This document shows positions 1 to 64,000 of a stretch of 64,000 nucleotides of DNA, one piece after another (positions within the stretch are counted from its first letter, which is position 1; each line of letters opens with the position of its first letter). The position numbers and the translations under genes are program-made. The stretch spans positions 2,350,223 through 2,414,222 of the forward strand of contig CP012155.1 in the NCBI GenBank assembly GCA_001602415.1. The letters run 5' to 3'. The notes beneath the pieces are model-generated. The model was not told where the DNA came from and did no database searches. It saw only the letters and a list, made by a program, of their open reading frames with translations. The DNA is from Bacteroidetes bacterium UKL13-3 (lineage in GTDB: Bacteria > Bacteroidota > Bacteroidia > UKL13-3).

Positions 1-1057
1 ACTCTGCATAAGCAGAAATAGTCCATTCGGCAACATTACCAGCCATATCATACAAACCAAAATCGTTAGGGAAATACGATGAAACTTTTACGGGATACAA
101 ACCTCCATCTTGCATGTAATCTCCACGCATTGGCTTAAAGTTAGCCAAAGAGCACCCTTTAGCATTTTTCACATAAGGACCGCCCCAAGGATACATATTC
201 AAATCTCTACCTCCACGAGCAGCATATTCCCACTCATACTCTGTTGGCAAACGAAAATCGGTAACGGTACTTTCTTCCATATCGTTGTAGAACGAATTAA
301 GGTAAATTGTTCTCCAACGGCAAAATGCTTTTGCTTGATTCCAATTAACACCCACTACTGGATAGTCGTCATATTTCGGATGCCAGAAATAAACTTGGGT
401 CATTGGCTCGTTGTATGAATACGTGAAATCACGCATAAAAACAAGAGTGTCTGGGTAAATCTTCTCCTCTTCAACCGTCTTGTATTTACCTCTGTTAGTG
501 GCATAACCATTTTTTCGGTGTAAACGTGAAGCAGAGCGTAAGTCAATATTTTCGTATTTGTAGATCAACTTTCTAACGTCAATCTGCTTCATTCTATAAT
601 ATGTTTCTTCTTGGTTATAGTATAATTCTTTTATGGCCTCGTTACCGGCAACATCTTCAGGTAGAATTTTAGCTTCATAATTCAAGAAATGTTCACCTGT
701 TTCATCGTCTGTAATCCAATACGTTTCAGGGTTTTGTTCGCCTAATCGCTCTCTGACCATTGAATCCAATACGTTTTGAACAAATTGGCGGTATTCATTA
801 TTGGTAATCTCTGTCTCGTCCATATAGAACGCCACAATTGATACCTGTTTGTTAGGTGAAACTTGGGCCATAGGCACATCTTGCTCGTTAGCTCCAATGT
901 GGATGGAACCAGTAGGTATATAAATGGTACCGTAAGGCTGAGGGTGAAACCATTGTGGTCGGCCCTGAACTCCTGTTAACTCACCTTTATCTCCAGTTGA
1001 ACAAGCAACAATTGAGCCCGCTACTAAGAAGAGTAAAATCAAACGAATACTTTTCAT
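1..1057 (-). CDS. gldK: GldK-like T9SS lipoprotein (3' end outside window)
   Basis: This is an outer-membrane lipoprotein of the type IX secretion and gliding machinery, which in the family forms a periplasmic ring with GldN. The ATG at 1057 opens a lipoprotein signal peptide ending in SIVAC with Cys19 as the lipidation site. The rest is a formylglycine-generating-enzyme/sulfatase-modifying fold, with the family signature GLYDMAGNVAEWT close to the window edge. About 352 residues are visible and the stop lies outside. It sits directly downstream of the porP/sprF homologue on the same strand, the usual order ahead of gldL, gldM and gldN, which are expected just past the edge. Family membership is clear from sequence; the neighbours beyond the edge are inferred. 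Confidence 0.93.
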   Translation of the reverse strand, partial: MKSIRLILLFLVAGSIVACSTGDKGELTGVQGRPQWFHPQPYGTIYIPTGSIHIGANEQDVPMAQVSPNKQVSIVAFYMDETEITNNEYRQFVQNVLDSMVRERLGEQNPETYWITDDETGEHFLNYEAKILPEDVAGNEAIKELYYNQEETYYRMKQIDVRKLIYKYENIDLRSASRLHRKNGYATNRGKYKTVEEEKIYPDTLVFMRDFTYSYNEPMTQVYFWHPKYDDYPVVGVNWNQAKAFCRWRTIYLNSFYNDMEESTVTDFRLPTEYEWEYAARGGRDLNMYPWGGPYVKNAKGCSLANFKPMRGDYMQDGGLYPVKVSSYFPNDFGLYDMAGNVAEWTISAYAE

Positions 1058-1170
1058 TTTGTTACTATATACTTATGTTAAGTAATGCAAATCTATAAAA
1101 TGTTTTAAACTACGCAAGTTTTTTTATGCCTGGATGTAAACTAAACGTTATATTATTGCTGCTTATTGTA

Positions 1171-2130
1171 TTATAAAAAGCGAGGGGTTAACCTTGGCAC
1201 AGGTGGCTTATCTGGTTTAGGGTTAAATTTAGGCATAAAACAATACCTCAATGCTATTTCATGCGAACCAGTACTGTAGCTAATAATGTTACTGGTTGTT
1301 AAATCATACGAATAACCAACCTGCAAGGTTTCGGTGAACTTGTAACCTATTAATATCACAACAGCATCAGCGGTACGATAGCTTAAACCTCCTCTAATTT
1401 TGTTGTTGTACATTAACATTGCATTGATATCGGCTGATGTTTTGGCCACATCTGTTTTAATCAAAATATTGGGTTCAATTGCCAATGAAGGCGATAGTTC
1501 GTATGAAGCACCTGTCATCAAGTAATAATGCATTTTCATAGGATTATCAATTTGATCATACTTAGCATTACCTTGATTTAAGTGTGTTGCAGATAAACCT
1601 GCATACACGTTATTAAATCTCCACAACGTTGGCATTGTATAATACAAACCAATATTTATATCGGGTGCAAAACCAGTTACATCTGTGCTAGGAATGAATG
1701 CATCCCCATCTTGAAGCGGCTTTAATTTACCTCCCGCCAACGACTTTTGCATGAAACCAACACCCACCCCCAACGCTAACACATTGTCGTTTTTAAAACG
1801 TTGGCGATATGATAAAGCCAACGTAGGATTCAAACTATTTTCCCAACCCAACTGATCACGAACAATATTAGCGCCCACACCAAATTTTCCAGCAATAGGT
1901 GCATGGATATTGATTACTTGCGTAGAAGGGGATGCTCCATCTTTACTGTTACCAAACCCTAACCATTGCGTACGAGCAAGTCCGGTAACACAAATTTTAT
2001 CCTCACTGCCTGCAAAACCAGGGTTGTATGATAATTTGTTTAAGAAAAACTGACTATACTGTGCATCTTGCTGAGCTTTTAAACCAGCAACGCATCCGAA
2101 AATAGTAAGTATGAGTATAAGTTTTTTCAT
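1171..2130 (-). CDS. porP: PorP/SprF family T9SS membrane protein
   Basis: This 319-residue outer-membrane protein belongs to the PorP/SprF family, which partners T9SS components and surface adhesins. The signal peptide ends near LKAQ and is followed by the family hallmark region QDAQYSQFFLNKLSYNPGFAG. Alternating amphipathic strands, as in a beta-barrel, continue to the C-terminus, which is proline-rich rather than ending in an aromatic residue. It lies about 110 bases upstream of gldK on the same strand, the standard PorP-GldK arrangement, so it is probably the core-system copy rather than one of the many adhesin-linked paralogues. Family certainty is high; the exact paralogue (porP versus sprF) cannot be decided here. 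Confidence 0.92.
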   Translation of the reverse strand: MKKLILILTIFGCVAGLKAQQDAQYSQFFLNKLSYNPGFAGSEDKICVTGLARTQWLGFGNSKDGASPSTQVINIHAPIAGKFGVGANIVRDQLGWENSLNPTLALSYRQRFKNDNVLALGVGVGFMQKSLAGGKLKPLQDGDAFIPSTDVTGFAPDINIGLYYTMPTLWRFNNVYAGLSATHLNQGNAKYDQIDNPMKMHYYLMTGASYELSPSLAIEPNILIKTDVAKTSADINAMLMYNNKIRGGLSYRTADAVVILIGYKFTETLQVGYSYDLTTSNIISYSTGSHEIALRYCFMPKFNPKPDKPPVPRLTPRFL

Positions 2131-2256
2131 CTAAATTGGATTACAAAAAACAATTGTTTTAACAATTATACAATATAAATTTTATTGCACAAGTGAAATA
2201 ACTAAATGTTGAAATAAAAAACCAAGTTAAGAGAAAATTTTAGAAAGTAAAAGTCT

Positions 2257-3018
2257 TTATTTTTTTTCCTTACTGTGTGCGTCAATATATTTATCCAAAG
2301 CCATGCTCATTGAGGGATAAATTGGGGATGGAGCGGAAATGTTTACCTTTAGTTTAGCCTCGGTAGTTGCCTTGGCAGTGGTGGCACCAAATGCGGCAAT
2401 GAGTGTTACATTTTGTTTAAATTCAGGAAAGTTTTCAAACAATGAACGAATATCAGCCGGGCTAAAGAAAACTATGATATCATAATTTACATGCGTAAGG
2501 TCAGATAAATCAGAAGATACTATACGATATATCAGAGCTTCTTTAAAATTGAATTTGTACTTTTTCATGAACTTCTCAATTTCGGGCTTACGCCAATCAC
2601 TGCATGGGAAAAGAAACTTTTCGGTTGGATGATTTTTCACCACATTTAATAACTCTGTTTCGGTAGCTTTACCTGTAAAAACTTTTCGCTTACGAACTTG
2701 AATATATTTTGCTAGATAGTTGGCAATACTATCATTTACACAAAAATATTTTGTTTCGGGTGGCATCTCAATTTTGAGCTCACTGCATAATCTAAAAAAA
2801 TGATCAACGGAGTTGCGCGAATTAAGGATGATGGCCGTAAAATCAAGAATATTTATTTTTTGTGTTTTAAAATCCTTGTGGTGAACAGGAGATACCGTAA
2901 TAAAAGGGCGGAAGTCTACTTTCAAATTATACTTTTTGGCAAGATCGAAGTATGGAGACTTGTCGCCTTCCGGTTTCGGCTGAGATATAAGTATACTTTT
3001 GATTTTAGCGTTTTTCAA
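2257..3018 (-). CDS. hemD: uroporphyrinogen-III synthase
   Basis: HemD closes and inverts hydroxymethylbilane to give uroporphyrinogen III in haem and corrinoid synthesis, in the cytoplasm. The 253-residue protein shows the weakly conserved two-lobed HemD pattern: KSILISQPKP at the start, a central segment IDILDFTAIILNSRNSVDHFF-like around residues 55 to 75, and the late FFSPADIRSLF and AAFGATTAKA motifs. Its start codon overlaps the stop of the DUF4271 gene by four bases, so translation is probably coupled. Its place between envelope genes and the porP-gldK pair is noteworthy, because other haem genes are not adjacent except hemW about 3 kb away. Sequence conservation in HemD is low, so the call rests on motifs and length. 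Confidence 0.85.
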   Translation of the reverse strand: MKNAKIKSILISQPKPEGDKSPYFDLAKKYNLKVDFRPFITVSPVHHKDFKTQKINILDFTAIILNSRNSVDHFFRLCSELKIEMPPETKYFCVNDSIANYLAKYIQVRKRKVFTGKATETELLNVVKNHPTEKFLFPCSDWRKPEIEKFMKKYKFNFKEALIYRIVSSDLSDLTHVNYDIIVFFSPADIRSLFENFPEFKQNVTLIAAFGATTAKATTEAKLKVNISAPSPIYPSMSMALDKYIDAHSKEKK

Positions 3019-3992
3019 ATTTGAAAGTTGTTTAGAAATTTAACTATTACGAACCATGGCACTATTTCCAGGGCGCAAAGATAAATAAATAAATAGATTC
3101 TTGGGAAACTGAAGAAACGATTGCTCAATAACGTGATCCGAACTACTCTGTAAATTACACTGATAAAAAATACAGCTACTACGGTTTGCGCTATTACTGA
3201 GCTCCATATAGCATGATGATAATATACTGTGAAGATGATTAATGGGAATATAACAAGTGATAAAAAATTATTCACAGAGATGGTATTGGATACAAAACCA
3301 ATGCCCAACTTTTTCATTTTGAGCAAAACACCCAGCAATTTATGTAGGAGAAATTTAAGAAAATAGATACCCGTTAGCACAGATAAAACGAGTAAAAATT
3401 GAAGGAAATAATTAGAAACAAACAGAATATTGCGTAGCTCTAACTGATTATTGATAAAAATGGCGGCAATAAAAAGGTAAATAGCAAAGAGTTGTAAAAT
3501 AACAAAACCAAAGAATGACCGTTGATCTTCCCATATTTTGTCGCTGAGTTTGAGGTTGAATACCGACAGCATAAACACCCTAAAATTGTTGGGATTGGCA
3601 ATACGAACAAAAGATATATAAGCGAAAACAAATACAATGACCCAAAACTTCCAAGCTTCGTTCTTAGCTTTGCGCAATTTTATTTCTTTAATAGTTGGGA
3701 GGTTTCGTCTGATTTGCGTTTTGGCTATATAGGATCCTGAAATAAACTGATAGGGTTTAATAATCATGCGCAGCATAGTATCATTTGATATGCTATCGAG
3801 CAACCCAAAGCTTTTATGTTTATAGCTTTTTACAAAAATACTATCGGCATATAACGAATCAAGCACATAACTTGTATCGGCAGTAAACAAAAAACTATCT
3901 GGCTGCTGTAAACGCACCATTGTAGTGTTTTGGCAAAACAAAAAGGTTGTCCATAACAAACAAAAACCGAAAATCCATTTACGTATGCTCAT
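3015..3992 (-). CDS. DUF4271 integral membrane protein
   Basis: This 325-residue protein has an N-terminal signal-like segment, a short periplasmic stretch of about 90 residues, and then at least six hydrophobic spans from about residue 112 to the end. The pattern fits the Bacteroidota DUF4271 family, whose biochemical function is unknown to me. The ATG at 3992 overlaps the stop of the upstream Omp85-like gene as TAATG, and its own stop overlaps the hemD start, so the three genes form a tightly coupled operon that runs on toward porP and gldK. Location suggests an envelope role, but that is inference. Confidence 0.82.
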   Translation of the reverse strand: MSIRKWIFGFCLLWTTFLFCQNTTMVRLQQPDSFLFTADTSYVLDSLYADSIFVKSYKHKSFGLLDSISNDTMLRMIIKPYQFISGSYIAKTQIRRNLPTIKEIKLRKAKNEAWKFWVIVFVFAYISFVRIANPNNFRVFMLSVFNLKLSDKIWEDQRSFFGFVILQLFAIYLFIAAIFINNQLELRNILFVSNYFLQFLLVLSVLTGIYFLKFLLHKLLGVLLKMKKLGIGFVSNTISVNNFLSLVIFPLIIFTVYYHHAIWSSVIAQTVVAVFFISVIYRVVRITLLSNRFFSFPRIYLFIYLCALEIVPWFVIVKFLNNFQI

Positions 3993-5788
3993 TAAAAATA
4001 GTTTACATAACCAAAGTGAACCTTGGCTTTGTTGAAATCAATTGGATTGTTAAACTCTTTGCCAATTGCGTAGTATATAGAAAATATACCCGCAGCCGAC
4101 TCAAAATTAAATCCCGCTCCAAAGCCATAAGGTTTGTCAGTCAAAATAGGTTTCCTAACCTCATTGCGATAATACGCTCCATTCCAAAATAACAACACAT
4201 TTGAATTTTGCTGGAGTAAATATCGCCATTCAATATTTCCTATTATGTACGTACTGGCAAATATAGCTTGCTCATCAAAACCTTTTAATGTGCGTATTCC
4301 ACCAATTCTGAATAACTCGTTCACAAATAGGTTTTGTGCTACAATATGTCCGCCATTTGCTTGAAATCGAATGGTAGCCTTGCTCATTATGGGAACAAAT
4401 ACTTCCATATTTCCTTGAAAACGATACTGAACATAATTTAATTTTAATGAATCATAAACTGAATACTGCCTGCCATTTATATCCTGAAACTTTACAGCAT
4501 CGATTGTTGGGTTACGAATAATTTTTTTTACCCCTACTCCACCAGTTATTTCGGCAGCAAAACCTTTACGCGGATTCAAATAATAATCTAATCTGGTGAT
4601 TTTCCCTCCAATTCCATAGCTGTTGTTGGTAATATCAGAGGCTTGGGGCAGCGAGCGTGTTTTCTTGATTACATTGGTATCAACTGTTATGATTGATGTT
4701 GTTTGAATATTGTAAAAAACTTTTACGTAATCCGTTCCAATAAAACGGTATTGAAAACCAAACTCATTGCGTACATCTAAAAATGTGGTATCCTGTTTTA
4801 GTAAACTCAATTCATAATCGAGGGCAATATTGGAGTTGAAAATATAAGGATACACAAATTTGATTTTTAAATCCTGAGAGTTCCCTAGAAAACTTCTGTA
4901 GTTTAAGTCGAAACTTTTTCCACTTTCGAATAAATTCTGCAGTTTGAGATTTGCTTCACCTGTTATCAATAACCTATCACTGCTGCTGCCCGATTGTGAG
5001 CTTGGGGCAAAACCAACCACACCATCAACACTGCTCGCTTTCCTGTTATCGATATTGAGCAATGGCATTGCTTTATTTTTATAAAAATACACGGCAGGTG
5101 CGCAGTTTACTTTTAAAAATGGTAATTGGCTCATTCTGCTTCCAGCTAATCTTATAAGTTCTTCGCTGTACGGAGCGTCAGGGTGCAGGCCTAAATATCT
5201 GTATAAATAAACTTTTTGGATTCGAGCATCGCCCATAATATCCATTGTATCAAACGTTATTTGCTCATGCATTTGCAAGTTTAAAACTGCTGATAAACCT
5301 TCGCTATCTGCTTCCATACTATCCAACTTTACAGATGCAAATGGGTAACCATTATTCTCCAAAAAAAACAATAACCTTTCCACTCTGCTTGAGAACTGAA
5401 TCGGGTTTATTTGTTTTCCTGAAATCTGTTCCAATCTAAATCCTGCACTGCTTAAAATATCAGCAGAAACGTTCCCTTTGCGCAATGAAACCCATTTATA
5501 GCTATTACCAGCGTTTACAAATACCGTAACTGTATCGTTTTGATAAAGCATGGTATCTACAGTTGCATTCAAAAAAGATAATTCATTGCAGCGCAATAAC
5601 AGCGAGCTAAGTTCTTTGTAAAGCCCTAATGTGTCTTGGTGAAACGATTGGTTCTGAATATTTTTTTGAAGAAGTTGTCCGCTTGCTGTAGATTGGAACT
5701 TCACTTTAAGCACAATCGGACGCTGCGCATACATTTGCGTTGCACAAACTAACAATACACATAATTTAAAATACTTTTGCAGAAGCAC
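3992..5788 (-). CDS. Omp85/BamA-TamA superfamily outer-membrane protein
   Basis: The 598-residue protein has a signal peptide (cleavage near MYAQ), a periplasmic part of about 230 residues with POTRA-like repeats, and a C-terminal 16-strand type barrel. The barrel carries the Omp85 signature loop as RTLKGFDEQ around residue 500, corresponding to the VRGF motif, and ends in aromatic Phe (VNYF), the usual outer-membrane insertion signal. At 598 residues it is shorter than BamA and resembles the TamA-like or single-partner members. It is first in the minus-strand operon leading into DUF4271, hemD, porP and gldK, and is divergent from hemW with a 36-base gap. Superfamily assignment is firm; its client is unknown. 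Confidence 0.85.
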   Translation of the reverse strand: MLLQKYFKLCVLLVCATQMYAQRPIVLKVKFQSTASGQLLQKNIQNQSFHQDTLGLYKELSSLLLRCNELSFLNATVDTMLYQNDTVTVFVNAGNSYKWVSLRKGNVSADILSSAGFRLEQISGKQINPIQFSSRVERLLFFLENNGYPFASVKLDSMEADSEGLSAVLNLQMHEQITFDTMDIMGDARIQKVYLYRYLGLHPDAPYSEELIRLAGSRMSQLPFLKVNCAPAVYFYKNKAMPLLNIDNRKASSVDGVVGFAPSSQSGSSSDRLLITGEANLKLQNLFESGKSFDLNYRSFLGNSQDLKIKFVYPYIFNSNIALDYELSLLKQDTTFLDVRNEFGFQYRFIGTDYVKVFYNIQTTSIITVDTNVIKKTRSLPQASDITNNSYGIGGKITRLDYYLNPRKGFAAEITGGVGVKKIIRNPTIDAVKFQDINGRQYSVYDSLKLNYVQYRFQGNMEVFVPIMSKATIRFQANGGHIVAQNLFVNELFRIGGIRTLKGFDEQAIFASTYIIGNIEWRYLLQQNSNVLLFWNGAYYRNEVRKPILTDKPYGFGAGFNFESAAGIFSIYYAIGKEFNNPIDFNKAKVHFGYVNYF

Positions 5789-5824
5789 CTTTCAAATTAA
5801 TTAATAATTGAGCACAATATAACG

Positions 5825-6961
5825 ATGGCCGGCATTTACCTTCATATTCCTTTTTGCAAACAAGCCTGTCATTATTGCAACTTTCACTTTAGTACATCCA
5901 AACAATACCAACAGCAGGTTATTGATGCTATGATTAAAGAGATTGACATGCGTAAAGATTACATCAAACAAGAGCAAGTTGCTTCGGTTTATTTTGGAGG
6001 GGGAACCCCCTCATTGTTAACCAACCAGCAATTAGATTCTTTATTTAACACCTTACACAAGCATTTTAGTATTGCGCCTAATGCCGAAATTACTTTTGAA
6101 GCCAACCCTGACGACTTAACACTTGAACGTATTCTTGATCTTAAACAAACACCAATCAACCGTTTTAGTATTGGGGTACAATCTTTTTTTGATGAAGAGC
6201 TAACCTGGATGAATCGCGCGCACAAAGGAATTGAGGCCATAACCGCTATTCAAAACGTTCAAGCTACCGGTTTTGATAATATTACCATTGATTTAATTTA
6301 TGGATCGCCTACCCTAACCAACCAAAAATGGGAGGCAAATTTGCAACAAGCCATCAATTTAAACCTACAGCACATATCATCATATTGCCTAAGCGTTGAG
6401 CCCAAAACAGCTCTTGATACATTTATCAAACAACAAAAATATCCGGCTTTAAACGAAGAACAAGCCTCACAGCAATTTGCCATCTTAACAAATACCCTCG
6501 AATCAAATGGATTTGAACAATATGAAATTTCCAATTTTGCTAGAAAAAATAACTACGCAGTGCACAACACCAACTACTGGAAAGGAGAGTTATACCTAGG
6601 AATTGGACCATCCGCACATTCATTCAATAAAGTTAGCAGAAGTTGGAATGTGGCCAATAACCATGCATATAGCAAAGGAATAAAAGAAGGTAATCTTGTA
6701 ATGGAAACAGAAATTTTAACCATTGAAAACCGAGTTAACGAATACATTATGACAAGTTTGCGAACCATTTGGGGCTTTAACCGTAAATCGTTTAAACAAG
6801 AATTTGGCAATAAACTGAGCCAAAAAATGGAAGCAGCTTTTCAACACAAAATTGATGCAGGACTAATTTATCTTGACGATGATTGCTACAAACTAAAAAA
6901 AGATACCCGCATTTTAGCAGATGGAATTGCAAGTGATCTATTTTTGGTAGCTAACGATTAA
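5825..6961 (+). CDS. hemW: HemW-like radical SAM haem chaperone
   Basis: HemW is a radical SAM protein related to coproporphyrinogen dehydrogenase HemN but acting in haem handling rather than decarboxylation. The 378-residue protein starts MAGIYLHIPFCKQACHYCNF, with the CxxxCxxC cluster motif at residues 11 to 18, followed by the SAM-binding GGGTPS segment and the HemW-type C-terminal domain. It is shorter than true HemN (about 450 residues), which supports HemW. Its last four bases overlap the 3' end of the convergent engB gene. The start at 5825 is the only ATG ahead of the cluster motif. Confidence 0.92.
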   Translation: MAGIYLHIPFCKQACHYCNFHFSTSKQYQQQVIDAMIKEIDMRKDYIKQEQVASVYFGGGTPSLLTNQQLDSLFNTLHKHFSIAPNAEITFEANPDDLTLERILDLKQTPINRFSIGVQSFFDEELTWMNRAHKGIEAITAIQNVQATGFDNITIDLIYGSPTLTNQKWEANLQQAINLNLQHISSYCLSVEPKTALDTFIKQQKYPALNEEQASQQFAILTNTLESNGFEQYEISNFARKNNYAVHNTNYWKGELYLGIGPSAHSFNKVSRSWNVANNHAYSKGIKEGNLVMETEILTIENRVNEYIMTSLRTIWGFNRKSFKQEFGNKLSQKMEAAFQHKIDAGLIYLDDDCYKLKKDTRILADGIASDLFLVAND

Positions 6962-7569
6962 AATGTTGGCTTTACAAACTGACCGTTAACCTCTTCGATA
7001 TATTTTAAAATCTTATCTCGCCCCTTTTTCTCAACCGCGGAGGTTTGGAAAACTGGAGGCAATACTTCCCAATTTTTAAGTACTTCATCCGTGAATGCCT
7101 TCATGTTTTTAGCGCGCATACTTTGATTAAGTTTATCAATTTTAGTAAACACAATGCTAAAAGGAACCTCTAAATTCCCGAGGAAATTTAAAAACTCTAA
7201 ATCACTATCCTGCGGATCGATGCGAGAATCAATAAGTACAAACAAGCACTGCAAATTTTCTCGTTCCTTTAAATACTCTTCTAAGGAGTGTTCCCACTCT
7301 CCGCGCATGGTTTTGGACCTGCGGGCGTAACCATAACCAGGTAAATCAACCAAAAACCAATTATCGTTGATGATATAATGATTAATGGTAATGGTTTTAC
7401 CCGGGTTGGCTGAAACGCGAGCCAGATTGGGTTTGCTCACCAACATATTAATAAGTGATGATTTCCCAACATTTGATCGTCCGATGAAGGCATATTCTGG
7501 CTTATCAGGATTGGGGCAGTCTATTATTTTTTCGGCACTCTTTACGAATACAGCTTTTCTTACTTCCAT
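6958..7569 (-). CDS. engB: ribosome biogenesis GTPase EngB/YihA
   Basis: EngB is a small essential GTPase that helps assemble the large ribosomal subunit. The 203-residue protein contains the G1 P-loop GRSNVGKSS at residues 28 to 36, G3 DLPGYG, and G4 TKID, in the correct order and spacing for the TrmE-Era-EngA-EngB-Septin group. Its ATG overlaps the stop codon of the preceding lipoprotein gene as TAATG, so the two are probably cotranslated. It converges with hemW and overlaps it by four bases. Confidence 0.95.
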   Translation of the reverse strand: MEVRKAVFVKSAEKIIDCPNPDKPEYAFIGRSNVGKSSLINMLVSKPNLARVSANPGKTITINHYIINDNWFLVDLPGYGYARRSKTMRGEWEHSLEEYLKERENLQCLFVLIDSRIDPQDSDLEFLNFLGNLEVPFSIVFTKIDKLNQSMRAKNMKAFTDEVLKNWEVLPPVFQTSAVEKKGRDKILKYIEEVNGQFVKPTF

Positions 7570-8156
7570 TATTTAGAGTTAAATTTAAATTGATAATAGG
7601 GTTTTCCTAAATGAATAAAGAATAGCACCCCTTTTGCTGCGTTTACCATCATGCTATCGCCACTTGAGGCAACAAAAGTGTTTACCTTATAAAAAACATT
7701 ATTGTTGAGTGCAACTGAATCCTGATAATTAAAACCCACATTACCAATTGCTTCAATTGCCATTTTTATACTATTTACATTGTTTAATGTAACCTCACAG
7801 CTGTCGTTCTCTTTGGTAAAGGTATATCCCATTGAAATGCCAATTTCGTTTTTGAGTTTTGCGCTTGTAACCTTATATGCGTCAACATCGGGCGGGCAGT
7901 CGGGATTACCAGCAATGGCAGATATTTTGTATGTTTCGGTGTTTAAAAGCGTATCAGTATAAAAAATGAGTGTATCAAATACATTGCTCACAAAACCAAT
8001 GGTATCGTTTTTAGTATAAGGAAATTTGGCAACCTGAGCGGTGGCGAATGAAAATAATTGTTTAACGGCCTGGTTACGGCAAGGTGCATCATAGTTACTT
8101 TTACAACCAACAAATGCAGTAGTGAACACAATTAAAAGAATGTAAAATTTCTTCAT
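7569..8156 (-). CDS. hypothetical lipoprotein
   Basis: This 195-residue protein has a lipoprotein signal peptide with lipobox AFVGC and Cys18. The mature part contains no motif I recognise; it is rich in short polar strands and has a Cys pair (NPDCPP and NDSCEV) that could form a disulphide. It is cotranscribed with engB through a TAATG stop-start overlap. The gap to the divergent menG gene is 72 bases. No function is proposed. Confidence 0.72.
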   Translation of the reverse strand: MKKFYILLIVFTTAFVGCKSNYDAPCRNQAVKQLFSFATAQVAKFPYTKNDTIGFVSNVFDTLIFYTDTLLNTETYKISAIAGNPDCPPDVDAYKVTSAKLKNEIGISMGYTFTKENDSCEVTLNNVNSIKMAIEAIGNVGFNYQDSVALNNNVFYKVNTFVASSGDSMMVNAAKGVLFFIHLGKPYYQFKFNSK

Positions 8157-8202
8157 TTTGCTGCAAAGTAAATCAAATTAACAATGGTTACATGAATTCG
8201 CT

Positions 8203-8210
8203 TATTTTTG
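8203..8210 (+). promoter_or_regulatory. putative -7 promoter box for menG
   Basis: TATTTTTG matches the Bacteroidota -7 consensus TAnnTTTG exactly and ends 18 bases before the menG start codon. No clear -33 TTTG is seen at the usual distance, so the assignment is tentative. Confidence 0.5.
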
Positions 8211-8228
8211 CGCCACTTATAATCAAAC

Positions 8229-8954
8229 GTGAAAGAAATAAAACCAGATCAAACAGCTGCAACAAGTAAAAAACAGCAAGTGGAAGAAATGTTTAACAGC
8301 ATTGCTCCTCGTTACGATTTCCTAAACCGTTTTTTATCATTGGGAATTGATAGAGGATGGCGAAAAAAAGCCATTCGTTCACTTGAAGATATTAAGCCCA
8401 GATTTATACTTGATGTTGCCACAGGAACTGCCGACTTAGCCATTGAAGCCTTGAAATTGAACCCAACAAAGGTTACAGGAGTAGATATTTCAGCTTTGAT
8501 GTTAAAGGTTGGAGAAGATAAAATTAAGGCACAAAAACTCACCGATAAAATTGAACTGGTAAAAGGTGATTCTGAACATTTGCTATTTGATAACAATACT
8601 TTTGATGCTATTACCGTAGCATTTGGCGTGCGTAACTTCGAACATTTACAAAAAGGTATTGATGAAATGTACAGGGTTTTAAGACCTGGCGGAAAAATCG
8701 CTGTTTTGGAATTTTCGAAACCAAAATCGTTCCCGTTTAAACAGATTTATAATTTCTATTTTAGTGCTATATTGCCAACTTGGGGTGGTTTAATAAGCAA
8801 TAATAAAAGTGCTTATACGTATTTACCAGAATCGGTACAACACTTCCCCGAAGGAGCTGAATTTATTGCTTACCTAAACCAAGCCGGATTTAAGGAAGCT
8901 AAGTCGAACACTTTAACTTTTGGAATTTGCAGTTTATACACCGCCATCAAATAA
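8229..8954 (+). CDS. menG: demethylmenaquinone methyltransferase (UbiE/MenG)
   Basis: This SAM-dependent C-methyltransferase performs the last step of menaquinone synthesis (and the equivalent ubiquinone step in other bacteria). The 241-residue protein has the UbiE signatures: the VEEMFNSIAPRYDFLNR opening, SAM motif I DVATGTADLA near residue 59, and the AFGVRNF and YRVLRPGG motifs. Since Bacteroidota use menaquinone, the menG name is preferred. The start is GTG at 8229, 18 bases past an exact -7 box. The 3' end overlaps porT by 28 bases. Confidence 0.94.
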   Translation: MKEIKPDQTAATSKKQQVEEMFNSIAPRYDFLNRFLSLGIDRGWRKKAIRSLEDIKPRFILDVATGTADLAIEALKLNPTKVTGVDISALMLKVGEDKIKAQKLTDKIELVKGDSEHLLFDNNTFDAITVAFGVRNFEHLQKGIDEMYRVLRPGGKIAVLEFSKPKSFPFKQIYNFYFSAILPTWGGLISNNKSAYTYLPESVQHFPEGAEFIAYLNQAGFKEAKSNTLTFGICSLYTAIK

Positions 8955-9619
8955 TCTTACTGTTGCTGGTTGCAACAGTTACGGGAGTGGTTGCTCAACC
9001 TAACAAAGAGCAATATGACAATAAGTGGATTCATTTTGGATTTTCACTCACCACCAACAGTGCCTCATTGCGTGTTGATGCCAATACAACTTATTTTCAA
9101 AAAGATAGTTTGCGAAATGTAAACCAATCATCTTTTCCGGGAATTGGTTTGGGTGCACTTACCAATTTTAGACTAGGTAAATCATTTGATATACGTGTTA
9201 TGCTTCCGCAGATATCTTTCACTCAACGCAATCTAACATACACATTTGATGGTTCAACCAAAGTTGTGAAAATAGAATCGGCTTATTGCGATGGATCATT
9301 ATTACTCAAATACAAATCAGCACGAAGAAGAAACATTAGAGCTTATGTAATTGGCGGATTTAGAGCTAGCTATGACCTTGCCTCCACCCAAAAACAAAAC
9401 AGGAGCATTAATAGCCCAGTGGTATCTTTGATTCCATTTACGTATGGTTACGAAGGTGGCTTTGGTTTAGATATTTATTTCCCATACTTCAAATTTTCAC
9501 CAGAACTCAAATTTTGCAATACCATTAACAATGGTATGTTTAGAGATGGCTACCTGTATACCGATGCTATCCAAAAAATAACACCGCAAATGGTGATGTT
9601 CTCCCTTCATTTCGAATAA
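8927..9619 (+). CDS. porT: PorT family T9SS outer-membrane protein
   Basis: PorT is an outer-membrane beta-barrel protein required for type IX secretion. The 230-residue product has a signal peptide ending GVVAQ and then alternating strands typical of a small barrel. The motif DIRVMLPQISFTQR and the menG-porT gene order, common in Bacteroidota, support PorT rather than a generic barrel. The best start is TTG at 8927, inside the menG coding region: no ATG or GTG in this frame lies ahead of the signal sequence, and this start gives a basic n-region followed by IILLLLV. The stop overlaps the tgt ATG as TAATG. Confidence 0.82.
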   Translation: MQFIHRHQIILLLLVATVTGVVAQPNKEQYDNKWIHFGFSLTTNSASLRVDANTTYFQKDSLRNVNQSSFPGIGLGALTNFRLGKSFDIRVMLPQISFTQRNLTYTFDGSTKVVKIESAYCDGSLLLKYKSARRRNIRAYVIGGFRASYDLASTQKQNRSINSPVVSLIPFTYGYEGGFGLDIYFPYFKFSPELKFCNTINNGMFRDGYLYTDAIQKITPQMVMFSLHFE

Positions 9620-10737
9620 TGAAATTTACGCTATTAAACCAGGACCCGCAGAGCAAGGCGCGCGCAGGTGTTTTGGAAACTGGTCGCGGACCAATAGAAA
9701 CACCTATTTTTATGCCTGTAGGAACTCAAGGCACCGTAAAAAGTATTTCACAACGCGACCTTAAAAAGGACATTAAAGCTCAAATTATTTTAGCTAATAC
9801 CTATCACGTTTATTTACGCCCCGGACTTGATGTGGTAAATAAAGCAGGAGGCATTCATCAGTTTATACATTGGGATAAACCTATGCTAACTGATAGTGGT
9901 GGTTACCAAGTTTTTTCGTTGGGTGCAATGAGAAAAATTAAGGAAGAAGGCGTTACTTTTCGATCGCATATTGACGGCTCAAAACATTTTTTTAGTCCGG
10001 AAAATACAATAGATACCCAACGTACTATTGGTGCTGATATCGTAATGGCATTTGATGAATGTACACCCTACCCTTGCGATTATGATTACGCCAAAAAATC
10101 GATGCACATGACCCACCGTTGGCTTAAAAGATGTATTGATCGCTTTGATGCTACCGAACCGCTTTATGGTGTGGAGCAAAATTTATTCCCCATCGTTCAA
10201 GGTAGTACCTATAAAGATTTACGCATTCAATCAGCAGAATACATTGCCGAACAAGGCAGTGCAGGAAACGCCATTGGTGGGCTATCTGTTGGAGAGCCGG
10301 CAGAAGATATGTATGCCATGACAGAACTTGTATGTGGAATTTTACCTGCCAATAAACCTCGCTATTTAATGGGCGTTGGCACACCTGAAAATATTTTGGA
10401 ATGTATTAGTTTAGGTATTGATATGTTTGATTGTGTTATGCCAACACGTAATGCTCGGCACGGACACCTATTCACCAGCCAAGGAATCGTCAATATTAAA
10501 AATGAAAAATGGAAAACTGACTACTCGGCAGTTGATGATTTAATTACCCCGGAATACTCAAAAGCTTATTTACGCCATTTAATACATTGCAATGAAATGT
10601 TGGGGGCACAAATTGCGAGCAAGCAAAATCTTAGTTTTTACCTTTGGCTCGTAAAGGAAGCGCGAAAACATATTATTGGCGGAGATTTTGCAAGTTGGAA
10701 AACACAAATTCTTAAACAGATAACTGTTCGGTTATAA
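9619..10737 (+). CDS. tgt: tRNA-guanine transglycosylase
   Basis: Tgt swaps guanine-34 for the queuine precursor preQ1 in tRNAs with GUN anticodons. The 372-residue enzyme shows the substrate pocket motifs LTDSGGYQVFSL (catalytic Asp) and MFDCVMPTRNARHG (nucleophile Asp region), and IVQGS. The C-terminal region where many bacterial Tgts carry three zinc-binding cysteines and a His reads TPEYSKAYLRHL without those cysteines; I recall the same loss in other Bacteroidota, so this is probably lineage-specific rather than damage. It is coupled to porT by TAATG overlap and followed four bases later by the lptF/G-type gene. Confidence 0.95.
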   Translation: MKFTLLNQDPQSKARAGVLETGRGPIETPIFMPVGTQGTVKSISQRDLKKDIKAQIILANTYHVYLRPGLDVVNKAGGIHQFIHWDKPMLTDSGGYQVFSLGAMRKIKEEGVTFRSHIDGSKHFFSPENTIDTQRTIGADIVMAFDECTPYPCDYDYAKKSMHMTHRWLKRCIDRFDATEPLYGVEQNLFPIVQGSTYKDLRIQSAEYIAEQGSAGNAIGGLSVGEPAEDMYAMTELVCGILPANKPRYLMGVGTPENILECISLGIDMFDCVMPTRNARHGHLFTSQGIVNIKNEKWKTDYSAVDDLITPEYSKAYLRHLIHCNEMLGAQIASKQNLSFYLWLVKEARKHIIGGDFASWKTQILKQITVRL

Positions 10738-10741
10738 CAAG

Positions 10742-11818
10742 ATGAAACTACTCGATTGGTATATCATTAAAAGGTTTCTACTCACCTTTGTTTTTGCCTT
10801 AGGGTTGTTCTCCCTTATTGCCATTTTTATTGATATATCAGAAAAGATAGATGATTTTATAAGAAAAAAGCCTCCTTTAACGGCAATCATTTTTGATTAC
10901 TACATTTACTTCTTACCTTGGTTTTTCGGGATGTTTGGTCCCATATTCGTTTTCCTTGCTTGCATCTTTTTTAACTCTAAACTAGCGCAAAACACCGAAA
11001 TTATTGCCATGTTAAACAGCGGCATGAACTATCGCAGATTTTTGCGACCATATTTTATATCAGCAAGTTTTTTGGCATTTGTATTCATTGTATTGAACAC
11101 TTGGATTATTCCTATTAGTGATAAGCACCGTTATGCTTTTGAAGAACAATGGATCCGGGAAAAGAAAGTTACCGAAACACAAAATATACGCGTGCAAATA
11201 GAACCTGGAACCATGATGCACATGGAATCGTTTAACTACCTTGATAGTATTGGATATAATTTAGCAATGGAGCGTTTTGAGAACGGCAAACTCCGTATGC
11301 GAATATTTGCGAATAGGTTAGTTTGGAATAAACAAAAACAAATGTGGTCGCTGGAAAATTATCAGCAACGTTTGTTCAATGGTAATACGCAGCAAATATC
11401 TAAAGGTGCTATTAAAGACACCATTTTGCCAATTCAGCCATCTGAGTTTATCGTTAAAACTCAATACATTTCCTCCATGACAAACCCTGAGCTGAATGAA
11501 TACATTCGAAAGGAAAAGGAAAAAGGTTCACCGCACATCAGTAAATATTACGTTGAGTTATACAAACGTACTGCTTCTCCATTTTCGTTTTTTGTGCTCA
11601 CATTGCTTGCTGTTGGTGTATCATCGCGCAAATCGAGAGGTGGAACAGGTGTGCATTTAGGCATTGGCATCTTTTTAACATTTGCATTTTTGTTATCCTC
11701 CCAAGTTTTTAACACGTTTGGAATGACCAATGTGATGCACCCCGCAATTGCAGTTTGGATTTCGAATGCACTGTTTATGATTGTAGGGATTTATGTAGCT
11801 TATACATCCCCAAAATAA
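10742..11818 (+). CDS. LptF/LptG family LPS-export permease
   Basis: The 358-residue inner-membrane protein has the YjgP/YjgQ layout: the start KLLDWYIIKRFL, three N-terminal membrane spans within residues 1 to 120, a periplasmic beta-jellyroll-like domain at about 125 to 265, and three C-terminal spans. LptF and LptG pair with the LptB ATPase to extract lipopolysaccharide and hand it to LptC. Only one permease gene is present here, so whether it is LptF or LptG is undecided. It follows tgt by four bases and is probably in the menG-porT-tgt operon. Confidence 0.9.
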   Translation: MKLLDWYIIKRFLLTFVFALGLFSLIAIFIDISEKIDDFIRKKPPLTAIIFDYYIYFLPWFFGMFGPIFVFLACIFFNSKLAQNTEIIAMLNSGMNYRRFLRPYFISASFLAFVFIVLNTWIIPISDKHRYAFEEQWIREKKVTETQNIRVQIEPGTMMHMESFNYLDSIGYNLAMERFENGKLRMRIFANRLVWNKQKQMWSLENYQQRLFNGNTQQISKGAIKDTILPIQPSEFIVKTQYISSMTNPELNEYIRKEKEKGSPHISKYYVELYKRTASPFSFFVLTLLAVGVSSRKSRGGTGVHLGIGIFLTFAFLLSSQVFNTFGMTNVMHPAIAVWISNALFMIVGIYVAYTSPK

Positions 11819-11824
11819 GTAATC

Positions 11825-12727
11825 ATGCTCCAGAACAAATATTTACAGCTACACGTCATCATTTTACTTTGGGGATTTACACCAGTTATTGGAAAATTCA
11901 TTTCACTTCAAGCGGTAGATTTAGTTTGGTGTCGGCTATTAATTGCTGCGTTGAGTTTGTTCATTTATATAAGATACAAAGGCATTTCACTGGTAATGGA
12001 TCGAAAACAATTAGGTATCATTTTTTCAATGGGCATTGTGGTGGGATTACATTGGTACTTTTTTTACCATGCCATTAAAGTCTCCAATATATCCATAGCC
12101 TTATCAGGGTTTGCTACCATGACGTTATTTGCAAGTTTGCTTCAACCCCTATTATTAGGTAAAAAATTCTTTTGGGGAGACTTATTGTATGGTCTCTTTA
12201 TTTTGGTTGGGTTATCTGTAATTTTAAATGCAGAACACTTGTATATAGCAGGAATAGTTTATGGAATATTGGCCGCATTAACAGGTGCAATTTTTGGTGT
12301 GTATAACGGCAAATTAATCAACAAACATGAAGCAAGTTCAATTACCTTATTTGAGTTTATTGGCGCATTTGTATTGCTTACGTTTATGAAAATCTTCTCT
12401 GATGAAGCATCGTTTATACCTACAGTTTCAACAAATGATATTATTGGTTTGTTGTTGTTGAGTATTGTTTGCACTACACTCGCATTTACATGGAGCATTC
12501 AAATTTTAAAATACTTTTCGCCATTTACAGTTATTATTACCAATAACCTTGAACCAGTATACGGAATTATATTCTCTGTACTTTTATTTGGAGAAACCGA
12601 GGTCATGTCAACAGGATTTTATGTTGGTACACTCATTATTCTATCCAGTGTATTTACGTATCCAGTGGTTAAGCAAAAATTCTATCCTGAGGAAACGGAA
12701 TCCACACATTTTATCGAACAACCATAG
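11825..12727 (+). CDS. EamA-family drug/metabolite transporter
   Basis: The 300-residue protein has about ten hydrophobic spans arranged as two EamA repeats, each opening with a pattern like HVIILLWGFTPVIGKFI and containing the usual conserved Gly/Pro helix breaks (second copy near NNLEPVYGIIFSVLLFGE). DMT-superfamily members export small metabolites or drugs; substrate cannot be read from sequence. It starts six bases after the LptF/G-type gene, so it is probably the last gene of that operon. The charged tail PEETESTHF is cytoplasmic. Confidence 0.88.
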   Translation: MLQNKYLQLHVIILLWGFTPVIGKFISLQAVDLVWCRLLIAALSLFIYIRYKGISLVMDRKQLGIIFSMGIVVGLHWYFFYHAIKVSNISIALSGFATMTLFASLLQPLLLGKKFFWGDLLYGLFILVGLSVILNAEHLYIAGIVYGILAALTGAIFGVYNGKLINKHEASSITLFEFIGAFVLLTFMKIFSDEASFIPTVSTNDIIGLLLLSIVCTTLAFTWSIQILKYFSPFTVIITNNLEPVYGIIFSVLLFGETEVMSTGFYVGTLIILSSVFTYPVVKQKFYPEETESTHFIEQP

Positions 12728-12732
12728 CAATA

Positions 12733-12740
12733 TATTTTTG
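12733..12740 (+). promoter_or_regulatory. putative -7 promoter box for the T9SS cargo gene
   Basis: TATTTTTG matches TAnnTTTG and lies 33 bases before the ATG at 12774, in the gap after the transporter gene. Confidence 0.45.
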
Positions 12741-12773
12741 CACAGTGTTACATTTGTGTGAAAGCATATTGTT

Positions 12774-14633
12774 ATGAGATTTTTTGTTACAATTCTATTT
12801 ACCGGATTTACATTTAGCTTATTTGCGCAGAAAGGTTTTCAGTACAACACCTCAAATCATGTTTCACAACCCGCAGCGGTTATTGATATGAGTGAAGACA
12901 TAATGGATTTCGACCCTAAACTGGTTTTGATTCAAGCAGCTTTACCTCAACCTTTATCTGAGAACAAACAACTCAAACTAAAACTCGATTTAGACAGAGC
13001 AGCGATTTCTCGTAAGCAAAACATTCACCAAGCGTTCAATAAAGCTGTTGTTCCACCCCCATCAGTGTTAAAGGTATTTAATGGAAATGTAACTCAAGGA
13101 ACGCCCAATGATAATGATTTAGCTATAAGTAATGGAGGCTTTATTGTAAGTGTTGTCAATTCAAATCTTAACATATTTAATGATACTGGAAGATATATAT
13201 CAGGAAAATCGTTGGCATCATTTGCAAATGTATTGGGAACACTCAATCGTACCTACGATCCAAGGGTAATTTATGACCCTAAAGAAGATCGTTTCGTGTT
13301 GGTGTTTTTGCAAGGAAGCACCAGTGCAGATACACGTATAATTGTTGGATTTTCGCAAACCAATAACCCTTCGCAAAAATGGAATTTTTATACTATTCCA
13401 GGCAATGTAACAGGAGACTCAACCTGGAGCGACTACCCTATTTTATCTTTGAGTAATGATGAACTTTTTATAACTGTAAACAGGGTAAAAGATAATACAC
13501 CTTGGCAACAAGGATTTGTTACTTCATACATTTGGCAATGTGATAAAAAAGCTGGATTTGCAGGACAACCCATCAATCAAAAAATTTACAACAACATCAC
13601 CTACAACGGAAAATCTGTTTGGAATATTTGTCCGGTAAAAGGAGGTTCAACTGTTTATGGTCCTAATATGTTTTTTCTATCTCAACGCCCAAGTGATTTA
13701 TTAAACGATACTGTTTTTTTACATGAAATAACCAACACCAATGCTTCAGGAGTAGCAATTCTTACGCAGAAAATATTACGCACCAATACTCCATACGGAC
13801 TTCAACCCAATGCGATTCAACCCAACGGAAAAAAATTGCAAACAAATGATGCAAGGGTTCTTTCAGCTATTTATGAAAATGGTTTTATACATTATGTAGG
13901 TAATACCATTGACACTTCACTTTTTGCTCCTGCTGTATATTATGGAATTGTGAGTAATGTATTTGGAACAAATCCTACTGTAGAGGGTAAAATTATTAGT
14001 TATGATAGCATGGATATTGGTTACCCATCCATTTCCTACATTGGAGGAGGTAGTGGAGATAATAGTACACTGATAACTTTTTCGCATGTTTCACCAACAC
14101 ATTTTCCGGGAGGATCGGCAGTTACAACTGATCGTTTTGGAAATGTATCTGCGCCTGTGTTTTTAAAACTTGGAGAAAACAGTATTGCGATCTTAAATGA
14201 TAGTGTAAATCGTTGGGGTGATTATTCGGGAAATCAGCGCAAATACAACGAAGAAGGTATATGTTGGGTGAACGGTTCATTTGGAGGAGCCAACGGAGAT
14301 AATCGAACGTGGATTGCACGATTGAAAAGCAACGATCCATTATTATCCTTGACCGAAAAATCGGCCCCACAGTTTCAAGCAATTGTTTATCCTAACCCGG
14401 CAAGAGAATACGCTCAAGTGTTGTTTACATCAGCAGAAACACAATTAGTAACATTTGAATTACTCGATATGAATGGTAAAGTTGTGGCATCACTTCTTCA
14501 GGATAAAGCGAAAGCTGGGCAAAATTTGTTTAGTTTCTCTACTGAAGATTTGCAGACAGGTGTTTATTTTTTAACCATTAAACAACAAAACAACAATGTG
14601 TTATTTCAACAAAAAATTATGGTTAATCATTAG
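12774..14633 (+). CDS. secreted protein with T9SS C-terminal sorting domain
   Basis: The 619-residue protein has a signal peptide (cleavage near LFAQ), a central region of about 430 residues with repeated FDP/DPRVIYDPKEDRFVLVF-type strands suggesting a beta-propeller-like fold, and a C-terminal type A sorting domain of about 80 residues starting VYPNPAREYAQV with the LLDMNGKVV and GVYFLTI motifs. That domain directs export by the type IX system whose parts are encoded elsewhere in this window. No catalytic motif is recognised. Codon use looks like its neighbours. The last 38 bases overlap a small lipoprotein gene. Confidence 0.9.
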   Translation: MRFFVTILFTGFTFSLFAQKGFQYNTSNHVSQPAAVIDMSEDIMDFDPKLVLIQAALPQPLSENKQLKLKLDLDRAAISRKQNIHQAFNKAVVPPPSVLKVFNGNVTQGTPNDNDLAISNGGFIVSVVNSNLNIFNDTGRYISGKSLASFANVLGTLNRTYDPRVIYDPKEDRFVLVFLQGSTSADTRIIVGFSQTNNPSQKWNFYTIPGNVTGDSTWSDYPILSLSNDELFITVNRVKDNTPWQQGFVTSYIWQCDKKAGFAGQPINQKIYNNITYNGKSVWNICPVKGGSTVYGPNMFFLSQRPSDLLNDTVFLHEITNTNASGVAILTQKILRTNTPYGLQPNAIQPNGKKLQTNDARVLSAIYENGFIHYVGNTIDTSLFAPAVYYGIVSNVFGTNPTVEGKIISYDSMDIGYPSISYIGGGSGDNSTLITFSHVSPTHFPGGSAVTTDRFGNVSAPVFLKLGENSIAILNDSVNRWGDYSGNQRKYNEEGICWVNGSFGGANGDNRTWIARLKSNDPLLSLTEKSAPQFQAIVYPNPAREYAQVLFTSAETQLVTFELLDMNGKVVASLLQDKAKAGQNLFSFSTEDLQTGVYFLTIKQQNNNVLFQQKIMVNH

Positions 14634-14796
14634 CACTTTTATGCTTGGAAATGGCTGCAAGAGCAATGAAAAAGCTCCCATAACCGATAAAGAACAAACA
14701 GTTGTGGAACAGCCTAAGCCAATTACCGAACCACAAACTGATTCCCTAAAAAAATCATTGGATGAACAACGTAGGCTTAAAAATAGCAAACCCTAG
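14596..14796 (+). CDS. small hypothetical lipoprotein
   Basis: This 66-residue product starts inside the 3' end of the T9SS cargo gene in another frame. It has a basic n-region (NKK), a hydrophobic core WLIISTFMLG and a lipobox-like NGC, followed by a short charged, proline-rich, disordered tail. The signal sequence layout and the terminator at its stop codon support a real gene. The alternative is chance overlap, but the tail beyond the overlap stays open for about 160 bases. Function is unknown. Confidence 0.55.
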   Translation: MCYFNKKLWLIISTFMLGNGCKSNEKAPITDKEQTVVEQPKPITEPQTDSLKKSLDEQRRLKNSKP

Positions 14797-14826
14797 CAAC
14801 TGCTTATTGTATTGCAATTGTTAGGG
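14791..14826. terminator. hairpin terminator between lipoprotein gene and serS
   Basis: CCCTAGCAACTGC pairs with GCAATTGTTAGGG with one mismatch and one G-T wobble around a 10-base loop. It overlaps the stop codon of the lipoprotein gene and lies between convergent genes, so it may serve both strands, although only short T runs follow. Confidence 0.55.
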
Positions 14827-14856
14827 TTTACTCAATCCAATTGTTGGTTTATTTAT

Positions 14857-16128
14857 TTAACTAATCATATCGAAACCTACATAAGGAATCAATGCTTTAG
14901 GTACTTTTATACCGTTAGGTGTTTGGTTGTTTTCTAGGATGGTTGCCAAAATACGAGGTAATGCTAATGCACTTCCATTTAAGGTATGTACTAAGTGGTT
15001 TTTTCCCTCCTTATTTTTGTATCGGCACTTTAAACGATTAGCCTGAAAACTTTCGAAATTTGATGTTGAGCTAACTTCTAACCAACGTTGCTGTGCTGCA
15101 CTATACGTTTCAAAATCATACGTTAATGCCGATGTAAATCCCATATCACCTCCACACAAACGGAGGATGCGGTATGGCAACTCTAATTTTTCTAAAAGGC
15201 TTTGAACATGTTTTACCATCTCATCCAATAGTTGGTATGATTGTTCTGGTGTGGCAATTTGTACAATTTCTACTTTTTCAAATTGGTGCAAACGATTTAA
15301 TCCACGCACGTGCGCACCCCAACTTCCTGCCTCCCGTCTGAAACAAGGTGAATAGCCTACATTTTTTATTGGCAACTCTTCTTCTTTCAAAATTACATCA
15401 CGGTATATGTTGGTAATAGGCACTTCGGCTGTGGGTATCAAATATAAATCATCAACCTGCGCATGATACATTTGTCCTTCTTTATCGGGCAACTGTCCAG
15501 TTCCAAAACCACTCTCGGCATTCACCAAAAAAGGAGGAACAATTTCTTCATAGCCTGCCTTCATGGCTTCATCTAAAAAGAAATTAACCAATCCACGTTG
15601 CATGCGAGCTCCTTTGCCTCGATAAACAGGGAAACCTGCACCTGTAATTTTAGTGCCCAACTCAAAATCAATGAGATTGTAATTAGTTATTAAATCCCAA
15701 TGAGGTAAAGCGGCCTTATCTAAGGCTGGTAAATCGCCATACTGGTAGACAGTAACATTTTCCTCGGGCGTTTTTCCCTCAGGAACAATTTCGTTGGGTG
15801 TATTAGGAAGCGTAACCAATTTTGCGAACAATTCTTCATCCAACTGCTTACTTTTATCCTCAAGTAACTTAGCATCAGCTTTAAGTTGCGATGTTTGTTG
15901 TTTCAGCGCCTCAGCTTCTTCTCGCTTGCCATTTTTCATTAGCTCTCCAATCTGCTTGGCGATAACATTTGCCTCAGCTTGATTGGTTTCCATTTCCTTT
16001 TTGGCAGCACGCGCTTTCTCATCCAAAGCTAAAACTTCATCCACAACACTTGCAAAATTCGGATTGCGTTTGTTCAAACGAGATTTAGCCTCAGCAGTTT
16101 GTTCTCTCAAATAATTTAGTTGTAGCAT
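14857..16128 (-). CDS. serS: seryl-tRNA synthetase
   Basis: SerRS charges tRNA-Ser with serine. The 423-residue class II enzyme has the N-terminal helical coiled-coil arm (residues 1 to about 110, rich in Lys, Glu and Ala heptads) that reads the long variable arm of the tRNA. The catalytic core contains motif 2 FRREAGSWG and motif 3 NGSALALPRILATILE with the conserved Arg. Length is normal. It starts at ATG 16128 and is followed downstream by the convergent cargo/lipoprotein pair. No T-box or other leader is visible. Confidence 0.96.
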   Translation of the reverse strand: MLQLNYLREQTAEAKSRLNKRNPNFASVVDEVLALDEKARAAKKEMETNQAEANVIAKQIGELMKNGKREEAEALKQQTSQLKADAKLLEDKSKQLDEELFAKLVTLPNTPNEIVPEGKTPEENVTVYQYGDLPALDKAALPHWDLITNYNLIDFELGTKITGAGFPVYRGKGARMQRGLVNFFLDEAMKAGYEEIVPPFLVNAESGFGTGQLPDKEGQMYHAQVDDLYLIPTAEVPITNIYRDVILKEEELPIKNVGYSPCFRREAGSWGAHVRGLNRLHQFEKVEIVQIATPEQSYQLLDEMVKHVQSLLEKLELPYRILRLCGGDMGFTSALTYDFETYSAAQQRWLEVSSTSNFESFQANRLKCRYKNKEGKNHLVHTLNGSALALPRILATILENNQTPNGIKVPKALIPYVGFDMIS

Positions 16129-16185
16129 TTCTATTAAGGTGTTTAAGGCTTTCTGTTTGTTATGTAGACAGAAAACTTAAACAAT

Positions 16186-16626
16186 TTATTCGTTGATAAT
16201 TACTTTTTCCATTACATCGCCTTGACGAATGGCATCAATCACTTCCAATCCTTCCACTACTTTTCCAAAACAAGTATGATTGCGATCTAAATGTGCTGTA
16301 TTATTGCGGCTATGGCAGATAAAAAACTGAGATCCACCGGTGTTTCTTCCGGCATGTGCCATTGATAATACTCCACGATCGTGAAACTGGTTTCCTCCGG
16401 TTAACTCACAATCAATTTTATAACCCGGACCACCAGCACCAGTTCCATTAGGGCATCCACCCTGAATCACAAAATCAGGAATAACTCTGTGAAAGGTTAA
16501 TCCGTTGTAAAAACCGCTTTGGGCTAATTTAACAAAATTTGCTACCGTATTAGGGGCATCTTGATCATAAAATTCAATTTTCATTACACCTTTAGCTGTG
16601 TGTATTTCGGCTGTTGTCATAGTCAT
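16186..16626 (-). CDS. cyclophilin-type peptidyl-prolyl isomerase
   Basis: The 146-residue cytoplasmic protein is a minimal cyclophilin that speeds proline cis-trans isomerisation. It shows the active-site motif FHRVIPDF with the catalytic Arg at about residue 47, IQGG, and GSQFFI. There is no signal peptide, so it is the cytoplasmic PpiB type. It lies 58 bases upstream of serS on the same strand and is divergent from the antiporter gene. The alternative start at the second Met (residue 3) would change little. Confidence 0.94.
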
Positions 16627-16803
16627 TATTTTTTTACAAAGTGCGAAAATAAGAAAATAAGTATACTATTTTCAGTTGAATACTATTCGTTTAGCGAGAG
16701 CAAGTCAGTCTGCTATTATACAATCGCTATTCACAGAGTACTTGAAAGGCCTTATTAACTGTTTATTTATAAGTATATTGCTCACGTAATTCCTTAAAAC
16801 AGT

Positions 16804-19023
16804 ATGCAACATGTACCTCATCTTATTACTGATTTAGCTCTAATTCTTTGCTCAGCAGGAGTTGTTACTTTATTGTTTAAACGGTTAAACCAACCGGTGG
16901 TATTGGGTTATATCATTGCCGGATTATTGGTTGGACCCAATTTTCAACTTTTCCCAAGTATTGTTGAAATTGAAAGTATTAAAATTTGGGCTGAGATAGG
17001 AATTATTTTTTTACTATTTAGTTTAGGCTTAGAATTTAGTTTTAAAAAACTTGTAAAAGTTGGAAACACAGCACTCATCACTGGACTATTTGAGATATCA
17101 GTGATGCTCACCATAGGCTACTATCTTGGTAAATGGATGGGATGGAATACCATGAATAGTTTATTTTTAGGCGGTATTATTTCCATTTCATCCACCACTA
17201 TTATTTTCAGGGCATTTGATGAATTAAACCTAAAGCCGAGGAAATTTGCAGGCATTGTAATTGGTGTATTAATAGTTGAAGATTTGGTGGCCGTTCTCTT
17301 AATGGTGGTATTGTCAACCGTTGCTGCAACCAATAGTATTGAAGGAAGTGCCATGCTATTTGTAATACTCAAACTTATTTTCTTTTTAATATTATGGTTT
17401 ATTGGAGGCATTTTTTTACTTCCTACTTTTTTCAAAAAAGCACAACAACTCCTTAGCCAAGAAACTTTATTGATTGTATCGATAGGATTGTGCTTAGGAA
17501 TGGTGCTATTAGCTGCTCAAGCAGGTTTCTCTGCAGCACTCGGAGCTTTTATTATGGGAAGTTTACTTGCAGAAACTACTCAAGCAGAAAGAATTGAACA
17601 TGCAATCAAACCTGTAAAAGATTTATTTGGTGCTGTATTTTTTGTTTCGGTAGGTATGTTAATTAATCCAGAGATACTATTGGAATATAAGTGGCCAGTA
17701 CTCATCCTAACATTAACAGTAATGATAGGCAAAACAGTGAATGTTTCGATCGGAGCCTTACTCTCGGGACAGCCTTTAAAACAGAGTATTCAAGCAGGTA
17801 CAAGCATGGCACAAATTGGAGAGTTTAGCTTTATCATCGCTACGTTAGGCGTTAGCTTAAAAGTAACTGCCGATTTTTTGTATCCAATAGCTGTGGGTGT
17901 ATCGGTAATAACCACGTTTGCCACGCCATACATGATTCAATTTGCCGATCCACTATATCACTTTACTGAAAGATTATTACCGCGCAAATGGAATGAAAAC
18001 CTAAACAAATATAGCAAAGGAGCACAACATATTAATACCGAAAGTCATTGGCGGAACGTATTACAATCCTTTTTTCAAATTGTGTTGGTAAACGGAGTTA
18101 TTCTTATCGCTATTATTTTGTTGTTTAAGAATATTGTTGAACCCGCGATGTGGGTAGGCGGAACAGTTGGAAATATTGTAACGGCAGTATTTGCTTTATC
18201 ATCCATGGGACCATTTTTGTGGATGCTCACAACAAAAAAAATAAACAAGCCATCATACACTCAATTGTGGTTGAGCAAATACAATCGAGGTCCAATTATT
18301 GTGCTTGAAATTATTCGTGTATTAATTGGAGTTGTATTTGTTGGTTTCTTGCTTTTACAGTTCTTTTCAGCATATACAGCGTTGTTGTTAGCCTTTATTA
18401 TTATGGTTGTTTCAGGTATTGTTTTTTCACGTAAACTTCATGCGTTTTCCGTTCGAATTGAAAACCGGTTTTTACACAACCTAAACTTGCGTGAAACCAC
18501 AAAACCCATTAACAATAAAGTAGATAATTTACTTCCATGGGATGCTCATTTGGCTTATTTTGATATTGATATTGACTCAACACTTATTGGCAAACCACTG
18601 GTGGATTTATCATTAAGAGAAAAGTATGGAATAAACCTTGCGCTTATTGAAAGAGGCGATCGTATGATTATGATACCCGATAAATACGAAAAATTGTTTC
18701 CGTTTGATAGGATTGCAGTTATCGGAACAGATGAACAAATTCTAACTTTTAAAAACACCATCGAAGCAGCAAACAAAGCACAGATTTTTGATGATACGAA
18801 AGGTGAAATTACACTTACACAAATTCATGTTCATCCAGGATTTCCTTTTTTAGGACAGACCATCAGAGAAAGTGAATTGCGCGATAAAGTAAAAGGATTG
18901 ATTGTTGGTATTGAACGTAACGGACAACGAATCTTGAATCCCGATTCCAATCTTACATTTGAATTAAATGATGCTTTATGGATTGCAGGCGATCGCAAAA
19001 AGGTAAAACAACTACTTACATGA
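16804..19023 (+). CDS. Kef-type CPA2 cation:proton antiporter
   Basis: The 739-residue inner-membrane protein has a CPA2 transport domain of about 12 spans (residues 1 to 390, with LGYIIAGLLVGPN and LIVEDLVAVLL), then a second cluster of spans at about 415 to 555. It ends in two tandem RCK-C (TrkA-C) ligand-binding domains at about 580 to 660 and 665 to 739. Such proteins exchange K+ or Na+ for protons. There is no full RCK-N nucleotide-binding domain, unlike E. coli KefB/KefC. The gene stands alone, divergent from the cyclophilin gene. Confidence 0.9.
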   Translation: MQHVPHLITDLALILCSAGVVTLLFKRLNQPVVLGYIIAGLLVGPNFQLFPSIVEIESIKIWAEIGIIFLLFSLGLEFSFKKLVKVGNTALITGLFEISVMLTIGYYLGKWMGWNTMNSLFLGGIISISSTTIIFRAFDELNLKPRKFAGIVIGVLIVEDLVAVLLMVVLSTVAATNSIEGSAMLFVILKLIFFLILWFIGGIFLLPTFFKKAQQLLSQETLLIVSIGLCLGMVLLAAQAGFSAALGAFIMGSLLAETTQAERIEHAIKPVKDLFGAVFFVSVGMLINPEILLEYKWPVLILTLTVMIGKTVNVSIGALLSGQPLKQSIQAGTSMAQIGEFSFIIATLGVSLKVTADFLYPIAVGVSVITTFATPYMIQFADPLYHFTERLLPRKWNENLNKYSKGAQHINTESHWRNVLQSFFQIVLVNGVILIAIILLFKNIVEPAMWVGGTVGNIVTAVFALSSMGPFLWMLTTKKINKPSYTQLWLSKYNRGPIIVLEIIRVLIGVVFVGFLLLQFFSAYTALLLAFIIMVVSGIVFSRKLHAFSVRIENRFLHNLNLRETTKPINNKVDNLLPWDAHLAYFDIDIDSTLIGKPLVDLSLREKYGINLALIERGDRMIMIPDKYEKLFPFDRIAVIGTDEQILTFKNTIEAANKAQIFDDTKGEITLTQIHVHPGFPFLGQTIRESELRDKVKGLIVGIERNGQRILNPDSNLTFELNDALWIAGDRKKVKQLLT

Positions 19024-19126
19024 TGTATTGATTATCAAGATAAATACACCAACAAAACCTGTCTCTAGCAACCTACAAGTAAAAACTAAAAACATTTTCC
19101 TATTTTGCACCCAAATTACACAACAC

Positions 19127-20515
19127 ATGAACTACGATTTAATAGTTATAGGTAGCGGTCCCGGAGGTTACGTAGCCGCCATTCGTGCCAGTCAATTAGG
19201 ATTAAAAACAGCAATTGTTGAACGCGAAAGTCTTGGAGGCATATGTCTTAATTGGGGTTGTATCCCAACCAAAGCCTTATTAAAATCGGCCCAAGTATTT
19301 GAATACATTCATCACGCAGCCGACTATGGCATTAACGTTACAGATGCCAAGCACGACTTTGACGCAGTAATTAAACGTAGCCGTGGTGTTGCCGATGGAA
19401 TGAGCAAGGGAATTGCCTTCCTCATGAAAAAAAATAAGATTGATGTAATTATGGGAACCGGAAAAGTTGCAGGATCCGGTAAGGTTGAAGTAACAGATGC
19501 AGCAGGCACAAAAAAAACATACGAATCTAAAAATATCATTTTGGCTACAGGTGCTCGCAGCCGCGAGTTGCCAAATATCAAAATAGATAACAAAAAAATA
19601 CTTGGATACCGTGATGCGATGGTTATGCCAACCCAACCTAAATCAATGATTGTGATGGGTAGCGGTGCCATTGGTTGCGAGTTTGCTTACTTCTACAATG
19701 CTATGGGAACCAAAGTAACCATTGTAGAATTTATGCCAAATATTTTACCTATTGAAGACGAAGATGTTTCGAAAGAAGTAGCCAAGTCGTTTAAAAAATC
19801 AGGTATTGATATTATGACTGATTCGTCAGTTGAGTCAGTTGACACCAAAGGCACTAACTGCAAGGTAAAAGTAAAAACAAAAACAGGAACTGTTGATTTG
19901 GAAGCCGATGTTGTGTTATCAGCCATTGGTATTCAAACCAACCTTGAAAACTTAGGATTAGAAGGTGTTGGTATTAAAACCGATAAGGGGAAAGTTCTTG
20001 TTGACGATTATTATGCAACCAATGTAAAAGGAGTTTACGCCATTGGAGATATCGTTCACGGACCGGCATTAGCGCATGTTGCAAGTGCTGAAGGAATTAT
20101 TTGTGTTGAAAAAATTGCAGGCCATCATCCAGAACCATTGAACTACGGTAATATTCCTGGTTGTACTTATTGCTCGCCCGAAGTTGCCTCTGTTGGTTAT
20201 ACCGAAAAAGCTGCTAAGGAAGCCGGATATCAAATTAAAGTTGGTAAGTTTCCTTTCTCTGCCAGTGGAAAAGCAAGTGCCGCAGGTGCCAAAGAAGGAT
20301 TTGTAAAAGTTATTTTCGATGCCAAATACGGTGAATTTTTAGGCGCACACATGGTTGGTGCAAACGTTACCGAAATGATTGCCGAAATAGTAGTAGCCCG
20401 AAAGTTGGAAACTACCGGAATGGAAATTATCAAATCAGTGCATCCACACCCTACCATGAGCGAAGCCATTATGGAAGCTGCTGCTCAGGCATATGGTGAG
20501 TGTATTCACTTATAA
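19127..20515 (+). CDS. lpd: dihydrolipoyl dehydrogenase
   Basis: This is the FAD-dependent E3 component shared by the pyruvate, 2-oxoglutarate and branched-chain dehydrogenase complexes. The 462-residue enzyme starts MNYDLIVIGSGPGGYVAAI (FAD-binding GxGxxG), has the redox disulphide GGICLNWGCIPTKA, a second NAD-binding Rossmann motif VMGSGAIGCEFA, and the catalytic HPHPTMSE near the C-terminus. ATG 19127 is chosen because it places the FAD motif at the usual position; an open frame extends upstream to 19028 but has no homology-like sequence. A strong terminator follows the stop. Confidence 0.97.
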   Translation: MNYDLIVIGSGPGGYVAAIRASQLGLKTAIVERESLGGICLNWGCIPTKALLKSAQVFEYIHHAADYGINVTDAKHDFDAVIKRSRGVADGMSKGIAFLMKKNKIDVIMGTGKVAGSGKVEVTDAAGTKKTYESKNIILATGARSRELPNIKIDNKKILGYRDAMVMPTQPKSMIVMGSGAIGCEFAYFYNAMGTKVTIVEFMPNILPIEDEDVSKEVAKSFKKSGIDIMTDSSVESVDTKGTNCKVKVKTKTGTVDLEADVVLSAIGIQTNLENLGLEGVGIKTDKGKVLVDDYYATNVKGVYAIGDIVHGPALAHVASAEGIICVEKIAGHHPEPLNYGNIPGCTYCSPEVASVGYTEKAAKEAGYQIKVGKFPFSASGKASAAGAKEGFVKVIFDAKYGEFLGAHMVGANVTEMIAEIVVARKLETTGMEIIKSVHPHPTMSEAIMEAAAQAYGECIHL

Positions 20516-20546
20516 TACTTATTATTACTTATTGATAAACTAAAAT

Positions 20547-20573
20547 AAAATCCGAAGTTTTACTTCGGATTTT
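20547..20573 (+). terminator. hairpin terminator after lpd, abutting the next start codon
   Basis: AAAATCCGAAG pairs perfectly with CTTCGGATTTT around a five-base loop; the T run is within and after the stem. It ends three bases before the ATG of the DUF4421 gene, so it covers the region where that gene's ribosome would bind. Confidence 0.85.
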
Positions 20574-20576
20574 ATT

Positions 20577-21617
20577 ATGCGAAGCCTACTCATAGCCATA
20601 TTGTGTTTTATGTTTTCGGTTGCCTCTGGGCAAACCCAAAAACCTTCGCTTGCAAAGCGGTTATTTAAGCGTGCGCCATACGATACAAATTATGTTGACA
20701 GCTACTATGACCACTATTTACATGCTACAGCCTTAAGTGTATTACAATACCAAGATATTGCAATATCAAATGCAAGAGATAAAGTTAATGTAAATTTTTC
20801 ACCTAATACCGCTTTTAGATTTGGCTTTGGACTTGACTATCGTTACTTATCACTGGAATTTTCTCAAACAATTAATGCTATTGATGCACCAAATCCAAGA
20901 AAAGGAAATACACAAAACTTCAGTTTACGACTTGGCGTAACAGGAAGACGGTTATTGGGCAGTATGCTCATTCAATCCTACAAAGGTGTTTACATGAGCA
21001 ATCCGCAGGAAGTATATCCTAACTGGAGTCAACCTAATACATATCCATTGCGTGGTGATATAATAAGTGAAGTGATTCTCGGGAGTTTGAATTACTTCTT
21101 TAACCATTCAAAATACTCTACAATGGCATCGTTGTGGCAAATAGATCGACAGAAAAAATCTGCAGGATCATTCACCGCAGGATTAACTATGAGCAAGGCA
21201 CGCATTAAAGCTGATTCCTCGTTTATTCCATTCGCGACTGTTGTTGCGAGTAATCCTTATGAACGTTTAAAGGAAGGCAATAATTATCTATTTGGCATCA
21301 ATGGAGGCTATGGCTACAACTTTATTTTGGGTAAGAGATTTTTTGTGAATGGATTAATCATTCCAGGTATTGATTTTCAAATAACAAAATCAACAAATAT
21401 TAGTAATATAAGTTCAGAATCACAGCTAAAAATTGGCTATCATGGCGATTTGAGGCTGATAGCAGGATACAATGGCGAACGTTACTATGGTGGCGCGCAT
21501 TACTCCAATTACTATATGGTAAACAGGGTGGAGAGTGATGTGGATGTGAATTTATTTAATGGCTATTTCAGAATATTTTTTGGCAGAAGATTTGACCTGC
21601 GACCAAAGAAAAGGTAG
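20577..21617 (+). CDS. DUF4421 family envelope protein
   Basis: The 346-residue protein has a signal peptide (cleavage near ASGQ) and beta-strand-rich sequence resembling an outer-membrane barrel. The pattern FRFGFGLDYRYLSLEFS, RGDIISEV..NYFFNHSKYS and the C-terminal strand RIFFGRRFDLRPKK match the Bacteroidota DUF4421 family as I recall it. A second, broken copy of the family occurs at 40384 and aligns through YNGxxxYxG and the last strand. Function is unknown. The ATG at 20577 sits immediately after the lpd terminator hairpin, which is an unusual leader. Confidence 0.78.
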   Translation: MRSLLIAILCFMFSVASGQTQKPSLAKRLFKRAPYDTNYVDSYYDHYLHATALSVLQYQDIAISNARDKVNVNFSPNTAFRFGFGLDYRYLSLEFSQTINAIDAPNPRKGNTQNFSLRLGVTGRRLLGSMLIQSYKGVYMSNPQEVYPNWSQPNTYPLRGDIISEVILGSLNYFFNHSKYSTMASLWQIDRQKKSAGSFTAGLTMSKARIKADSSFIPFATVVASNPYERLKEGNNYLFGINGGYGYNFILGKRFFVNGLIIPGIDFQITKSTNISNISSESQLKIGYHGDLRLIAGYNGERYYGGAHYSNYYMVNRVESDVDVNLFNGYFRIFFGRRFDLRPKKR

Positions 21618-21627
21618 CATTTAGGAT

Positions 21628-21635
21628 TATATTTG
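21628..21635 (+). promoter_or_regulatory. putative -7 promoter box for the cardiolipin synthase-like gene
   Basis: TATATTTG matches TAnnTTTG exactly and ends five bases before the ATG at 21640, implying a transcript that starts at or next to the start codon. Confidence 0.55.
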
Positions 21636-21639
21636 ATGC

Positions 21640-22809
21640 ATGTTGTTTCAAACTCATGCATTCAAACCAGCCCATGCAGTAACCCTATTGCGCAGCGGAA
21701 CTGAGTATTTTAGTAGGCTTCAACAATTGATAGATAATGCCCAACACTCCATTCACTTACAGGTTTATATTTTCGATTTAGACACAACAGGAAATATCAT
21801 TTTAGCTAAACTAAAGCAAGCAGTTCAGCGCGGTATAATGGTTTATTTAGTTGTTGATGGATATGCTTCGCCTCATTTTACATTGGCCGTTTTAGCTAGC
21901 ATCAGAAAAAGCGGTATTAGTGTTAAGCAGTTTGCTCCATTGCATTACAAATCGTTAAAAATTGGCAGACGGTTACACCACAAAATTGTGTTGATAGATG
22001 ATCGTTTTGCATTAATTGGGGGCATTAATATTGCCGATAAATACAGTGGTTACAACAATACCCAAACGTGGCTTGACGTGGCTGTTGAAATACAAGGGGA
22101 AGCCTGTTTAGATGTGATGGCTATTTGCGAATTAATATGGCCCAAACGTATTCGGAAAAAATGGAAAAAAAACGTAACATTTCCAATATCACAAAAAGAA
22201 AATTATCAAGTTTGTGTGACGCAAAACGACTGGTGGCGAAGAAAAATTGAAATCTCAAAAACCTATCGAGATATGATTCGTTCATCACAATCGGAATTAA
22301 TAATATTGGCAAGCTATTTTTTGCCTGGTTTTCGAAAACGTTTACTTTTAAAAAAAGCTAGCGAAAGAGGCGTAAATATCGCCATTATTTTGGGAGGTAT
22401 GAGCGATATTCCTCTTATCAAACCGGCAATGCATTATTTGTATTCGGTTTTATGCGTAAATAATATATCTATTTACGAATGGACACAATCGGTATTGCAC
22501 GGAAAAATGGCTATTTCAGATAAACAATTAACAACCATCGGTTCATACAACTTAAACGCTCTAAGCGACTATGGTAGCTTAGAATTAAATGTGAATATTG
22601 AGAGTGCAGAATTTGCGCAAACAGCATCGAGCTTCCTCCAAAAAATCATTGCAGAAGGTTGTGTTAAAATTAACCCTCAACTTTACCAACACAAACCATA
22701 TTCCGTATTACACGCTTACCGCTTTGTATGTTTCCAAATCCTTCGTTTATCACTATTCATTTTGTTTGCCTTGATGCGCAGAGACCGGATGAGTCGGAAA
22801 CATATATAA
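21640..22809 (+). CDS. phospholipase D-like / cardiolipin synthase family protein
   Basis: The 389-residue protein has two HKD catalytic motifs: HHKIVLIDD followed by GGINIAD at about residue 110, and HGKMAISDK followed by GSYNLN at about residue 287. That pairing and length fit the cardiolipin synthase (ClsB-like) group, which joins phosphatidylglycerol molecules or transfers phosphatidyl groups. Unlike ClsA there are no N-terminal membrane spans; one hydrophobic segment lies near the C-terminus (FQILRLSLFILFALM). A -7 promoter box lies just five bases before the start, so the mRNA is probably leaderless. Confidence 0.85.
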   Translation: MLFQTHAFKPAHAVTLLRSGTEYFSRLQQLIDNAQHSIHLQVYIFDLDTTGNIILAKLKQAVQRGIMVYLVVDGYASPHFTLAVLASIRKSGISVKQFAPLHYKSLKIGRRLHHKIVLIDDRFALIGGINIADKYSGYNNTQTWLDVAVEIQGEACLDVMAICELIWPKRIRKKWKKNVTFPISQKENYQVCVTQNDWWRRKIEISKTYRDMIRSSQSELIILASYFLPGFRKRLLLKKASERGVNIAIILGGMSDIPLIKPAMHYLYSVLCVNNISIYEWTQSVLHGKMAISDKQLTTIGSYNLNALSDYGSLELNVNIESAEFAQTASSFLQKIIAEGCVKINPQLYQHKPYSVLHAYRFVCFQILRLSLFILFALMRRDRMSRKHI

Positions 22810-23125
22810 TTTCAAAAAGGGGCTTGTTTAAAATCTGCTCTAAATATGCTAGGAAGCCTATTAACAAAGTATCTTCTAACAACACTGGTTCGTTCTTATA
22901 ATTAGTACCAATGACCCAGTTTAACATAAAATTACAGTATCCGTCATTTCATTAATCAATTTAAATATATTCTCATAAGGGGTAAACAATGCCATGCACT
23001 TTGTGATAAAAACAGTTTGAATATAATGGTATAATGCTCCCGGAAATTTTCGTGATAATGGCTGTATAAACCTATCTCGTTTGACTATTGCAGAAATGCT
23101 TTCGGTATTACAACTTAAAATTCAG
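22810..23125 (-). pseudogene. decayed coding remnant of unknown family
   Basis: This 372-base gap before the aminopeptidase gene has no intact gene. On the minus strand an open stretch from about 23121 to 22921 reads with protein-like composition (for example RDRFIQPLSRKFPG and CMALFTPYENIFKLINEM) and then hits TAA. A second frame continues as NWVIGTNYKNEPVLLEDTLL from about 22926 to 22760. The two pieces could be one gene split by a frameshift. I do not recognise the family, and neither piece has a credible start or signal. This is inference from composition only. Confidence 0.3.
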
Positions 23126-23181
23126 TAATCTTGTAACGGAATAAGCATAAAGTAAATGTGCAATTCCTAATCAACTAAAAC

Positions 23182-24474
23182 ATGAAACGTTATCAAACCA
23201 TAAACAAACAGCTGTTTATCGACAACCGAAAAAGATTTACAGCACAATTAAAACCTAAATCGCTAGCCATATTTCATAGCAATGAAGTGATGCCTCGCAA
23301 TGGCGATGCATGCTATGAATTTAAACAAAATAGCGATATGTTTTGGCTCACTGGAATTGATCAAGAAGAATGTGCTCTAGTAATTTTTCCTGATTGCCCT
23401 ATTGAAGCATACCGCGAAGCATTGTTTGTTAAACGTACCAACGAACAAATTGCCGTGTGGGATGGCCACAAGTATACCCAAGCCGAAGCTACACAGGCAT
23501 CGGGGATCAAAAATGTATTTTGGATGGACGAATTTGACAACCTTATGCGAGCTGTTATTCACATGGCCGATACAATATATCTAAACACAAACGAAAACGA
23601 CAGAGCCAGCAACACTGCACCATATAAGGATTTAAGTTTTGCGTTGCAAATGCGTGAGCGTTTTCCGTTGCATCATTACGAGCGTGCTGCTCCAATTATG
23701 CAAAGGCTTCGTTCTGTAAAATCGACCATGGAAGTGGAATACATGAAACACGCTATCGAAATATCAAATAAGATGTTTCACCGAGTGTTGAAATTTGTAA
23801 AACCAGGTGTAAAAGAATATGAAATAGAAGCTGAAGTAATTCATGAATTTGTGCGCAACGGAGCTGCTGGTCACTCTTTCACTCCTATTGTTGCTAGTGG
23901 GAAAAATGCTTGTGTATTGCATTATATCGACAACGCAGATGTGTGTAAAGACGGTGAATTATTATTGCTTGATACAGGAACTGATTATGGCAACTACATT
24001 AGCGATATGACCCGTACCTTTCCGGTGAATGGAAGGTTCACACCTCGCCAGAAAGATGTTTATAATGCTGTTTTACGTGTGATGCGCGAAGCGAAAAAAA
24101 TGCTCAAACCAGGCGTTTTATTGATGGAATACCATGCCGAAGTTTGTAAGCAAATGGAAAAAGAATTGGTTGATTTGAAACTAATTACGATGGATGACAT
24201 CAAAAACCAAAACCCAGCGTTGCCTGCTTTCAAAAAATACTACATGCACGGAACTTCCCACTTTTTAGGATTAGATGTGCATGATGTTGGTATGAGATAC
24301 GAGCCTATGCAAGCAGGAATGATGTTTAGTTGTGAGCCAGGAATTTATATACCTGAAGAGGGAATTGGTATTCGTTTGGAAAATGAAATATTGATTACAA
24401 ATGATGGCTGTATTGATTTAATGGAACATATCCCAATTGAAGCGGATCATATTGAAGACTTGATGCATTCCTAA
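23182..24474 (+). CDS. pepP: Xaa-Pro aminopeptidase (aminopeptidase P family)
   Basis: This metallopeptidase removes N-terminal residues ahead of proline. The 430-residue protein has the AMP_N domain (residues 1 to about 140) followed by the creatinase/pita-bread fold. Metal ligands are visible in LLLDTGTDYGNYISDMTRTFP (two Asp), HGTSHFLGLDVHD (His), SCEPGIYI (Glu) and GIRLENEI (Glu). Length is typical for PepP. It is a single-gene unit bounded by a strong bidirectional terminator and preceded by the degenerate 22810 to 23125 stretch. Confidence 0.95.
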   Translation: MKRYQTINKQLFIDNRKRFTAQLKPKSLAIFHSNEVMPRNGDACYEFKQNSDMFWLTGIDQEECALVIFPDCPIEAYREALFVKRTNEQIAVWDGHKYTQAEATQASGIKNVFWMDEFDNLMRAVIHMADTIYLNTNENDRASNTAPYKDLSFALQMRERFPLHHYERAAPIMQRLRSVKSTMEVEYMKHAIEISNKMFHRVLKFVKPGVKEYEIEAEVIHEFVRNGAAGHSFTPIVASGKNACVLHYIDNADVCKDGELLLLDTGTDYGNYISDMTRTFPVNGRFTPRQKDVYNAVLRVMREAKKMLKPGVLLMEYHAEVCKQMEKELVDLKLITMDDIKNQNPALPAFKKYYMHGTSHFLGLDVHDVGMRYEPMQAGMMFSCEPGIYIPEEGIGIRLENEILITNDGCIDLMEHIPIEADHIEDLMHS

Positions 24475-24486
24475 AAACATCTATAC

Positions 24487-24530
24487 AAAAAAGCCGCTGC
24501 GAAATCAAATTCTGCAGCGGCTTTTTTTTT
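24487..24530. terminator. strong bidirectional terminator
   Basis: AAAAAAGCCGCTGC pairs perfectly with GCAGCGGCTTTTTT, with A and T runs on either side, between the convergent pepP and outer-membrane protein genes. It can act on both strands. Confidence 0.93.
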
Positions 24531-24542
24531 AGTGGTATTTGT

Positions 24543-25130
24543 TTAAAACTTATACGTAACACCGAGATTAATACCAATAGCTGTAAAGGTTTCATTATAC
24601 GCTTTACGGTCATCATAAGTGTAAAAGATTGTTTGTTGTTTGATAACACCATTTAATTTTAACCCATCACTCAACTCATACTCCATACCAAAACCCGGAG
24701 ATAAGTACGGGTTTGTTTTCATATTTGTTTCTGGCAAATTGTCGCCTGTAACTTTACACAATGCCACACCAAAATCTAAATCAAGATACGGGCGAAGTTT
24801 TGCAGTACTAAAATATACATCAGCACCCAATGTTACTGGTATAATTTGCAGGGCCGCATTGCTTGAATAATGTTCAGCAGGATGCAATACCCTATCAACC
24901 AAAAGTGTTTCGTAATTTAAAAGCGCATACCCAACGCCAATTTTTCCAACCAAATGGTCGTCAAAAATATAGTTGGCTTTTACGTTAGCACCTATAAATC
25001 CGGTTTTTAAGTCGCTATTGTACCTGCTTGTAGGCATCCAAAGGTTGTAATTAACATTGATGGCCCATTGAGCCATAAGTATTCCGGAAAACATGGAAAA
25101 AGTAGCCAGTAATAAAATACGCTTCAGCAT
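24543..25130 (-). CDS. outer-membrane beta-barrel protein
   Basis: The 195-residue protein has a signal peptide (cleavage near LMAQ) followed by about eight amphipathic strands and ends in YKF, the terminal aromatic needed for outer-membrane insertion. This fits the small OmpW/OmpA-like barrel class common in Bacteroidota; no specific ligand motif is seen. It shares the strong terminator at 24487 with pepP. The next gene upstream on this strand, at 25252, is another small barrel gene that is broken. Confidence 0.78.
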   Translation of the reverse strand: MLKRILLLATFSMFSGILMAQWAINVNYNLWMPTSRYNSDLKTGFIGANVKANYIFDDHLVGKIGVGYALLNYETLLVDRVLHPAEHYSSNAALQIIPVTLGADVYFSTAKLRPYLDLDFGVALCKVTGDNLPETNMKTNPYLSPGFGMEYELSDGLKLNGVIKQQTIFYTYDDRKAYNETFTAIGINLGVTYKF

Positions 25131-25251
25131 TAGTTTTGAAATTAAAGGAGCAAATTAATTAAATATTGATGAGTTGCAAAACAAATACGCTTTAATGCAC
25201 AAAAAAGCCAACTGTTTTGCAACAATCGGCCTTTGGTTATTTGATAATTAA

Positions 25252-25792
25252 TTATTTGCTTAGGAAATAATTAACCCCTAAAGATAGGCCTCCAACTTGT
25301 GGGGCAATTCCGAATCCACTAGTTTTCGCATCACTATTATTGTAATAGTAAATCCACCATGTGAATTCCCCAATTTGCATTCGGGAACCAAGCAAAACCA
25401 GGCTCAGCAGCAATCATAAATCCGTTGTTATCTTTGTCTGCAGGGGTTTTTCTCATCATGTAATCGAAACCTGCGTTAGCATACAAATAAAAACCCGAAG
25501 CTACCTCCATGTATTTTCTTCCATAAAGACCGATGTTGATTTCAGATTTGTTTCCACCAGCAACTCCAGCTTTATCATCTCCAATGAATCCTAATCTGCC
25601 ACCAATAGCTAGTCCATCAGATAGAAAATACCCTCCATTTACACCCAATCCGAGGGTAGAGCCTGAAGTTGTACCGTTGTCGGCACTCTGAAATGACAAG
25701 TTACCACCTAAAAAGATGTTACCTTAATTTATTTGAGCATAAGCTGCAGCACCCGTCACAACCATTGCAATTGATAAGAACAATTTTTTCAT
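25252..25792 (-). pseudogene. outer-membrane barrel gene broken by a stop and a frameshift
   Basis: ATG 25792 opens a clean signal peptide (MKKLFLSIAMV, cleavage near AYAQ). Codon 23, at 25724 to 25726, is TAA, immediately followed in frame by GNIFLGGNLSFQS and about 110 residues of barrel-like sequence. At the G4 run (25368 to 25371 on the plus strand) the frame then breaks. Removing one G restores WEFTWWIYYYNN and continues to a normal C-terminus LGVNYFLSK with stop at 25252. Known relatives usually have Lys before the GN at the stop position, so AAA to TAA is the likely change. Two independent lesions favour a true pseudogene or assembly errors. Confidence 0.8.
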
Positions 25793-25960
25793 AAGTTGAC
25801 TTGTTTTTTGATTACAGTACGACATATATAGTGTAAATTTTCGAAAGCTATACGTTGTTTTACGTATTTGTGACAATTAGCTCCAAAATGAATCCTTTTT
25901 CATACATTGAGTTTACACTTTTAAGGGGTTATCAACAAATATTGCCATCAAATATGAGAT

Positions 25961-25974
25961 ATGATCCTCATCAT
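25961..25974. promoter_or_regulatory. FNR/CRP-like palindrome upstream of ccoI
   Basis: ATGATCCTCATCAT is a perfect 5-4-5 inverted repeat (ATGAT-N4-ATCAT), extended by AT on both sides. It resembles the FNR-type half-site TTGAT/ATCAA. It lies 46 bases before a weak -7-like box (CACCTTTG at 26020) and matches the site ahead of ccoNO. Confidence 0.6.
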
Positions 25975-26028
25975 ATTTAGGTTGTGACGGCTGTCATGTA
26001 ATTATAAAATCTATTCCAACACCTTTGA

Positions 26029-28455
26029 ATGACTATTTACGAATCAAACATGGGCAACCGACAATTACTTGATACTGCTACTTGTTTTCATTGCGGAGAA
26101 ACATGTAAGGAAGAAATACTTCCTTTTGATAACCATCCTTTCTGTTGTAAAGGTTGTTTAACCGTTTATCAATTGCTATCCAACAATAATTTATGTGGCT
26201 ATTATGATTTAGAAAATACTCCGGGTATACAACAACGCAATCCAGTATTAGCAAGTGCATACACTTATTTGGATGACGAAAAAATTATGCAGCAATTACT
26301 CACATACAAAGACGAGAATATTGCTAAAGTAATTTTTTTCATCCCAACGATGCATTGTAGTTCATGCATATGGCTGTTGGAGCATTTTTATAAATTAGAT
26401 CCTTCTATAACAAACGCTCGGGTTCAATTTATGAAGAAGGAGTTGCATATTAGTTATAATCCAAAGGAAACATCCTTGCGCAAAATTGTTACGCTATTGA
26501 GTAGCCTTGGCTATGAGCCTGCCATTAGTTTGAATGATCTGGAGAAAAGAACACAAAAGGATGATCATCGTAAATTAAGTTATCAAATAGGTGTTGCCGG
26601 ATTTTGTTTCGGTAATATTATGCTCATCAGTTTCCCAGAGTACTTTGGTTTGGATAGTTTCACACAAGGTTCTTTTTCAAAATTATTTGGGTATATAAAC
26701 CTTGTACTCTCATTACCTGTATTTTTATTTAGTGCCCAAGATTATTTTATTGCCGCATGGAAAGGTATTCGTAGTAAATTCATCAGCATTGATATTCCAC
26801 TGGCATTGGGAATATTTGTGATGTTTGCGCGCAGTACTTATGAGGTTGTGAGCGGACACGGAATAGGCTGGTTTGACACACATGCTGGTTTGGTTTTTTT
26901 CCTTTTAATTGGAAAGTGGTTTCAACAAAAAACATTCAACACCCTATCATTTGAACGTGATTACAAATCCTATTTCCCAATTGCTGTTACCGTTTTGCGC
27001 GATAATACAGAAACCACATTGCCTGTTACTTCTTTATCTATAGGCGATCGCATTTTGATTCGCAACAATGAGCTCATACCGGCTGATGCCATTTTACTTA
27101 ACGGAGATGCTCATATCGATTTTAGTTTTGTTACCGGAGAATCTGATCCTATACGCAAAGTTTTGGGCGAAATTATATATGCAGGGGGCAGGCAAATTGG
27201 TCATACTATCGAATTGGAAGTGTGTAAAAAAGTTTCGCAAAGCTACCTCACTCAACTATGGAACAATGACGCATTTGCAAAAGATCAACGAAGTTCTATT
27301 GAAAGCTTCCAACAACTCGTAAGTAGATATTTTACTATAGCATTGTTAACCACTGCATTTGTTAGTGCCGGTTGGTGGTTGTTAATGGATCCATCCTTAG
27401 CCTTAAACGCCTTTACTGCAGTGCTTATTATTGCTTGCCCTTGCGCCTTAGCATTATCAAGTCCATTTGCACTGGGAACAGCCATGCGTATTTTAGGTAA
27501 ACATCAGTTTTATATAAAATCGCCACAAGTAGTTGAACAACTTGCACACATGGATGCTGTTGTATTCGATAAAACAGGAACCCTTACGCAACCATCAGCA
27601 GCAGCTATTCACTTTCAAGGCAAAGAATTAACATCTTCCGAAAAACAAATCATTGCTTCAGTGGTGAGTCAATCCATTCATCCTTTAAGTCAAAAAATAA
27701 AATCTTTTCTTGCGCAGCGGAACCTTCTACCTGTTTCTACGTTGAAAGAAATCACAGGAAAAGGCTTGTCGGCACTGGTTAATGATCAACATATAATAAT
27801 TGGTTCGGCAGCAATGGCAAACATTGTACAACAAGCTAATGATAATCTAACCACCAAAGTATATGTAACTATTGATGGCAAGGTGTTAGGATATTTTCAA
27901 GTTGACCATTCTTATCGTGATGGCCTTGAAAATGTAATTGAAACCTTACGTCCGTGCTATGATTTGTATTTGTTATCGGGAGACAACGAAAAAGAGAAAA
28001 CAACGTTACTTCCTTATTTTAAAAATGCTAGTCACATGCATTTTAAACAATTGCCTGCCGATAAACTTTCTTTTATTCAACAACTTCAAAGTAATAATAA
28101 AAAGGTGATTATGATTGGTGACGGATTAAATGATGCCGGAGCTTTAAAAGCTGCCAATATGGGTATTTCCATCACCGAAAGCACATCTCATTTCTCTCCT
28201 GCAAGTGATGTAATTATGAGTGCTTCGATGTTCGAAAAACTACCAGCCTATTTAGCTTTCAGTAAAAATACGCTTAAGGTTATTCATGCCAGTTTTATCA
28301 TTTCACTTATTTATAATATTGTAGGTTTAAGTTTTGCCATTCAGGGTACATTATCCCCTCTCATAGCGGCCGTGCTCATGCCTTTAAGTTCGGTAACTGT
28401 TATTGCATTTACCACCATTTCTACCACATTTATATCAAAAAAAGGAGGTCTATAA
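26029..28455 (+). CDS. ccoI: CcoI/FixI copper-exporting P1B-ATPase for cbb3 assembly
   Basis: CcoI moves copper across the inner membrane for insertion into the cbb3 oxidase. The 808-residue protein has an N-terminal cysteine cluster (CFHCGETC and CCKGC, residues about 19 to 45), an HMA-like domain with MHCSSC, eight membrane spans, the CPC ion-binding motif ACPCALAL, the phosphorylation site DKTGTLT and the hinge GDGLNDAGAL. Start 26029 is used; ATG 26050 (MGNRQ) is an equally good alternative and fits the promoter position better. The stop overlaps the ccoS start as TAATG. First gene of the cco locus, preceded by an FNR-like palindrome. Confidence 0.95.
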   Translation: MTIYESNMGNRQLLDTATCFHCGETCKEEILPFDNHPFCCKGCLTVYQLLSNNNLCGYYDLENTPGIQQRNPVLASAYTYLDDEKIMQQLLTYKDENIAKVIFFIPTMHCSSCIWLLEHFYKLDPSITNARVQFMKKELHISYNPKETSLRKIVTLLSSLGYEPAISLNDLEKRTQKDDHRKLSYQIGVAGFCFGNIMLISFPEYFGLDSFTQGSFSKLFGYINLVLSLPVFLFSAQDYFIAAWKGIRSKFISIDIPLALGIFVMFARSTYEVVSGHGIGWFDTHAGLVFFLLIGKWFQQKTFNTLSFERDYKSYFPIAVTVLRDNTETTLPVTSLSIGDRILIRNNELIPADAILLNGDAHIDFSFVTGESDPIRKVLGEIIYAGGRQIGHTIELEVCKKVSQSYLTQLWNNDAFAKDQRSSIESFQQLVSRYFTIALLTTAFVSAGWWLLMDPSLALNAFTAVLIIACPCALALSSPFALGTAMRILGKHQFYIKSPQVVEQLAHMDAVVFDKTGTLTQPSAAAIHFQGKELTSSEKQIIASVVSQSIHPLSQKIKSFLAQRNLLPVSTLKEITGKGLSALVNDQHIIIGSAAMANIVQQANDNLTTKVYVTIDGKVLGYFQVDHSYRDGLENVIETLRPCYDLYLLSGDNEKEKTTLLPYFKNASHMHFKQLPADKLSFIQQLQSNNKKVIMIGDGLNDAGALKAANMGISITESTSHFSPASDVIMSASMFEKLPAYLAFSKNTLKVIHASFIISLIYNIVGLSFAIQGTLSPLIAAVLMPLSSVTVIAFTTISTTFISKKGGL

Positions 28456-28640
28456 TGAGTGTAATGTTTATTTTAATTGGTTGCAGTTTACTGTTGGCTA
28501 TTGGTTTTTTGAGTGCCTTTATTTGGTCGGTAAAATCAGGCCAAATGGATGACGATTACACCCCTTCTGTTCGTATTCTGTTTGATGATCCGCCACAACA
28601 AGATAAAACTCCTGATAATACTTCTTTACCCAAAACATGA
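28455..28640 (+). CDS. ccoS: cbb3 oxidase maturation protein CcoS
   Basis: CcoS is a small membrane protein needed for cofactor insertion into cbb3 oxidase. The 61-residue product has one N-terminal membrane span (FILIGCSLLLAIGFLSAFIWSV-like, residues 4 to 25) followed by the typical SGQMDDDY motif just after the span. It overlaps the ccoI stop by one base as TAATG, and a canonical AAAGGAGG lies seven bases upstream inside the end of ccoI, which is unusual because this phylum rarely uses Shine-Dalgarno pairing. Its stop codon overlaps an FNR-like palindrome. Confidence 0.92.
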   Translation: MSVMFILIGCSLLLAIGFLSAFIWSVKSGQMDDDYTPSVRILFDDPPQQDKTPDNTSLPKT

Positions 28641-28650
28641 TGAGCATCAT
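28637..28650. promoter_or_regulatory. FNR/CRP-like palindrome upstream of ccoNO
   Basis: ATGATGAGCATCAT is a perfect ATGAT-N4-ATCAT inverted repeat overlapping the ccoS stop codon. It has the same half-sites as the site upstream of ccoI and lies 44 bases before an exact -7 box, at about -63 from the inferred transcription start, which suits a class I activator. Confidence 0.65.
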
Positions 28651-28694
28651 AACCTGCTAAAATGGATGTCATATTTCTGCCATATCACCCACGA

Positions 28695-28702
28695 TAGCTT
28701 TG
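28695..28702 (+). promoter_or_regulatory. putative -7 promoter box for ccoNO
   Basis: TAGCTTTG matches TAnnTTTG exactly and ends 36 bases before the ccoNO ATG, downstream of the FNR-like palindrome. No exact -33 TTTG is seen (TTTC at about 28674). Confidence 0.55.
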
Positions 28703-28738
28703 CTCAACAATTATTGATAACACCAATTACTCATACAA

Positions 28739-30865
28739 ATGCAAATCGAAAAATTTAATTACGACAACAAAATTGTACGAGACTTTGCCATTGCAACCAT
28801 GATCTTCGGAGTAGTGGGCATGTTGGTAGGTCTGCTTGCCGCTGTTCAGCTTTATGAACCCGCTGCAAATTTCGGAAACCAGTACACTACCTTCGGACGT
28901 ATTCGTCCGTTACACACCAATGCCATCATTTTTGCCTTTGTGGGTAATGCCATTTTTATGGGCGTTTACTATTCGTTGCAACGTTTGTGCAAGGCTCGTA
29001 TGTTTAGTGATGTGTTGAGTAAAATCCATTTTTGGGGTTGGCAGATTATTATCTTGTTAGCAGCTGTTTCGCTTCCGCTAGGATACACAACATCTAAAGA
29101 GTATGCCGAATTGGAATGGCCGATTGATATCATGATTGCCCTTGTATGGGTAACCTTTGGTATTAACATGATTGGAACCATCATTAAGCGTAGAGAAAAA
29201 CAAATGTATGTAGCCATTTGGTTTTACATAGCCACATTTGTAACAGTGGCAGTATTACATATTGTTAACTCAATTGAATTGCCAATAAGTTTAACCAAAA
29301 GTTACTCGGTATATGCAGGTGTGCAAGATGCCCTTGTTCAATGGTGGTATGGCCACAATGCAGTAGCATTCTTTTTAACAACACCATTTTTAGGAATGAT
29401 GTATTACTTCTTACCTAAAGCTGCTGGTCGTCCGGTTTATTCATACAAGCTTTCTATTTTACATTTTTGGTCACTTATATTTTTATACATCTGGGCTGGT
29501 CCGCATCACTTGCTATATTCATCATTACCTGATTGGGCTCAGTCATTGGGTGTTGTGTTCTCTATTATGCTTATTGCTCCATCATGGGGAGGAATGGTTA
29601 ATGGTTTGCTAACGCTACGTGGTGCTTGGGATAAAGTAAGAGATGAACCTGTTCTAAAAATGTTTGCAGTGGGTGTTACCGCATACGGTATGGCTACTTT
29701 TGAAGGTCCGTTATTATCTTTAAAAAATGTTAACGCCATTGCTCACTTTACTGATTGGATTGTTGCTCACGTTCACGTTGGTGCCTTAGGATGGAATGGA
29801 TTATTAACCTTTGCTATTTTATACTGGATTATTCCTCGTATCTACAATACAACCATCTACTCTAAAAAATTAATGAATGTCCACTTTTGGTTGGCTACGT
29901 TGGGTATTGTGTTCTATGCTATTCCGATGTATTGGAGTGGATTTACCCAAGGGTTAATGTGGAAAGAATTTACTGAGGAGGGAGTTTTGCAATATCCAGA
30001 GTTCTTAAAAATTACCATTCAAATATTACCGCTTCATGTTTTACGCTCTGTGGGTGGAACATTATACCTAACTGGATTCATTGTTTTGATTTATAATATC
30101 GTAAAAACAATTGGACAAGGTTCATTAGTAGCAAACGAACCAGCAGAAGCTCCTGCCTTGGAAAAATCAACATTGTTTCACAAAGGCGAATTTTGGCACT
30201 CAGTTTTGGAGAAAAAACCTGTTACATTTACCGTATTGGCTGTTATTATGATTGTGATTGGTGGAGCCGTAGAAATGCTTCCAACCTTCTTAATCAAATC
30301 AAATATACCAACCATTGCAAGTGTTAAACCATACACACCACTTGAATTGCAGGGTCGTGATATTTATATACGCGAAGGCTGTAATGTATGTCACTCACAA
30401 TGGATTCGTCCCTTCCGCTCCGAAACTGAACGATACATGGGCGAATACTCTAAAGCTGGCGAATACGTTTATGATCATCCATTCCTTTGGGGATCAAAAC
30501 GCACAGGACCGGACTTGATGCGCATTGGTGGTAAATATCCTGATAGTTGGCATTACCATCACATGATTGATCCAAGAACTATGTCACCGGGTTCTATCAT
30601 GCCTCGTTATCCTTGGTTAGCAGATCAAGATTTAGATATGACCACAACAGAAAAGAAACTAAAAGCTATGCAAACCTTGGGTGTTCCTTACTCTAATGAT
30701 GAGATAACTAATGGCAATAATGACTTAAGTAAACAAGCTGCTATTATATCTGAAAACCTCAAAAAAGAAGGTATTGCACTTGAAAGTAATAAAGAATTGG
30801 TGGCGGTAATTGCCTACTTGCAGCGCATGGGAACCGATATTAAAAAATCAACGGTAAGTAATTAA
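28739..30865 (+). CDS. ccoN: cbb3 cytochrome c oxidase, fused CcoN-CcoO
   Basis: This 708-residue protein joins the catalytic subunit CcoN (residues 1 to about 470, 12 spans) to the monohaem cytochrome CcoO (about 500 to 708) in one chain. CcoN haem and copper ligands are visible in LHTNAIIFAF, WWYGHNAVAF, AGPHHLLY and AHVHVGALGWNG. The CcoO part carries one c-haem motif CNVCHS near residue 549 and a distal Met-containing loop. The fusion is common in Bacteroidota, whereas most proteobacteria encode two genes. It reduces oxygen at low concentration and pumps protons. Confidence 0.96.
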   Translation: MQIEKFNYDNKIVRDFAIATMIFGVVGMLVGLLAAVQLYEPAANFGNQYTTFGRIRPLHTNAIIFAFVGNAIFMGVYYSLQRLCKARMFSDVLSKIHFWGWQIIILLAAVSLPLGYTTSKEYAELEWPIDIMIALVWVTFGINMIGTIIKRREKQMYVAIWFYIATFVTVAVLHIVNSIELPISLTKSYSVYAGVQDALVQWWYGHNAVAFFLTTPFLGMMYYFLPKAAGRPVYSYKLSILHFWSLIFLYIWAGPHHLLYSSLPDWAQSLGVVFSIMLIAPSWGGMVNGLLTLRGAWDKVRDEPVLKMFAVGVTAYGMATFEGPLLSLKNVNAIAHFTDWIVAHVHVGALGWNGLLTFAILYWIIPRIYNTTIYSKKLMNVHFWLATLGIVFYAIPMYWSGFTQGLMWKEFTEEGVLQYPEFLKITIQILPLHVLRSVGGTLYLTGFIVLIYNIVKTIGQGSLVANEPAEAPALEKSTLFHKGEFWHSVLEKKPVTFTVLAVIMIVIGGAVEMLPTFLIKSNIPTIASVKPYTPLELQGRDIYIREGCNVCHSQWIRPFRSETERYMGEYSKAGEYVYDHPFLWGSKRTGPDLMRIGGKYPDSWHYHHMIDPRTMSPGSIMPRYPWLADQDLDMTTTEKKLKAMQTLGVPYSNDEITNGNNDLSKQAAIISENLKKEGIALESNKELVAVIAYLQRMGTDIKKSTVSN

Positions 30866-30890
30866 TCACTTAGTATAATTAAACGTTATC

Positions 30891-31076
30891 ATGAAACAAT
30901 TTTTGGCAAACGTTACCGGTATGGATGGATATTTAATATTTTCCATGGTTGTGTTCTTCCTATTTTTTGTTGGGCTTATTTGGTGGGTTTACCGTGCCGA
31001 TAAATCCTATATAGCGAAGATGGAAAAGCTTCCTTTTGAACAAGAACCCGTTTCAGACGACACACATTTCATTTAA
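30891..31076 (+). CDS. ccoQ: cbb3 oxidase small subunit CcoQ
   Basis: The 61-residue protein has a single membrane span (residues about 13 to 34, ending LIWWVYRADKSY) and a short charged tail. CcoQ stabilises the assembled cbb3 complex. Its place between ccoNO and ccoP with gaps of 25 and 21 bases is the standard order. Confidence 0.9.
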   Translation: MKQFLANVTGMDGYLIFSMVVFFLFFVGLIWWVYRADKSYIAKMEKLPFEQEPVSDDTHFI

Positions 31077-31097
31077 CAACAAATAAATCATTCACAA

Positions 31098-31976
31098 ATG
31101 AAAAAGATAAAACTTACCGCCATGCTTTTGGGAATTTCATCCATGGCTATGGCACAAACAGCAGACAATACAGAACTCCCGTTCTATCAGGTATTGATTA
31201 GCATTATTATAACGCTACTTGCCTTTACATTAATATTGGTAATATATACCCTTCAAAAAGTTGCTCAGCTTCTTAAGCGTGAAGCCATGGGAGACAGATA
31301 TTTGGAGGTTGAAGAGCAAACAATGTGGGAAAAACTATTAAGCTTGAAACCACTTTCAGCAGAAAAGGATGTTGAACTCGACCACGACTTTGATGGTATT
31401 AAAGAGTTGAATAACCCAATTCCACCATGGTTCAATGTGTTATTCTACGGAACCATTGTTGCCGCGTTTGTATATATACTTTACTTCCATGTTTTTGAAG
31501 CGGGAAATTTACAAGCTCAAGAATACAAAAATGAATTAGTTGTTGCCGAAAAACAAAAAGCAGATTATGTAAAGAAAGCTGGCAATCTTATTGACGAGAA
31601 TAGTGTAACATTGTTAACCGATGCTTCCAAAATAAAAGAAGGCGAACAAGTATACGCAACAAAGTGTGCCGTTTGTCATGGAGAAAAAGGTGAAGGAAAA
31701 GTTGGACCTAACCTAACTGACGAATTTTGGTTGCATGGCGGTAGTATCCAAGAAGTATTTAAATCCATTAAGTATGGTTGGCCTGCAAAAGGAATGGTTG
31801 CTTGGCAAAACTCCATGAACGGGGCACAAATGCAAGAGTTAGCTAGTTATATTCTCTCGCTACAAGGCACTAATCCGGCAGGTGCTAAAGAAGCACAAGG
31901 TGAAAAAGTTGCTTCCGAGAATAGCGTTTCCGATTCAAGCGCAAGTATTAGTCAAGCCAATACAGTACAACAATAA
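31098..31976 (+). CDS. ccoP: cbb3 oxidase cytochrome c subunit CcoP
   Basis: CcoP passes electrons to CcoO and CcoN. The 292-residue protein has an N-terminal cleavable-looking or anchor segment (MKKIKLTAMLLG), a membrane span at about 28 to 50, the cbb3 N-terminal module ending IKELNNPIPPWF, a second span at about 113 to 133, then one cytochrome c domain with CAVCHG near residue 193. Only one CxxCH is present, while proteobacterial CcoP has two. The last 40 residues are a low-complexity Ser/Ala/Gln tail. A strong terminator follows the stop. Confidence 0.93.
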   Translation: MKKIKLTAMLLGISSMAMAQTADNTELPFYQVLISIIITLLAFTLILVIYTLQKVAQLLKREAMGDRYLEVEEQTMWEKLLSLKPLSAEKDVELDHDFDGIKELNNPIPPWFNVLFYGTIVAAFVYILYFHVFEAGNLQAQEYKNELVVAEKQKADYVKKAGNLIDENSVTLLTDASKIKEGEQVYATKCAVCHGEKGEGKVGPNLTDEFWLHGGSIQEVFKSIKYGWPAKGMVAWQNSMNGAQMQELASYILSLQGTNPAGAKEAQGEKVASENSVSDSSASISQANTVQQ

Positions 31977-31980
31977 AACT

Positions 31981-32014
31981 AACACCTCTTCAGTAATTTA
32001 TTGAAGAGGTGTTT
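31981..32014 (+). terminator. hairpin terminator between ccoP and ccoG
   Basis: AACACCTCTTCA pairs perfectly with TGAAGAGGTGTT around a nine-base loop and is followed by a short T run. It separates the structural genes from the ccoG-ccoH-SafE group, so the latter may have lower expression or its own promoter. Confidence 0.8.
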
Positions 32015-32042
32015 TCACTTTTACCACATCCAAATAAACACC

Positions 32043-33458
32043 ATGCCGACAGCAACTACAGAGTCTAATGAAGATAGTTATAGAGATAGTATTTCATTAG
32101 TTGATAAAGGAGGACATCGCAATTGGGTATATCCTAAAAAACCTAAAGGACCGCTTTACAATGGCCGAACATGGTTTAGTATTTTGCTCATGACTTTGTT
32201 GTTTGCTGGACCGTTTCTAAAACTCAACGGGCACCCTATTCTATTACTCAACATACTCCAGCGTAAATTTATCATTCTAGGTATTCCATTTTGGCCTCAA
32301 GATATGCCATTGTTTGCGCTATTGATGATTACGTTTGTTATGTTCATCATTGTGTTTACTGTAGTTTTTGGAAGGCTGTTTTGTGGATGGGCTTGCCCGC
32401 AAACGATTTTTATGGAAATGTTATTTCGTAAAATTGAATATTGGATTGAAGGTGATTATAAAGCGCAAAAAAAACTGGACGAACAGGAATGGAACACTAA
32501 TAAAATAACAAAAAAAGGAATTAAACATATTCTATTTTTTGTGTTAGCTGTGGCCATAGCCAATACATTCTTAAGTTATTTGATAGGAATAGATGAAGTA
32601 AAGAAACTTATTACTGATGGACCAATGGCTCATAAGGGGCAGTTTATTGCACTCATCATATTCTCAACAGCCTTTTACGCTGTGTTCGCAAAATTCCGTG
32701 AAATTGTGTGCATCGTAGTTTGTCCTTACGGGAGATTACAAGGATTAATGCTGGATAAAAACTCCATTGTTGTTGCGTATGATTTTGTGCGCGGAGAACC
32801 AAGAGGATTTCGCAAAAAAGGGGTAGAACAATCACTAGGTGATTGTGTAGATTGTCATCGTTGTGTGCAGGTTTGTCCCACAGGAATTGATATTCGAAAC
32901 GGAACACAATTAGAATGTATCAATTGCACCGCATGTATAGATGAATGCAATGATGTGATGGAAAAAATACATCAACCAAAAGGATTGATTCGTTATGCCT
33001 CGCAAGAAGAAATTAGCAGAGGTAGTAAAAAAAGAGTAACGCTGCGCAGTGTTGCGTATATGACTATTCTGGTAGTTTTAATATCGGTACTTACCTATTT
33101 ACTCGCAACTCGTGATGAAGTAGCTACTACTATTTTAAGAACGCCTGGAATGCTATATCAGCAACAAGATGCTGAGCACATCAGTAACATGTATAATTTT
33201 GAAGTGGTGAATAAAACATTTGATGATCAGCATATTGATTTAAAAATAAAAAGTCCGGCTAACACAACGCTAAAAATGGTTGATCGTAACACTTCTGAAT
33301 TACTGCTTAAAGAAGATGATATTGTAAAAGGTTCTTTCTTCTTGATTATGCCACAGCAAGGTATTACCCAAAATAATATTGAGGCCGAAATTGAATTATA
33401 CAGCAATGGCAACTTAATTAAAACAATAAAAACTAATTTTGTTGCCCCTGTAAAATAA
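32043..33458 (+). CDS. ccoG: cbb3 oxidase accessory protein CcoG
   Basis: CcoG is a membrane iron-sulphur protein thought to reduce copper for oxidase assembly. The 471-residue protein has five membrane spans, a membrane-embedded FCGWACPQ and VCPYGR motif, two ferredoxin-like clusters (CVDCHRCVQVCP and CINCTACIDEC) at about residues 265 to 305, and a C-terminal immunoglobulin-like domain from about 360. Start ATG 32043 is preferred; an in-frame TTG at 32001 lies inside the upstream terminator hairpin and would add unrelated sequence. Confidence 0.94.
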   Translation: MPTATTESNEDSYRDSISLVDKGGHRNWVYPKKPKGPLYNGRTWFSILLMTLLFAGPFLKLNGHPILLLNILQRKFIILGIPFWPQDMPLFALLMITFVMFIIVFTVVFGRLFCGWACPQTIFMEMLFRKIEYWIEGDYKAQKKLDEQEWNTNKITKKGIKHILFFVLAVAIANTFLSYLIGIDEVKKLITDGPMAHKGQFIALIIFSTAFYAVFAKFREIVCIVVCPYGRLQGLMLDKNSIVVAYDFVRGEPRGFRKKGVEQSLGDCVDCHRCVQVCPTGIDIRNGTQLECINCTACIDECNDVMEKIHQPKGLIRYASQEEISRGSKKRVTLRSVAYMTILVVLISVLTYLLATRDEVATTILRTPGMLYQQQDAEHISNMYNFEVVNKTFDDQHIDLKIKSPANTTLKMVDRNTSELLLKEDDIVKGSFFLIMPQQGITQNNIEAEIELYSNGNLIKTIKTNFVAPVK

Positions 33459-33478
33459 CTAGAAAATAAAACACAATT

Positions 33479-33913
33479 ATGAAATTAAACTGGGGACACA
33501 AGCTCTTTATATTCACAAGTTTATTTATGCTATTCATTATTATCATGGTGTATAATATTAGCACGCAAAAAGTAGAACTTGTTGACAGCAATTATTACGA
33601 AAATGGTATTCGTTATCAAGAAGAGATAAATAAATACAGTGCATCAAAAGATACCAAACACGATATTGATTTCTCTTTAACAAAAAAGGAACTTTTGTTT
33701 CAAACAAATGCAGCAAATGGCATTTCGGGCGAGATACACTTTTACAGACCATCTGATTCTAAACTAGATTTTACTACTCCATTTTCAGTTAACAATCAAG
33801 GTAAACATTTATTTTCAACAACGAATCTCAAAAATGGTCCTTGGAGAGTTACTTATGAATGGAAATCTGGTGATACCTTGATGGCAGCCGATAAACAGTT
33901 TGTAGTGGAATGA
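33479..33913 (+). CDS. ccoH: FixH/CcoH family protein
   Basis: The 144-residue protein has one N-terminal membrane span (LFIFTSLFMLFIIIMVYN, about residues 9 to 26) and a periplasmic domain starting with the YYENGIRYQEEINK pattern typical of FixH/CcoH. The family supports stability and assembly of the cbb3 oxidase. It lies between ccoG and the SafE-like gene, whose ATG overlaps its stop by four bases. Confidence 0.9.
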   Translation: MKLNWGHKLFIFTSLFMLFIIIMVYNISTQKVELVDSNYYENGIRYQEEINKYSASKDTKHDIDFSLTKKELLFQTNAANGISGEIHFYRPSDSKLDFTTPFSVNNQGKHLFSTTNLKNGPWRVTYEWKSGDTLMAADKQFVVE

Positions 33914-34608
33914 TTTTTTTAACGGCATTTTTAACCGGACTCTTAGGAAGTTTTCACTGCGCTGGAATGTGCGGGCCCATTGCGCTTGCAGTTCCTACAA
34001 TTGGAAAATCAACCGCACAACAATTATTGAGTAAGGTAATGTATAATTTGGGGCGCATTGTAACCTATGCCATATTGGGCTCATTGCTAGGCACATTTGG
34101 GTTGGGTTTAAAACTTGCCGGAATGCAACAAAGCATTAGCATAGCAGCAGGTATTCTCATTGTTTTGGTTGCTATTTTCTCGACCCAAACTATTGAAAAA
34201 TGGATTGGTAATCCTTTCTCCCTCGTTAAGGGAAATACAATTTCTAGGTTGTTTCAATCTCCAACTCTCATTTCTGTATTTACGATAGGATTATTAAATG
34301 GGTTGTTACCTTGCGGATTTGTATACGTTGGATTAATTGGCTCGGTAGCAACACAACATGCACTCGAAGGAGCTTTGTTTATGGCTTTGTTTGGACTTGG
34401 AACATTTCCAATGATGTTGGGTGTTGGAATGGTTGGCCAGTTTTTAACTGCACATGCCCGAACTTCGATAAATAAATGGGTTCCGGTATTTGCCATTCTC
34501 ATCGGGTGTGTTTTTATTGCCCGAGGACTGAATCTTGGTATCCCTTACCTCAGTCCAAAAATAGAAACCGACCAAACGACTGTGAAAGAATGCTGTAAAC
34601 CAAGTTAA
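33910..34608 (+). CDS. TauE/SafE-family membrane protein of the cco locus
   Basis: The 232-residue inner-membrane protein has about six spans and starts with GLLGSFHCAGMCGPIALAV, the CxxxC-containing motif of the SafE-like subgroup found next to cbb3 genes. Members are often annotated as sulphite exporters, but the gene context suggests metal or redox handling for oxidase assembly. That role is inference. The tail ends with ECCKPS, adding a cysteine pair. It is translationally coupled to ccoH. Confidence 0.85.
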   Translation: MIFLTAFLTGLLGSFHCAGMCGPIALAVPTIGKSTAQQLLSKVMYNLGRIVTYAILGSLLGTFGLGLKLAGMQQSISIAAGILIVLVAIFSTQTIEKWIGNPFSLVKGNTISRLFQSPTLISVFTIGLLNGLLPCGFVYVGLIGSVATQHALEGALFMALFGLGTFPMMLGVGMVGQFLTAHARTSINKWVPVFAILIGCVFIARGLNLGIPYLSPKIETDQTTVKECCKPS

Positions 34609-34612
34609 TACA

Positions 34613-34642
34613 ACAACTATTTTTTATACGCTTAGTAGTTGT
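34613..34642 (+). terminator. possible terminator after the cco locus
   Basis: ACAACTA pairs with TAGTTGT around a 16-base loop and is followed by ACTTTTTA. The stem is short, so confidence is modest, but it lies just after the last cco gene. Confidence 0.45.
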
Positions 34643-34649
34643 ACTTTTT

Positions 34650-34817
34650 ATGTTAATGCGTAATCCTTTATCTGCACCCATTTTTAAGAATCCAGCATTT
34701 ATTGCAGCCATTTATATACTTGCTGCAGCCATTGCTTGTTTGGTTAAACCCGAATTATGCATTAGAAAAAATGTAAGGAGCGGAATTTTTAGGCACAGTA
34801 TCAAAAAGTGCATTTAA
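34650..34817 (+). pseudogene. N-terminal remnant of a GT87-type gene
   Basis: The 55-residue frame from ATG 34650 contains IFKNPAF..IYILAAAIACLVK, which aligns with LFKNTKF..VYLLIAIIACLAK at the start of the intact glycosyltransferase gene at 35413, and later IFRHS aligns with IIYRNS. The DNA is also similar over this stretch. It breaks off just before a truncated IS1595-type transposase. The likely history is a second copy of the gene cut short during insertion or deletion at this site. Confidence 0.5.
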
Positions 34818-34866
34818 CCACCTTTTTTTCACCCGTTGAGCTGATTTTTAGAGTGGTTATTCTGGC

Positions 34867-35388
34867 ATGTTAGAAATGGACGAGGGCCATTTTGAAGTAG
34901 TAACCAAACAGGGCATTAAATTAAAACGAGGCAAAGGGAGTCAAAAGCAACAAAACGTGGCAGTGTTAGCAGAATCAATATCTTTGGAGGATTTAGACAC
35001 AAGTAAAAAATCAAGTCATTGCAAATGCTTTAAAATGAAAGCTTTAGATAATCATAAATCCGAAAGCATTAACTCGCTATTTGAAAATAATATCAAAGAG
35101 TGCAGTATTGTATTTACTGATAAAAGCACCAGTTACATCGATATTGCTAATTATGTAGAGGTACACGTAACAGAAAGGTCAAATAATGAAACAACAACAT
35201 CTACACTTAAATGGGTGCACATTGCAATTAGTAATGCTAAACGAACCCTGTTAGGAATTTACCACAAAATAAGCGAGGCTAACTTGCAAAGCTATCTGAA
35301 CGAATTTTGTTACAAATTAAATCGCAGATATTTTGGCAATAAACTATTTGATAGACTAACTCTTGCTGTTGCTAAAATTTATGGGTAA
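34867..35388 (+). pseudogene. truncated IS1595 (ISXO2-like) transposase
   Basis: The 173-residue frame begins with MLEMDEGHFEV, which corresponds to the first catalytic Asp region in the middle of IS1595-type transposases. It continues through FTDKSTSY (second Asp) and the C-terminal LNRRYFG motif. The N-terminal zinc-ribbon half of about 130 residues is missing, and a TAG lies directly upstream in frame. No terminal inverted repeats are recognised around it. It is a different lineage from the IS1595-type copy at 44073. Confidence 0.8.
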
Positions 35389-35412
35389 ACTTGCGGATAT
35401 ACATTAAATCCT

Positions 35413-36624
35413 ATGATTACAAACTCACTCACTAAGTTGTTTAAGAATACAAAGTTTATTTTGATTGTGTATTTGTTGATTGCAATTATTGCCTGCTTAG
35501 CAAAGATTGCAATTGATTTAAAGCCCCAACATACTGTTGAATATATTAGCCGTATAAACAACTTTATCATTTACCGAAATTCTTTTTTTCACCTTATTCA
35601 ACACCATAATTTATATGGCTATTTCCCTACTCAACAATATGATGAGTTTTTGTATAGCCCAACGTTTGCGTTATTAATAGCACCATTTGCAGCACTCCCA
35701 CTTTATGTTGGAGTTGTATTTTGGTGTGCATTTAATGCCGCTGCAATCTTTGTTGCAATTCGTTTTTTACCTACAACCGAAAAACATAAAATATTTATCT
35801 ATTGGTTTGTTCTCATAGAACTTGTAACATCCATCCAAAATGTACAAGTAAACCCTTTAATAGCCAGTCTTTTTCTCTTTACTTTTATTGCTTTCGAAAA
35901 CAAAAATATTGCGGCCGCAGCCTTTTGTGTGGCACTAAGCATGTACATTAAGGTTTTTGGCATTTTAGGTGCGTCACTGTTTTTGATATATCCTGATAAA
36001 ATAAAATTCATCGGCTATTTCATTTTATGGACCATTCTACTTTTTTCATTGCCACTCATTATCGTTTCAACAAATGAATTGATTATCCTTTACCAAAATT
36101 GGTTTTATTCACTTACATCCGACCATGCTAAAAATATCGAAGATGTATCGGTAATGAGGATGCTCTCGGGAATAAGCGGTATTTCATTTGGAGAGACGAC
36201 AAAACTGTTGATACAGCTTACCGCAATATGCATTTTTTGTTTAAAATATGTTCGTACAACCATATACGAAAATCAATATTGTCGGTATTTATTTCTTTCA
36301 ACTGCAATGATTTGGAGCATCATTTTTAATCATGCAGCCGAATCATCAACATACATCATTGCGATGGTAGGAGTTGCCATTTGGTATACCCAAATAGAAC
36401 ACTCAAAACTCAATATCACATTATTGTTTTTTGCCTTTATCCTGTGCAGTTTATCTCCCACTGATATTTTTCCTAAATTCATCCGACATCAATACATCGT
36501 TCCATTTGCCCTCAAAGCATTGCCCTGTTTATGTATTTATCTTTTAATTGAATATAACCTAATTACCACTAAAACTACTCAATCAAAACACTCAAACTGT
36601 GAATCCCCAAACACCACAAATTGA
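35413..36624 (+). CDS. GT87-family (DUF2029) membrane glycosyltransferase
   Basis: The 403-residue protein has roughly nine to eleven membrane spans, an N-terminal span at about 14 to 34, and a large first extracytoplasmic loop with NNFIIYRNSFFHLIQHHNLY and YSPTFALL. This matches the GT87 group of polyprenyl-phosphate-dependent glycosyltransferases. It is followed, with a 26-base overlap, by a GT2 enzyme that could make the lipid-linked sugar donor. A remnant of a second copy lies upstream at 34650. Substrate is unknown. Confidence 0.8.
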   Translation: MITNSLTKLFKNTKFILIVYLLIAIIACLAKIAIDLKPQHTVEYISRINNFIIYRNSFFHLIQHHNLYGYFPTQQYDEFLYSPTFALLIAPFAALPLYVGVVFWCAFNAAAIFVAIRFLPTTEKHKIFIYWFVLIELVTSIQNVQVNPLIASLFLFTFIAFENKNIAAAAFCVALSMYIKVFGILGASLFLIYPDKIKFIGYFILWTILLFSLPLIIVSTNELIILYQNWFYSLTSDHAKNIEDVSVMRMLSGISGISFGETTKLLIQLTAICIFCLKYVRTTIYENQYCRYLFLSTAMIWSIIFNHAAESSTYIIAMVGVAIWYTQIEHSKLNITLLFFAFILCSLSPTDIFPKFIRHQYIVPFALKALPCLCIYLLIEYNLITTKTTQSKHSNCESPNTTN

Positions 36625-37333
36625 TATAATACAACCTTGCTATAACCCTTTACCAAATTGGGAACAATCGGTATGGCTACATTTTCAGAATGTATTGAAG
36701 TTACTACCCGAATATACTGTTAACCTCATTATTGTAAATGATGGGTCAACTAAAAATGTAAATGAGGCACAAGTTGATTTTTTAAAACAACGAATTCCTA
36801 ACTTTACTTTTATCAATTTTAAAAAAAATAAAGGAAAAGGAAATGCCCTAAGAGAAGGAATTAAAATATCAACAGGTAAATTTCAATTGTATACCGATAT
36901 TGATTTCCCCTTTGAATTGATGCACATAAAAGAGATTATTAATTGGCTGGACCACGGTGCCGATATTGTTTCGGGTGTGCGCAAACAAAACTATTATCAA
37001 ACACTATCACCTCAACGTTGGATTGCTTCCAAAGCCTCTCAATTTTTGAACAAAACATTTTTAAACTTACCCTTTAACGATACACAATCAGGAATAAAAG
37101 GTCTTAACAGCAATGGTAAAAGAGTATTTTTAAAAACAACAATCAACCGATACCTTGCCGATACCGAATTTTTAGCATTAGCTGCAAAATACAAACTAAC
37201 CATTCATCCACTTGAGGTTTCATTAAGAGAAGATATTGTCCTTTCTAAAATGAGCCTGAAAACATTTATGAAAGAACTAGATAACTTTATTCGTATTTAC
37301 GCTATAATTTTCAAGTCGTCAAAAGAATCATGA
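36599..37333 (+). CDS. GT2-family glycosyltransferase
   Basis: The 244-residue GT-A fold protein has the nucleotide-binding region LIIVNDGSTKNV near residue 45, the donor DxD-like YTDIDFPFE near residue 100, and SGIKGL near residue 160. It resembles dolichyl/polyprenyl-phosphate glucosyltransferases but lacks membrane spans. The start is GTG at 36599 (first residues NPQTPQIDIIQPCYN), inside the 3' end of the GT87 gene. Together with GT87 it could build a lipid-linked sugar and transfer it; that is inferred from order. Confidence 0.85.
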   Translation: MNPQTPQIDIIQPCYNPLPNWEQSVWLHFQNVLKLLPEYTVNLIIVNDGSTKNVNEAQVDFLKQRIPNFTFINFKKNKGKGNALREGIKISTGKFQLYTDIDFPFELMHIKEIINWLDHGADIVSGVRKQNYYQTLSPQRWIASKASQFLNKTFLNLPFNDTQSGIKGLNSNGKRVFLKTTINRYLADTEFLALAAKYKLTIHPLEVSLREDIVLSKMSLKTFMKELDNFIRIYAIIFKSSKES

Positions 37334-38106
37334 CTCCTAAAATACTCTTAACGTTTGATGTAGAAGAATTTGATATTCCTGAAGAGTACGGGCAAGTTAT
37401 TGACTGGAATACCAAAATACAAATAGGCACCACAGGATTGGAAGAAGTACTTAAGTTAATTGTACCCTCTCACATTCCTTGTACTTTTTTCACCACAGCT
37501 AAGTTTGCACAAGCACAGCCTTCTCTCATTCAATCGCTATCATCCTTTCACGAAATAGCGTCACATGGTTATGATCATTCTCATTTTGAAGTAACTCATC
37601 TCAAGCTATCGAAAGATATATTGGAAAATATTACACAACAACAAATAAACGGTTACCGAATGGCTCGGTTAGCCCCAGTTAATAATTCGGAAATTGAGAA
37701 GGCAGGATACCAATATAACTCATCCATGAATCCAACATGGATTCCGGGGCGATACAATAACCTCAATAAACCACGCCACCCTTATTTTGTAAACAACACC
37801 TTAATTATTCCAACCTCTGTAACAACTAATTTTAGAATACCACTATTTTGGCTCACCATTAAAAACTTTCCGATGTGGTGGATTAAAAGAGAACTGATCT
37901 ATACATTGAAAAAAGATGGATTTTTGTCCCTGTATTTTCATCCTTGGGAATTTACAGATACCTCCGGTTTTGGATTGCCAGGTTATATTTCCAAGCGCAA
38001 TGGGCCTGAAATGATTAAACGGCTAACTGAGTTGATTATACTTTTAAAACAACATGGAGAATTTGTTACGATGAATGCCTTTGCCAAAATTTTTACGAAA
38101 CCATAA
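37330..38106 (+). CDS. polysaccharide deacetylase family protein
   Basis: The 258-residue protein has the NodB homology fold: LLTFDVEEFD (catalytic Asp and metal-binding Asp region) near the start, SHGYDHSHF (metal-binding His pair), YRMARLAP and the late LYFHPWEF motif with the conserved His. There is no signal peptide, so it may act on cytoplasmic or lipid-linked sugars. It is coupled to the GT2 gene by an ATGA overlap and converges with the ygiD-like gene, overlapping it by 14 bases. Confidence 0.88.
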   Translation: MTPKILLTFDVEEFDIPEEYGQVIDWNTKIQIGTTGLEEVLKLIVPSHIPCTFFTTAKFAQAQPSLIQSLSSFHEIASHGYDHSHFEVTHLKLSKDILENITQQQINGYRMARLAPVNNSEIEKAGYQYNSSMNPTWIPGRYNNLNKPRHPYFVNNTLIIPTSVTTNFRIPLFWLTIKNFPMWWIKRELIYTLKKDGFLSLYFHPWEFTDTSGFGLPGYISKRNGPEMIKRLTELIILLKQHGEFVTMNAFAKIFTKP

Positions 38107-38923
38107 AACACCGCATACTAATTGATCCCATTTGCATCTCTTCATAAAATAATTTGAGCTCTTCGTTTTTTTGCTGCAAAGCCGCAGCGTATAACATGGG
38201 ATGATAATGTTCGTTGGTTGGAATGGATAATTGAACAGCCTTTCCAAACGGAGCATAATCAATTAACGGAGCATGATTATGCGATTGAAGATTTGCCTTT
38301 ACCTTTTCATCAAACTCTATTGCCCAATCGTATCCTTTCGCATTTGGATTATTCCAATCTAGCATTCCCTGATTGTGAACGATATTTCCACTACCAATGA
38401 TAAGCAATCCCTTATTGCGGAGGGCATTCAACTCTTTAGCCAAATTATAGTGATAAGCAGGACCTTTACTAAAATCTAAACTCAACTGAAAAACCGGAAT
38501 ATTTGCATCCGGATACATTTGCTTTAAAACCGCCCAAGCTCCATGATCTAAAACCCACTCATCGTCATGTAATACTTTTGTAGAGGTAATTTGGCTGCTA
38601 ACCATTTTAGCAAATTCGGGTGATCCATTTGCCGGATATTGAACATCAAATAATGCTTTTGGAAATCTACCAAAATCGTGAATGGTTTTAGGAGCAGGAG
38701 ATACATGAACAAAGGTTCCGCGGGTTTGCCAGTGAGCCGATACTACCATAATGGCCTTGGGTTTTTCCAAACTTTGCCCAAGTTTTTGTAAACTTTTAGT
38801 ATAGCTATTTTGCTCTATGGCATTCATGGGGGAACCATGCCCAATAAACAACGCAGGCATTCGCGATGTATTTTTTTCAGTTAACAATTCGTTACCAAAT
38901 GTTCTTAAATCCAAAGTAGTCAT
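38093..38923 (-). CDS. ygiD: YgiD-like 4,5-DOPA extradiol dioxygenase family protein
   Basis: The 276-residue enzyme belongs to the LigB-type extradiol dioxygenase superfamily. Metal-binding and active-site features are visible: FIGHGSPMNA (His) near residue 28, VVSAHWQT (His) near residue 61, DHGAWAVL (His) near 125, and GSGNIVHN (His). Members open catechol rings such as DOPA in vitro, but their natural substrate in most bacteria is unsettled. The gene ends inside the convergent deacetylase gene. Confidence 0.9.
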   Translation of the reverse strand: MTTLDLRTFGNELLTEKNTSRMPALFIGHGSPMNAIEQNSYTKSLQKLGQSLEKPKAIMVVSAHWQTRGTFVHVSPAPKTIHDFGRFPKALFDVQYPANGSPEFAKMVSSQITSTKVLHDDEWVLDHGAWAVLKQMYPDANIPVFQLSLDFSKGPAYHYNLAKELNALRNKGLLIIGSGNIVHNQGMLDWNNPNAKGYDWAIEFDEKVKANLQSHNHAPLIDYAPFGKAVQLSIPTNEHYHPMLYAAALQQKNEELKLFYEEMQMGSISMRCFMVS

Positions 38924-38980
38924 AACGGCTAATCATCCCAGGCTTTTAATAAACTCACTTCTTTTCATCACACTAAATTA

Positions 38981-39017
38981 AAAAAAATAAGCATGGTGTA
39001 TTGCACCCATGCTTATT
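38981..39017 (-). terminator. terminator of the yceI transcript
   Basis: On the minus strand AATAAGCATGG pairs perfectly with CCATGCTTATT around a loop of about nine bases and is followed by eight T residues. It lies about 64 bases downstream of the yceI-like stop codon. Confidence 0.85.
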
Positions 39018-39080
39018 AACCACTAAACTATGAAATGTTCACTCGGCCTACTCACTTGCATCGTGAACATATCACGGTAA

Positions 39081-39692
39081 TTATTTTCCTGCAACTACGC
39101 GTACTTTAATATTAAAATCGTTATCTATAGCTTTATCACCAATTCCTTCGAAGAATGATTTTGAACCATATTTAATATCCCATTTGGTGCGGTCTATATT
39201 AAAATCGGCATTAGCGGTAACAGTGTTTCCTTTTACAATAATAATTGCAGGGAAAGAAACTTCGTTTGTAATACCTTTTATGTTTAAATCAGCTGTTACG
39301 TTGAAGTTCTCAGCAGTTTTACTACCTTTAATCGCTTCAACTTTTTTAATTGTTAATACAGATTTAGTGTTTTTTTCTACAGAGAAGAAATCATCTGATT
39401 TTAAATGTCCTTCAAGCTTTCCTTTGTATTCACCTTGCAAATCGGTAACGTTAATTGAAGTCATATCCACTTCAATTGCACCTCCTGTAATCATTCCTTT
39501 GTCAACTGTAACATTTCCACCTGAAACATTGATTGTTCCAAAATGTTCGCCTGTTACTTTTTTAGCATGCCACTTTAATGTGCTTGCTTTAGCATCTACT
39601 TTTAATGACTTGCTTGCCTTGGTGTTTTTTGGCTCTCCTGCAAATACCGATAATCCCAGACCGATAAATGCTACTAGTGTTAGTTTTTTCAT
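39081..39692 (-). CDS. YceI-like periplasmic lipocalin-fold protein
   Basis: The 203-residue protein has a signal peptide (cleavage near VFAGE) and the YceI pattern: LKWHAKKVTGEHFGTI near residue 38, then MTSINVTDL, GHLKSDDFF, and FNIDRTKWDIKYGS near the C-terminus. YceI proteins bind polyisoprenoid lipids such as isoprenoid quinones. It is 20 bases downstream of a MarR-type gene on the same strand, a common pairing that suggests MarR control. A terminator follows at 38981. Confidence 0.92.
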   Translation of the reverse strand: MKKLTLVAFIGLGLSVFAGEPKNTKASKSLKVDAKASTLKWHAKKVTGEHFGTINVSGGNVTVDKGMITGGAIEVDMTSINVTDLQGEYKGKLEGHLKSDDFFSVEKNTKSVLTIKKVEAIKGSKTAENFNVTADLNIKGITNEVSFPAIIIVKGNTVTANADFNIDRTKWDIKYGSKSFFEGIGDKAIDNDFNIKVRVVAGK

Positions 39693-39712
39693 GTGTTAAA
39701 TTGTTTATGTGT

Positions 39713-40171
39713 TTAGTTTTGTGTTCTTAATTTATCTAGCAATTCATTGAGTTGGCTTGACTCTTCTTCTGATAACAGAATCATCTTTGATTCTTGTTCT
39801 TCAATCACCGAATCAAGTTGTGTGAGCAAGTTTTTTCCAGCATCTGTGATAAAAATTTCTACCGAACGTCTATCGCTTTTGCATCCAACTCTTTCAACCA
39901 AGTTTTTCTCTTTTAGTTTATCAATTAATCGAGATGCATTTGAGTTTTTATCCAACATCCTCTCTTGAATCCCATTCACACCTATTGGATTTCCTCTTTG
40001 ACCCCTTAAAATCCTTAGCACATTATACTGCTCGCCCGATATTCCATAAGATTTAAACAAACGAGTTTGATTACATCTCAACCATCCGGCCGTAAAGATG
40101 ATGTTCAAGGTTGCCTTCTGCTTGTTGCTTGAAAACTTTGTTTGTTGTATTTCTTTTTCGAGTATTATCAA
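39713..40171 (-). CDS. MarR-family transcriptional regulator
   Basis: The 152-residue protein has the winged-helix MarR fold with YNVLRILRGQRGNPIGVNGI (helix-turn-helix region, residues about 50 to 70), NASRLIDKLKEKNLVERV, and SDRRSVEIFIT (wing). The start is TTG at 40171: the codon just upstream is TAA, and the nearest ATG (40182) is in another frame and stops after four codons. Palindromes overlap and precede the start, so autoregulation with yceI is likely. Confidence 0.88.
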   Translation of the reverse strand: MIILEKEIQQTKFSSNKQKATLNIIFTAGWLRCNQTRLFKSYGISGEQYNVLRILRGQRGNPIGVNGIQERMLDKNSNASRLIDKLKEKNLVERVGCKSDRRSVEIFITDAGKNLLTQLDSVIEEQESKMILLSEEESSQLNELLDKLRTQN

Positions 40172-40202
40172 TTAATTGTCATGCAAATATATGTATATAC
40201 AT
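40169..40202. promoter_or_regulatory. candidate MarR operator palindromes
   Basis: Two perfect palindromes lie here: CAATTAATTG at 40169 to 40178, overlapping the marR start codon, and ATGTATATACAT at 40191 to 40202. ATTAATTGT also recurs as a direct repeat at 40171 and 40201. Sites of this form are typical of MarR autoregulation. Confidence 0.45.
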
Positions 40203-40383
40203 TAATTGTATAAACAATACTATCTGTTGATCTGAAAATATTGTCTAAATAATTAGTCTTTAGGCATTAAAAATAATTCGCTACCTTCCATAGATCTAGA
40301 AAATCATTTTAAAAGTAAACTGCGGTATTGTAAACCGAAAATTGCCTTATCGTAAATATAAACGTTTTTACAGCGAATCAGTT

Positions 40384-41454
40384 TTGAAAAAATATTTACT
40401 GCTTTTTATGCTGCTTTATTGCGGAGGGATTTTGGCCCAAAAAGACTCAACCATGTTTGTCCATCAACCCAATCGTAACGATAATATTAGCGACTTGTCG
40501 GATGAAATTAACATTACACCATTTATTCATAATGCATCAAACGGGTTTGAATTACGTGCAAAGAAAAACTTGCGTTATGATCCAAATGAGAGCATTGGTT
40601 TTGGATTGCGGCTATCGCACAAATGGCTCATTTTGGCGATTGGTTATGGCCCTAAGAATATTCAAGAGAAAAAACACGGTAGCACAGATTATCTCAATAT
40701 AACCCTTAATTCTTATGGTAAACAACTGGGATTTGATGCCTACTATTTAGCATACAACGGTTATTATATTTCCAATCCTGCAGGTATACCAGAACTCAAT
40801 CAAGCATACGGGAAAAATTTCCCTACACTGCCAGGTTTATCTACTTTAAATATTGGATGTAATTTATTTTATGTATTTAACCACCAAAAATTTCCGTACC
40901 GTGCGCCCTTTGTTCAAAATGAATTGCAAAAACGCTCGGCAGGATCTTTTATTTTAACTGCATCCTTTTCCTACTACAATCTCAAATCGGATACAGGAAT
41001 TATTCTGGCTTTAGCCTACAATCACATTCCAACTGAATCAAGAATAACTGATGGCTCATTTAATAGTTTGAGCATAATGCCAGGCTATACATTTACGCTT
41101 GTTGGTTTAAAGCGGTTCTTTTTTACGCTGTCGCCCTCAATGGGAGTAATGGTTCAATATCAAACCTATTGCATTGAAAATGAAACACAAACGCGAAACG
41201 TTGTTGATATAGCCCCTCGAATTATGACTAGAGTTGCAATGGGTTATAATGGAAAACATTTTTATACTGGCTTCAATGGAGTTTTGGATAACTATAATGT
41301 ACATCTTGCTAACAAAGATTTTTTACTCTATACAATTGGTGGTGGCTCCTTCTAAGTTGGTTATCGCTTTGGCGTTCCAAAATCGTTGCAAAAAGTATTT
41401 GATAAACTCGAATACTATCATCCTCAAAAAATAATTCAACGTTTAAAAAACTAA
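40384..41454 (+). pseudogene. second DUF4421 family gene, interrupted by in-frame TAA near its end
   Basis: The likely start is TTG 40384, giving signal peptide KKYLLLFMLLYCGG with cleavage near ILAQ; there is no upstream ATG in frame. The barrel-like body resembles the gene at 20577. TAA at 41353 to 41355 falls inside the last strand: GGGSF-stop-VGYRFGVPKSL, and the same frame continues 32 codons to TAA at 41452. Aligned with the paralogue, YFRIFFGRRF places Arg at the stop position, so AAA (Lys) to TAA is likely. The extension overlaps the convergent acyltransferase stop by four bases. The truncated protein would lack its final strand. Confidence 0.72.
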
Positions 41455-42326
41455 ACTTGGTTGCGTTTGTGTTTCCACCTACGATGACTCCATAACCACA
41501 ATTCGGGTTTGTTAATAATGTCAGCCTCGAGGATTTTAGTGTGTTGCTCAGTAATCCAGTTATCGGCAGTATCCTTAGGCGTTTTGGTAATAACAGTAAA
41601 AGATGTTTCATAATATCCCCTCTTAACCCTATTAATATGAACAAACACAACCGGACGATTGAGCTTTTTAGCAATCTTCTCAGTACCTAAAAAAACAGGA
41701 GTATCTTGATTTAGGAATGTCATCCAATGACAAGCATCTTTGTTACTCGGTGTTTGATCGGCCAAAAAACCTGTAGCTGTTAACAAATCCTTTCTCCTAA
41801 TCATTTCTTTTATAGAAACTTGCATAGGAATAAGTCCAACCCCCCAGCGTGAGCGAAGTTTATATGTTAACCAATCCATAAAAGGACTGCTCAATGGATG
41901 ATACAACACATCTTGCTGGAATGTACCTTTAAGATGAAAACTTTGTCCGCACCACTCCCAATTACCATAATGCCCCAACACAAAAATAATTGGCTGATTT
42001 TGCTGCCTAAATTCTTCGAGAATCTCGGCATTAATGAAGCGGAAACGGTTTTGGATAGCAATTGGCGACATAACCAATTGTTTGAAACTCTCCAAAAACA
42101 AATCAATCATAAAAGCGTAGTACTTTTTGCCTATTTGCTTAATTTCTGCTTCAGACTTCTGCGGAAATGAGTTCTTCAAATTTTGATAGATAACATTTTT
42201 ACGATAACCAATAAAATGGTATCCCAAAACATATAACAGATCTGAAACCTTATAGTATATAGGAAACGGTAACGACACTAATGCATATATGGGCAATGCA
42301 AATATTGTATATAAAATCTTTTTCAT
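41451..42326 (-). CDS. LpxL/HtrB-type lipid A acyltransferase
   Basis: The 291-residue protein has an N-terminal membrane anchor (LYTIFALPIYALVSLPF) and the lysophospholipid acyltransferase core with the catalytic HX4E motif in LGHYGNWEWCGQ near residue 127, then YHPLSSPFMDWL and FLADQTPSNKD. It adds a secondary acyl chain to lipid A. ATG 42326 is chosen because it begins the anchor; the frame stays open upstream to 42515 but that part overlaps the GreA-like gene on the other strand. Confidence 0.9.
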   Translation of the reverse strand: MKKILYTIFALPIYALVSLPFPIYYKVSDLLYVLGYHFIGYRKNVIYQNLKNSFPQKSEAEIKQIGKKYYAFMIDLFLESFKQLVMSPIAIQNRFRFINAEILEEFRQQNQPIIFVLGHYGNWEWCGQSFHLKGTFQQDVLYHPLSSPFMDWLTYKLRSRWGVGLIPMQVSIKEMIRRKDLLTATGFLADQTPSNKDACHWMTFLNQDTPVFLGTEKIAKKLNRPVVFVHINRVKRGYYETSFTVITKTPKDTADNWITEQHTKILEADIINKPELWLWSHRRWKHKRNQV

Positions 42327-42367
42327 TACACAACAAATGTAATGGTTTCTTATTTTTACCGCAGAAA

Positions 42368-42820
42368 ATGAATATTCCATCCAAAGAAAGTATTTTACAA
42401 GCCTGCAGGGATATGTTGCTGGACAGAATTGCACATGCCGAAAAGGCGATGAATGCTGCCCAAGAATCATCCAACAGTGAAGACAAAAGCAGCGCAGGCG
42501 ACAAATATGAAACATCGAGAGCCATGGGGCAACTTGATAGAAACATGAACGCTAAACAATTGTTTCAAGCACAACATGAATTACAAGAACTTCATAAAAT
42601 AGATATTCAACCCACACAAAATATTAGAAGCGGTGCACTCTTAATTTGCAATACAGATATTTACTTTATAGCCATTGGCTTAGGGCCGATTACAGTTCAT
42701 AATAAAAAAATAATAGTATTATCATCAAAATCGCCTTTAGCATTAGCAATGTGGGGTAAGAGGATAGGAGATAATTTCACCTTCAATCAACGAAAACTGT
42801 TAATTAAAAGTGTTTTATAG
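42368..42820 (+). CDS. GreA/GreB C-terminal-like small protein
   Basis: The 150-residue protein starts MNIPSKESILQAC at ATG 42368. It has an N-terminal helical part with an acidic/polar stretch (QESSNSEDKSSAGDKYE, where GreA proteins have a coiled coil with acidic tip). The C-terminal domain contains VLSSKSPLALAMWGKRIGD, closely matching the FKBP-like GreA C-terminal motif. It is shorter in the coiled coil than GreA, so it may bind RNA polymerase without transcript cleavage activity. Related Bacteroidota proteins are often mislabelled as 3-oxoacyl-ACP synthase. Function is inferred from fold. Confidence 0.65.
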   Translation: MNIPSKESILQACRDMLLDRIAHAEKAMNAAQESSNSEDKSSAGDKYETSRAMGQLDRNMNAKQLFQAQHELQELHKIDIQPTQNIRSGALLICNTDIYFIAIGLGPITVHNKKIIVLSSKSPLALAMWGKRIGDNFTFNQRKLLIKSVL

Positions 42821-42911
42821 ACACGTCAACAAATTACTTAACAATTACAACTCAATTTAATTCCTTGCAAATTATACTTTGAGGCTTAAATTTGACCAAC
42901 ATTTCAAAAAT

Positions 42912-43895
42912 ATGACTGCATCATCTATAACGCCTACTCGAAAAGAAATTATGTTGCATTTGGGACAATCAGTTGATCAATACACAACTGAATTCCTCAA
43001 ACCTATTGAAACAAATTGGCAAGCATCTGAATTGTTACCCCTCACTTCTGAAACAACCTTTATTGCCGATTTGAAAACCATACAGGAACAAGCCGAAGGT
43101 TTATCCTACGATTTGCTTGCCGTTTTGGTTGCAGATACCATTACCGAAGAAGCTTTGCCAACATACGAAACTTGGCTAGCGGGAGTTGAAGGTGTTGATC
43201 AATATGGAAACAATGGTTGGATGAAATGGTTGAGAGGGTGGACTGCCGAAGAGAACCGTCATGGTGATGTGTTAAACCGGTATTTATATTTATGCGGACG
43301 TATTAATATGCGTGAGTTTGAAGCCTCAACCCAATATTTAATTGCAGACGGATTTAACAATGGCGCGGGAGATGACCCTTACCGTAATTTTGTGTATACT
43401 AGTTTTCAGGAGTTGGCAACCAACATATCGCACCGAAGAGTAGCCAGTATAGCCAAACAACAAGGCAGTAACATTTTATCAAAACTATGTGGATTGGTTG
43501 CTGCCGATGAAGCCCGACATGCCAAAGCATACAAAACATTTGTTTCTAAAATTTTTGAACTCGACCCTAATGAAATGATTTTGGCATTTGAGGATATGAT
43601 GCGTAAAAAAATTGCGATGCCATCTCAATACCTTCGTCAATTGGGCGAAGAAGTGGGTATATTTTCCAACTTTAGTGATGCCGCTCAACGTATAGGCGTT
43701 TATACAGCTTTCGATTACACCGATATTTTAAAATCGCTTATTGAAGAGTGGGAAATTGAAAGCATACGCGGCTTGCAAGAGTCAGGCGAAAAAGCTCGAG
43801 ATTATATTATTACATTACCAGATAGATTAAACAGAATTGCAGAGCGCATGCGTGTTCCCGATACGCATTATAAATTCAATTGGATATTAGCTTAG
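42912..43895 (+). CDS. acyl-ACP desaturase (ferritin-like di-iron)
   Basis: The 327-residue protein belongs to the soluble stearoyl-ACP desaturase family, which introduces a double bond into acyl-ACP using a di-iron centre and ferredoxin. The two iron-binding motifs EENRHGD (near residue 115) and DEARHAK (near 203) are complete. ATG 42912 (MTASSITPTRK) is chosen over in-frame upstream codons that lack family-like sequence. The neighbouring acyltransferase suggests shared membrane-lipid roles, but the two are convergent and not one operon. Confidence 0.93.
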   Translation: MTASSITPTRKEIMLHLGQSVDQYTTEFLKPIETNWQASELLPLTSETTFIADLKTIQEQAEGLSYDLLAVLVADTITEEALPTYETWLAGVEGVDQYGNNGWMKWLRGWTAEENRHGDVLNRYLYLCGRINMREFEASTQYLIADGFNNGAGDDPYRNFVYTSFQELATNISHRRVASIAKQQGSNILSKLCGLVAADEARHAKAYKTFVSKIFELDPNEMILAFEDMMRKKIAMPSQYLRQLGEEVGIFSNFSDAAQRIGVYTAFDYTDILKSLIEEWEIESIRGLQESGEKARDYIITLPDRLNRIAERMRVPDTHYKFNWILA

Positions 43896-43909
43896 TTGCA
43901 GTGGTTTCC

Positions 43910-43917
43910 TATATTTG
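43910..43917 (+). promoter_or_regulatory. putative -7 box of a gene cut by the IS
   Basis: TATATTTG matches TAnnTTTG and lies 29 bases before ATG 43947, whose frame is cut off by the IS1595-type end. Confidence 0.4.
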
Positions 43918-43946
43918 AGGCTCATTTAAAAGTAGTACCCTCTTTT

Positions 43947-43982
43947 ATGAAACTCATCCCGCATTGCAATATCATTTTTTAG
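43947..43982 (+). pseudogene. start of a gene truncated by the IS1595-type element
   Basis: ATG 43947 reads MKLIPHCNIIF and then TAG, where the AG comes from the IS left end at 43981. With the -7 box at 43910 this looks like the first 11 codons of a gene whose remainder is absent. It is too short to identify. Confidence 0.3.
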
Positions 43983-44072
43983 AATAACTCATATACTTAC
44001 CCCAAATAAAAAATGTTAGCCTGCAGATAGGCTGCGGATTGAAGAAAGAGCTTTGAATAAAAATAACAGATT

Positions 44073-44945
44073 ATGTTCAAAGGGTATGACATTTTAGACT
44101 TTGTTCGCACATATTGCGAAGAGTCGATTTGCCAAGAATATTTGGCGAATGCGAAATGGGGAAACGGTTTCAGATGTGTAAAATGTGGGAACACAAGTTG
44201 GAGCAGGGTGGCTGAAACCTATAACCGTAAATGCAATAAGTGCAAACATATTGAGTCGCCTACATCGGGAACACTCTTCCACAAAGTGAAATCCCCCCTG
44301 ACTAAAGCTTTTCTATTTGTGTTTTTAGTAAGCACAAGTAAGAAAGGAATAAGTAGCTATGAGTTGGCTCGCAAATTGAGTTTACGACAAACTACCTGTT
44401 ACTTTTTTAGCAGAAAAATAATGAAGGCGATGAATATTAAAGAGCCTAAACTTTTGGATGGCAAAGTGGATGTAGATGAGTTTTTTGTAGGAGGTCCTGA
44501 AACGGGTAAACCCGGCAGAAGTAAAGGAAAGAAGAAACAAGTAGTGATGGTAATACAAATGAAGAAAAAGGGAATTGTACGATGTTATGCCAACCAAATA
44601 CCTAGTGCTGGAACGAAACAATTGAAGCCGTTTTTTCAAAAGTATATAAGCAAGGAAGCATTAATAAGGACTGATAAATGGCGAGGTTACAGACCTTTGA
44701 AATACTTATTTCCATGGCTAAAACAGGAGGTATCGGTGCCTAAAAACAACTTCAGGTTATTTCATAGGCAAGTAATGATGCTCAAGGCTTGGTTAAGAGG
44801 AATCCATCACCAAGCAAAACATTTACAACCGTACCTTGATGAGTTTACTTGGAGATTTAACAATAGAAACAATCCTAACTTGTTCGATATTTTGATATCT
44901 TCGATGATGAAAGAAAAAGCGACTCCAATTAAACTGTTAACCTGA
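44073..44945 (+). CDS. IS1595-family transposase (ISXO2-like)
   Basis: The 290-residue transposase has an N-terminal zinc ribbon (CVKCG and CNKCK, residues about 35 to 58) and the DDE-type core with VDVDEFFVGG, RTDKWRGY and a C-terminal FTWRFNNR motif. Family assignment follows from that combination. Its last codons (LLT, stop) come from the IS982 end: the stop TGA at 44943 lies inside that element's left repeat. The change affects only about eight terminal residues, so activity may be kept. Confidence 0.9.
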   Translation: MFKGYDILDFVRTYCEESICQEYLANAKWGNGFRCVKCGNTSWSRVAETYNRKCNKCKHIESPTSGTLFHKVKSPLTKAFLFVFLVSTSKKGISSYELARKLSLRQTTCYFFSRKIMKAMNIKEPKLLDGKVDVDEFFVGGPETGKPGRSKGKKKQVVMVIQMKKKGIVRCYANQIPSAGTKQLKPFFQKYISKEALIRTDKWRGYRPLKYLFPWLKQEVSVPKNNFRLFHRQVMMLKAWLRGIHHQAKHLQPYLDEFTWRFNNRNNPNLFDILISSMMKEKATPIKLLT

Positions 44946-46006
44946 GTTCGGGATAAGAAAGTGTTGATTATTTTGTTTATAATTATTTGGTAATCAAATA
45001 ATTAGTAGCATTGGAAGTGTTAATTTTGTAGTCCAAAAAAACATAAAAAACACACCAATGCTACGAGATAAAATTACAGAAACTTTTGTAAAAGTTGATG
45101 ATTTCTGCAATGAATTTGAAATTTTGTATTCAAAACACCAATTACCCGCACCATCAAACGTTAAAACAAGAAATAGAAAAGCCGGAATGTGTGACTCTGA
45201 AATTATCACACTCCTGATTGCGTTTCATGGTGGTCAATTCAGGAATTTCAAGCATTTTTATGTGGACTATGTGTCTGTTCATTTAAGAGAAGATTTTCCC
45301 GGATTGGTTTCCTATAACAGGTTTATTGAATTGAGTCATCGTTGTGCTATTGCATTCATGTTGTTTCTCCATCATTGTTGCAAAGGCGAGTGCACTGGCA
45401 TTAGCTTTATTGATTCTACTGTACTGCGTGTTTGTCACAACAAAAGGATAAAGCGTAATAAAACATTTAAAGGCTTTGCAGAGGTTGGTAAATCATCAAT
45501 GGGATGGTTCTTTGGCTTTAAACTTCACCTGATTATAAACGACAAAGGTGAGATATTATCTTTGTTTCTAACCAAAGGAAATGTGGATGATAGAGATGCT
45601 AAAACAATTACCAATATGACTAAAGACCTTTTCGGAAAACTATTTGGAGATAAGGGATATATCTCAAAAGCATTGAGTGATCTGCTTTTTGGCAACGGTA
45701 TACAACTCATTACAGCTGTAAGAAGAAACATGAAATCTAAAGCATTGAGCAATGAAGAGAAACTTCTTTTAAGGAAACGGTCCGTGATTGAAACCGTAAA
45801 TGATGAGTTAAAAAACATTTGTCAAGTTGAACATACAAGACATCGCTCTATCAGCGGTTTTCTTCTTAATGTTATGAGTGCAATTGCTGCGTATTCTTTC
45901 TTTCCTAAAAAACCTTCCATCAAAAAAGATATTGAGGAAACAAACCCTCAGCTTATCAAGCAACTTGAACAACAATTGACATTAGCTGCTTAAACCGAAC
46001 TCAGGT
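44940..46006 (+). mobile_element. IS982-family insertion sequence
   Basis: ACCTGAGTTCGG at the left end and CCGAACTCAGGT at the right end form perfect terminal inverted repeats. TGTTA flanks both sides as a likely five-base target duplication. The element holds one intact transposase gene and sits at the 3' end of the IS1595-type transposase gene. Confidence 0.85.
45058..45993 (+). CDS. IS982-family transposase
   Basis: The 311-residue DDE transposase has catalytic residues visible in FIDSTVLRVC, FGDKGYIS and the Glu of RSVIETVNDELK. The N-terminal MLRDKITETFVKVDDFC and the SYNRFIEL motif are typical of IS982. It is full length with no internal stop, and ends 13 bases before the right inverted repeat end, so the element looks intact and possibly active. 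Confidence 0.93.
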   Translation: MLRDKITETFVKVDDFCNEFEILYSKHQLPAPSNVKTRNRKAGMCDSEIITLLIAFHGGQFRNFKHFYVDYVSVHLREDFPGLVSYNRFIELSHRCAIAFMLFLHHCCKGECTGISFIDSTVLRVCHNKRIKRNKTFKGFAEVGKSSMGWFFGFKLHLIINDKGEILSLFLTKGNVDDRDAKTITNMTKDLFGKLFGDKGYISKALSDLLFGNGIQLITAVRRNMKSKALSNEEKLLLRKRSVIETVNDELKNICQVEHTRHRSISGFLLNVMSAIAAYSFFPKKPSIKKDIEETNPQLIKQLEQQLTLAA

Positions 46007-46037
46007 TGTTAAATTCTTACTGGGGTAGCTAAATGAG

Positions 46038-46799
46038 TTATTCTATTCTGGCAATTTGTTTCGTATATTGAATTGCAAATCCAAAAAAATTCCATCGGCT
46101 TTTTTCGCCAGCAACAACCTTTCTGCTGCTCCAGTAAGGAATTATTTCCCATTTACGTTTTGCGTCATTTTTCATAAACGGTTTAACAGCTCTTTGCGGA
46201 GGTGAAACTGGCTTAAATACATAATCAACACCAACACTTAATGTAGGCCAATTAACTCCTTTATTAGGATCTTTAATTCCGACATTTGAAATATGATTGT
46301 ATTGGCCATAAACATTTACATTGAGTTGAGTATTTAATTTTACATGAATGCCTAAACCCAATGCAACATATCCACTAATTGGCAAACTATACGATTGGTT
46401 TGTTGGATTTTTATCTATTTGATATGGATTGGTAAGGTAAGCTAAGCCTTTAATTCCTTTTAATGAAGCACTCACTTTTTTACCATAACCCCAATATGGT
46501 TCAATATAAGTTGAAGCGTGAATACTTTGACCTAAAACAGCATTATCATAGTTAACATATTGTAGTATAAATCCTGTTCGTGGATAACAATTATAGGTAT
46601 TCCAAGTACGCTCATCCAACAACTGTTTATTCCATTCAATTTGCAAACCCCAAGGATAACTTCCATCTGTATTCTGAACATCTTTAGAATGCGCAAAAGT
46701 TAAACCTTTATCAAATGAAAAGCCTAAGCTAGTTTCCTTTAATTGTGCTTTCAAAGCAAAAAAACTCGTTACTGAAATTTAAAAAAAAATATATCGCAT
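46038..46799 (-). pseudogene. PagL-like lipid A deacylase gene with a stop in the signal peptide
   Basis: ATG 46799 reads MRYIFF, then TAA at 46779 to 46781, then ISVTSFFALKAQ, which together form a normal signal peptide if the TAA were a sense codon (TTA Leu or AAA Lys). The mature part of about 238 residues is an outer-membrane barrel with the PagL-type active-site motif HISNVGIKDPNKGVN (His, Ser) near residue 160. The family removes a 3-O-acyl chain from lipid A. The only possible downstream start is TTG 46754, which would lack a signal peptide. The 3' end is also altered: its TAA at 46038 lies in the IS1595-type right end. Confidence 0.75.
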
Positions 46800-46871
46800 A
46801 CAGTACAAACTAGATAAACAATTCTAGTTGGCATTATAAAGCTAATCCAACACAATAAACAATACTCAAAC

Positions 46872-49800
46872 CTACATATTCCTTCTATACTGCCCTCCCA
46901 CTTCAAACAATGAATGTGTTATCTGACCCAACGAACAATATTTAACGGTTTCCATCAATTCATTGAAAATATTTCCATTGTGGATGGCTACCTGTTGTAA
47001 TTTGTGTAGCATCTCTTTACCTTTTTCTTTATTGCCTGACTTCAGTTCATTCAACATCTTAATCTGAAACTCTTTTTCTTCAGTTGTTGAACGAATCACT
47101 TCTTTTGGTAAAATGGTTGGAGATCCTTTGCTGCTTAAGAACGTATTCACACCAATGATTGGAAACTCTCCGGAATGTTTCTGCATCTCGTAATACATAC
47201 TTTCTTCTTGAATCTTGTTGCGCTGGTACATTGTTTCCATGGCACCCAATACACCACCTCGTTCGGTTATTTTATCGAATTCACTTAATACGGCTTCTTC
47301 CACCAAATCAGTTAACTCTTCAATGATGAATGAACCTTGTAACGGGTTTTCATTTTTAGCCAATCCCAACTCGCGGTTGATGATTAACTGAATGGCCATT
47401 GCACGCCTCACCGATTCTTCGGTTGGTGTAGTGATGGCCTCATCATATGCATTTGTGTGTAATGAATTACAGTTGTCATAAATAGCATACAACGCCTGCA
47501 ATGTTGTGCGGATATCGTTAAAATCAATTTCCTGAGCATGCAATGAACGGCCAGATGTTTGAATATGGTATTTCAACATTTGTGATCGTTCGTTGGCACC
47601 GTATTTCAACTTCATAGCCTTGGCCCAAATTCTGCGGCTCACACGACCGATTACAGAATACTCGGGATCGATGCCGTTTGAGAAGAAAAACGATAAGTTA
47701 GGAGCAAAATCATCGATATTCATTCCACGACTAAGGTAATACTCAACAAATGTAAATCCGTTGGATAATGTTAGTGCTAATTGTGTAATTGGATTGGCTC
47801 CTGCTTCGGCAATATGATAACCGCTAATGGAAACGGAATAGAAATTACGAACAGCATTATCAATAAAATATTGCTGCACATCTCCCATTACCCGTAATGA
47901 AAATTCGGTAGAGAAAATACACGTATTTTGTGCCTGGTCTTCTTTTAAAATATCTGCTTGAACCGTTCCACGAACTTGCTTCAATGTATCAGCTTTAATT
48001 TTTGCATATACGTCAGCTGGAAGCACCATATCTCCGGTAACACCCAACAACATCAAGCCTAGGCCATCGTTACTTTCGGGCATTTCCTCATTGTATTTCG
48101 GTCGATTTGTTCCTCTATCTTTAAAAATAGCATCTATCTTTTTGTTCACCTCATCTTCCAATCCGTTTGCTTTGATATACAATTCACATTGTTGATCGAT
48201 TGCTGCATTCATAAAGAAAGCACAGATAATGGCAGCAGGACCGTTAATAGTCATTGATACCGAGGTTTTAGGATCGGCAAGATTGAAACCAGAATACAAT
48301 TTTTTAGCTGCATCCAAACTCCACACACTTACCCCCGAGTTACCAATTTTACCATAAATATCTGGGCGGTGATCAGGGTCATTTCCATACAAAGTAACCG
48401 AATCAAATGCGGTACTTAAACGTTTAGCTGGCATCCCTTGCGATACATAGTGAAAACGCTTGTTGGTGCGTTCAGGTCCACCTTCTCCTGCAAACATACG
48501 CGTTGGATCTTCTCCTTCGCGCTTAAATGGATAAATTCCTGCTGTATACGGAAAATCTCCCGGGAAATTTTCCTGTAATGCCCAACGCAAAATTTCGCCC
48601 CATGCCCTGTAATTAGGAACGGCTACTTTGGGAATTTGTGTATGCGAGAGAGATTCGGAATGTGTTTTGATTTTGATTTCCTTATCCCTCACTTTGAACA
48701 CATAGTATTCATTGCGGAATAAATCTTTCTTCTGTTCCCATGTTTCCAGTAAGATTTTGTTGCGCGGATCGAGGTTTAATTCAATATCTGCGTAAGCAGC
48801 TTTCAGTGCTTCAATCAAGCTTGCTTCTGTATTTTTTAAAGAAGATAATGTTTCGATAGCCGATTTTAAGCCATATAATTTATCTGCAATTTCTACTTGC
48901 TTATCAACCCATTTATCGTAGTTGCGGTTATTCTCCGAAATCTCTGAAAGATAACGCGTGCGAGATGGTGGAATGATGTAAATTTTCTCACTCATCTCAT
49001 CACTAATATGGTAAGTCGATTGTAAATCAGCTCCTGAACATTCAACAATTTTATCCATCACCGCCTTATACAAGCGATTCATTCCCGGATCATTAAACTG
49101 TGAAGCAATAGTTCCGAACACCGGCATTTCATCCGGATTTTTATCAAACAACTGATGGTTGCGTTGGTATTGTTTTTTAACATCACGCAATGCATCCAAC
49201 GCGCCTTTTTTATCAAACTTGTTAATCGCAATGATATCTGCAAAATCCAACATATCAATTTTTTCCAATTGCGTTGCAGCTCCATATTCAGGAGTCATTA
49301 CATACAAACTGGTATTGCTGTGCTCAATAATTTCTGTATCACTTTGTCCGATACCCGAAGTTTCCAAAATAATCAAATCGAAGCCTGCAGCTTTAACAAT
49401 ATCTACTGCTTCCTTAACATATTTAGATAAAGCTAAGTTACTCTGGCGGGTAGCCAATGAACGCATGTACACACGAGGATTTTTTATCGAATTCATACGA
49501 ATACGATCTCCTAGCAGTGCTCCACCAGTTTTACGTTTACTAGGGTCAACAGAAATAATGGCAACCGTTTTGTTTTTAAAATCCAACAAAAATCTGCGCA
49601 CCAATTCATCAACCAACGATGACTTTCCTGCTCCTCCTGTTCCTGTTATTCCTAAAACAGGAATGGTGCTAGTAACAATTGATTTTGAAATTTCATCATG
49701 CTGCTTAACAAACGTTTCAGGGAAATTTTCGGCAGCAGAAATAAGTTTAGCTATCGATTTATAATCTTTATCCTTTAGATGTTTTACTTCACCATTCAAA

Positions 49801-50249
49801 TTTGCGCCAGTGGCAAAATCACATTTTTGCAACATATCGTTAATCATACCCTGCAACCCCATTGCACGCCCATCATCCGGACCATAAATACGGGTAATGC
49901 CATACTGATGTAATTCTTCCATCTCTTCAGGAAGAATTGTTCCTCCTCCTCCACCAAAAATCTTGATATGTCCGCAACCCTTTTGTTTCAACAAATCGTG
50001 CATAAACTTGAAATATTCCACATGCCCTCCTTGGTAAGATGTCATTGCAATAGCATTAGCATCTTCTTGAATAGCAGTATCAACAACCTCCTCTGCACTC
50101 CTATCATGACCTAAATGAATAACTTCTGCTCCAGTAGCTTGTATAATTCTGCGCATGATGTTGATGGCAGCATCGTGACCGTCAAATAATGCGGCAGCTG
50201 TTACAATTCGGATTTTATTTTGAGGGATATATTTTTCAATCGTTTCCAT
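46872..50249 (-). CDS. icmF: fused isobutyryl-CoA/methylmalonyl-CoA-type mutase IcmF
   Basis: IcmF interconverts isobutyryl-CoA and n-butyryl-CoA (or related acyl-CoAs) with adenosylcobalamin, and carries its own G-protein chaperone. Domain order over 1125 residues: B12-binding domain (residues 8 to about 145, with [10 protein letters not shown] and FGGGGGTI), MeaB-type GTPase (about 190 to 420, P-loop [13 protein letters not shown]), linker, then the mutase TIM barrel (about 530 to 1125). This fused layout distinguishes it from separate mcmA/mcmB genes. ATG 50249 is used; a TTG six bases upstream is less likely. No cobalamin riboswitch was seen ahead of it. Confidence 0.95.
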
Positions 50250-50287
50250 GTACAATGTTGATTGTTTGTATGAGGCAAAATTAAGAG

Positions 50288-50312
50288 AAAAAGCCGTATT
50301 TCATAGGCTTTT
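50288..50312 (-). terminator. terminator downstream of the DUF2490 gene
   Basis: On the minus strand AAAAGCC pairs with GGCTTTTT around a 10-base loop and ends in a T run, 17 bases after the DUF2490 stop and before icmF. It implies separate transcription of the two. Confidence 0.65.
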
Positions 50313-50328
50313 CGGAGAGCCTTGATTT

Positions 50329-51090
50329 CTAGAAATTAAACAAAACTCCACTTCGCATATTGCTAAAGGTTTGCGGAACACCCAGAGGAGGTCGGTTATC
50401 ATTAAAAATATTTGCAGCAAAACGTACTTGTAATAATTTACTTACCGAAAAATCTAGCCTCAGCTCTGTTTGAATGCGCCTATCGCTCAACTGAATTAGG
50501 CGAGGCTGATACATAATGAGCATATCAATAACCACTCCAGGAACCTTAGTAAATACGTACGAAAAATACATATTTAATCGCTCATTTGAATTTACTTGAA
50601 TGGGATCGCGCATCTCTTCATGTTCAAAAAACAATGATGCTCCTGTGTATATTTTAATACTATCGGCTTTAAATATTTTGTAGCGCGGACCACCACCTAA
50701 AATAAACCGCGGATACAAGCGCATTTGTTTGCTAAATTGAACTTGAGTGAACGCTTCATAAGTGAGCCTATCTGTTTTTTTGTAATTGTACCTTACGTGT
50801 TGATAACCTCTGTTTTCAAAATCACCTTCGGAAGATTGAATGATGGAAAGATCGTTCAATAACATTACAGCGTGTTGCTCCTTTACGTATAATAAATTCA
50901 GTCGCGTATTCAAATTGGAAATACTGGTTTGGTTTTGAATATACGAGTAGGCAAACTCGCCCTGCCCAATCCAGCCCTGCCTGTTTTCATTCATCCGTTT
51001 ACTTTCAATATTGATAACCTGTGCTTTTACAGAATACACGTTCAATAGTAAACCAAGGTAAATTGCCGCTTTGCGTAAAAATATGCTCAT
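50329..51090 (-). CDS. DUF2490 family outer-membrane protein
   Basis: The 253-residue protein has a signal peptide (RKAAIYLGLLLNVYS, cleavage near VKAQ) and a barrel-like body with GWIGQGEFAYSYIQNQ and HVRYNYKKTDRLTYEAFTQVQFSKQMRLYPRFILGGG-type strands, as in DUF2490. Function is unknown. ATG 51090 is chosen for the signal peptide; the same frame is open upstream to 51765, but that part lies antisense to the DUF5606 gene and is low-complexity. It ends in NF, an aromatic C-terminus. Confidence 0.82.
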   Translation of the reverse strand: MSIFLRKAAIYLGLLLNVYSVKAQVINIESKRMNENRQGWIGQGEFAYSYIQNQTSISNLNTRLNLLYVKEQHAVMLLNDLSIIQSSEGDFENRGYQHVRYNYKKTDRLTYEAFTQVQFSKQMRLYPRFILGGGPRYKIFKADSIKIYTGASLFFEHEEMRDPIQVNSNERLNMYFSYVFTKVPGVVIDMLIMYQPRLIQLSDRRIQTELRLDFSVSKLLQVRFAANIFNDNRPPLGVPQTFSNMRSGVLFNF

Positions 51091-51138
51091 ATAACAAGTT
51101 GCAATTTGCAGGGATAGTTGCAAATTTTCAAAAAATAC

Positions 51139-51146
51139 TACATTTG
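51139..51146 (+). promoter_or_regulatory. putative -7 promoter box for the DUF5606 gene
   Basis: TACATTTG matches TAnnTTTG exactly and ends 26 bases before ATG 51173. Confidence 0.5.
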
Positions 51147-51172
51147 CCACCTCGAAAAGAAAAACAAACAGT

Positions 51173-51787
51173 ATGGATTTAAAAGAAATCGTAGCAATTG
51201 CAGGGATTAGTGGATTGCACAAAATTATCGGTCGTAGTAAAAACGGTTTGATTCTTGAAACAATGAGCGAACCTAAAAAACGTTTTGCTACAGGTATGCA
51301 TGATAAAGTATCGGTATTAGAAGATATATCGATATATACAATAGAGGGTGATGTGCAATTAGCAGAAGTGTTTGTAAAATTAAACGAAGTTGAAAAAACA
51401 GGTAATGTAGTTCCTTCGTCTAAAGACGATTCAAAAACACAACGAGCTTGCGTTAACACGGCTGTGAAATTAGACAACGAGCGTGTATACGATTCGGATA
51501 TCAAAAAATTAATTACTTGGTATAACTTACTAAAAGGACAATTAGATTTCGCTTCGTTACTTGGAGAACCAGCCGCTGAAACAGAAGATAAACCGAAAAA
51601 AGTAAGTAAAAAAGCAAAAGCTGATGATGCAGAAGAAGTAGCTGAAGAAGCCAAACCCAAAAAAGTTGCTGCGAAAAAATCGGCCGCGCCTAAAGCTCCT
51701 AAAACGGCTGCGCCTAAAGATATGAACACCAAAGTAATTAGTAAAGGTGCCGGTACTAAAAACACATACAGACCAAAATCTGTATAA
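51173..51787 (+). CDS. DUF5606 protein with Lys/Ala-rich tail
   Basis: The first 140 or so residues (MDLKEIVAIAGISGLHKI, then TMSEPKKRF, LAEVFVKLNEVEK, KLITWYNLLK) match the conserved Bacteroidota DUF5606 family, of unknown function. The C-terminal 65 residues are a disordered Lys/Ala/Pro-rich tail with KKVAAKKSAAPKAPK, similar in composition to histone H1 tails and to the DksA fusion at 61070, suggesting nucleic-acid or acidic-partner binding. That link is inference. A terminator follows. Confidence 0.82.
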   Translation: MDLKEIVAIAGISGLHKIIGRSKNGLILETMSEPKKRFATGMHDKVSVLEDISIYTIEGDVQLAEVFVKLNEVEKTGNVVPSSKDDSKTQRACVNTAVKLDNERVYDSDIKKLITWYNLLKGQLDFASLLGEPAAETEDKPKKVSKKAKADDAEEVAEEAKPKKVAAKKSAAPKAPKTAAPKDMNTKVISKGAGTKNTYRPKSV

Positions 51788-51809
51788 GATTATTTGTTAT
51801 TGAACATAC

Positions 51810-51845
51810 AAAGCTGTCGGTATTAACTGACAGCTTTTTTTATAC
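51810..51845 (+). terminator. terminator of the DUF5606 gene
   Basis: AAAGCTGTC pairs perfectly with GACAGCTTT around a 10-base loop and is followed by a run of seven or more T residues. Confidence 0.9.
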
Positions 51846-51972
51846 CTTCTTTTCTGCGGTTCTAGACTTTACATTTGCGTTACTCTGAAAATTTCATTAA
51901 ACGCGCAACCGCAAAATGTGAAATATGAAATGAAAAGGATCGGGAAGTTTAACTCTTGTTTAGATTGGGCTC

Positions 51973-52701
51973 TTACGCCAAAACCTCTGCCAGTATTTTG
52001 TGTGATTTCAAGTCGATAAATCCAATAATGTGTTCACGGTAATAATCGATTGTATGCTCAAGAAGAGCGGTTCTTTCCGTGTAACTCATTGTCACATTCT
52101 TAAACTCTAGTGTACTACTCTGCAACAACATCGACATTTTTTGGCTGAGTGAAGGCGACAATTGGTATGGATTTCGGGCATCATACGGTTCAAAAATTCC
52201 TTCTTTAAAATCAAATCCGTTTGTATGTTCGGTAAAGGCTCCTTTGGGATGAAACCCTAAATAACGAGTGAGTTGCAACAAGAAAAATAATGGGAAATTG
52301 TTCACTTTATCCGCCTCCAAATCCAACAATTGTATTGCGTGGTACAAAAATGAAAATAGCGGAGCGTCAGGCTGGTTCTCTTCCCGCAATACCTTATTCA
52401 TAACCTCTGCCATAAAAATCCCCACCGAACTTTTCACCATATCAAAATGTAAAGAGTGCAGTTGTGGTGTGCATTTTAACTCCTTGATGCGTTGTAAATT
52501 TTTTTGCTGTTGATGGTAGGCCTCTAACTCCAACAAGGATAGAGGAAGCAAATGCGAAGGACGAATAGCTCCTTTTTTAGATCGAACACCATTCACCATG
52601 TAGGATTGCAAACCGTGCGTATCGGTAAAACATTTAAGCACAACGCTGTTCTCGGAGTAATCAATGGTTTTAATAACTATAGCTTTACATTTAATGAGCA
52701 T
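51973..52701 (-). CDS. recO: DNA repair protein RecO
   Basis: RecO anneals single strands and helps load RecA in the RecFOR pathway. The 242-residue protein has the N-terminal OB fold (ATG 52701, KCKAIVIKTIDYSENSVVLKCF-like) and a helical C-terminal domain with LTRYLGFHP. It lies 32 bases downstream of the porZ-like gene on the same strand and is probably cotranscribed. Zinc-finger cysteines found in some RecO proteins are absent. Confidence 0.92.
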   Translation of the reverse strand: MLIKCKAIVIKTIDYSENSVVLKCFTDTHGLQSYMVNGVRSKKGAIRPSHLLPLSLLELEAYHQQQKNLQRIKELKCTPQLHSLHFDMVKSSVGIFMAEVMNKVLREENQPDAPLFSFLYHAIQLLDLEADKVNNFPLFFLLQLTRYLGFHPKGAFTEHTNGFDFKEGIFEPYDARNPYQLSPSLSQKMSMLLQSSTLEFKNVTMSYTERTALLEHTIDYYREHIIGFIDLKSHKILAEVLA

Positions 52702-52733
52702 CCGATGGTAAATTGAAAAACCGAAAGTACTGT

Positions 52734-55046
52734 TTAATTGATAAACACTACCTTAGCAACATTGGTTTCGGAGCCTTCGGCATTGGTTGAATAAATTAAA
52801 TACACTCCCGTTGCTGTGCGTTTTCCTGTGAAGTTTCTACCATCCCAAGTAGCCATTCCTCCATTGGCTCTGGTTTCATATACCATTTGTCCTTTAATAT
52901 CGGTAATCTTTACGTAAGCATTATTAACTAGGCCTTTTACAGCTATAAGCCCTGTATAATCTGGCCCAACAGGATTGGGATAAACCATTACGTTACTGTG
53001 GATTTCCTTAGCTTCGGTGGCATTACTCATAAACGAAATAATTCCCTTTTCGGTAATAAAAAAAACTTCACCGCTTTGGTCGTTTATACCAATTTCCAAA
53101 ATGATATCCGACAGCAGTGGGCTGTTACTCATGTTAAAATTATGAATTACCGTATAGCCGTCAGAAGATACAAGCCAAACACCATTTGCGGTGCCAATCC
53201 ACTTTCGGTTGGCAGCATCAACTTTAATGCAATTAATGGGTGTATTTCCCAAAAAATTGGAATACACCAATCCCGTTTTAATTACAATTTGTTGCGCATC
53301 AAAATTGGCTCCGTTCTTAAACACATTTTCGGGATTTCTAAAAATGCACAACCCCTGATCGGTTCCTACCCAAAGTTCACCTTTTTGATCCTTTGTTACA
53401 CACAACACCGTGTTACTAGGCAAATACCCATTTCCCTTATTTGTGTTAAGCGTTTTAAACTGATCATCTGATTCATCCAATACTTTTGATCCACTATTGA
53501 AAACATACAGACCTAACCCACGTGTGGAAAATATCCATTTATTGTTTTGATCATCGATGGTAAGAAAACCAAATCGCCTATCAACCGAAATGGGTAATGA
53601 AAAAGATTTCCAAGTTTTACTTGAAGCTTCAAATACCGAAATTGGCGTTACAGCTTCTGAGTTACTCACCCAAAGATTGTTCTTATCATCAAACGCTAAA
53701 CCTGATACGTAAACAGGACCAGGATTTCCATTTGGAGAACGCAGTGAGCTGTTTGAGGTATCGTATTTATTCAGAACAGTTTCACCGTTAACTTCTATAA
53801 TACCATATCCAAAACTTCCAATAAATGCATTTTTGGTGATTGGATGAATGGCCACATCAATAAAATCGCGAGCGTTGATGATTGTTGAATCTAGACTATT
53901 GCTATATCCATACCATTCATTGTTTTCAAACCAGCTAAACTTGTTGTTATTAAACTGCGGAGCCCAACCTCCGGCAATACCAAATCCGTTAACCCCACCA
54001 GCAGTTAACCACATTTTACCGCCTCCATAAACCATGCGGGTTGCTGTTATTGCCATCGGACCCGATGGAGCAAGGTAATCAAGAGCATTTGTTACGCCAT
54101 CAACCCTAATTAAATACTGATTAGGCACCAACATAAAGAAATCTTTCGTGCTACTGAGCAAGGCTGTTTTGGCAAAACGTTGACTCATGGTTGTGGTTAT
54201 GCCTTGAGCATTTTGCGTTACAATTAAATCATCTAACGTTATCACCAAATGATTGCTGGTTACCCGCATATCCTTGGTTTGGTTCTTTCCAAGTCCGTTG
54301 TATGCATTCCAAGTATTCCCATCAAATGTCTGTATGGATGAATCAACAACCGCGTATAATTTATCATTAAACACCTCCATTAAACTACTTAAAGTAGATG
54401 GCTTTATTAACTGCCAAAAGCTAAAATCGCTCAGGTTTGAACTGCTAAGTGATGCTGCGTAAATGCCCTTCTTAGAGGCGGCATAAATTTTCCCATCAAA
54501 TACAGCCACATCTGTAATGGCTAAATTGGTTCCATTAGCACCTAAATTTAGATAACTATCAACCAGGCGTCTGCGGGGAATATCAACCAATACAATTCCG
54601 AAGCTGCATGATAGGTAAGCCGTTTGGTTAATTATTGAAATATTATTGAGTGTTTTATCCCCAATAATTCGTTTGTTAAAAATGTCCGGGATATTGTAAA
54701 CCACACCATCCTTTATTAAATCAATATTCAGGTTATCGTAACCAACAACAATGGTTCGTGAGGGGGCGTGGTAACGTATTTGTTTCACATTTACATCCGA
54801 TAAGCCCGTGACACGGGAAAGTACTTCAACTGAACGTTCCTCCTTATCGTAAGTAAAAATAGCACTATTGTTTCCTACATAAATTTTCGAACCAACTTCT
54901 TCCAAACAATTATTATCAACAAAAGATGCATGCACCCTCCACGAATTGATAGCCGGAACTGCAGGCTGTGCCCAAACCAATGAACACAAAAAACTGTTAA
55001 CCAACGCGAAAAACAACAGAAGGATACTCGATTTAACTTTATTCAT
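52734..55046 (-). CDS. porZ: PorZ-like T9SS surface protein
   Basis: PorZ is a surface-exposed T9SS component linked to delivery of the anionic LPS anchor to cargo. The 770-residue protein has a signal peptide (cleavage near VWAQ), two seven-bladed beta-propeller-like domains (residues about 30 to 680, opening NSWRVHASF, GLSDVNVKQI, and later LWVSNSEA and LWVGTDQGL two-component-propeller repeats), and a C-terminal sorting-type domain from about residue 690 (VYPNPVGP, TDIKGQMVY, TGVYLIYS). The N-terminal pattern and the CTD agree with PorZ. It precedes recO. Confidence 0.85.
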   Translation of the reverse strand: MNKVKSSILLLFFALVNSFLCSLVWAQPAVPAINSWRVHASFVDNNCLEEVGSKIYVGNNSAIFTYDKEERSVEVLSRVTGLSDVNVKQIRYHAPSRTIVVGYDNLNIDLIKDGVVYNIPDIFNKRIIGDKTLNNISIINQTAYLSCSFGIVLVDIPRRRLVDSYLNLGANGTNLAITDVAVFDGKIYAASKKGIYAASLSSSNLSDFSFWQLIKPSTLSSLMEVFNDKLYAVVDSSIQTFDGNTWNAYNGLGKNQTKDMRVTSNHLVITLDDLIVTQNAQGITTTMSQRFAKTALLSSTKDFFMLVPNQYLIRVDGVTNALDYLAPSGPMAITATRMVYGGGKMWLTAGGVNGFGIAGGWAPQFNNNKFSWFENNEWYGYSNSLDSTIINARDFIDVAIHPITKNAFIGSFGYGIIEVNGETVLNKYDTSNSSLRSPNGNPGPVYVSGLAFDDKNNLWVSNSEAVTPISVFEASSKTWKSFSLPISVDRRFGFLTIDDQNNKWIFSTRGLGLYVFNSGSKVLDESDDQFKTLNTNKGNGYLPSNTVLCVTKDQKGELWVGTDQGLCIFRNPENVFKNGANFDAQQIVIKTGLVYSNFLGNTPINCIKVDAANRKWIGTANGVWLVSSDGYTVIHNFNMSNSPLLSDIILEIGINDQSGEVFFITEKGIISFMSNATEAKEIHSNVMVYPNPVGPDYTGLIAVKGLVNNAYVKITDIKGQMVYETRANGGMATWDGRNFTGKRTATGVYLIYSTNAEGSETNVAKVVFIN

Positions 55047-55150
55047 AACGAAAGCTTAACGACCAAATACTTATGCTTGGTATTCCACGAAAATAGAAAT
55101 TAAGCCCAAAAGAATTTGAAAACTTTCCACAGGGATTAGGCTAAGTTCTC

Positions 55151-55158
55151 TATTTTTG
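55151..55158 (+). promoter_or_regulatory. putative -7 promoter box for the RND-family gene
   Basis: TATTTTTG matches TAnnTTTG exactly and ends six bases before ATG 55165, so the transcript would be leaderless or nearly so. Confidence 0.6.
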
Positions 55159-55164
55159 CCAGCT

Positions 55165-57525
55165 ATGTGGCAAACAATAGGAACATTTATTTTACGCAAC
55201 CGCTTTTGGTTGTTGATAGTATTAGGAGTGCTCACCATTGGCGCAGGCTATGAAGCCACCAAAGTGCAACTGTCTTACGATTTTGCCAAAACGGTTCCGG
55301 CTGATGATCCTGACTTTATTGAATACATCAAATTTAAAGAAACCTTTGGTGAAGATGGCAGTGTGTTGGTTGTTGGTGTTAAATCTGAAAAATTATTTGA
55401 AAAAGATTTCTTCAACAACTGGATTAAGTTAACCCAGCAGGTGAAAGAAATTGATGGTGTTGAACAAATTTTATCGTTGGGTAATTTGTACAGTTTACAA
55501 AAAAACGATTCGCTGCATAATATCTCATTACAACCTTTAGTTAAAGGAGCCTTTCAAACCCAACATGAAGTTGATTCTGTAAAACAATTAATTGCTCAAC
55601 TACCCTTTTATGAAGGTTTGTTGTATAATCCAAAAACCAATGTAACACTGCTAGCCATAACGCTCAACAAGCAAAAACTCGATTCGAAAGAACGTATTGC
55701 ATTGGTTCGTAAAATCGAAAGTGTATGCAATGAATATGGAACAAACCAGCAAGTAGAAATGCACTACTCGGGATTACCTTATGTAAGAACGGTATATTCA
55801 TCAAAGGTGGCAGATGAAATTGTAATATTCACTTACCTTTCAATTTTTATAACTGCACTTTTCATTTTTATCTTTTTCCGCTTTTTATCGGCAGTTGTTT
55901 TCTCGCTCATTGTGGTTGTCATTTCTGTTCTGTTTACATCCGCTTCTATTCATCTCTTAGGATACAAAGTAACATTGCTTACGGGTATTTTACCTCCTTT
56001 AATGGTTATCATTGGTATCCAAAATTGCATTTACCTCCTTAATGTTTATCACCAAGAATTTAGAACACATGGCAATAAAATGTTGGCTATCATTCGCCTC
56101 ATATCCAAAAACGGATTGCCGCTGTTTTTAACCAATGTAACTACAGCTGTAGGTTTTTGCGTATTTAGCTTTTCTGGAAGTGCTATGTTGGATCAATTCT
56201 CTGTAATTTCAGGAATTAACATCATGTTGGTGTATATTGTGTCGTTGGTATTTATTCCAATTGTTTACAGTTACCTGCCACCACCTAAATACAAACACAC
56301 CAAACATTTAGATAGCACTGGCCTCAACAAGGTTATGCAATGGTGCAACAAACTTGTTTACAGTTACCGTCCGCACATTTACATTGTTACCCTAATCATT
56401 TGCGGATTGTCGGTTTGGGGTTCGTTTAAAGTGCAAAATTTGGGTTTTGTTGTTGATGATTTGCCACACGAGGATAAGGTTTATACTGATTTGAAATTTT
56501 TTGAAGAAAACCTGAAAGGAGTGCTCCCATACGAAATTAGAATTGATACAAAAAAAGACGGTGGGATTAAAGATTACACAACGTTGCAAAAAATCAGCAA
56601 GCTGCAACGCGAACTGGCCGAGTATCCTGAATTTTCCAAATCAGTGAGTATTGCCGACTTATTAAAATATGCCAACCAAGCTTACCATGATGGAGACAAA
56701 CGGTATTATATTGTTCCTAATGTGTTAGAAATTAGTGATATTTTATCTTACATCCCCAAAGGTAAAAACGGTCAAGCCAATATGATTAAATCTATGGTGG
56801 ATAGTACTTTCCGTCAAGCACGAATCAGCATTCAAATGGCCGATATCGGTTCGGCTGCCATGAAACCTTTGAACGAAAAAGTTCAAAAACAGGTGGATGA
56901 AATATTTTCGAGAGATAAATACGATGTAAAACTAACTGGTACCAGTATAATTTTCTTAAAGGGAAATGATTACCTCGTTGAGAATTTATTGCAAAGTATG
57001 ATATCCGCTCTCATTATCATCTCGTTGATGATGGCCTTTTTGTTTTTCAGTTGGAAAATGGTACTCATTTCCTTAATACCAAATATTGTTCCGTTGTTGA
57101 TGACATTAGGAATTATGGGCTTCTTCGACATCCGCCTCAAGCCTTCCACCATCATCATTTTTAGTATTGCTTATGGAATTGTAGTTGATTTTACCATTCA
57201 CTTTTTAGCTAAATACCGCAATGCGCTCAAACGCAACAATTGGGACATGAAATTGGCCATTCCCCAAAGTTTAACCGAAGCCGGTCCGAGCATTATCTAT
57301 ACTGCCGTTGCGTTATTTTTCGGGTTTATCATTTTTGCAGCCTCCAATTTTGGGGGTACTGTTGCATTGGGTGTACTCACTTCGCTTTCCTTACTATTCG
57401 GGATGCTCATGAATTTATTGCTGCTTCCTTCGTTGCTGTTATCCTTAGAAAAATCCATCAATAACAAAGAAGAATTCGGTAAAACCCTTGTGGAATTAGA
57501 GCCTGAGCCTACAGATGCGGATTGA
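55165..57525 (+). CDS. RND/MMPL-superfamily exporter
   Basis: The 786-residue inner-membrane protein has the duplicated RND layout: one span, a periplasmic loop, five spans (about residues 220 to 375), then again a span, loop and five spans (about 605 to 765). The transmembrane sets resemble sterol-sensing/MMPL proteins (TVGFCVFSFSG, and VDFTIHFLAKYRNA with its conserved Asp). Such proteins move hydrophobic molecules or lipids. The acidic tail is cytoplasmic. ATG 55165 is preferred over an in-frame TTG at 55156, which overlaps the -7 promoter box. Confidence 0.87.
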   Translation: MWQTIGTFILRNRFWLLIVLGVLTIGAGYEATKVQLSYDFAKTVPADDPDFIEYIKFKETFGEDGSVLVVGVKSEKLFEKDFFNNWIKLTQQVKEIDGVEQILSLGNLYSLQKNDSLHNISLQPLVKGAFQTQHEVDSVKQLIAQLPFYEGLLYNPKTNVTLLAITLNKQKLDSKERIALVRKIESVCNEYGTNQQVEMHYSGLPYVRTVYSSKVADEIVIFTYLSIFITALFIFIFFRFLSAVVFSLIVVVISVLFTSASIHLLGYKVTLLTGILPPLMVIIGIQNCIYLLNVYHQEFRTHGNKMLAIIRLISKNGLPLFLTNVTTAVGFCVFSFSGSAMLDQFSVISGINIMLVYIVSLVFIPIVYSYLPPPKYKHTKHLDSTGLNKVMQWCNKLVYSYRPHIYIVTLIICGLSVWGSFKVQNLGFVVDDLPHEDKVYTDLKFFEENLKGVLPYEIRIDTKKDGGIKDYTTLQKISKLQRELAEYPEFSKSVSIADLLKYANQAYHDGDKRYYIVPNVLEISDILSYIPKGKNGQANMIKSMVDSTFRQARISIQMADIGSAAMKPLNEKVQKQVDEIFSRDKYDVKLTGTSIIFLKGNDYLVENLLQSMISALIIISLMMAFLFFSWKMVLISLIPNIVPLLMTLGIMGFFDIRLKPSTIIIFSIAYGIVVDFTIHFLAKYRNALKRNNWDMKLAIPQSLTEAGPSIIYTAVALFFGFIIFAASNFGGTVALGVLTSLSLLFGMLMNLLLLPSLLLSLEKSINNKEEFGKTLVELEPEPTDAD

Positions 57526-57598
57526 TATCCAACCCTTTCATTTTTAGTTATCAAACCCTATTTTCGCACTCCTTTTTAAAGAAGAGATTAACAAACGA

Positions 57599-57631
57599 AA
57601 TGTGTAAATGGACAACTACCATTTACACATT
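57599..57631 (+). other. perfect hairpin upstream of ileS
   Basis: AATGTGTAAATGG pairs perfectly with CCATTTACACATT around loop ACAACTA, 39 bases before the ileS start. There is no T run immediately after it. It may be a weak terminator for the RND-family gene or a leader structure of ileS. Confidence 0.6.
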
Positions 57632-57669
57632 ACAGCATTTACTCCTTCACTCATTTTTTATGACAACCG

Positions 57670-60600
57670 ATGACAAAGTACAAAGAATATAAAAAGCTCG
57701 ATTTCCCTGCATTTGAGGATGAGATATTGAAATTTTGGGAAGAGAACAAGATTTTCCAAAAGAGTGTAAGCAACCGTGAAGGAGCTGAGTCTTTTGTTTT
57801 TTATGAAGGTCCGCCAAGTGCCAACGGTATGCCCGGCATCCACCACGTGATGGCACGTACCGTAAAAGATATTTTTTGTCGCTACCAAACCCTTAACGGT
57901 AAACAGGTAAAACGTAAAGCGGGATGGGACACTCATGGTTTGCCTGTGGAATTGCAAGTAGAAAAAATGCTAGGCATCACCAAAGATGATATTGGTAAAA
58001 AAATTAGTGTGGCCGAATACAACGAAGCGTGCCGCAAAGATGTAATGAAGTACACCGATATATGGGATAAACTTACCAACCGAATGGGGTATTGGGTAGA
58101 TTTAAGTGATCCGTATATCACTTATGAAAACAACTATATCGAAAGTTTATGGTGGCTTTTGAAACAATTGTATGATAAAAAATTATTGTACAAAGGCTAC
58201 ACCATTCAACCGTATTCGCCTGCTGCCGGAACTGGCTTAAGCTCACATGAGTTGAACCAACCTGGAACATACAAAGATGTAAAGGATATGACTGCAGTGG
58301 CTATGTTTAAAGCAGTTCGCAGTTTAGAGTCCACAGTTCACAGCTTTGGAAGTGATGATGTTTACTTCATAGCTTGGACCACTACTCCCTGGACGTTACC
58401 TTCGAATACTGCCCTGGCCGTTGGTGAGAAAATAACCTATGCTGTTGTTAAGACTTACAACCAATATTCACACCTGCCTTGCACTGTTATTCTTGCCAAA
58501 GATTTAATGGGTAAATATTTCCCAGCAGAAAATGCCGAACTTGATTTCAATTCATATACAGCAGGTGACAAAAAAATTCCGTTTACTATTTTAGGTGAAG
58601 TAAAAGGGAAAGACTTAGCAGGTATTCGCTATGATCAATTATTACCGTTTAAAGGAGCAAATGACAATCAATTTATTAATGGTGATGCGTTCAAAGTAAT
58701 CACTGGCGATTTTGTAACCACCGAAGACGGAACCGGTATTGTACATATTGCGCCAAGCTTTGGTGCCGATGACTTCAGGGTTGCTAAACAAAACGGAATT
58801 GTTAGTTTAACGCTGGTTGATAAACGTGGTAAATTTTTACACGAAGTGCAAGACGGACAGTTTTTGTATGGCCAAGAATATGTAAAAGAAGCATACTTAA
58901 CCGATGCCGAGAAAGAATCAGAACTTGCTGTTCAAAAAGAAAAATTGAAAGGTGTGATTCACGACACTTCGAAGTTGAATTATTTGAGTGTAGATGAACG
59001 CATCATTCTTAAACTTCAAACCGAAAACAAACTCTTTAAAAAAGAAAAATACGAACATACATATCCTCATTGCTGGCGCACCGATAAACCTATTTTGTAT
59101 TATCCATTAGAAAGTTGGTTTATTAAAACAACAGCTGCAAAAGACAGATTAGTAGACCTGAACAAAACCATTAACTGGAAACCGGAACATACAGGAACCG
59201 GTCGTTTTGGTAACTGGCTAGAAAACCTTGTCGACTGGAATTTATCGCGCTCCCGTTATTGGGGAACACCTCTTCCTATTTGGAGAGCGATTGATGGAAG
59301 TGAAGAAAAATGCATCGGTTCGCAAGACGAATTACAGGCCGAAATAGCGAAGGCAATCGAAGCTGGATTTATGAGCGAAAGCGATCAGTATCGAAACGCC
59401 AAAGGAGAAATTGAATTACATAAACCTTACGTAGATAACATAAAACTTATTTCCTCAAGCGGTAAACTCATGGTTCGCGAACCTGATTTGATTGATGTAT
59501 GGTTCGACTCGGGCGCAATGCCCTATGCGCAATGGCACTGGCCGTTTGAAAATGAAGAAACATTCCGTAAAAATTTCCCAGCCGATTTTATTGCCGAAGG
59601 AGTAGATCAAACACGTGGATGGTTTTTTACATTACATGCACTTTCTGTTTTGTTATTTGATAGCATCTCTTACAAAAATGTAATTGCCAATGGTTTGGTG
59701 TTGGATAAGAATGGCAATAAAATGAGTAAGCGAGTAGGCAACGTTATTGATCCGTTTGAAGCCATTGCCAAATACGGAGCCGATGCAAACCGCTGGTACA
59801 TGCTAAGCAACAGCGATCCATGGGATAATTTAAAATTTGACATTGAAGGGGTAGCTGAAAGTCAGCGCAAGTTTTTCGGAACACTGTATAACACCTATTC
59901 GTTCTTTGCTATTTATGCCAACATTGATGGATTTGAGTTTGACGAAATCAATGTAACACCCGTTGCTCAGCGAACCGAACTCGACCGCTGGATTATGAGT
60001 AAACTCAATAGTTTAATCAAAACAGTGCGCGAAAGAATGGACGATTACGATGCCACCCCAGCTGTGCGTGCTATCGAAGAATTTACCGGAGATCATTTCT
60101 CAAATTGGTTCATTCGGTTAAGTCGCAGGCGTTTCTGGAAAGGTGAAATGAATGACGATAAAAAAGCTGCCTACGAAACCTTATACCAATGCTTAATGAC
60201 TATTTCACAATTAAGCAGTTCGTTTGCTCCGTTTTTTAGTGATTGGGTTTACAAAAACTTAAACGGCAAAATGGAATCGGTACACTTAACCGATATCCCA
60301 GTTGCTGATGAAACAGTGATTGATAAAGTGCTGGAAGAGCAAATGGAATATGCTCAGAAAATTTCATCATTGGTGCTTTCTATTCGTAAAAAAGAAAACA
60401 TTAAGGTTCGTCAGCCACTGCAAAAAATATTGATTCCGATGGTTGATTCGCGCATTAAGGATGAAATTAAACATGTGCAGGATTTAATTTTATCGGAAGT
60501 AAACGTGAAAGAGTTAGCGTTTATAGCCGAGATTGAAAAATCCATCAAACCAAACTTTAGGGTATTAGGCAAAAAAGTGGGTGCAAAAATGAAGGCTGTT

Positions 60601-61056
60601 GGAGATGCAATTCTCAAAATGGGAACTTCTCAAATAGCAGAATTGGAGCAAAAAGGCACTTTTAACCTCCAAATGGAAGGCGAAACCATTGAAATTTTAC
60701 CCACAGATGTGGAAATTTTAACATCGGATATTGCTGGTTATAAAGTGGCTAACGATGGTAAGGTTACAGTGGCGCTTGACGTGGAGATTAGCGTGGCTCT
60801 AAAGGAAGAAGGTATTGCGCGTGAATTGATTAGCAAGCTTCAAAACCTACGGAAAGAGAGTAATTTAGAAGTAACCGACCGTATTAAGGTTCAAATAGAG
60901 AAACATAAATACCTCGAAAATTCCATAATTGGTTTCAAAACATATATTTGCACCGAAATTTTAGCGAATGAGCTTGAAGTAACAGAGCAATTAAGCAGCA
61001 GCGCTGAGATTGACGTGGACGACCACATAATTAAAGTAAAGTTAATTAAAGACTAA
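57670..61056 (+). CDS. ileS: isoleucyl-tRNA synthetase
   Basis: IleRS charges tRNA-Ile and edits mischarged valine. The 1128-residue class I enzyme has the HIGH-type motif in NGMPGIHHVMART near residue 50, a CP1 editing domain (about 180 to 420, with TTPWTLPSN), KMSKR in NKMSKRVGN near residue 690, and a long helical anticodon-binding C-terminal region. Length and motif forms fit the larger eukaryote-like IleS group. The start at 57670 is favoured because the ATG at 57660 is out of frame. It is followed by the DksA fusion gene after 13 bases. Confidence 0.96.
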   Translation: MTKYKEYKKLDFPAFEDEILKFWEENKIFQKSVSNREGAESFVFYEGPPSANGMPGIHHVMARTVKDIFCRYQTLNGKQVKRKAGWDTHGLPVELQVEKMLGITKDDIGKKISVAEYNEACRKDVMKYTDIWDKLTNRMGYWVDLSDPYITYENNYIESLWWLLKQLYDKKLLYKGYTIQPYSPAAGTGLSSHELNQPGTYKDVKDMTAVAMFKAVRSLESTVHSFGSDDVYFIAWTTTPWTLPSNTALAVGEKITYAVVKTYNQYSHLPCTVILAKDLMGKYFPAENAELDFNSYTAGDKKIPFTILGEVKGKDLAGIRYDQLLPFKGANDNQFINGDAFKVITGDFVTTEDGTGIVHIAPSFGADDFRVAKQNGIVSLTLVDKRGKFLHEVQDGQFLYGQEYVKEAYLTDAEKESELAVQKEKLKGVIHDTSKLNYLSVDERIILKLQTENKLFKKEKYEHTYPHCWRTDKPILYYPLESWFIKTTAAKDRLVDLNKTINWKPEHTGTGRFGNWLENLVDWNLSRSRYWGTPLPIWRAIDGSEEKCIGSQDELQAEIAKAIEAGFMSESDQYRNAKGEIELHKPYVDNIKLISSSGKLMVREPDLIDVWFDSGAMPYAQWHWPFENEETFRKNFPADFIAEGVDQTRGWFFTLHALSVLLFDSISYKNVIANGLVLDKNGNKMSKRVGNVIDPFEAIAKYGADANRWYMLSNSDPWDNLKFDIEGVAESQRKFFGTLYNTYSFFAIYANIDGFEFDEINVTPVAQRTELDRWIMSKLNSLIKTVRERMDDYDATPAVRAIEEFTGDHFSNWFIRLSRRRFWKGEMNDDKKAAYETLYQCLMTISQLSSSFAPFFSDWVYKNLNGKMESVHLTDIPVADETVIDKVLEEQMEYAQKISSLVLSIRKKENIKVRQPLQKILIPMVDSRIKDEIKHVQDLILSEVNVKELAFIAEIEKSIKPNFRVLGKKVGAKMKAVGDAILKMGTSQIAELEQKGTFNLQMEGETIEILPTDVEILTSDIAGYKVANDGKVTVALDVEISVALKEEGIARELISKLQNLRKESNLEVTDRIKVQIEKHKYLENSIIGFKTYICTEILANELEVTEQLSSSAEIDVDDHIIKVKLIKD

Positions 61057-61069
61057 ACGAGTACAGCAC

Positions 61070-62134
61070 ATGGCAAAGAAAATTGTTAAGAAAGTTGCAG
61101 TGAAAAAAACACCAGCTAAAAAGGTGGTAGCTAAAAAAGCTGCTCCTAAAAAACCTGCAGCGAAAGCGCCTGCTAAAAAAGTGGCTCCTAAGAAAGTAGT
61201 GAAAACGCCTGCTAAGAAAGTTGTTGCGAAAGTTGCTCCTAAGAAAGTAGTGAAAGCGCCTGCTAAAAAAGTGGTAGCAAAAAAAATCGCTCCCAAAAAA
61301 GTAGTGAAAGTACCTGCTAAGAAAGTTGTTGCAAAAGCTACTCCCAAAAAAGTAGTGAAAGTACCTGCTAAGAAAGTTGTTGCAAAAGCTGCTCCCAAAA
61401 AAGTAGTGAAAGTACCTGCTAAGAAAGTTGTTGCAAAAGCTGCTCCCAAAAAAGTAGTGAAAGTACCTGCTAAGAAAGTTGTTGCAAAAGCTGCTCCCAA
61501 AAAAGTAGTGAAAGCGCCTGCTAAGAAAGTTGTTGCGAAAGCTGCTCCTAAGAAAGTAGTGGAAGCGCCTACTAAAAAAGTTGTAGCTAAAAAGTCAGCT
61601 CCGGTTGCTAAGAAAGTAGCATCGAAACCTATTGTAAAAGCAGCTCCTTTAGCTAAAAAAGCAACGCCTGCTCCTAAGGTTGCAGAAACAAAACCTACTG
61701 TTCCTAAAGCTATTCCTTTTGCAGAAAAGAAAGAAGAAGCAATTGAGATTGTGAATGAGTCTTCGAAAAGACACTCAGATAAGGATTTGGTTGAATTTAA
61801 AGAATTGATTAATCAAAAATTGAGTGTAGCTCGCGAAGAGTTTGCAAACTTGATTAACCAAATGCAAAATCCGGGAATGAATGCCGGTGATGATTCGGAT
61901 AATTCATACAAAACATTGGAAGATGGTTCATCAACAGCCGAAAAAGAATACGTGAGTAACCTGGCTTCGCGTCAAAAGAAGTTTATTGAAAACTTAGAAA
62001 TGGCTCTAATACGTGTTGAGAATAAAACATACGGAATTTGCCGTGTAACTGGTAAACTCATCTCAAAAGAAAGATTGCGTGCAGTTCCTCACACCACCTT
62101 AAGTATGGAAGCCAAATTGCAACAATATAAATAA
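61070..62134 (+). CDS. histone H1-like repeat protein fused to a DksA/TraR domain
   Basis: This 354-residue protein combines two parts. Residues 1 to about 220 are Lys/Ala/Val/Pro-rich and contain a 17-residue tandem repeat (PAKKVVAKAAPKKVVKV type). Residues about 235 to 354 are a DksA/TraR-type domain with a helical coiled coil (DLVEFKELINQKLSVAREEF) and the end YGICRVTGKLISKERL. In DksA this end holds a four-Cys zinc finger; here only one Cys remains, as I recall for the short stand-alone Bacteroidota relatives. The repeat tail suggests DNA or RNA binding; the DksA part suggests contact with RNA polymerase. It lies between ileS and lspA on the same strand. Confidence 0.85.
   Translation: MAKKIVKKVAVKKTPAKKVVAKKAAPKKPAAKAPAKKVAPKKVVKTPAKKVVAKVAPKKVVKAPAKKVVAKKIAPKKVVKVPAKKVVAKATPKKVVKVPAKKVVAKAAPKKVVKVPAKKVVAKAAPKKVVKVPAKKVVAKAAPKKVVKAPAKKVVAKAAPKKVVEAPTKKVVAKKSAPVAKKVASKPIVKAAPLAKKATPAPKVAETKPTVPKAIPFAEKKEEAIEIVNESSKRHSDKDLVEFKELINQKLSVAREEFANLINQMQNPGMNAGDDSDNSYKTLEDGSSTAEKEYVSNLASRQKKFIENLEMALIRVENKTYGICRVTGKLISKERLRAVPHTTLSMEAKLQQYK
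61208..61594 (+). repeat. 51-base in-frame tandem repeat
   Basis: Seven full units start at 61208, 61259, 61313, 61364, 61415, 61466 and 61517 with a partial eighth at 61568; one unit is 54 bases. The units at 61364, 61415 and 61466 are almost identical in DNA, pointing to recent copy-number change by slippage or recombination without frame loss. Confidence 0.92.
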
Positions 62135-62152
62135 CATATTGATACTATGTTA

Positions 62153-62194
62153 AAAGTAGAGGCGTTCAACATTGAACGTCTCTACTTGTTTTTA
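62153..62194 (+). terminator. terminator after the DksA fusion gene
   Basis: AAGTAGAGGCGTTCA pairs with TGAACGTCTCTACTT, with one G-T wobble, around loop ACAT and is followed by GTTTTTA. It lies just before the lspA promoter. Confidence 0.82.
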
Positions 62195-62210
62195 TACCCG
62201 CCATAATTCA

Positions 62211-62218
62211 TACATTTG
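62211..62218 (+). promoter_or_regulatory. putative -7 promoter box for lspA
   Basis: TACATTTG matches TAnnTTTG exactly and ends seven bases before the chosen lspA ATG, implying a leaderless transcript. Confidence 0.6.
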
Positions 62219-62225
62219 CACCTGC

Positions 62226-62831
62226 ATGAAAAATAAATTATTCCTTCCAATAGCCATTATTCTCGGAGTACTAATCATTGATCAATGGGTGAAATACTAT
62301 ATCAAAACTCATTTTTTTCTGGGTGAAGAAATTGACGTAATAGGAAATTGGTTTAAGCTACATTTTACCGAAAACTATGGTATGGCATTTGGAATGGAAT
62401 TTGGCGGTAAATCAGGTAAGCTCATCCTAACCTTATTCAGAATTGTTGCTATTGGATTTATTGGCTGGTACATCACTTCTCTTATTAAAAAAAATCAACA
62501 TACAGGGTATATAGCATCTTGGACCTTGATAATGGCTGGAGCTATAGGCAATCTCGTTGATAGTATATTTTATGGTGTATGGTTCGGATATGATACGTGG
62601 CTTCATGGCCGTGTGGTTGATATGTTTTACTTTCCGATTATCCGCACTGTGCTTCCCGAAAATTTTCCTTTATGGGGTGGTGAGGAATTTGAGTTTTTCC
62701 GTCCGGTATTTAATGTTGCCGATGCAGCAATTAGTATTGGATTCATATCTATCTTGTTATTTCAACGCACCTTTATGAAAGTTGAAAATCAATCAATAGA
62801 GGAAACTCCTACAACCGAAAATCAGGCATAA
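62226..62831 (+). CDS. lspA: lipoprotein signal peptidase (signal peptidase II)
   Basis: LspA cleaves the signal peptide of lipidated prolipoproteins in the inner membrane. The 201-residue protein has four membrane spans and the two catalytic Asp motifs: GAIGNLVDS (near residue 108) and FNVADAAISIG (near 163), plus NYGMAFGM. ATG 62226 is chosen because the in-frame codons upstream lie inside the terminator hairpin and the -7 box. Its insert of about 35 residues between the Asp motifs is typical of Bacteroidota LspA. Confidence 0.95.
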   Translation: MKNKLFLPIAIILGVLIIDQWVKYYIKTHFFLGEEIDVIGNWFKLHFTENYGMAFGMEFGGKSGKLILTLFRIVAIGFIGWYITSLIKKNQHTGYIASWTLIMAGAIGNLVDSIFYGVWFGYDTWLHGRVVDMFYFPIIRTVLPENFPLWGGEEFEFFRPVFNVADAAISIGFISILLFQRTFMKVENQSIEETPTTENQA

Positions 62832-62846
62832 AATCTATATCCAAAA

Positions 62847-63542
62847 ATGAGCATCTTCAATCGTCAAAATGTATTGCTAGTAGGTTTTGTCACTACACTC
62901 TTCTCAGCAACAGCTCAACGTATTGATGTGCAATTTGGAGCAGCACTTCCCAATAGTAATTTTGGTAACACTGAATTAACTAAAAGTGAAAATGCCTTTG
63001 CGAAAACCGGTTACACGACTGGCTTACAAGCTGATTATCTCGTTTATAAAAACATCGGACTTACGGCAAAACTCAATTACAGTGCGTTTGATTTTAATGT
63101 AACAAATTACCAAAATCAGTTAAACCAAAACCCTTCATCAACGACTTTGATTTCGGTAGAAAGTAATGGAGGATATACATCAACCTCTGCAATGGTAGGT
63201 GGGTTCATGACATTTAAAAAGAACAAACTCAATGTTGATATAAGGCTCATGACTGGATTTTTAACGCTCAAAGATTACGGATTAGCCTACACTACATCTT
63301 ATTCGGGACAAACATACAACCAACGAGCATTTAGCCAACAAGACGCCACAATTGCCTTTGGATGGGGATTAACTGCACGATATACATTGATACATAATTT
63401 CGGCATCTCTATTAACTTGGATAATATTTACGCAAACACCTCTTTTAATAAAAATGCATATCAATCGAGTTCGAATGAAACCACAAACAAACCTTACCAG
63501 GCATATTTATTGAGTGTAGGGTTAGGATATACTTTGGAGTAG
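62847..63542 (+). CDS. outer-membrane beta-barrel protein
   Basis: The 231-residue protein has a signal peptide (VLLVGFVTTLFSATAQ) and eight or so amphipathic strands with long polar turns, as in small Bacteroidota barrels. It starts 15 bases after lspA and is probably cotranscribed. The C-terminus LGYTLE ends on a strand but without a terminal aromatic. No specific function is recognised. It converges with the broken gene at the window edge, with no gap between the stop codons. Confidence 0.72.
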   Translation: MSIFNRQNVLLVGFVTTLFSATAQRIDVQFGAALPNSNFGNTELTKSENAFAKTGYTTGLQADYLVYKNIGLTAKLNYSAFDFNVTNYQNQLNQNPSSTTLISVESNGGYTSTSAMVGGFMTFKKNKLNVDIRLMTGFLTLKDYGLAYTTSYSGQTYNQRAFSQQDATIAFGWGLTARYTLIHNFGISINLDNIYANTSFNKNAYQSSSNETTNKPYQAYLLSVGLGYTLE

Positions 63543-64000
63543 TTATTTAGGTTGTGGCCTATAGAATTGTAATTTACCACTTTTAACATCATTCAAATTC
63601 CAATTACTCAGCATCACTTTTCGCACGCCATTTACATTTTGCTCGGCAATACGAATCTGTATTTTATCAATTGTTGAATATACAATTGCTGTATGTTCTA
63701 CCATTTTCCATTTTACGATAGATGCATCGGTTCGGCTCTCCATTACCACATTTTATATTTGAATTAAATCGCCTGCTAATACTTGTTCCTTTTTATAATC
63801 AATTGGCCTACCAAATTTGGTTGGAAATTCCCATCTAGCGTTGGCGTATGTTAGCGCCTCATTGGCCAAGTCCCAACATTCGCCTCTGCCTACTTTTTTT
63901 CCGATAACGGTGTTTACGTACTCTACAATTTTTATATTGGTTGGAGGAAATGTTTCCAATGGGAATAAACAAGATAGAGTCTGTGGTATTAGACCAATTA
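63543..64000 (-). pseudogene. cysteine-peptidase-like exported gene with in-frame TAA (5' end outside window)
   Basis: The frame enters from the right edge with a hydrophobic stretch (LIPQTLSCLFP) and runs through GKKVGRGECWDLANEAL, resembling the Cys-containing motif of CHAP/NlpC-like hydrolases. It reaches GDLIQI and then TAA at 63753 to 63755. The same frame continues NVVMESRTDASIVKWKMVEHTAIVYS, carrying the expected His, to a normal stop at 63543. Relatives have an acidic residue in this position, so GAA to TAA is plausible. The catalytic Cys and His are separated by the stop, so the protein would be inactive unless the stop is read through. Confidence 0.65.

Follow-up and report, generated by a model that had tools for sequence, protein, structure and literature searches.

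A PagL-like gene of Bacteroidetes bacterium UKL13-3, probably silenced recently by a stop codon in its signal peptide and cut short beside nested insertion elements

PagL is described as an outer-membrane lipid A 3-O-deacylase in four reports (PMC3526765, PMC9581022, PMC6260217, PMC3486919), and a further source (PMC8707317) is concerned with LpxR and not with PagL. The structure used for comparison here is 2erv, the PagL protein of Pseudomonas aeruginosa. PagL enzymes employ a triad of Ser, His, and Glu. A second type of system to be considered are pseudogenes truncated by insertion elements of the IS982 and IS1595 families, in which the end of a gene is cut by the element and its downstream part is lost. 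As to proteins containing more than one barrel, the reference list of PMC9603273 includes a paper on multi-barrel proteins. Within the part of the literature covered by searches on PagL, the triad, Bacteroidetes, and two-barrel proteins, no title was recognized as treating a two-barrel PagL-like family of the Bacteroidota.

The window analysed here is a stretch of 64,000 nt from Bacteroidetes bacterium UKL13-3 (GCA_001602415.1, contig CP012155.1, positions 2,350,223-2,414,222 of the forward strand), whose genome consists of one contig and is 99.96% complete. It contains a remnant of a PagL-like gene, which on sequence grounds should be regarded as a probably recent pseudogene of an outer-membrane protein, a reading to which we assign a probability of about 0.87, and as a case of routine gene loss beside insertion elements. 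The features of the remnant are the following.

46046-46799, minus strand: PagL-like (PF09411) gene remnant comprising the signal-peptide region, the PagL barrel in full, and two strands from a predicted second barrel; it aligns with residues 1-254 of L077, the orthologue from the same genus, from whose model the strands are taken
46779-46781, minus strand: in-frame TAA, codon 7 of the gene and within its signal peptide, closing the T9 run 46781-46789 (the last T of the run is the T of the stop)
46038-46754, minus strand: internal open frame of the ORF list, starting from a TTG at 46754, 238 aa, no signal peptide, with its stop supplied by the end of an IS1595-type element
46284-46295, minus strand: HISN active-site motif, followed by Val in place of the next, nearly invariant Gly

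Relatives are cited by code where required: G001 is a genome of the same genus, the loci L025 and L077 lie on the same G001 contig, and G000 denotes the genome of UKL13-3 itself. Alignment A1 comprises 18 of the 29 loci L025-L053, a paralogue from the same genome, and the window copy (20 rows), and alignment A3 comprises 31 of 37 genome loci and the window copy (32 rows), omitting L089, L096, L097, L102, L107, and L113. ORFs were picked in the 37 loci, which yielded 35 of them (L096 contained no motif-bearing ORF, L113 no motif span); one of these is a wrong ORF (L107), and another was picked by a false motif (L091).

The assignment of the remnant to the PagL-like proteins, as made in the original prediction, is borne out by the Pfam profile PF09411, which scores 34.9 bits against the remnant protein (cut-off 23) and is matched over its positions 6-135 of 136; no NCBIfam model matched the remnant protein at E 0.001. 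The predicted nonsense codon in a signal-peptide-like start was equally confirmed. The minus-strand ATG at 46799 opens such a start, MRYIFF*ISVTSFFALKAQLKE... (MRYIFF*ISVTSFFALKAQLKETSLGF...), with the TAA of codon 7 at 46781-46779, and past this stop the remnant continues in a frame that is open up to a TAA at 46040-46038 (whole reading 46038-46799, minus strand). The best 10-residue mean of hydropathy is 1.93 when read from this ATG, with X for the stop, versus 0.47 near the TTG start. All 35 homologous ORFs contain a hydrophobic segment within their first 32 residues, with best means of 1.94-3.53, which is a generous count because the starts were chosen among the ATGs by the most hydrophobic downstream segment, thereby favouring the detection of signal peptides, and because L107 is a wrong ORF and the reading of L085, L097, and L110 starts at a position other than an ATG. 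Among the orthologues found, the nearest (G001, L025/L077) comes from the same genus and shows 60% identity. Its ORF begins with MKQGLHFMRYVIGCLFFVIATIAVKGQALSE, and the second ATG of this ORF lines up with the ATG of the remnant, MRY to MRY. Orthologues lacking the upstream signal sequence, which had been named as the finding that would speak against an interrupted signal peptide, were not encountered among the homologues examined, all of which have a hydrophobic N-terminus, and the region of the upstream ATG is very likely the real start, as judged from these alignments. The export signal expected of a PagL protein is broken in the window copy by the TAA at codon 7.

A functional cytoplasmic protein may alternatively be thought to arise from the TTG at 46754, from which the ORF is open and contains a nearly full Pfam domain. 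This appears hardly credible, since the aligned homologues reach further upstream into the hydrophobic segment, the model of the intact protein shows two membrane barrels, and a beta-barrel protein needs a signal peptide to arrive at the outer membrane.

A view on the architecture of the intact protein was obtained from an AlphaFold2 model of L077 (5938-7011, plus strand), based on a 32-sequence alignment including the window fragment (pLDDT 92, pTM 0.75), which contains 16 strands. Residues 27-195 represent an eight-stranded barrel that superimposes on 2erv_B with a Z of 18.8 and 1.9 Å over 144 aligned residues, and the window fragment aligns across this whole part. Residues 215-357 resemble the designed barrel 6x9z (Z 14.7, 2.2 Å, 116 aligned) and the OmpA barrel 2ge4 (Z 11.8, 3.4 Å, 118 aligned). 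Foldseek listed larger barrels first, which superimpose poorly (TM at most 0.27, ranks 1-28), followed at ranks 29-30 by 2erv, for which the target TM values are 0.81 and 0.83. The fragment sequence gave no match to solved structures up to E 1, and the profile of A1 matched 2erv weakly (E 0.12). As judged from this one modelled protein, the intact orthologue appears to be composed of two tandem 8-strand barrels, and the truncation of the window gene would deprive the second barrel of six of its eight strands while leaving the PagL barrel complete. According to the model, it is the stop in the signal peptide, and not the truncation, that silences the catalytic part. The relatives of the window gene thus share with 2erv the profile match, the fold of the first barrel, and the motif HxSN....PNxG, but differ from it in their length of about 360 aa and in the prediction of a second 8-strand barrel, and the window copy differs further in being without a usable signal peptide and without most of the second barrel. 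Two predicted barrels in one chain are also a property of the multi-barrel outer-membrane proteins reportedly treated by Solan et al. in 2021.

If the TAA were a sequencing or assembly error, the locus would code for an exported, C-terminally truncated protein with a self-folding PagL barrel. Such an error would be in line with the position of the stop at the end of the T9 run, with the otherwise open frame, and with the end of the first barrel, in the modelled orthologue, before the cut. However, a miscount of the Ts in the run would not by itself account for the stop, since the TAA is in frame with the downstream ORF, so that correcting the run would not open the frame (an argument reasoned from the sequence); furthermore, the genome is represented by a single and almost complete contig, and the fragment would keep two unpaired strands while lacking the C-terminal strand of the intact protein. 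We therefore consider an error at this site unlikely and retain the interpretation of the remnant as a pseudogene.

The second lesion affects the 3' end. The homologues measure about 360 aa (357-386 aa in 34 of the 35 ORFs, the remaining one being the wrong ORF of L107) and have the length behind the motif in common with the modelled protein, containing 185-204 residues from the His of the motif to the end in 33 of 35 cases (L091 and L107 are mismeasured), and because of this length, together with the hydrophobic N-terminus, the window gene should be regarded as truly interrupted. Its fragment aligns to residues 1-254 of L077, with about 103 C-terminal residues missing, and the DNA belonging to the gene ends at 46046, where an IS1595-type element abuts codon 251 or thereabouts. 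The mobile elements are arranged as follows.

43980-46045, plus strand: IS1595-type element, interrupted by IS982, whose flanks show no matching target duplication
44073-44945, plus strand: IS1595-family transposase ORF, with its last codons inside the IS982 insertion (NF033547, 151.2 bits, cut-off 75; PF12762 and PF12760)
44940-46006, plus strand: IS982-family element of 1067 bp with TGTTA adjoining both ends (NF033520, 259.5 bits, cut-off 130)
45058-45993, plus strand: IS982 transposase ORF (NF033520)

The outer element belongs to the IS1595 family by its transposase, and the inner one to the IS982 family by its transposase and its inverted ends, ACCTGAGTTCGG and CCGAACTCAGGT, which delimit 1067-1068 bp in the eight copies compared. 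Because the IS1595-type element ends at 46045, the stop at 46038-46040 lies inside the mobile element and not in the gene. The claim that the 3' end is supplied by the IS1595-type terminus therefore holds for the stop codon, but has to be refined in that an IS982 is nested in the IS1595-type copy and in that about 103 residues were lost, rather than a stop merely being replaced. The IS982 arrived after the IS1595-type element, because it is nested inside; the IS1595-type copies L010 and L011 run uninterrupted through the same sequence without IS982. This nesting of one element in the other is the only difference from the IS-truncated pseudogenes introduced above. At least 16 IS982 copies, including the present one, cover 45000-46007 at 99-100% identity, in addition to fragments (scored candidates: 40 of 68), which suggests that IS982 has recently expanded in the genome. 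The repeats flanking the other IS982 copies are mostly imperfect.

A simple insertion, with the gene resuming beyond the IS, was rejected: the 84-bp flank on the left (43896-43979), inspected by eye in all three minus-strand frames, is unlike the C-terminus of the orthologue, and a tblastn search of its last 108 residues against the window gave only weak matches elsewhere (best E 0.071). In the entire single-contig genome, a query with the last 122 residues of the orthologue did not recover the missing C-terminal third, the sole match being the paralogue at 32% identity. This result also bears on the possibility that the junction between the IS and the pagL remnant is a misassembly at a repeat and that an intact gene exists elsewhere, for which the presence of at least 16 near-complete copies of IS982 and several of the IS1595-type element might be invoked. 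Since the missing third is found nowhere else and the position of the remnant beside the acyltransferase block matches that in G001, such a misassembly is very improbable. We rather propose that a deletion starting at the IS1595-type element may have taken away the 3' third of the gene, perhaps together with some adjacent DNA. Transposition of IS1595 elements generates target duplications of 8 bp. In the genome, the altered-length copy L013 shows a match in 7 of 8 positions by eye, and L010, L011, and the window copy display no obvious duplication; its absence at the window copy would fit a deletion, a weak point as L010 and L011, two of the three other two-ended copies, are likewise without one. 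Owing to the stop in the signal peptide, no exported protein can arise from the normal start, and the product should be absent or at most persist as a cytoplasmic fragment.

The HxS motif had been predicted as intact, which is indeed the case for the HISN at 46295-46284, including the Asn following HxS. His154, Ser156, and Asn157 are invariant in the 20 rows of A1, as is Asn168, the paralogue included. Odd residues of the window copy are the Val mentioned above in place of Gly and a Tyr in place of Cys. The position 12 residues after the Ser is occupied by Asn in all 32 rows of A3, including the window, and by Glu in 2erv, the one structure serving as comparator; we take this Glu at the aligned motif to be the third member of the triad. 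The Glu of PagL is accordingly missing in 32 of 32 rows, and because Asn replaces it, the lipid A 3-O-deacylase activity of the family appears uncertain. The window gene may even be a dead member of a distinct lineage of two-barrel PagL-like outer-membrane proteins in the Bacteroidota, combining a PagL barrel, in which the invariant His-x-Ser...Asn site stands for that with Glu, with a second barrel, and having an altered chemistry or no enzymatic function at all, an idea that we put forward tentatively and at slightly less than even odds. The PagL-like proteins of the Bacteroidota aligned here appear to have two barrels and Asn in place of Glu, so that an experiment is warranted before they are named "lipid A deacylase" by transfer.

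The proposal that the loss would leave the acylation of lipid A unmodified is not supported. It does not follow from the lesions because a full-length PagL-like paralogue survives in the same genome (L021:1000-2088, minus strand, corresponding to G000:C1 at about 1750175-1751263), which is intact with 362 aa, a hydrophobic N-terminus, and the motif HFSN, and the exchange of Glu for Asn in the family argues in the same direction. A third match to PF09411 in the genome reaches 16.2 bits, which is below the cut-off. Any PagL-like function would now rest on the surviving paralogue, and in this organism it would be wrong to annotate the locus as a lipid A deacylase or to deduce the structure of lipid A from it.

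The original prediction had further connected the gene with a nearby acyltransferase. The neighbours concerned are the following.

41451-42515, minus strand: lipid A biosynthesis acyltransferase-like gene (PF03279), 3.5 kb from the remnant, whose ORF may start too far upstream
46872-50255, minus strand: icmF (fused isobutyryl-CoA mutase; NCBIfam), 72 bp upstream of the remnant and on the same strand

The genes from 38096 to 42817, including the acyltransferase-like and DUF4421 genes, are collinear with contig 5 of G001, where pagL follows beyond them in the same orientation, and from this collinearity the remnant sits where the relative carries its intact gene. In G001, a 399-aa gene overlaps the 3' end of pagL and was not found in the genome of UKL13-3, with G001 serving as positive control; for the 425-aa gene that flanks pagL opposite to it, the UKL13-3 genome offers no more than a match at 32%, located elsewhere. 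The counterpart of this G001 interval in the window holds a desaturase-like gene and the IS instead of the 399-aa gene. This fatty acid desaturase-like gene (42879-43895, PF03405), between the acyltransferase block and the IS, was found in four of eight relatives searched, but not in G001. On the other side, icmF and the genes that follow it correspond to another contig of G001 (L114), and the junction of the two blocks falls within or close to the 72-bp gap that separates icmF from the remnant (46800-46871). Adjacency of icmF and pagL was found in none of eight relatives, in all of which both genes are present, with icmF and the best match to pagL placed on separate contigs of draft assemblies, where nearness may be hidden; a linkage with icmF was rejected on this basis. 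The remnant thus occupies a shared location as far as its 3' side is concerned, the 5' side having been rearranged in one lineage or the other.

Besides G001, the acyltransferase and DUF4421 genes are carried by G010 and G021, at about 6.4 and 7.3 kb from pagL, and they do not appear in the five other fully fetched pagL regions (G015, G030, G006, G033, and G041). A profile of the acyltransferase, to which L058, L059, and L060 themselves contributed, matched four of 42 loci (L058, L059, L060, and L077, of which L058 and L077 are on the same contig), corresponding to the three genomes G001, G010, and G021; flanks in the 37 loci extended to at most 6 kb, and many were shortened by contig ends. 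As the neighbourhood is common to these three relatives only, a general functional linkage with the acyltransferase was rejected. Of the suggested relevance of this gene, the proximity and its occurrence in three relatives therefore stand, but the other loci examined are without it, and the proximity looks like shared descent of the neighbourhood.

With regard to the age of the loss, the 246-codon frame is open apart from the stop at codon 7, which counts against the pseudogene reading. Relative-rate comparisons with eight outgroups gave ratios of window-only to L077-only changes of 22:23, 20:22, 22:17, 15:19, 21:14, 23:11, 22:13, and 25:11; two outgroups lean to a faster window copy, with chi-square values of 4.24 and 5.44 (> 3.84). 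Decay by faster evolution is not borne out, as the rates are not consistently raised and two of the eight outgroups lean that way. In conserved columns, the window copy deviates at 2 of 31 positions, and the other rows at 0-4. Rate and column counts thus do not demonstrate decay beyond the two lesions, and the loss looks recent. The third-position GC of the remnant (46051-46754) is 0.20, versus 0.33-0.36 for icmF, the acyltransferase gene, and the desaturase gene.
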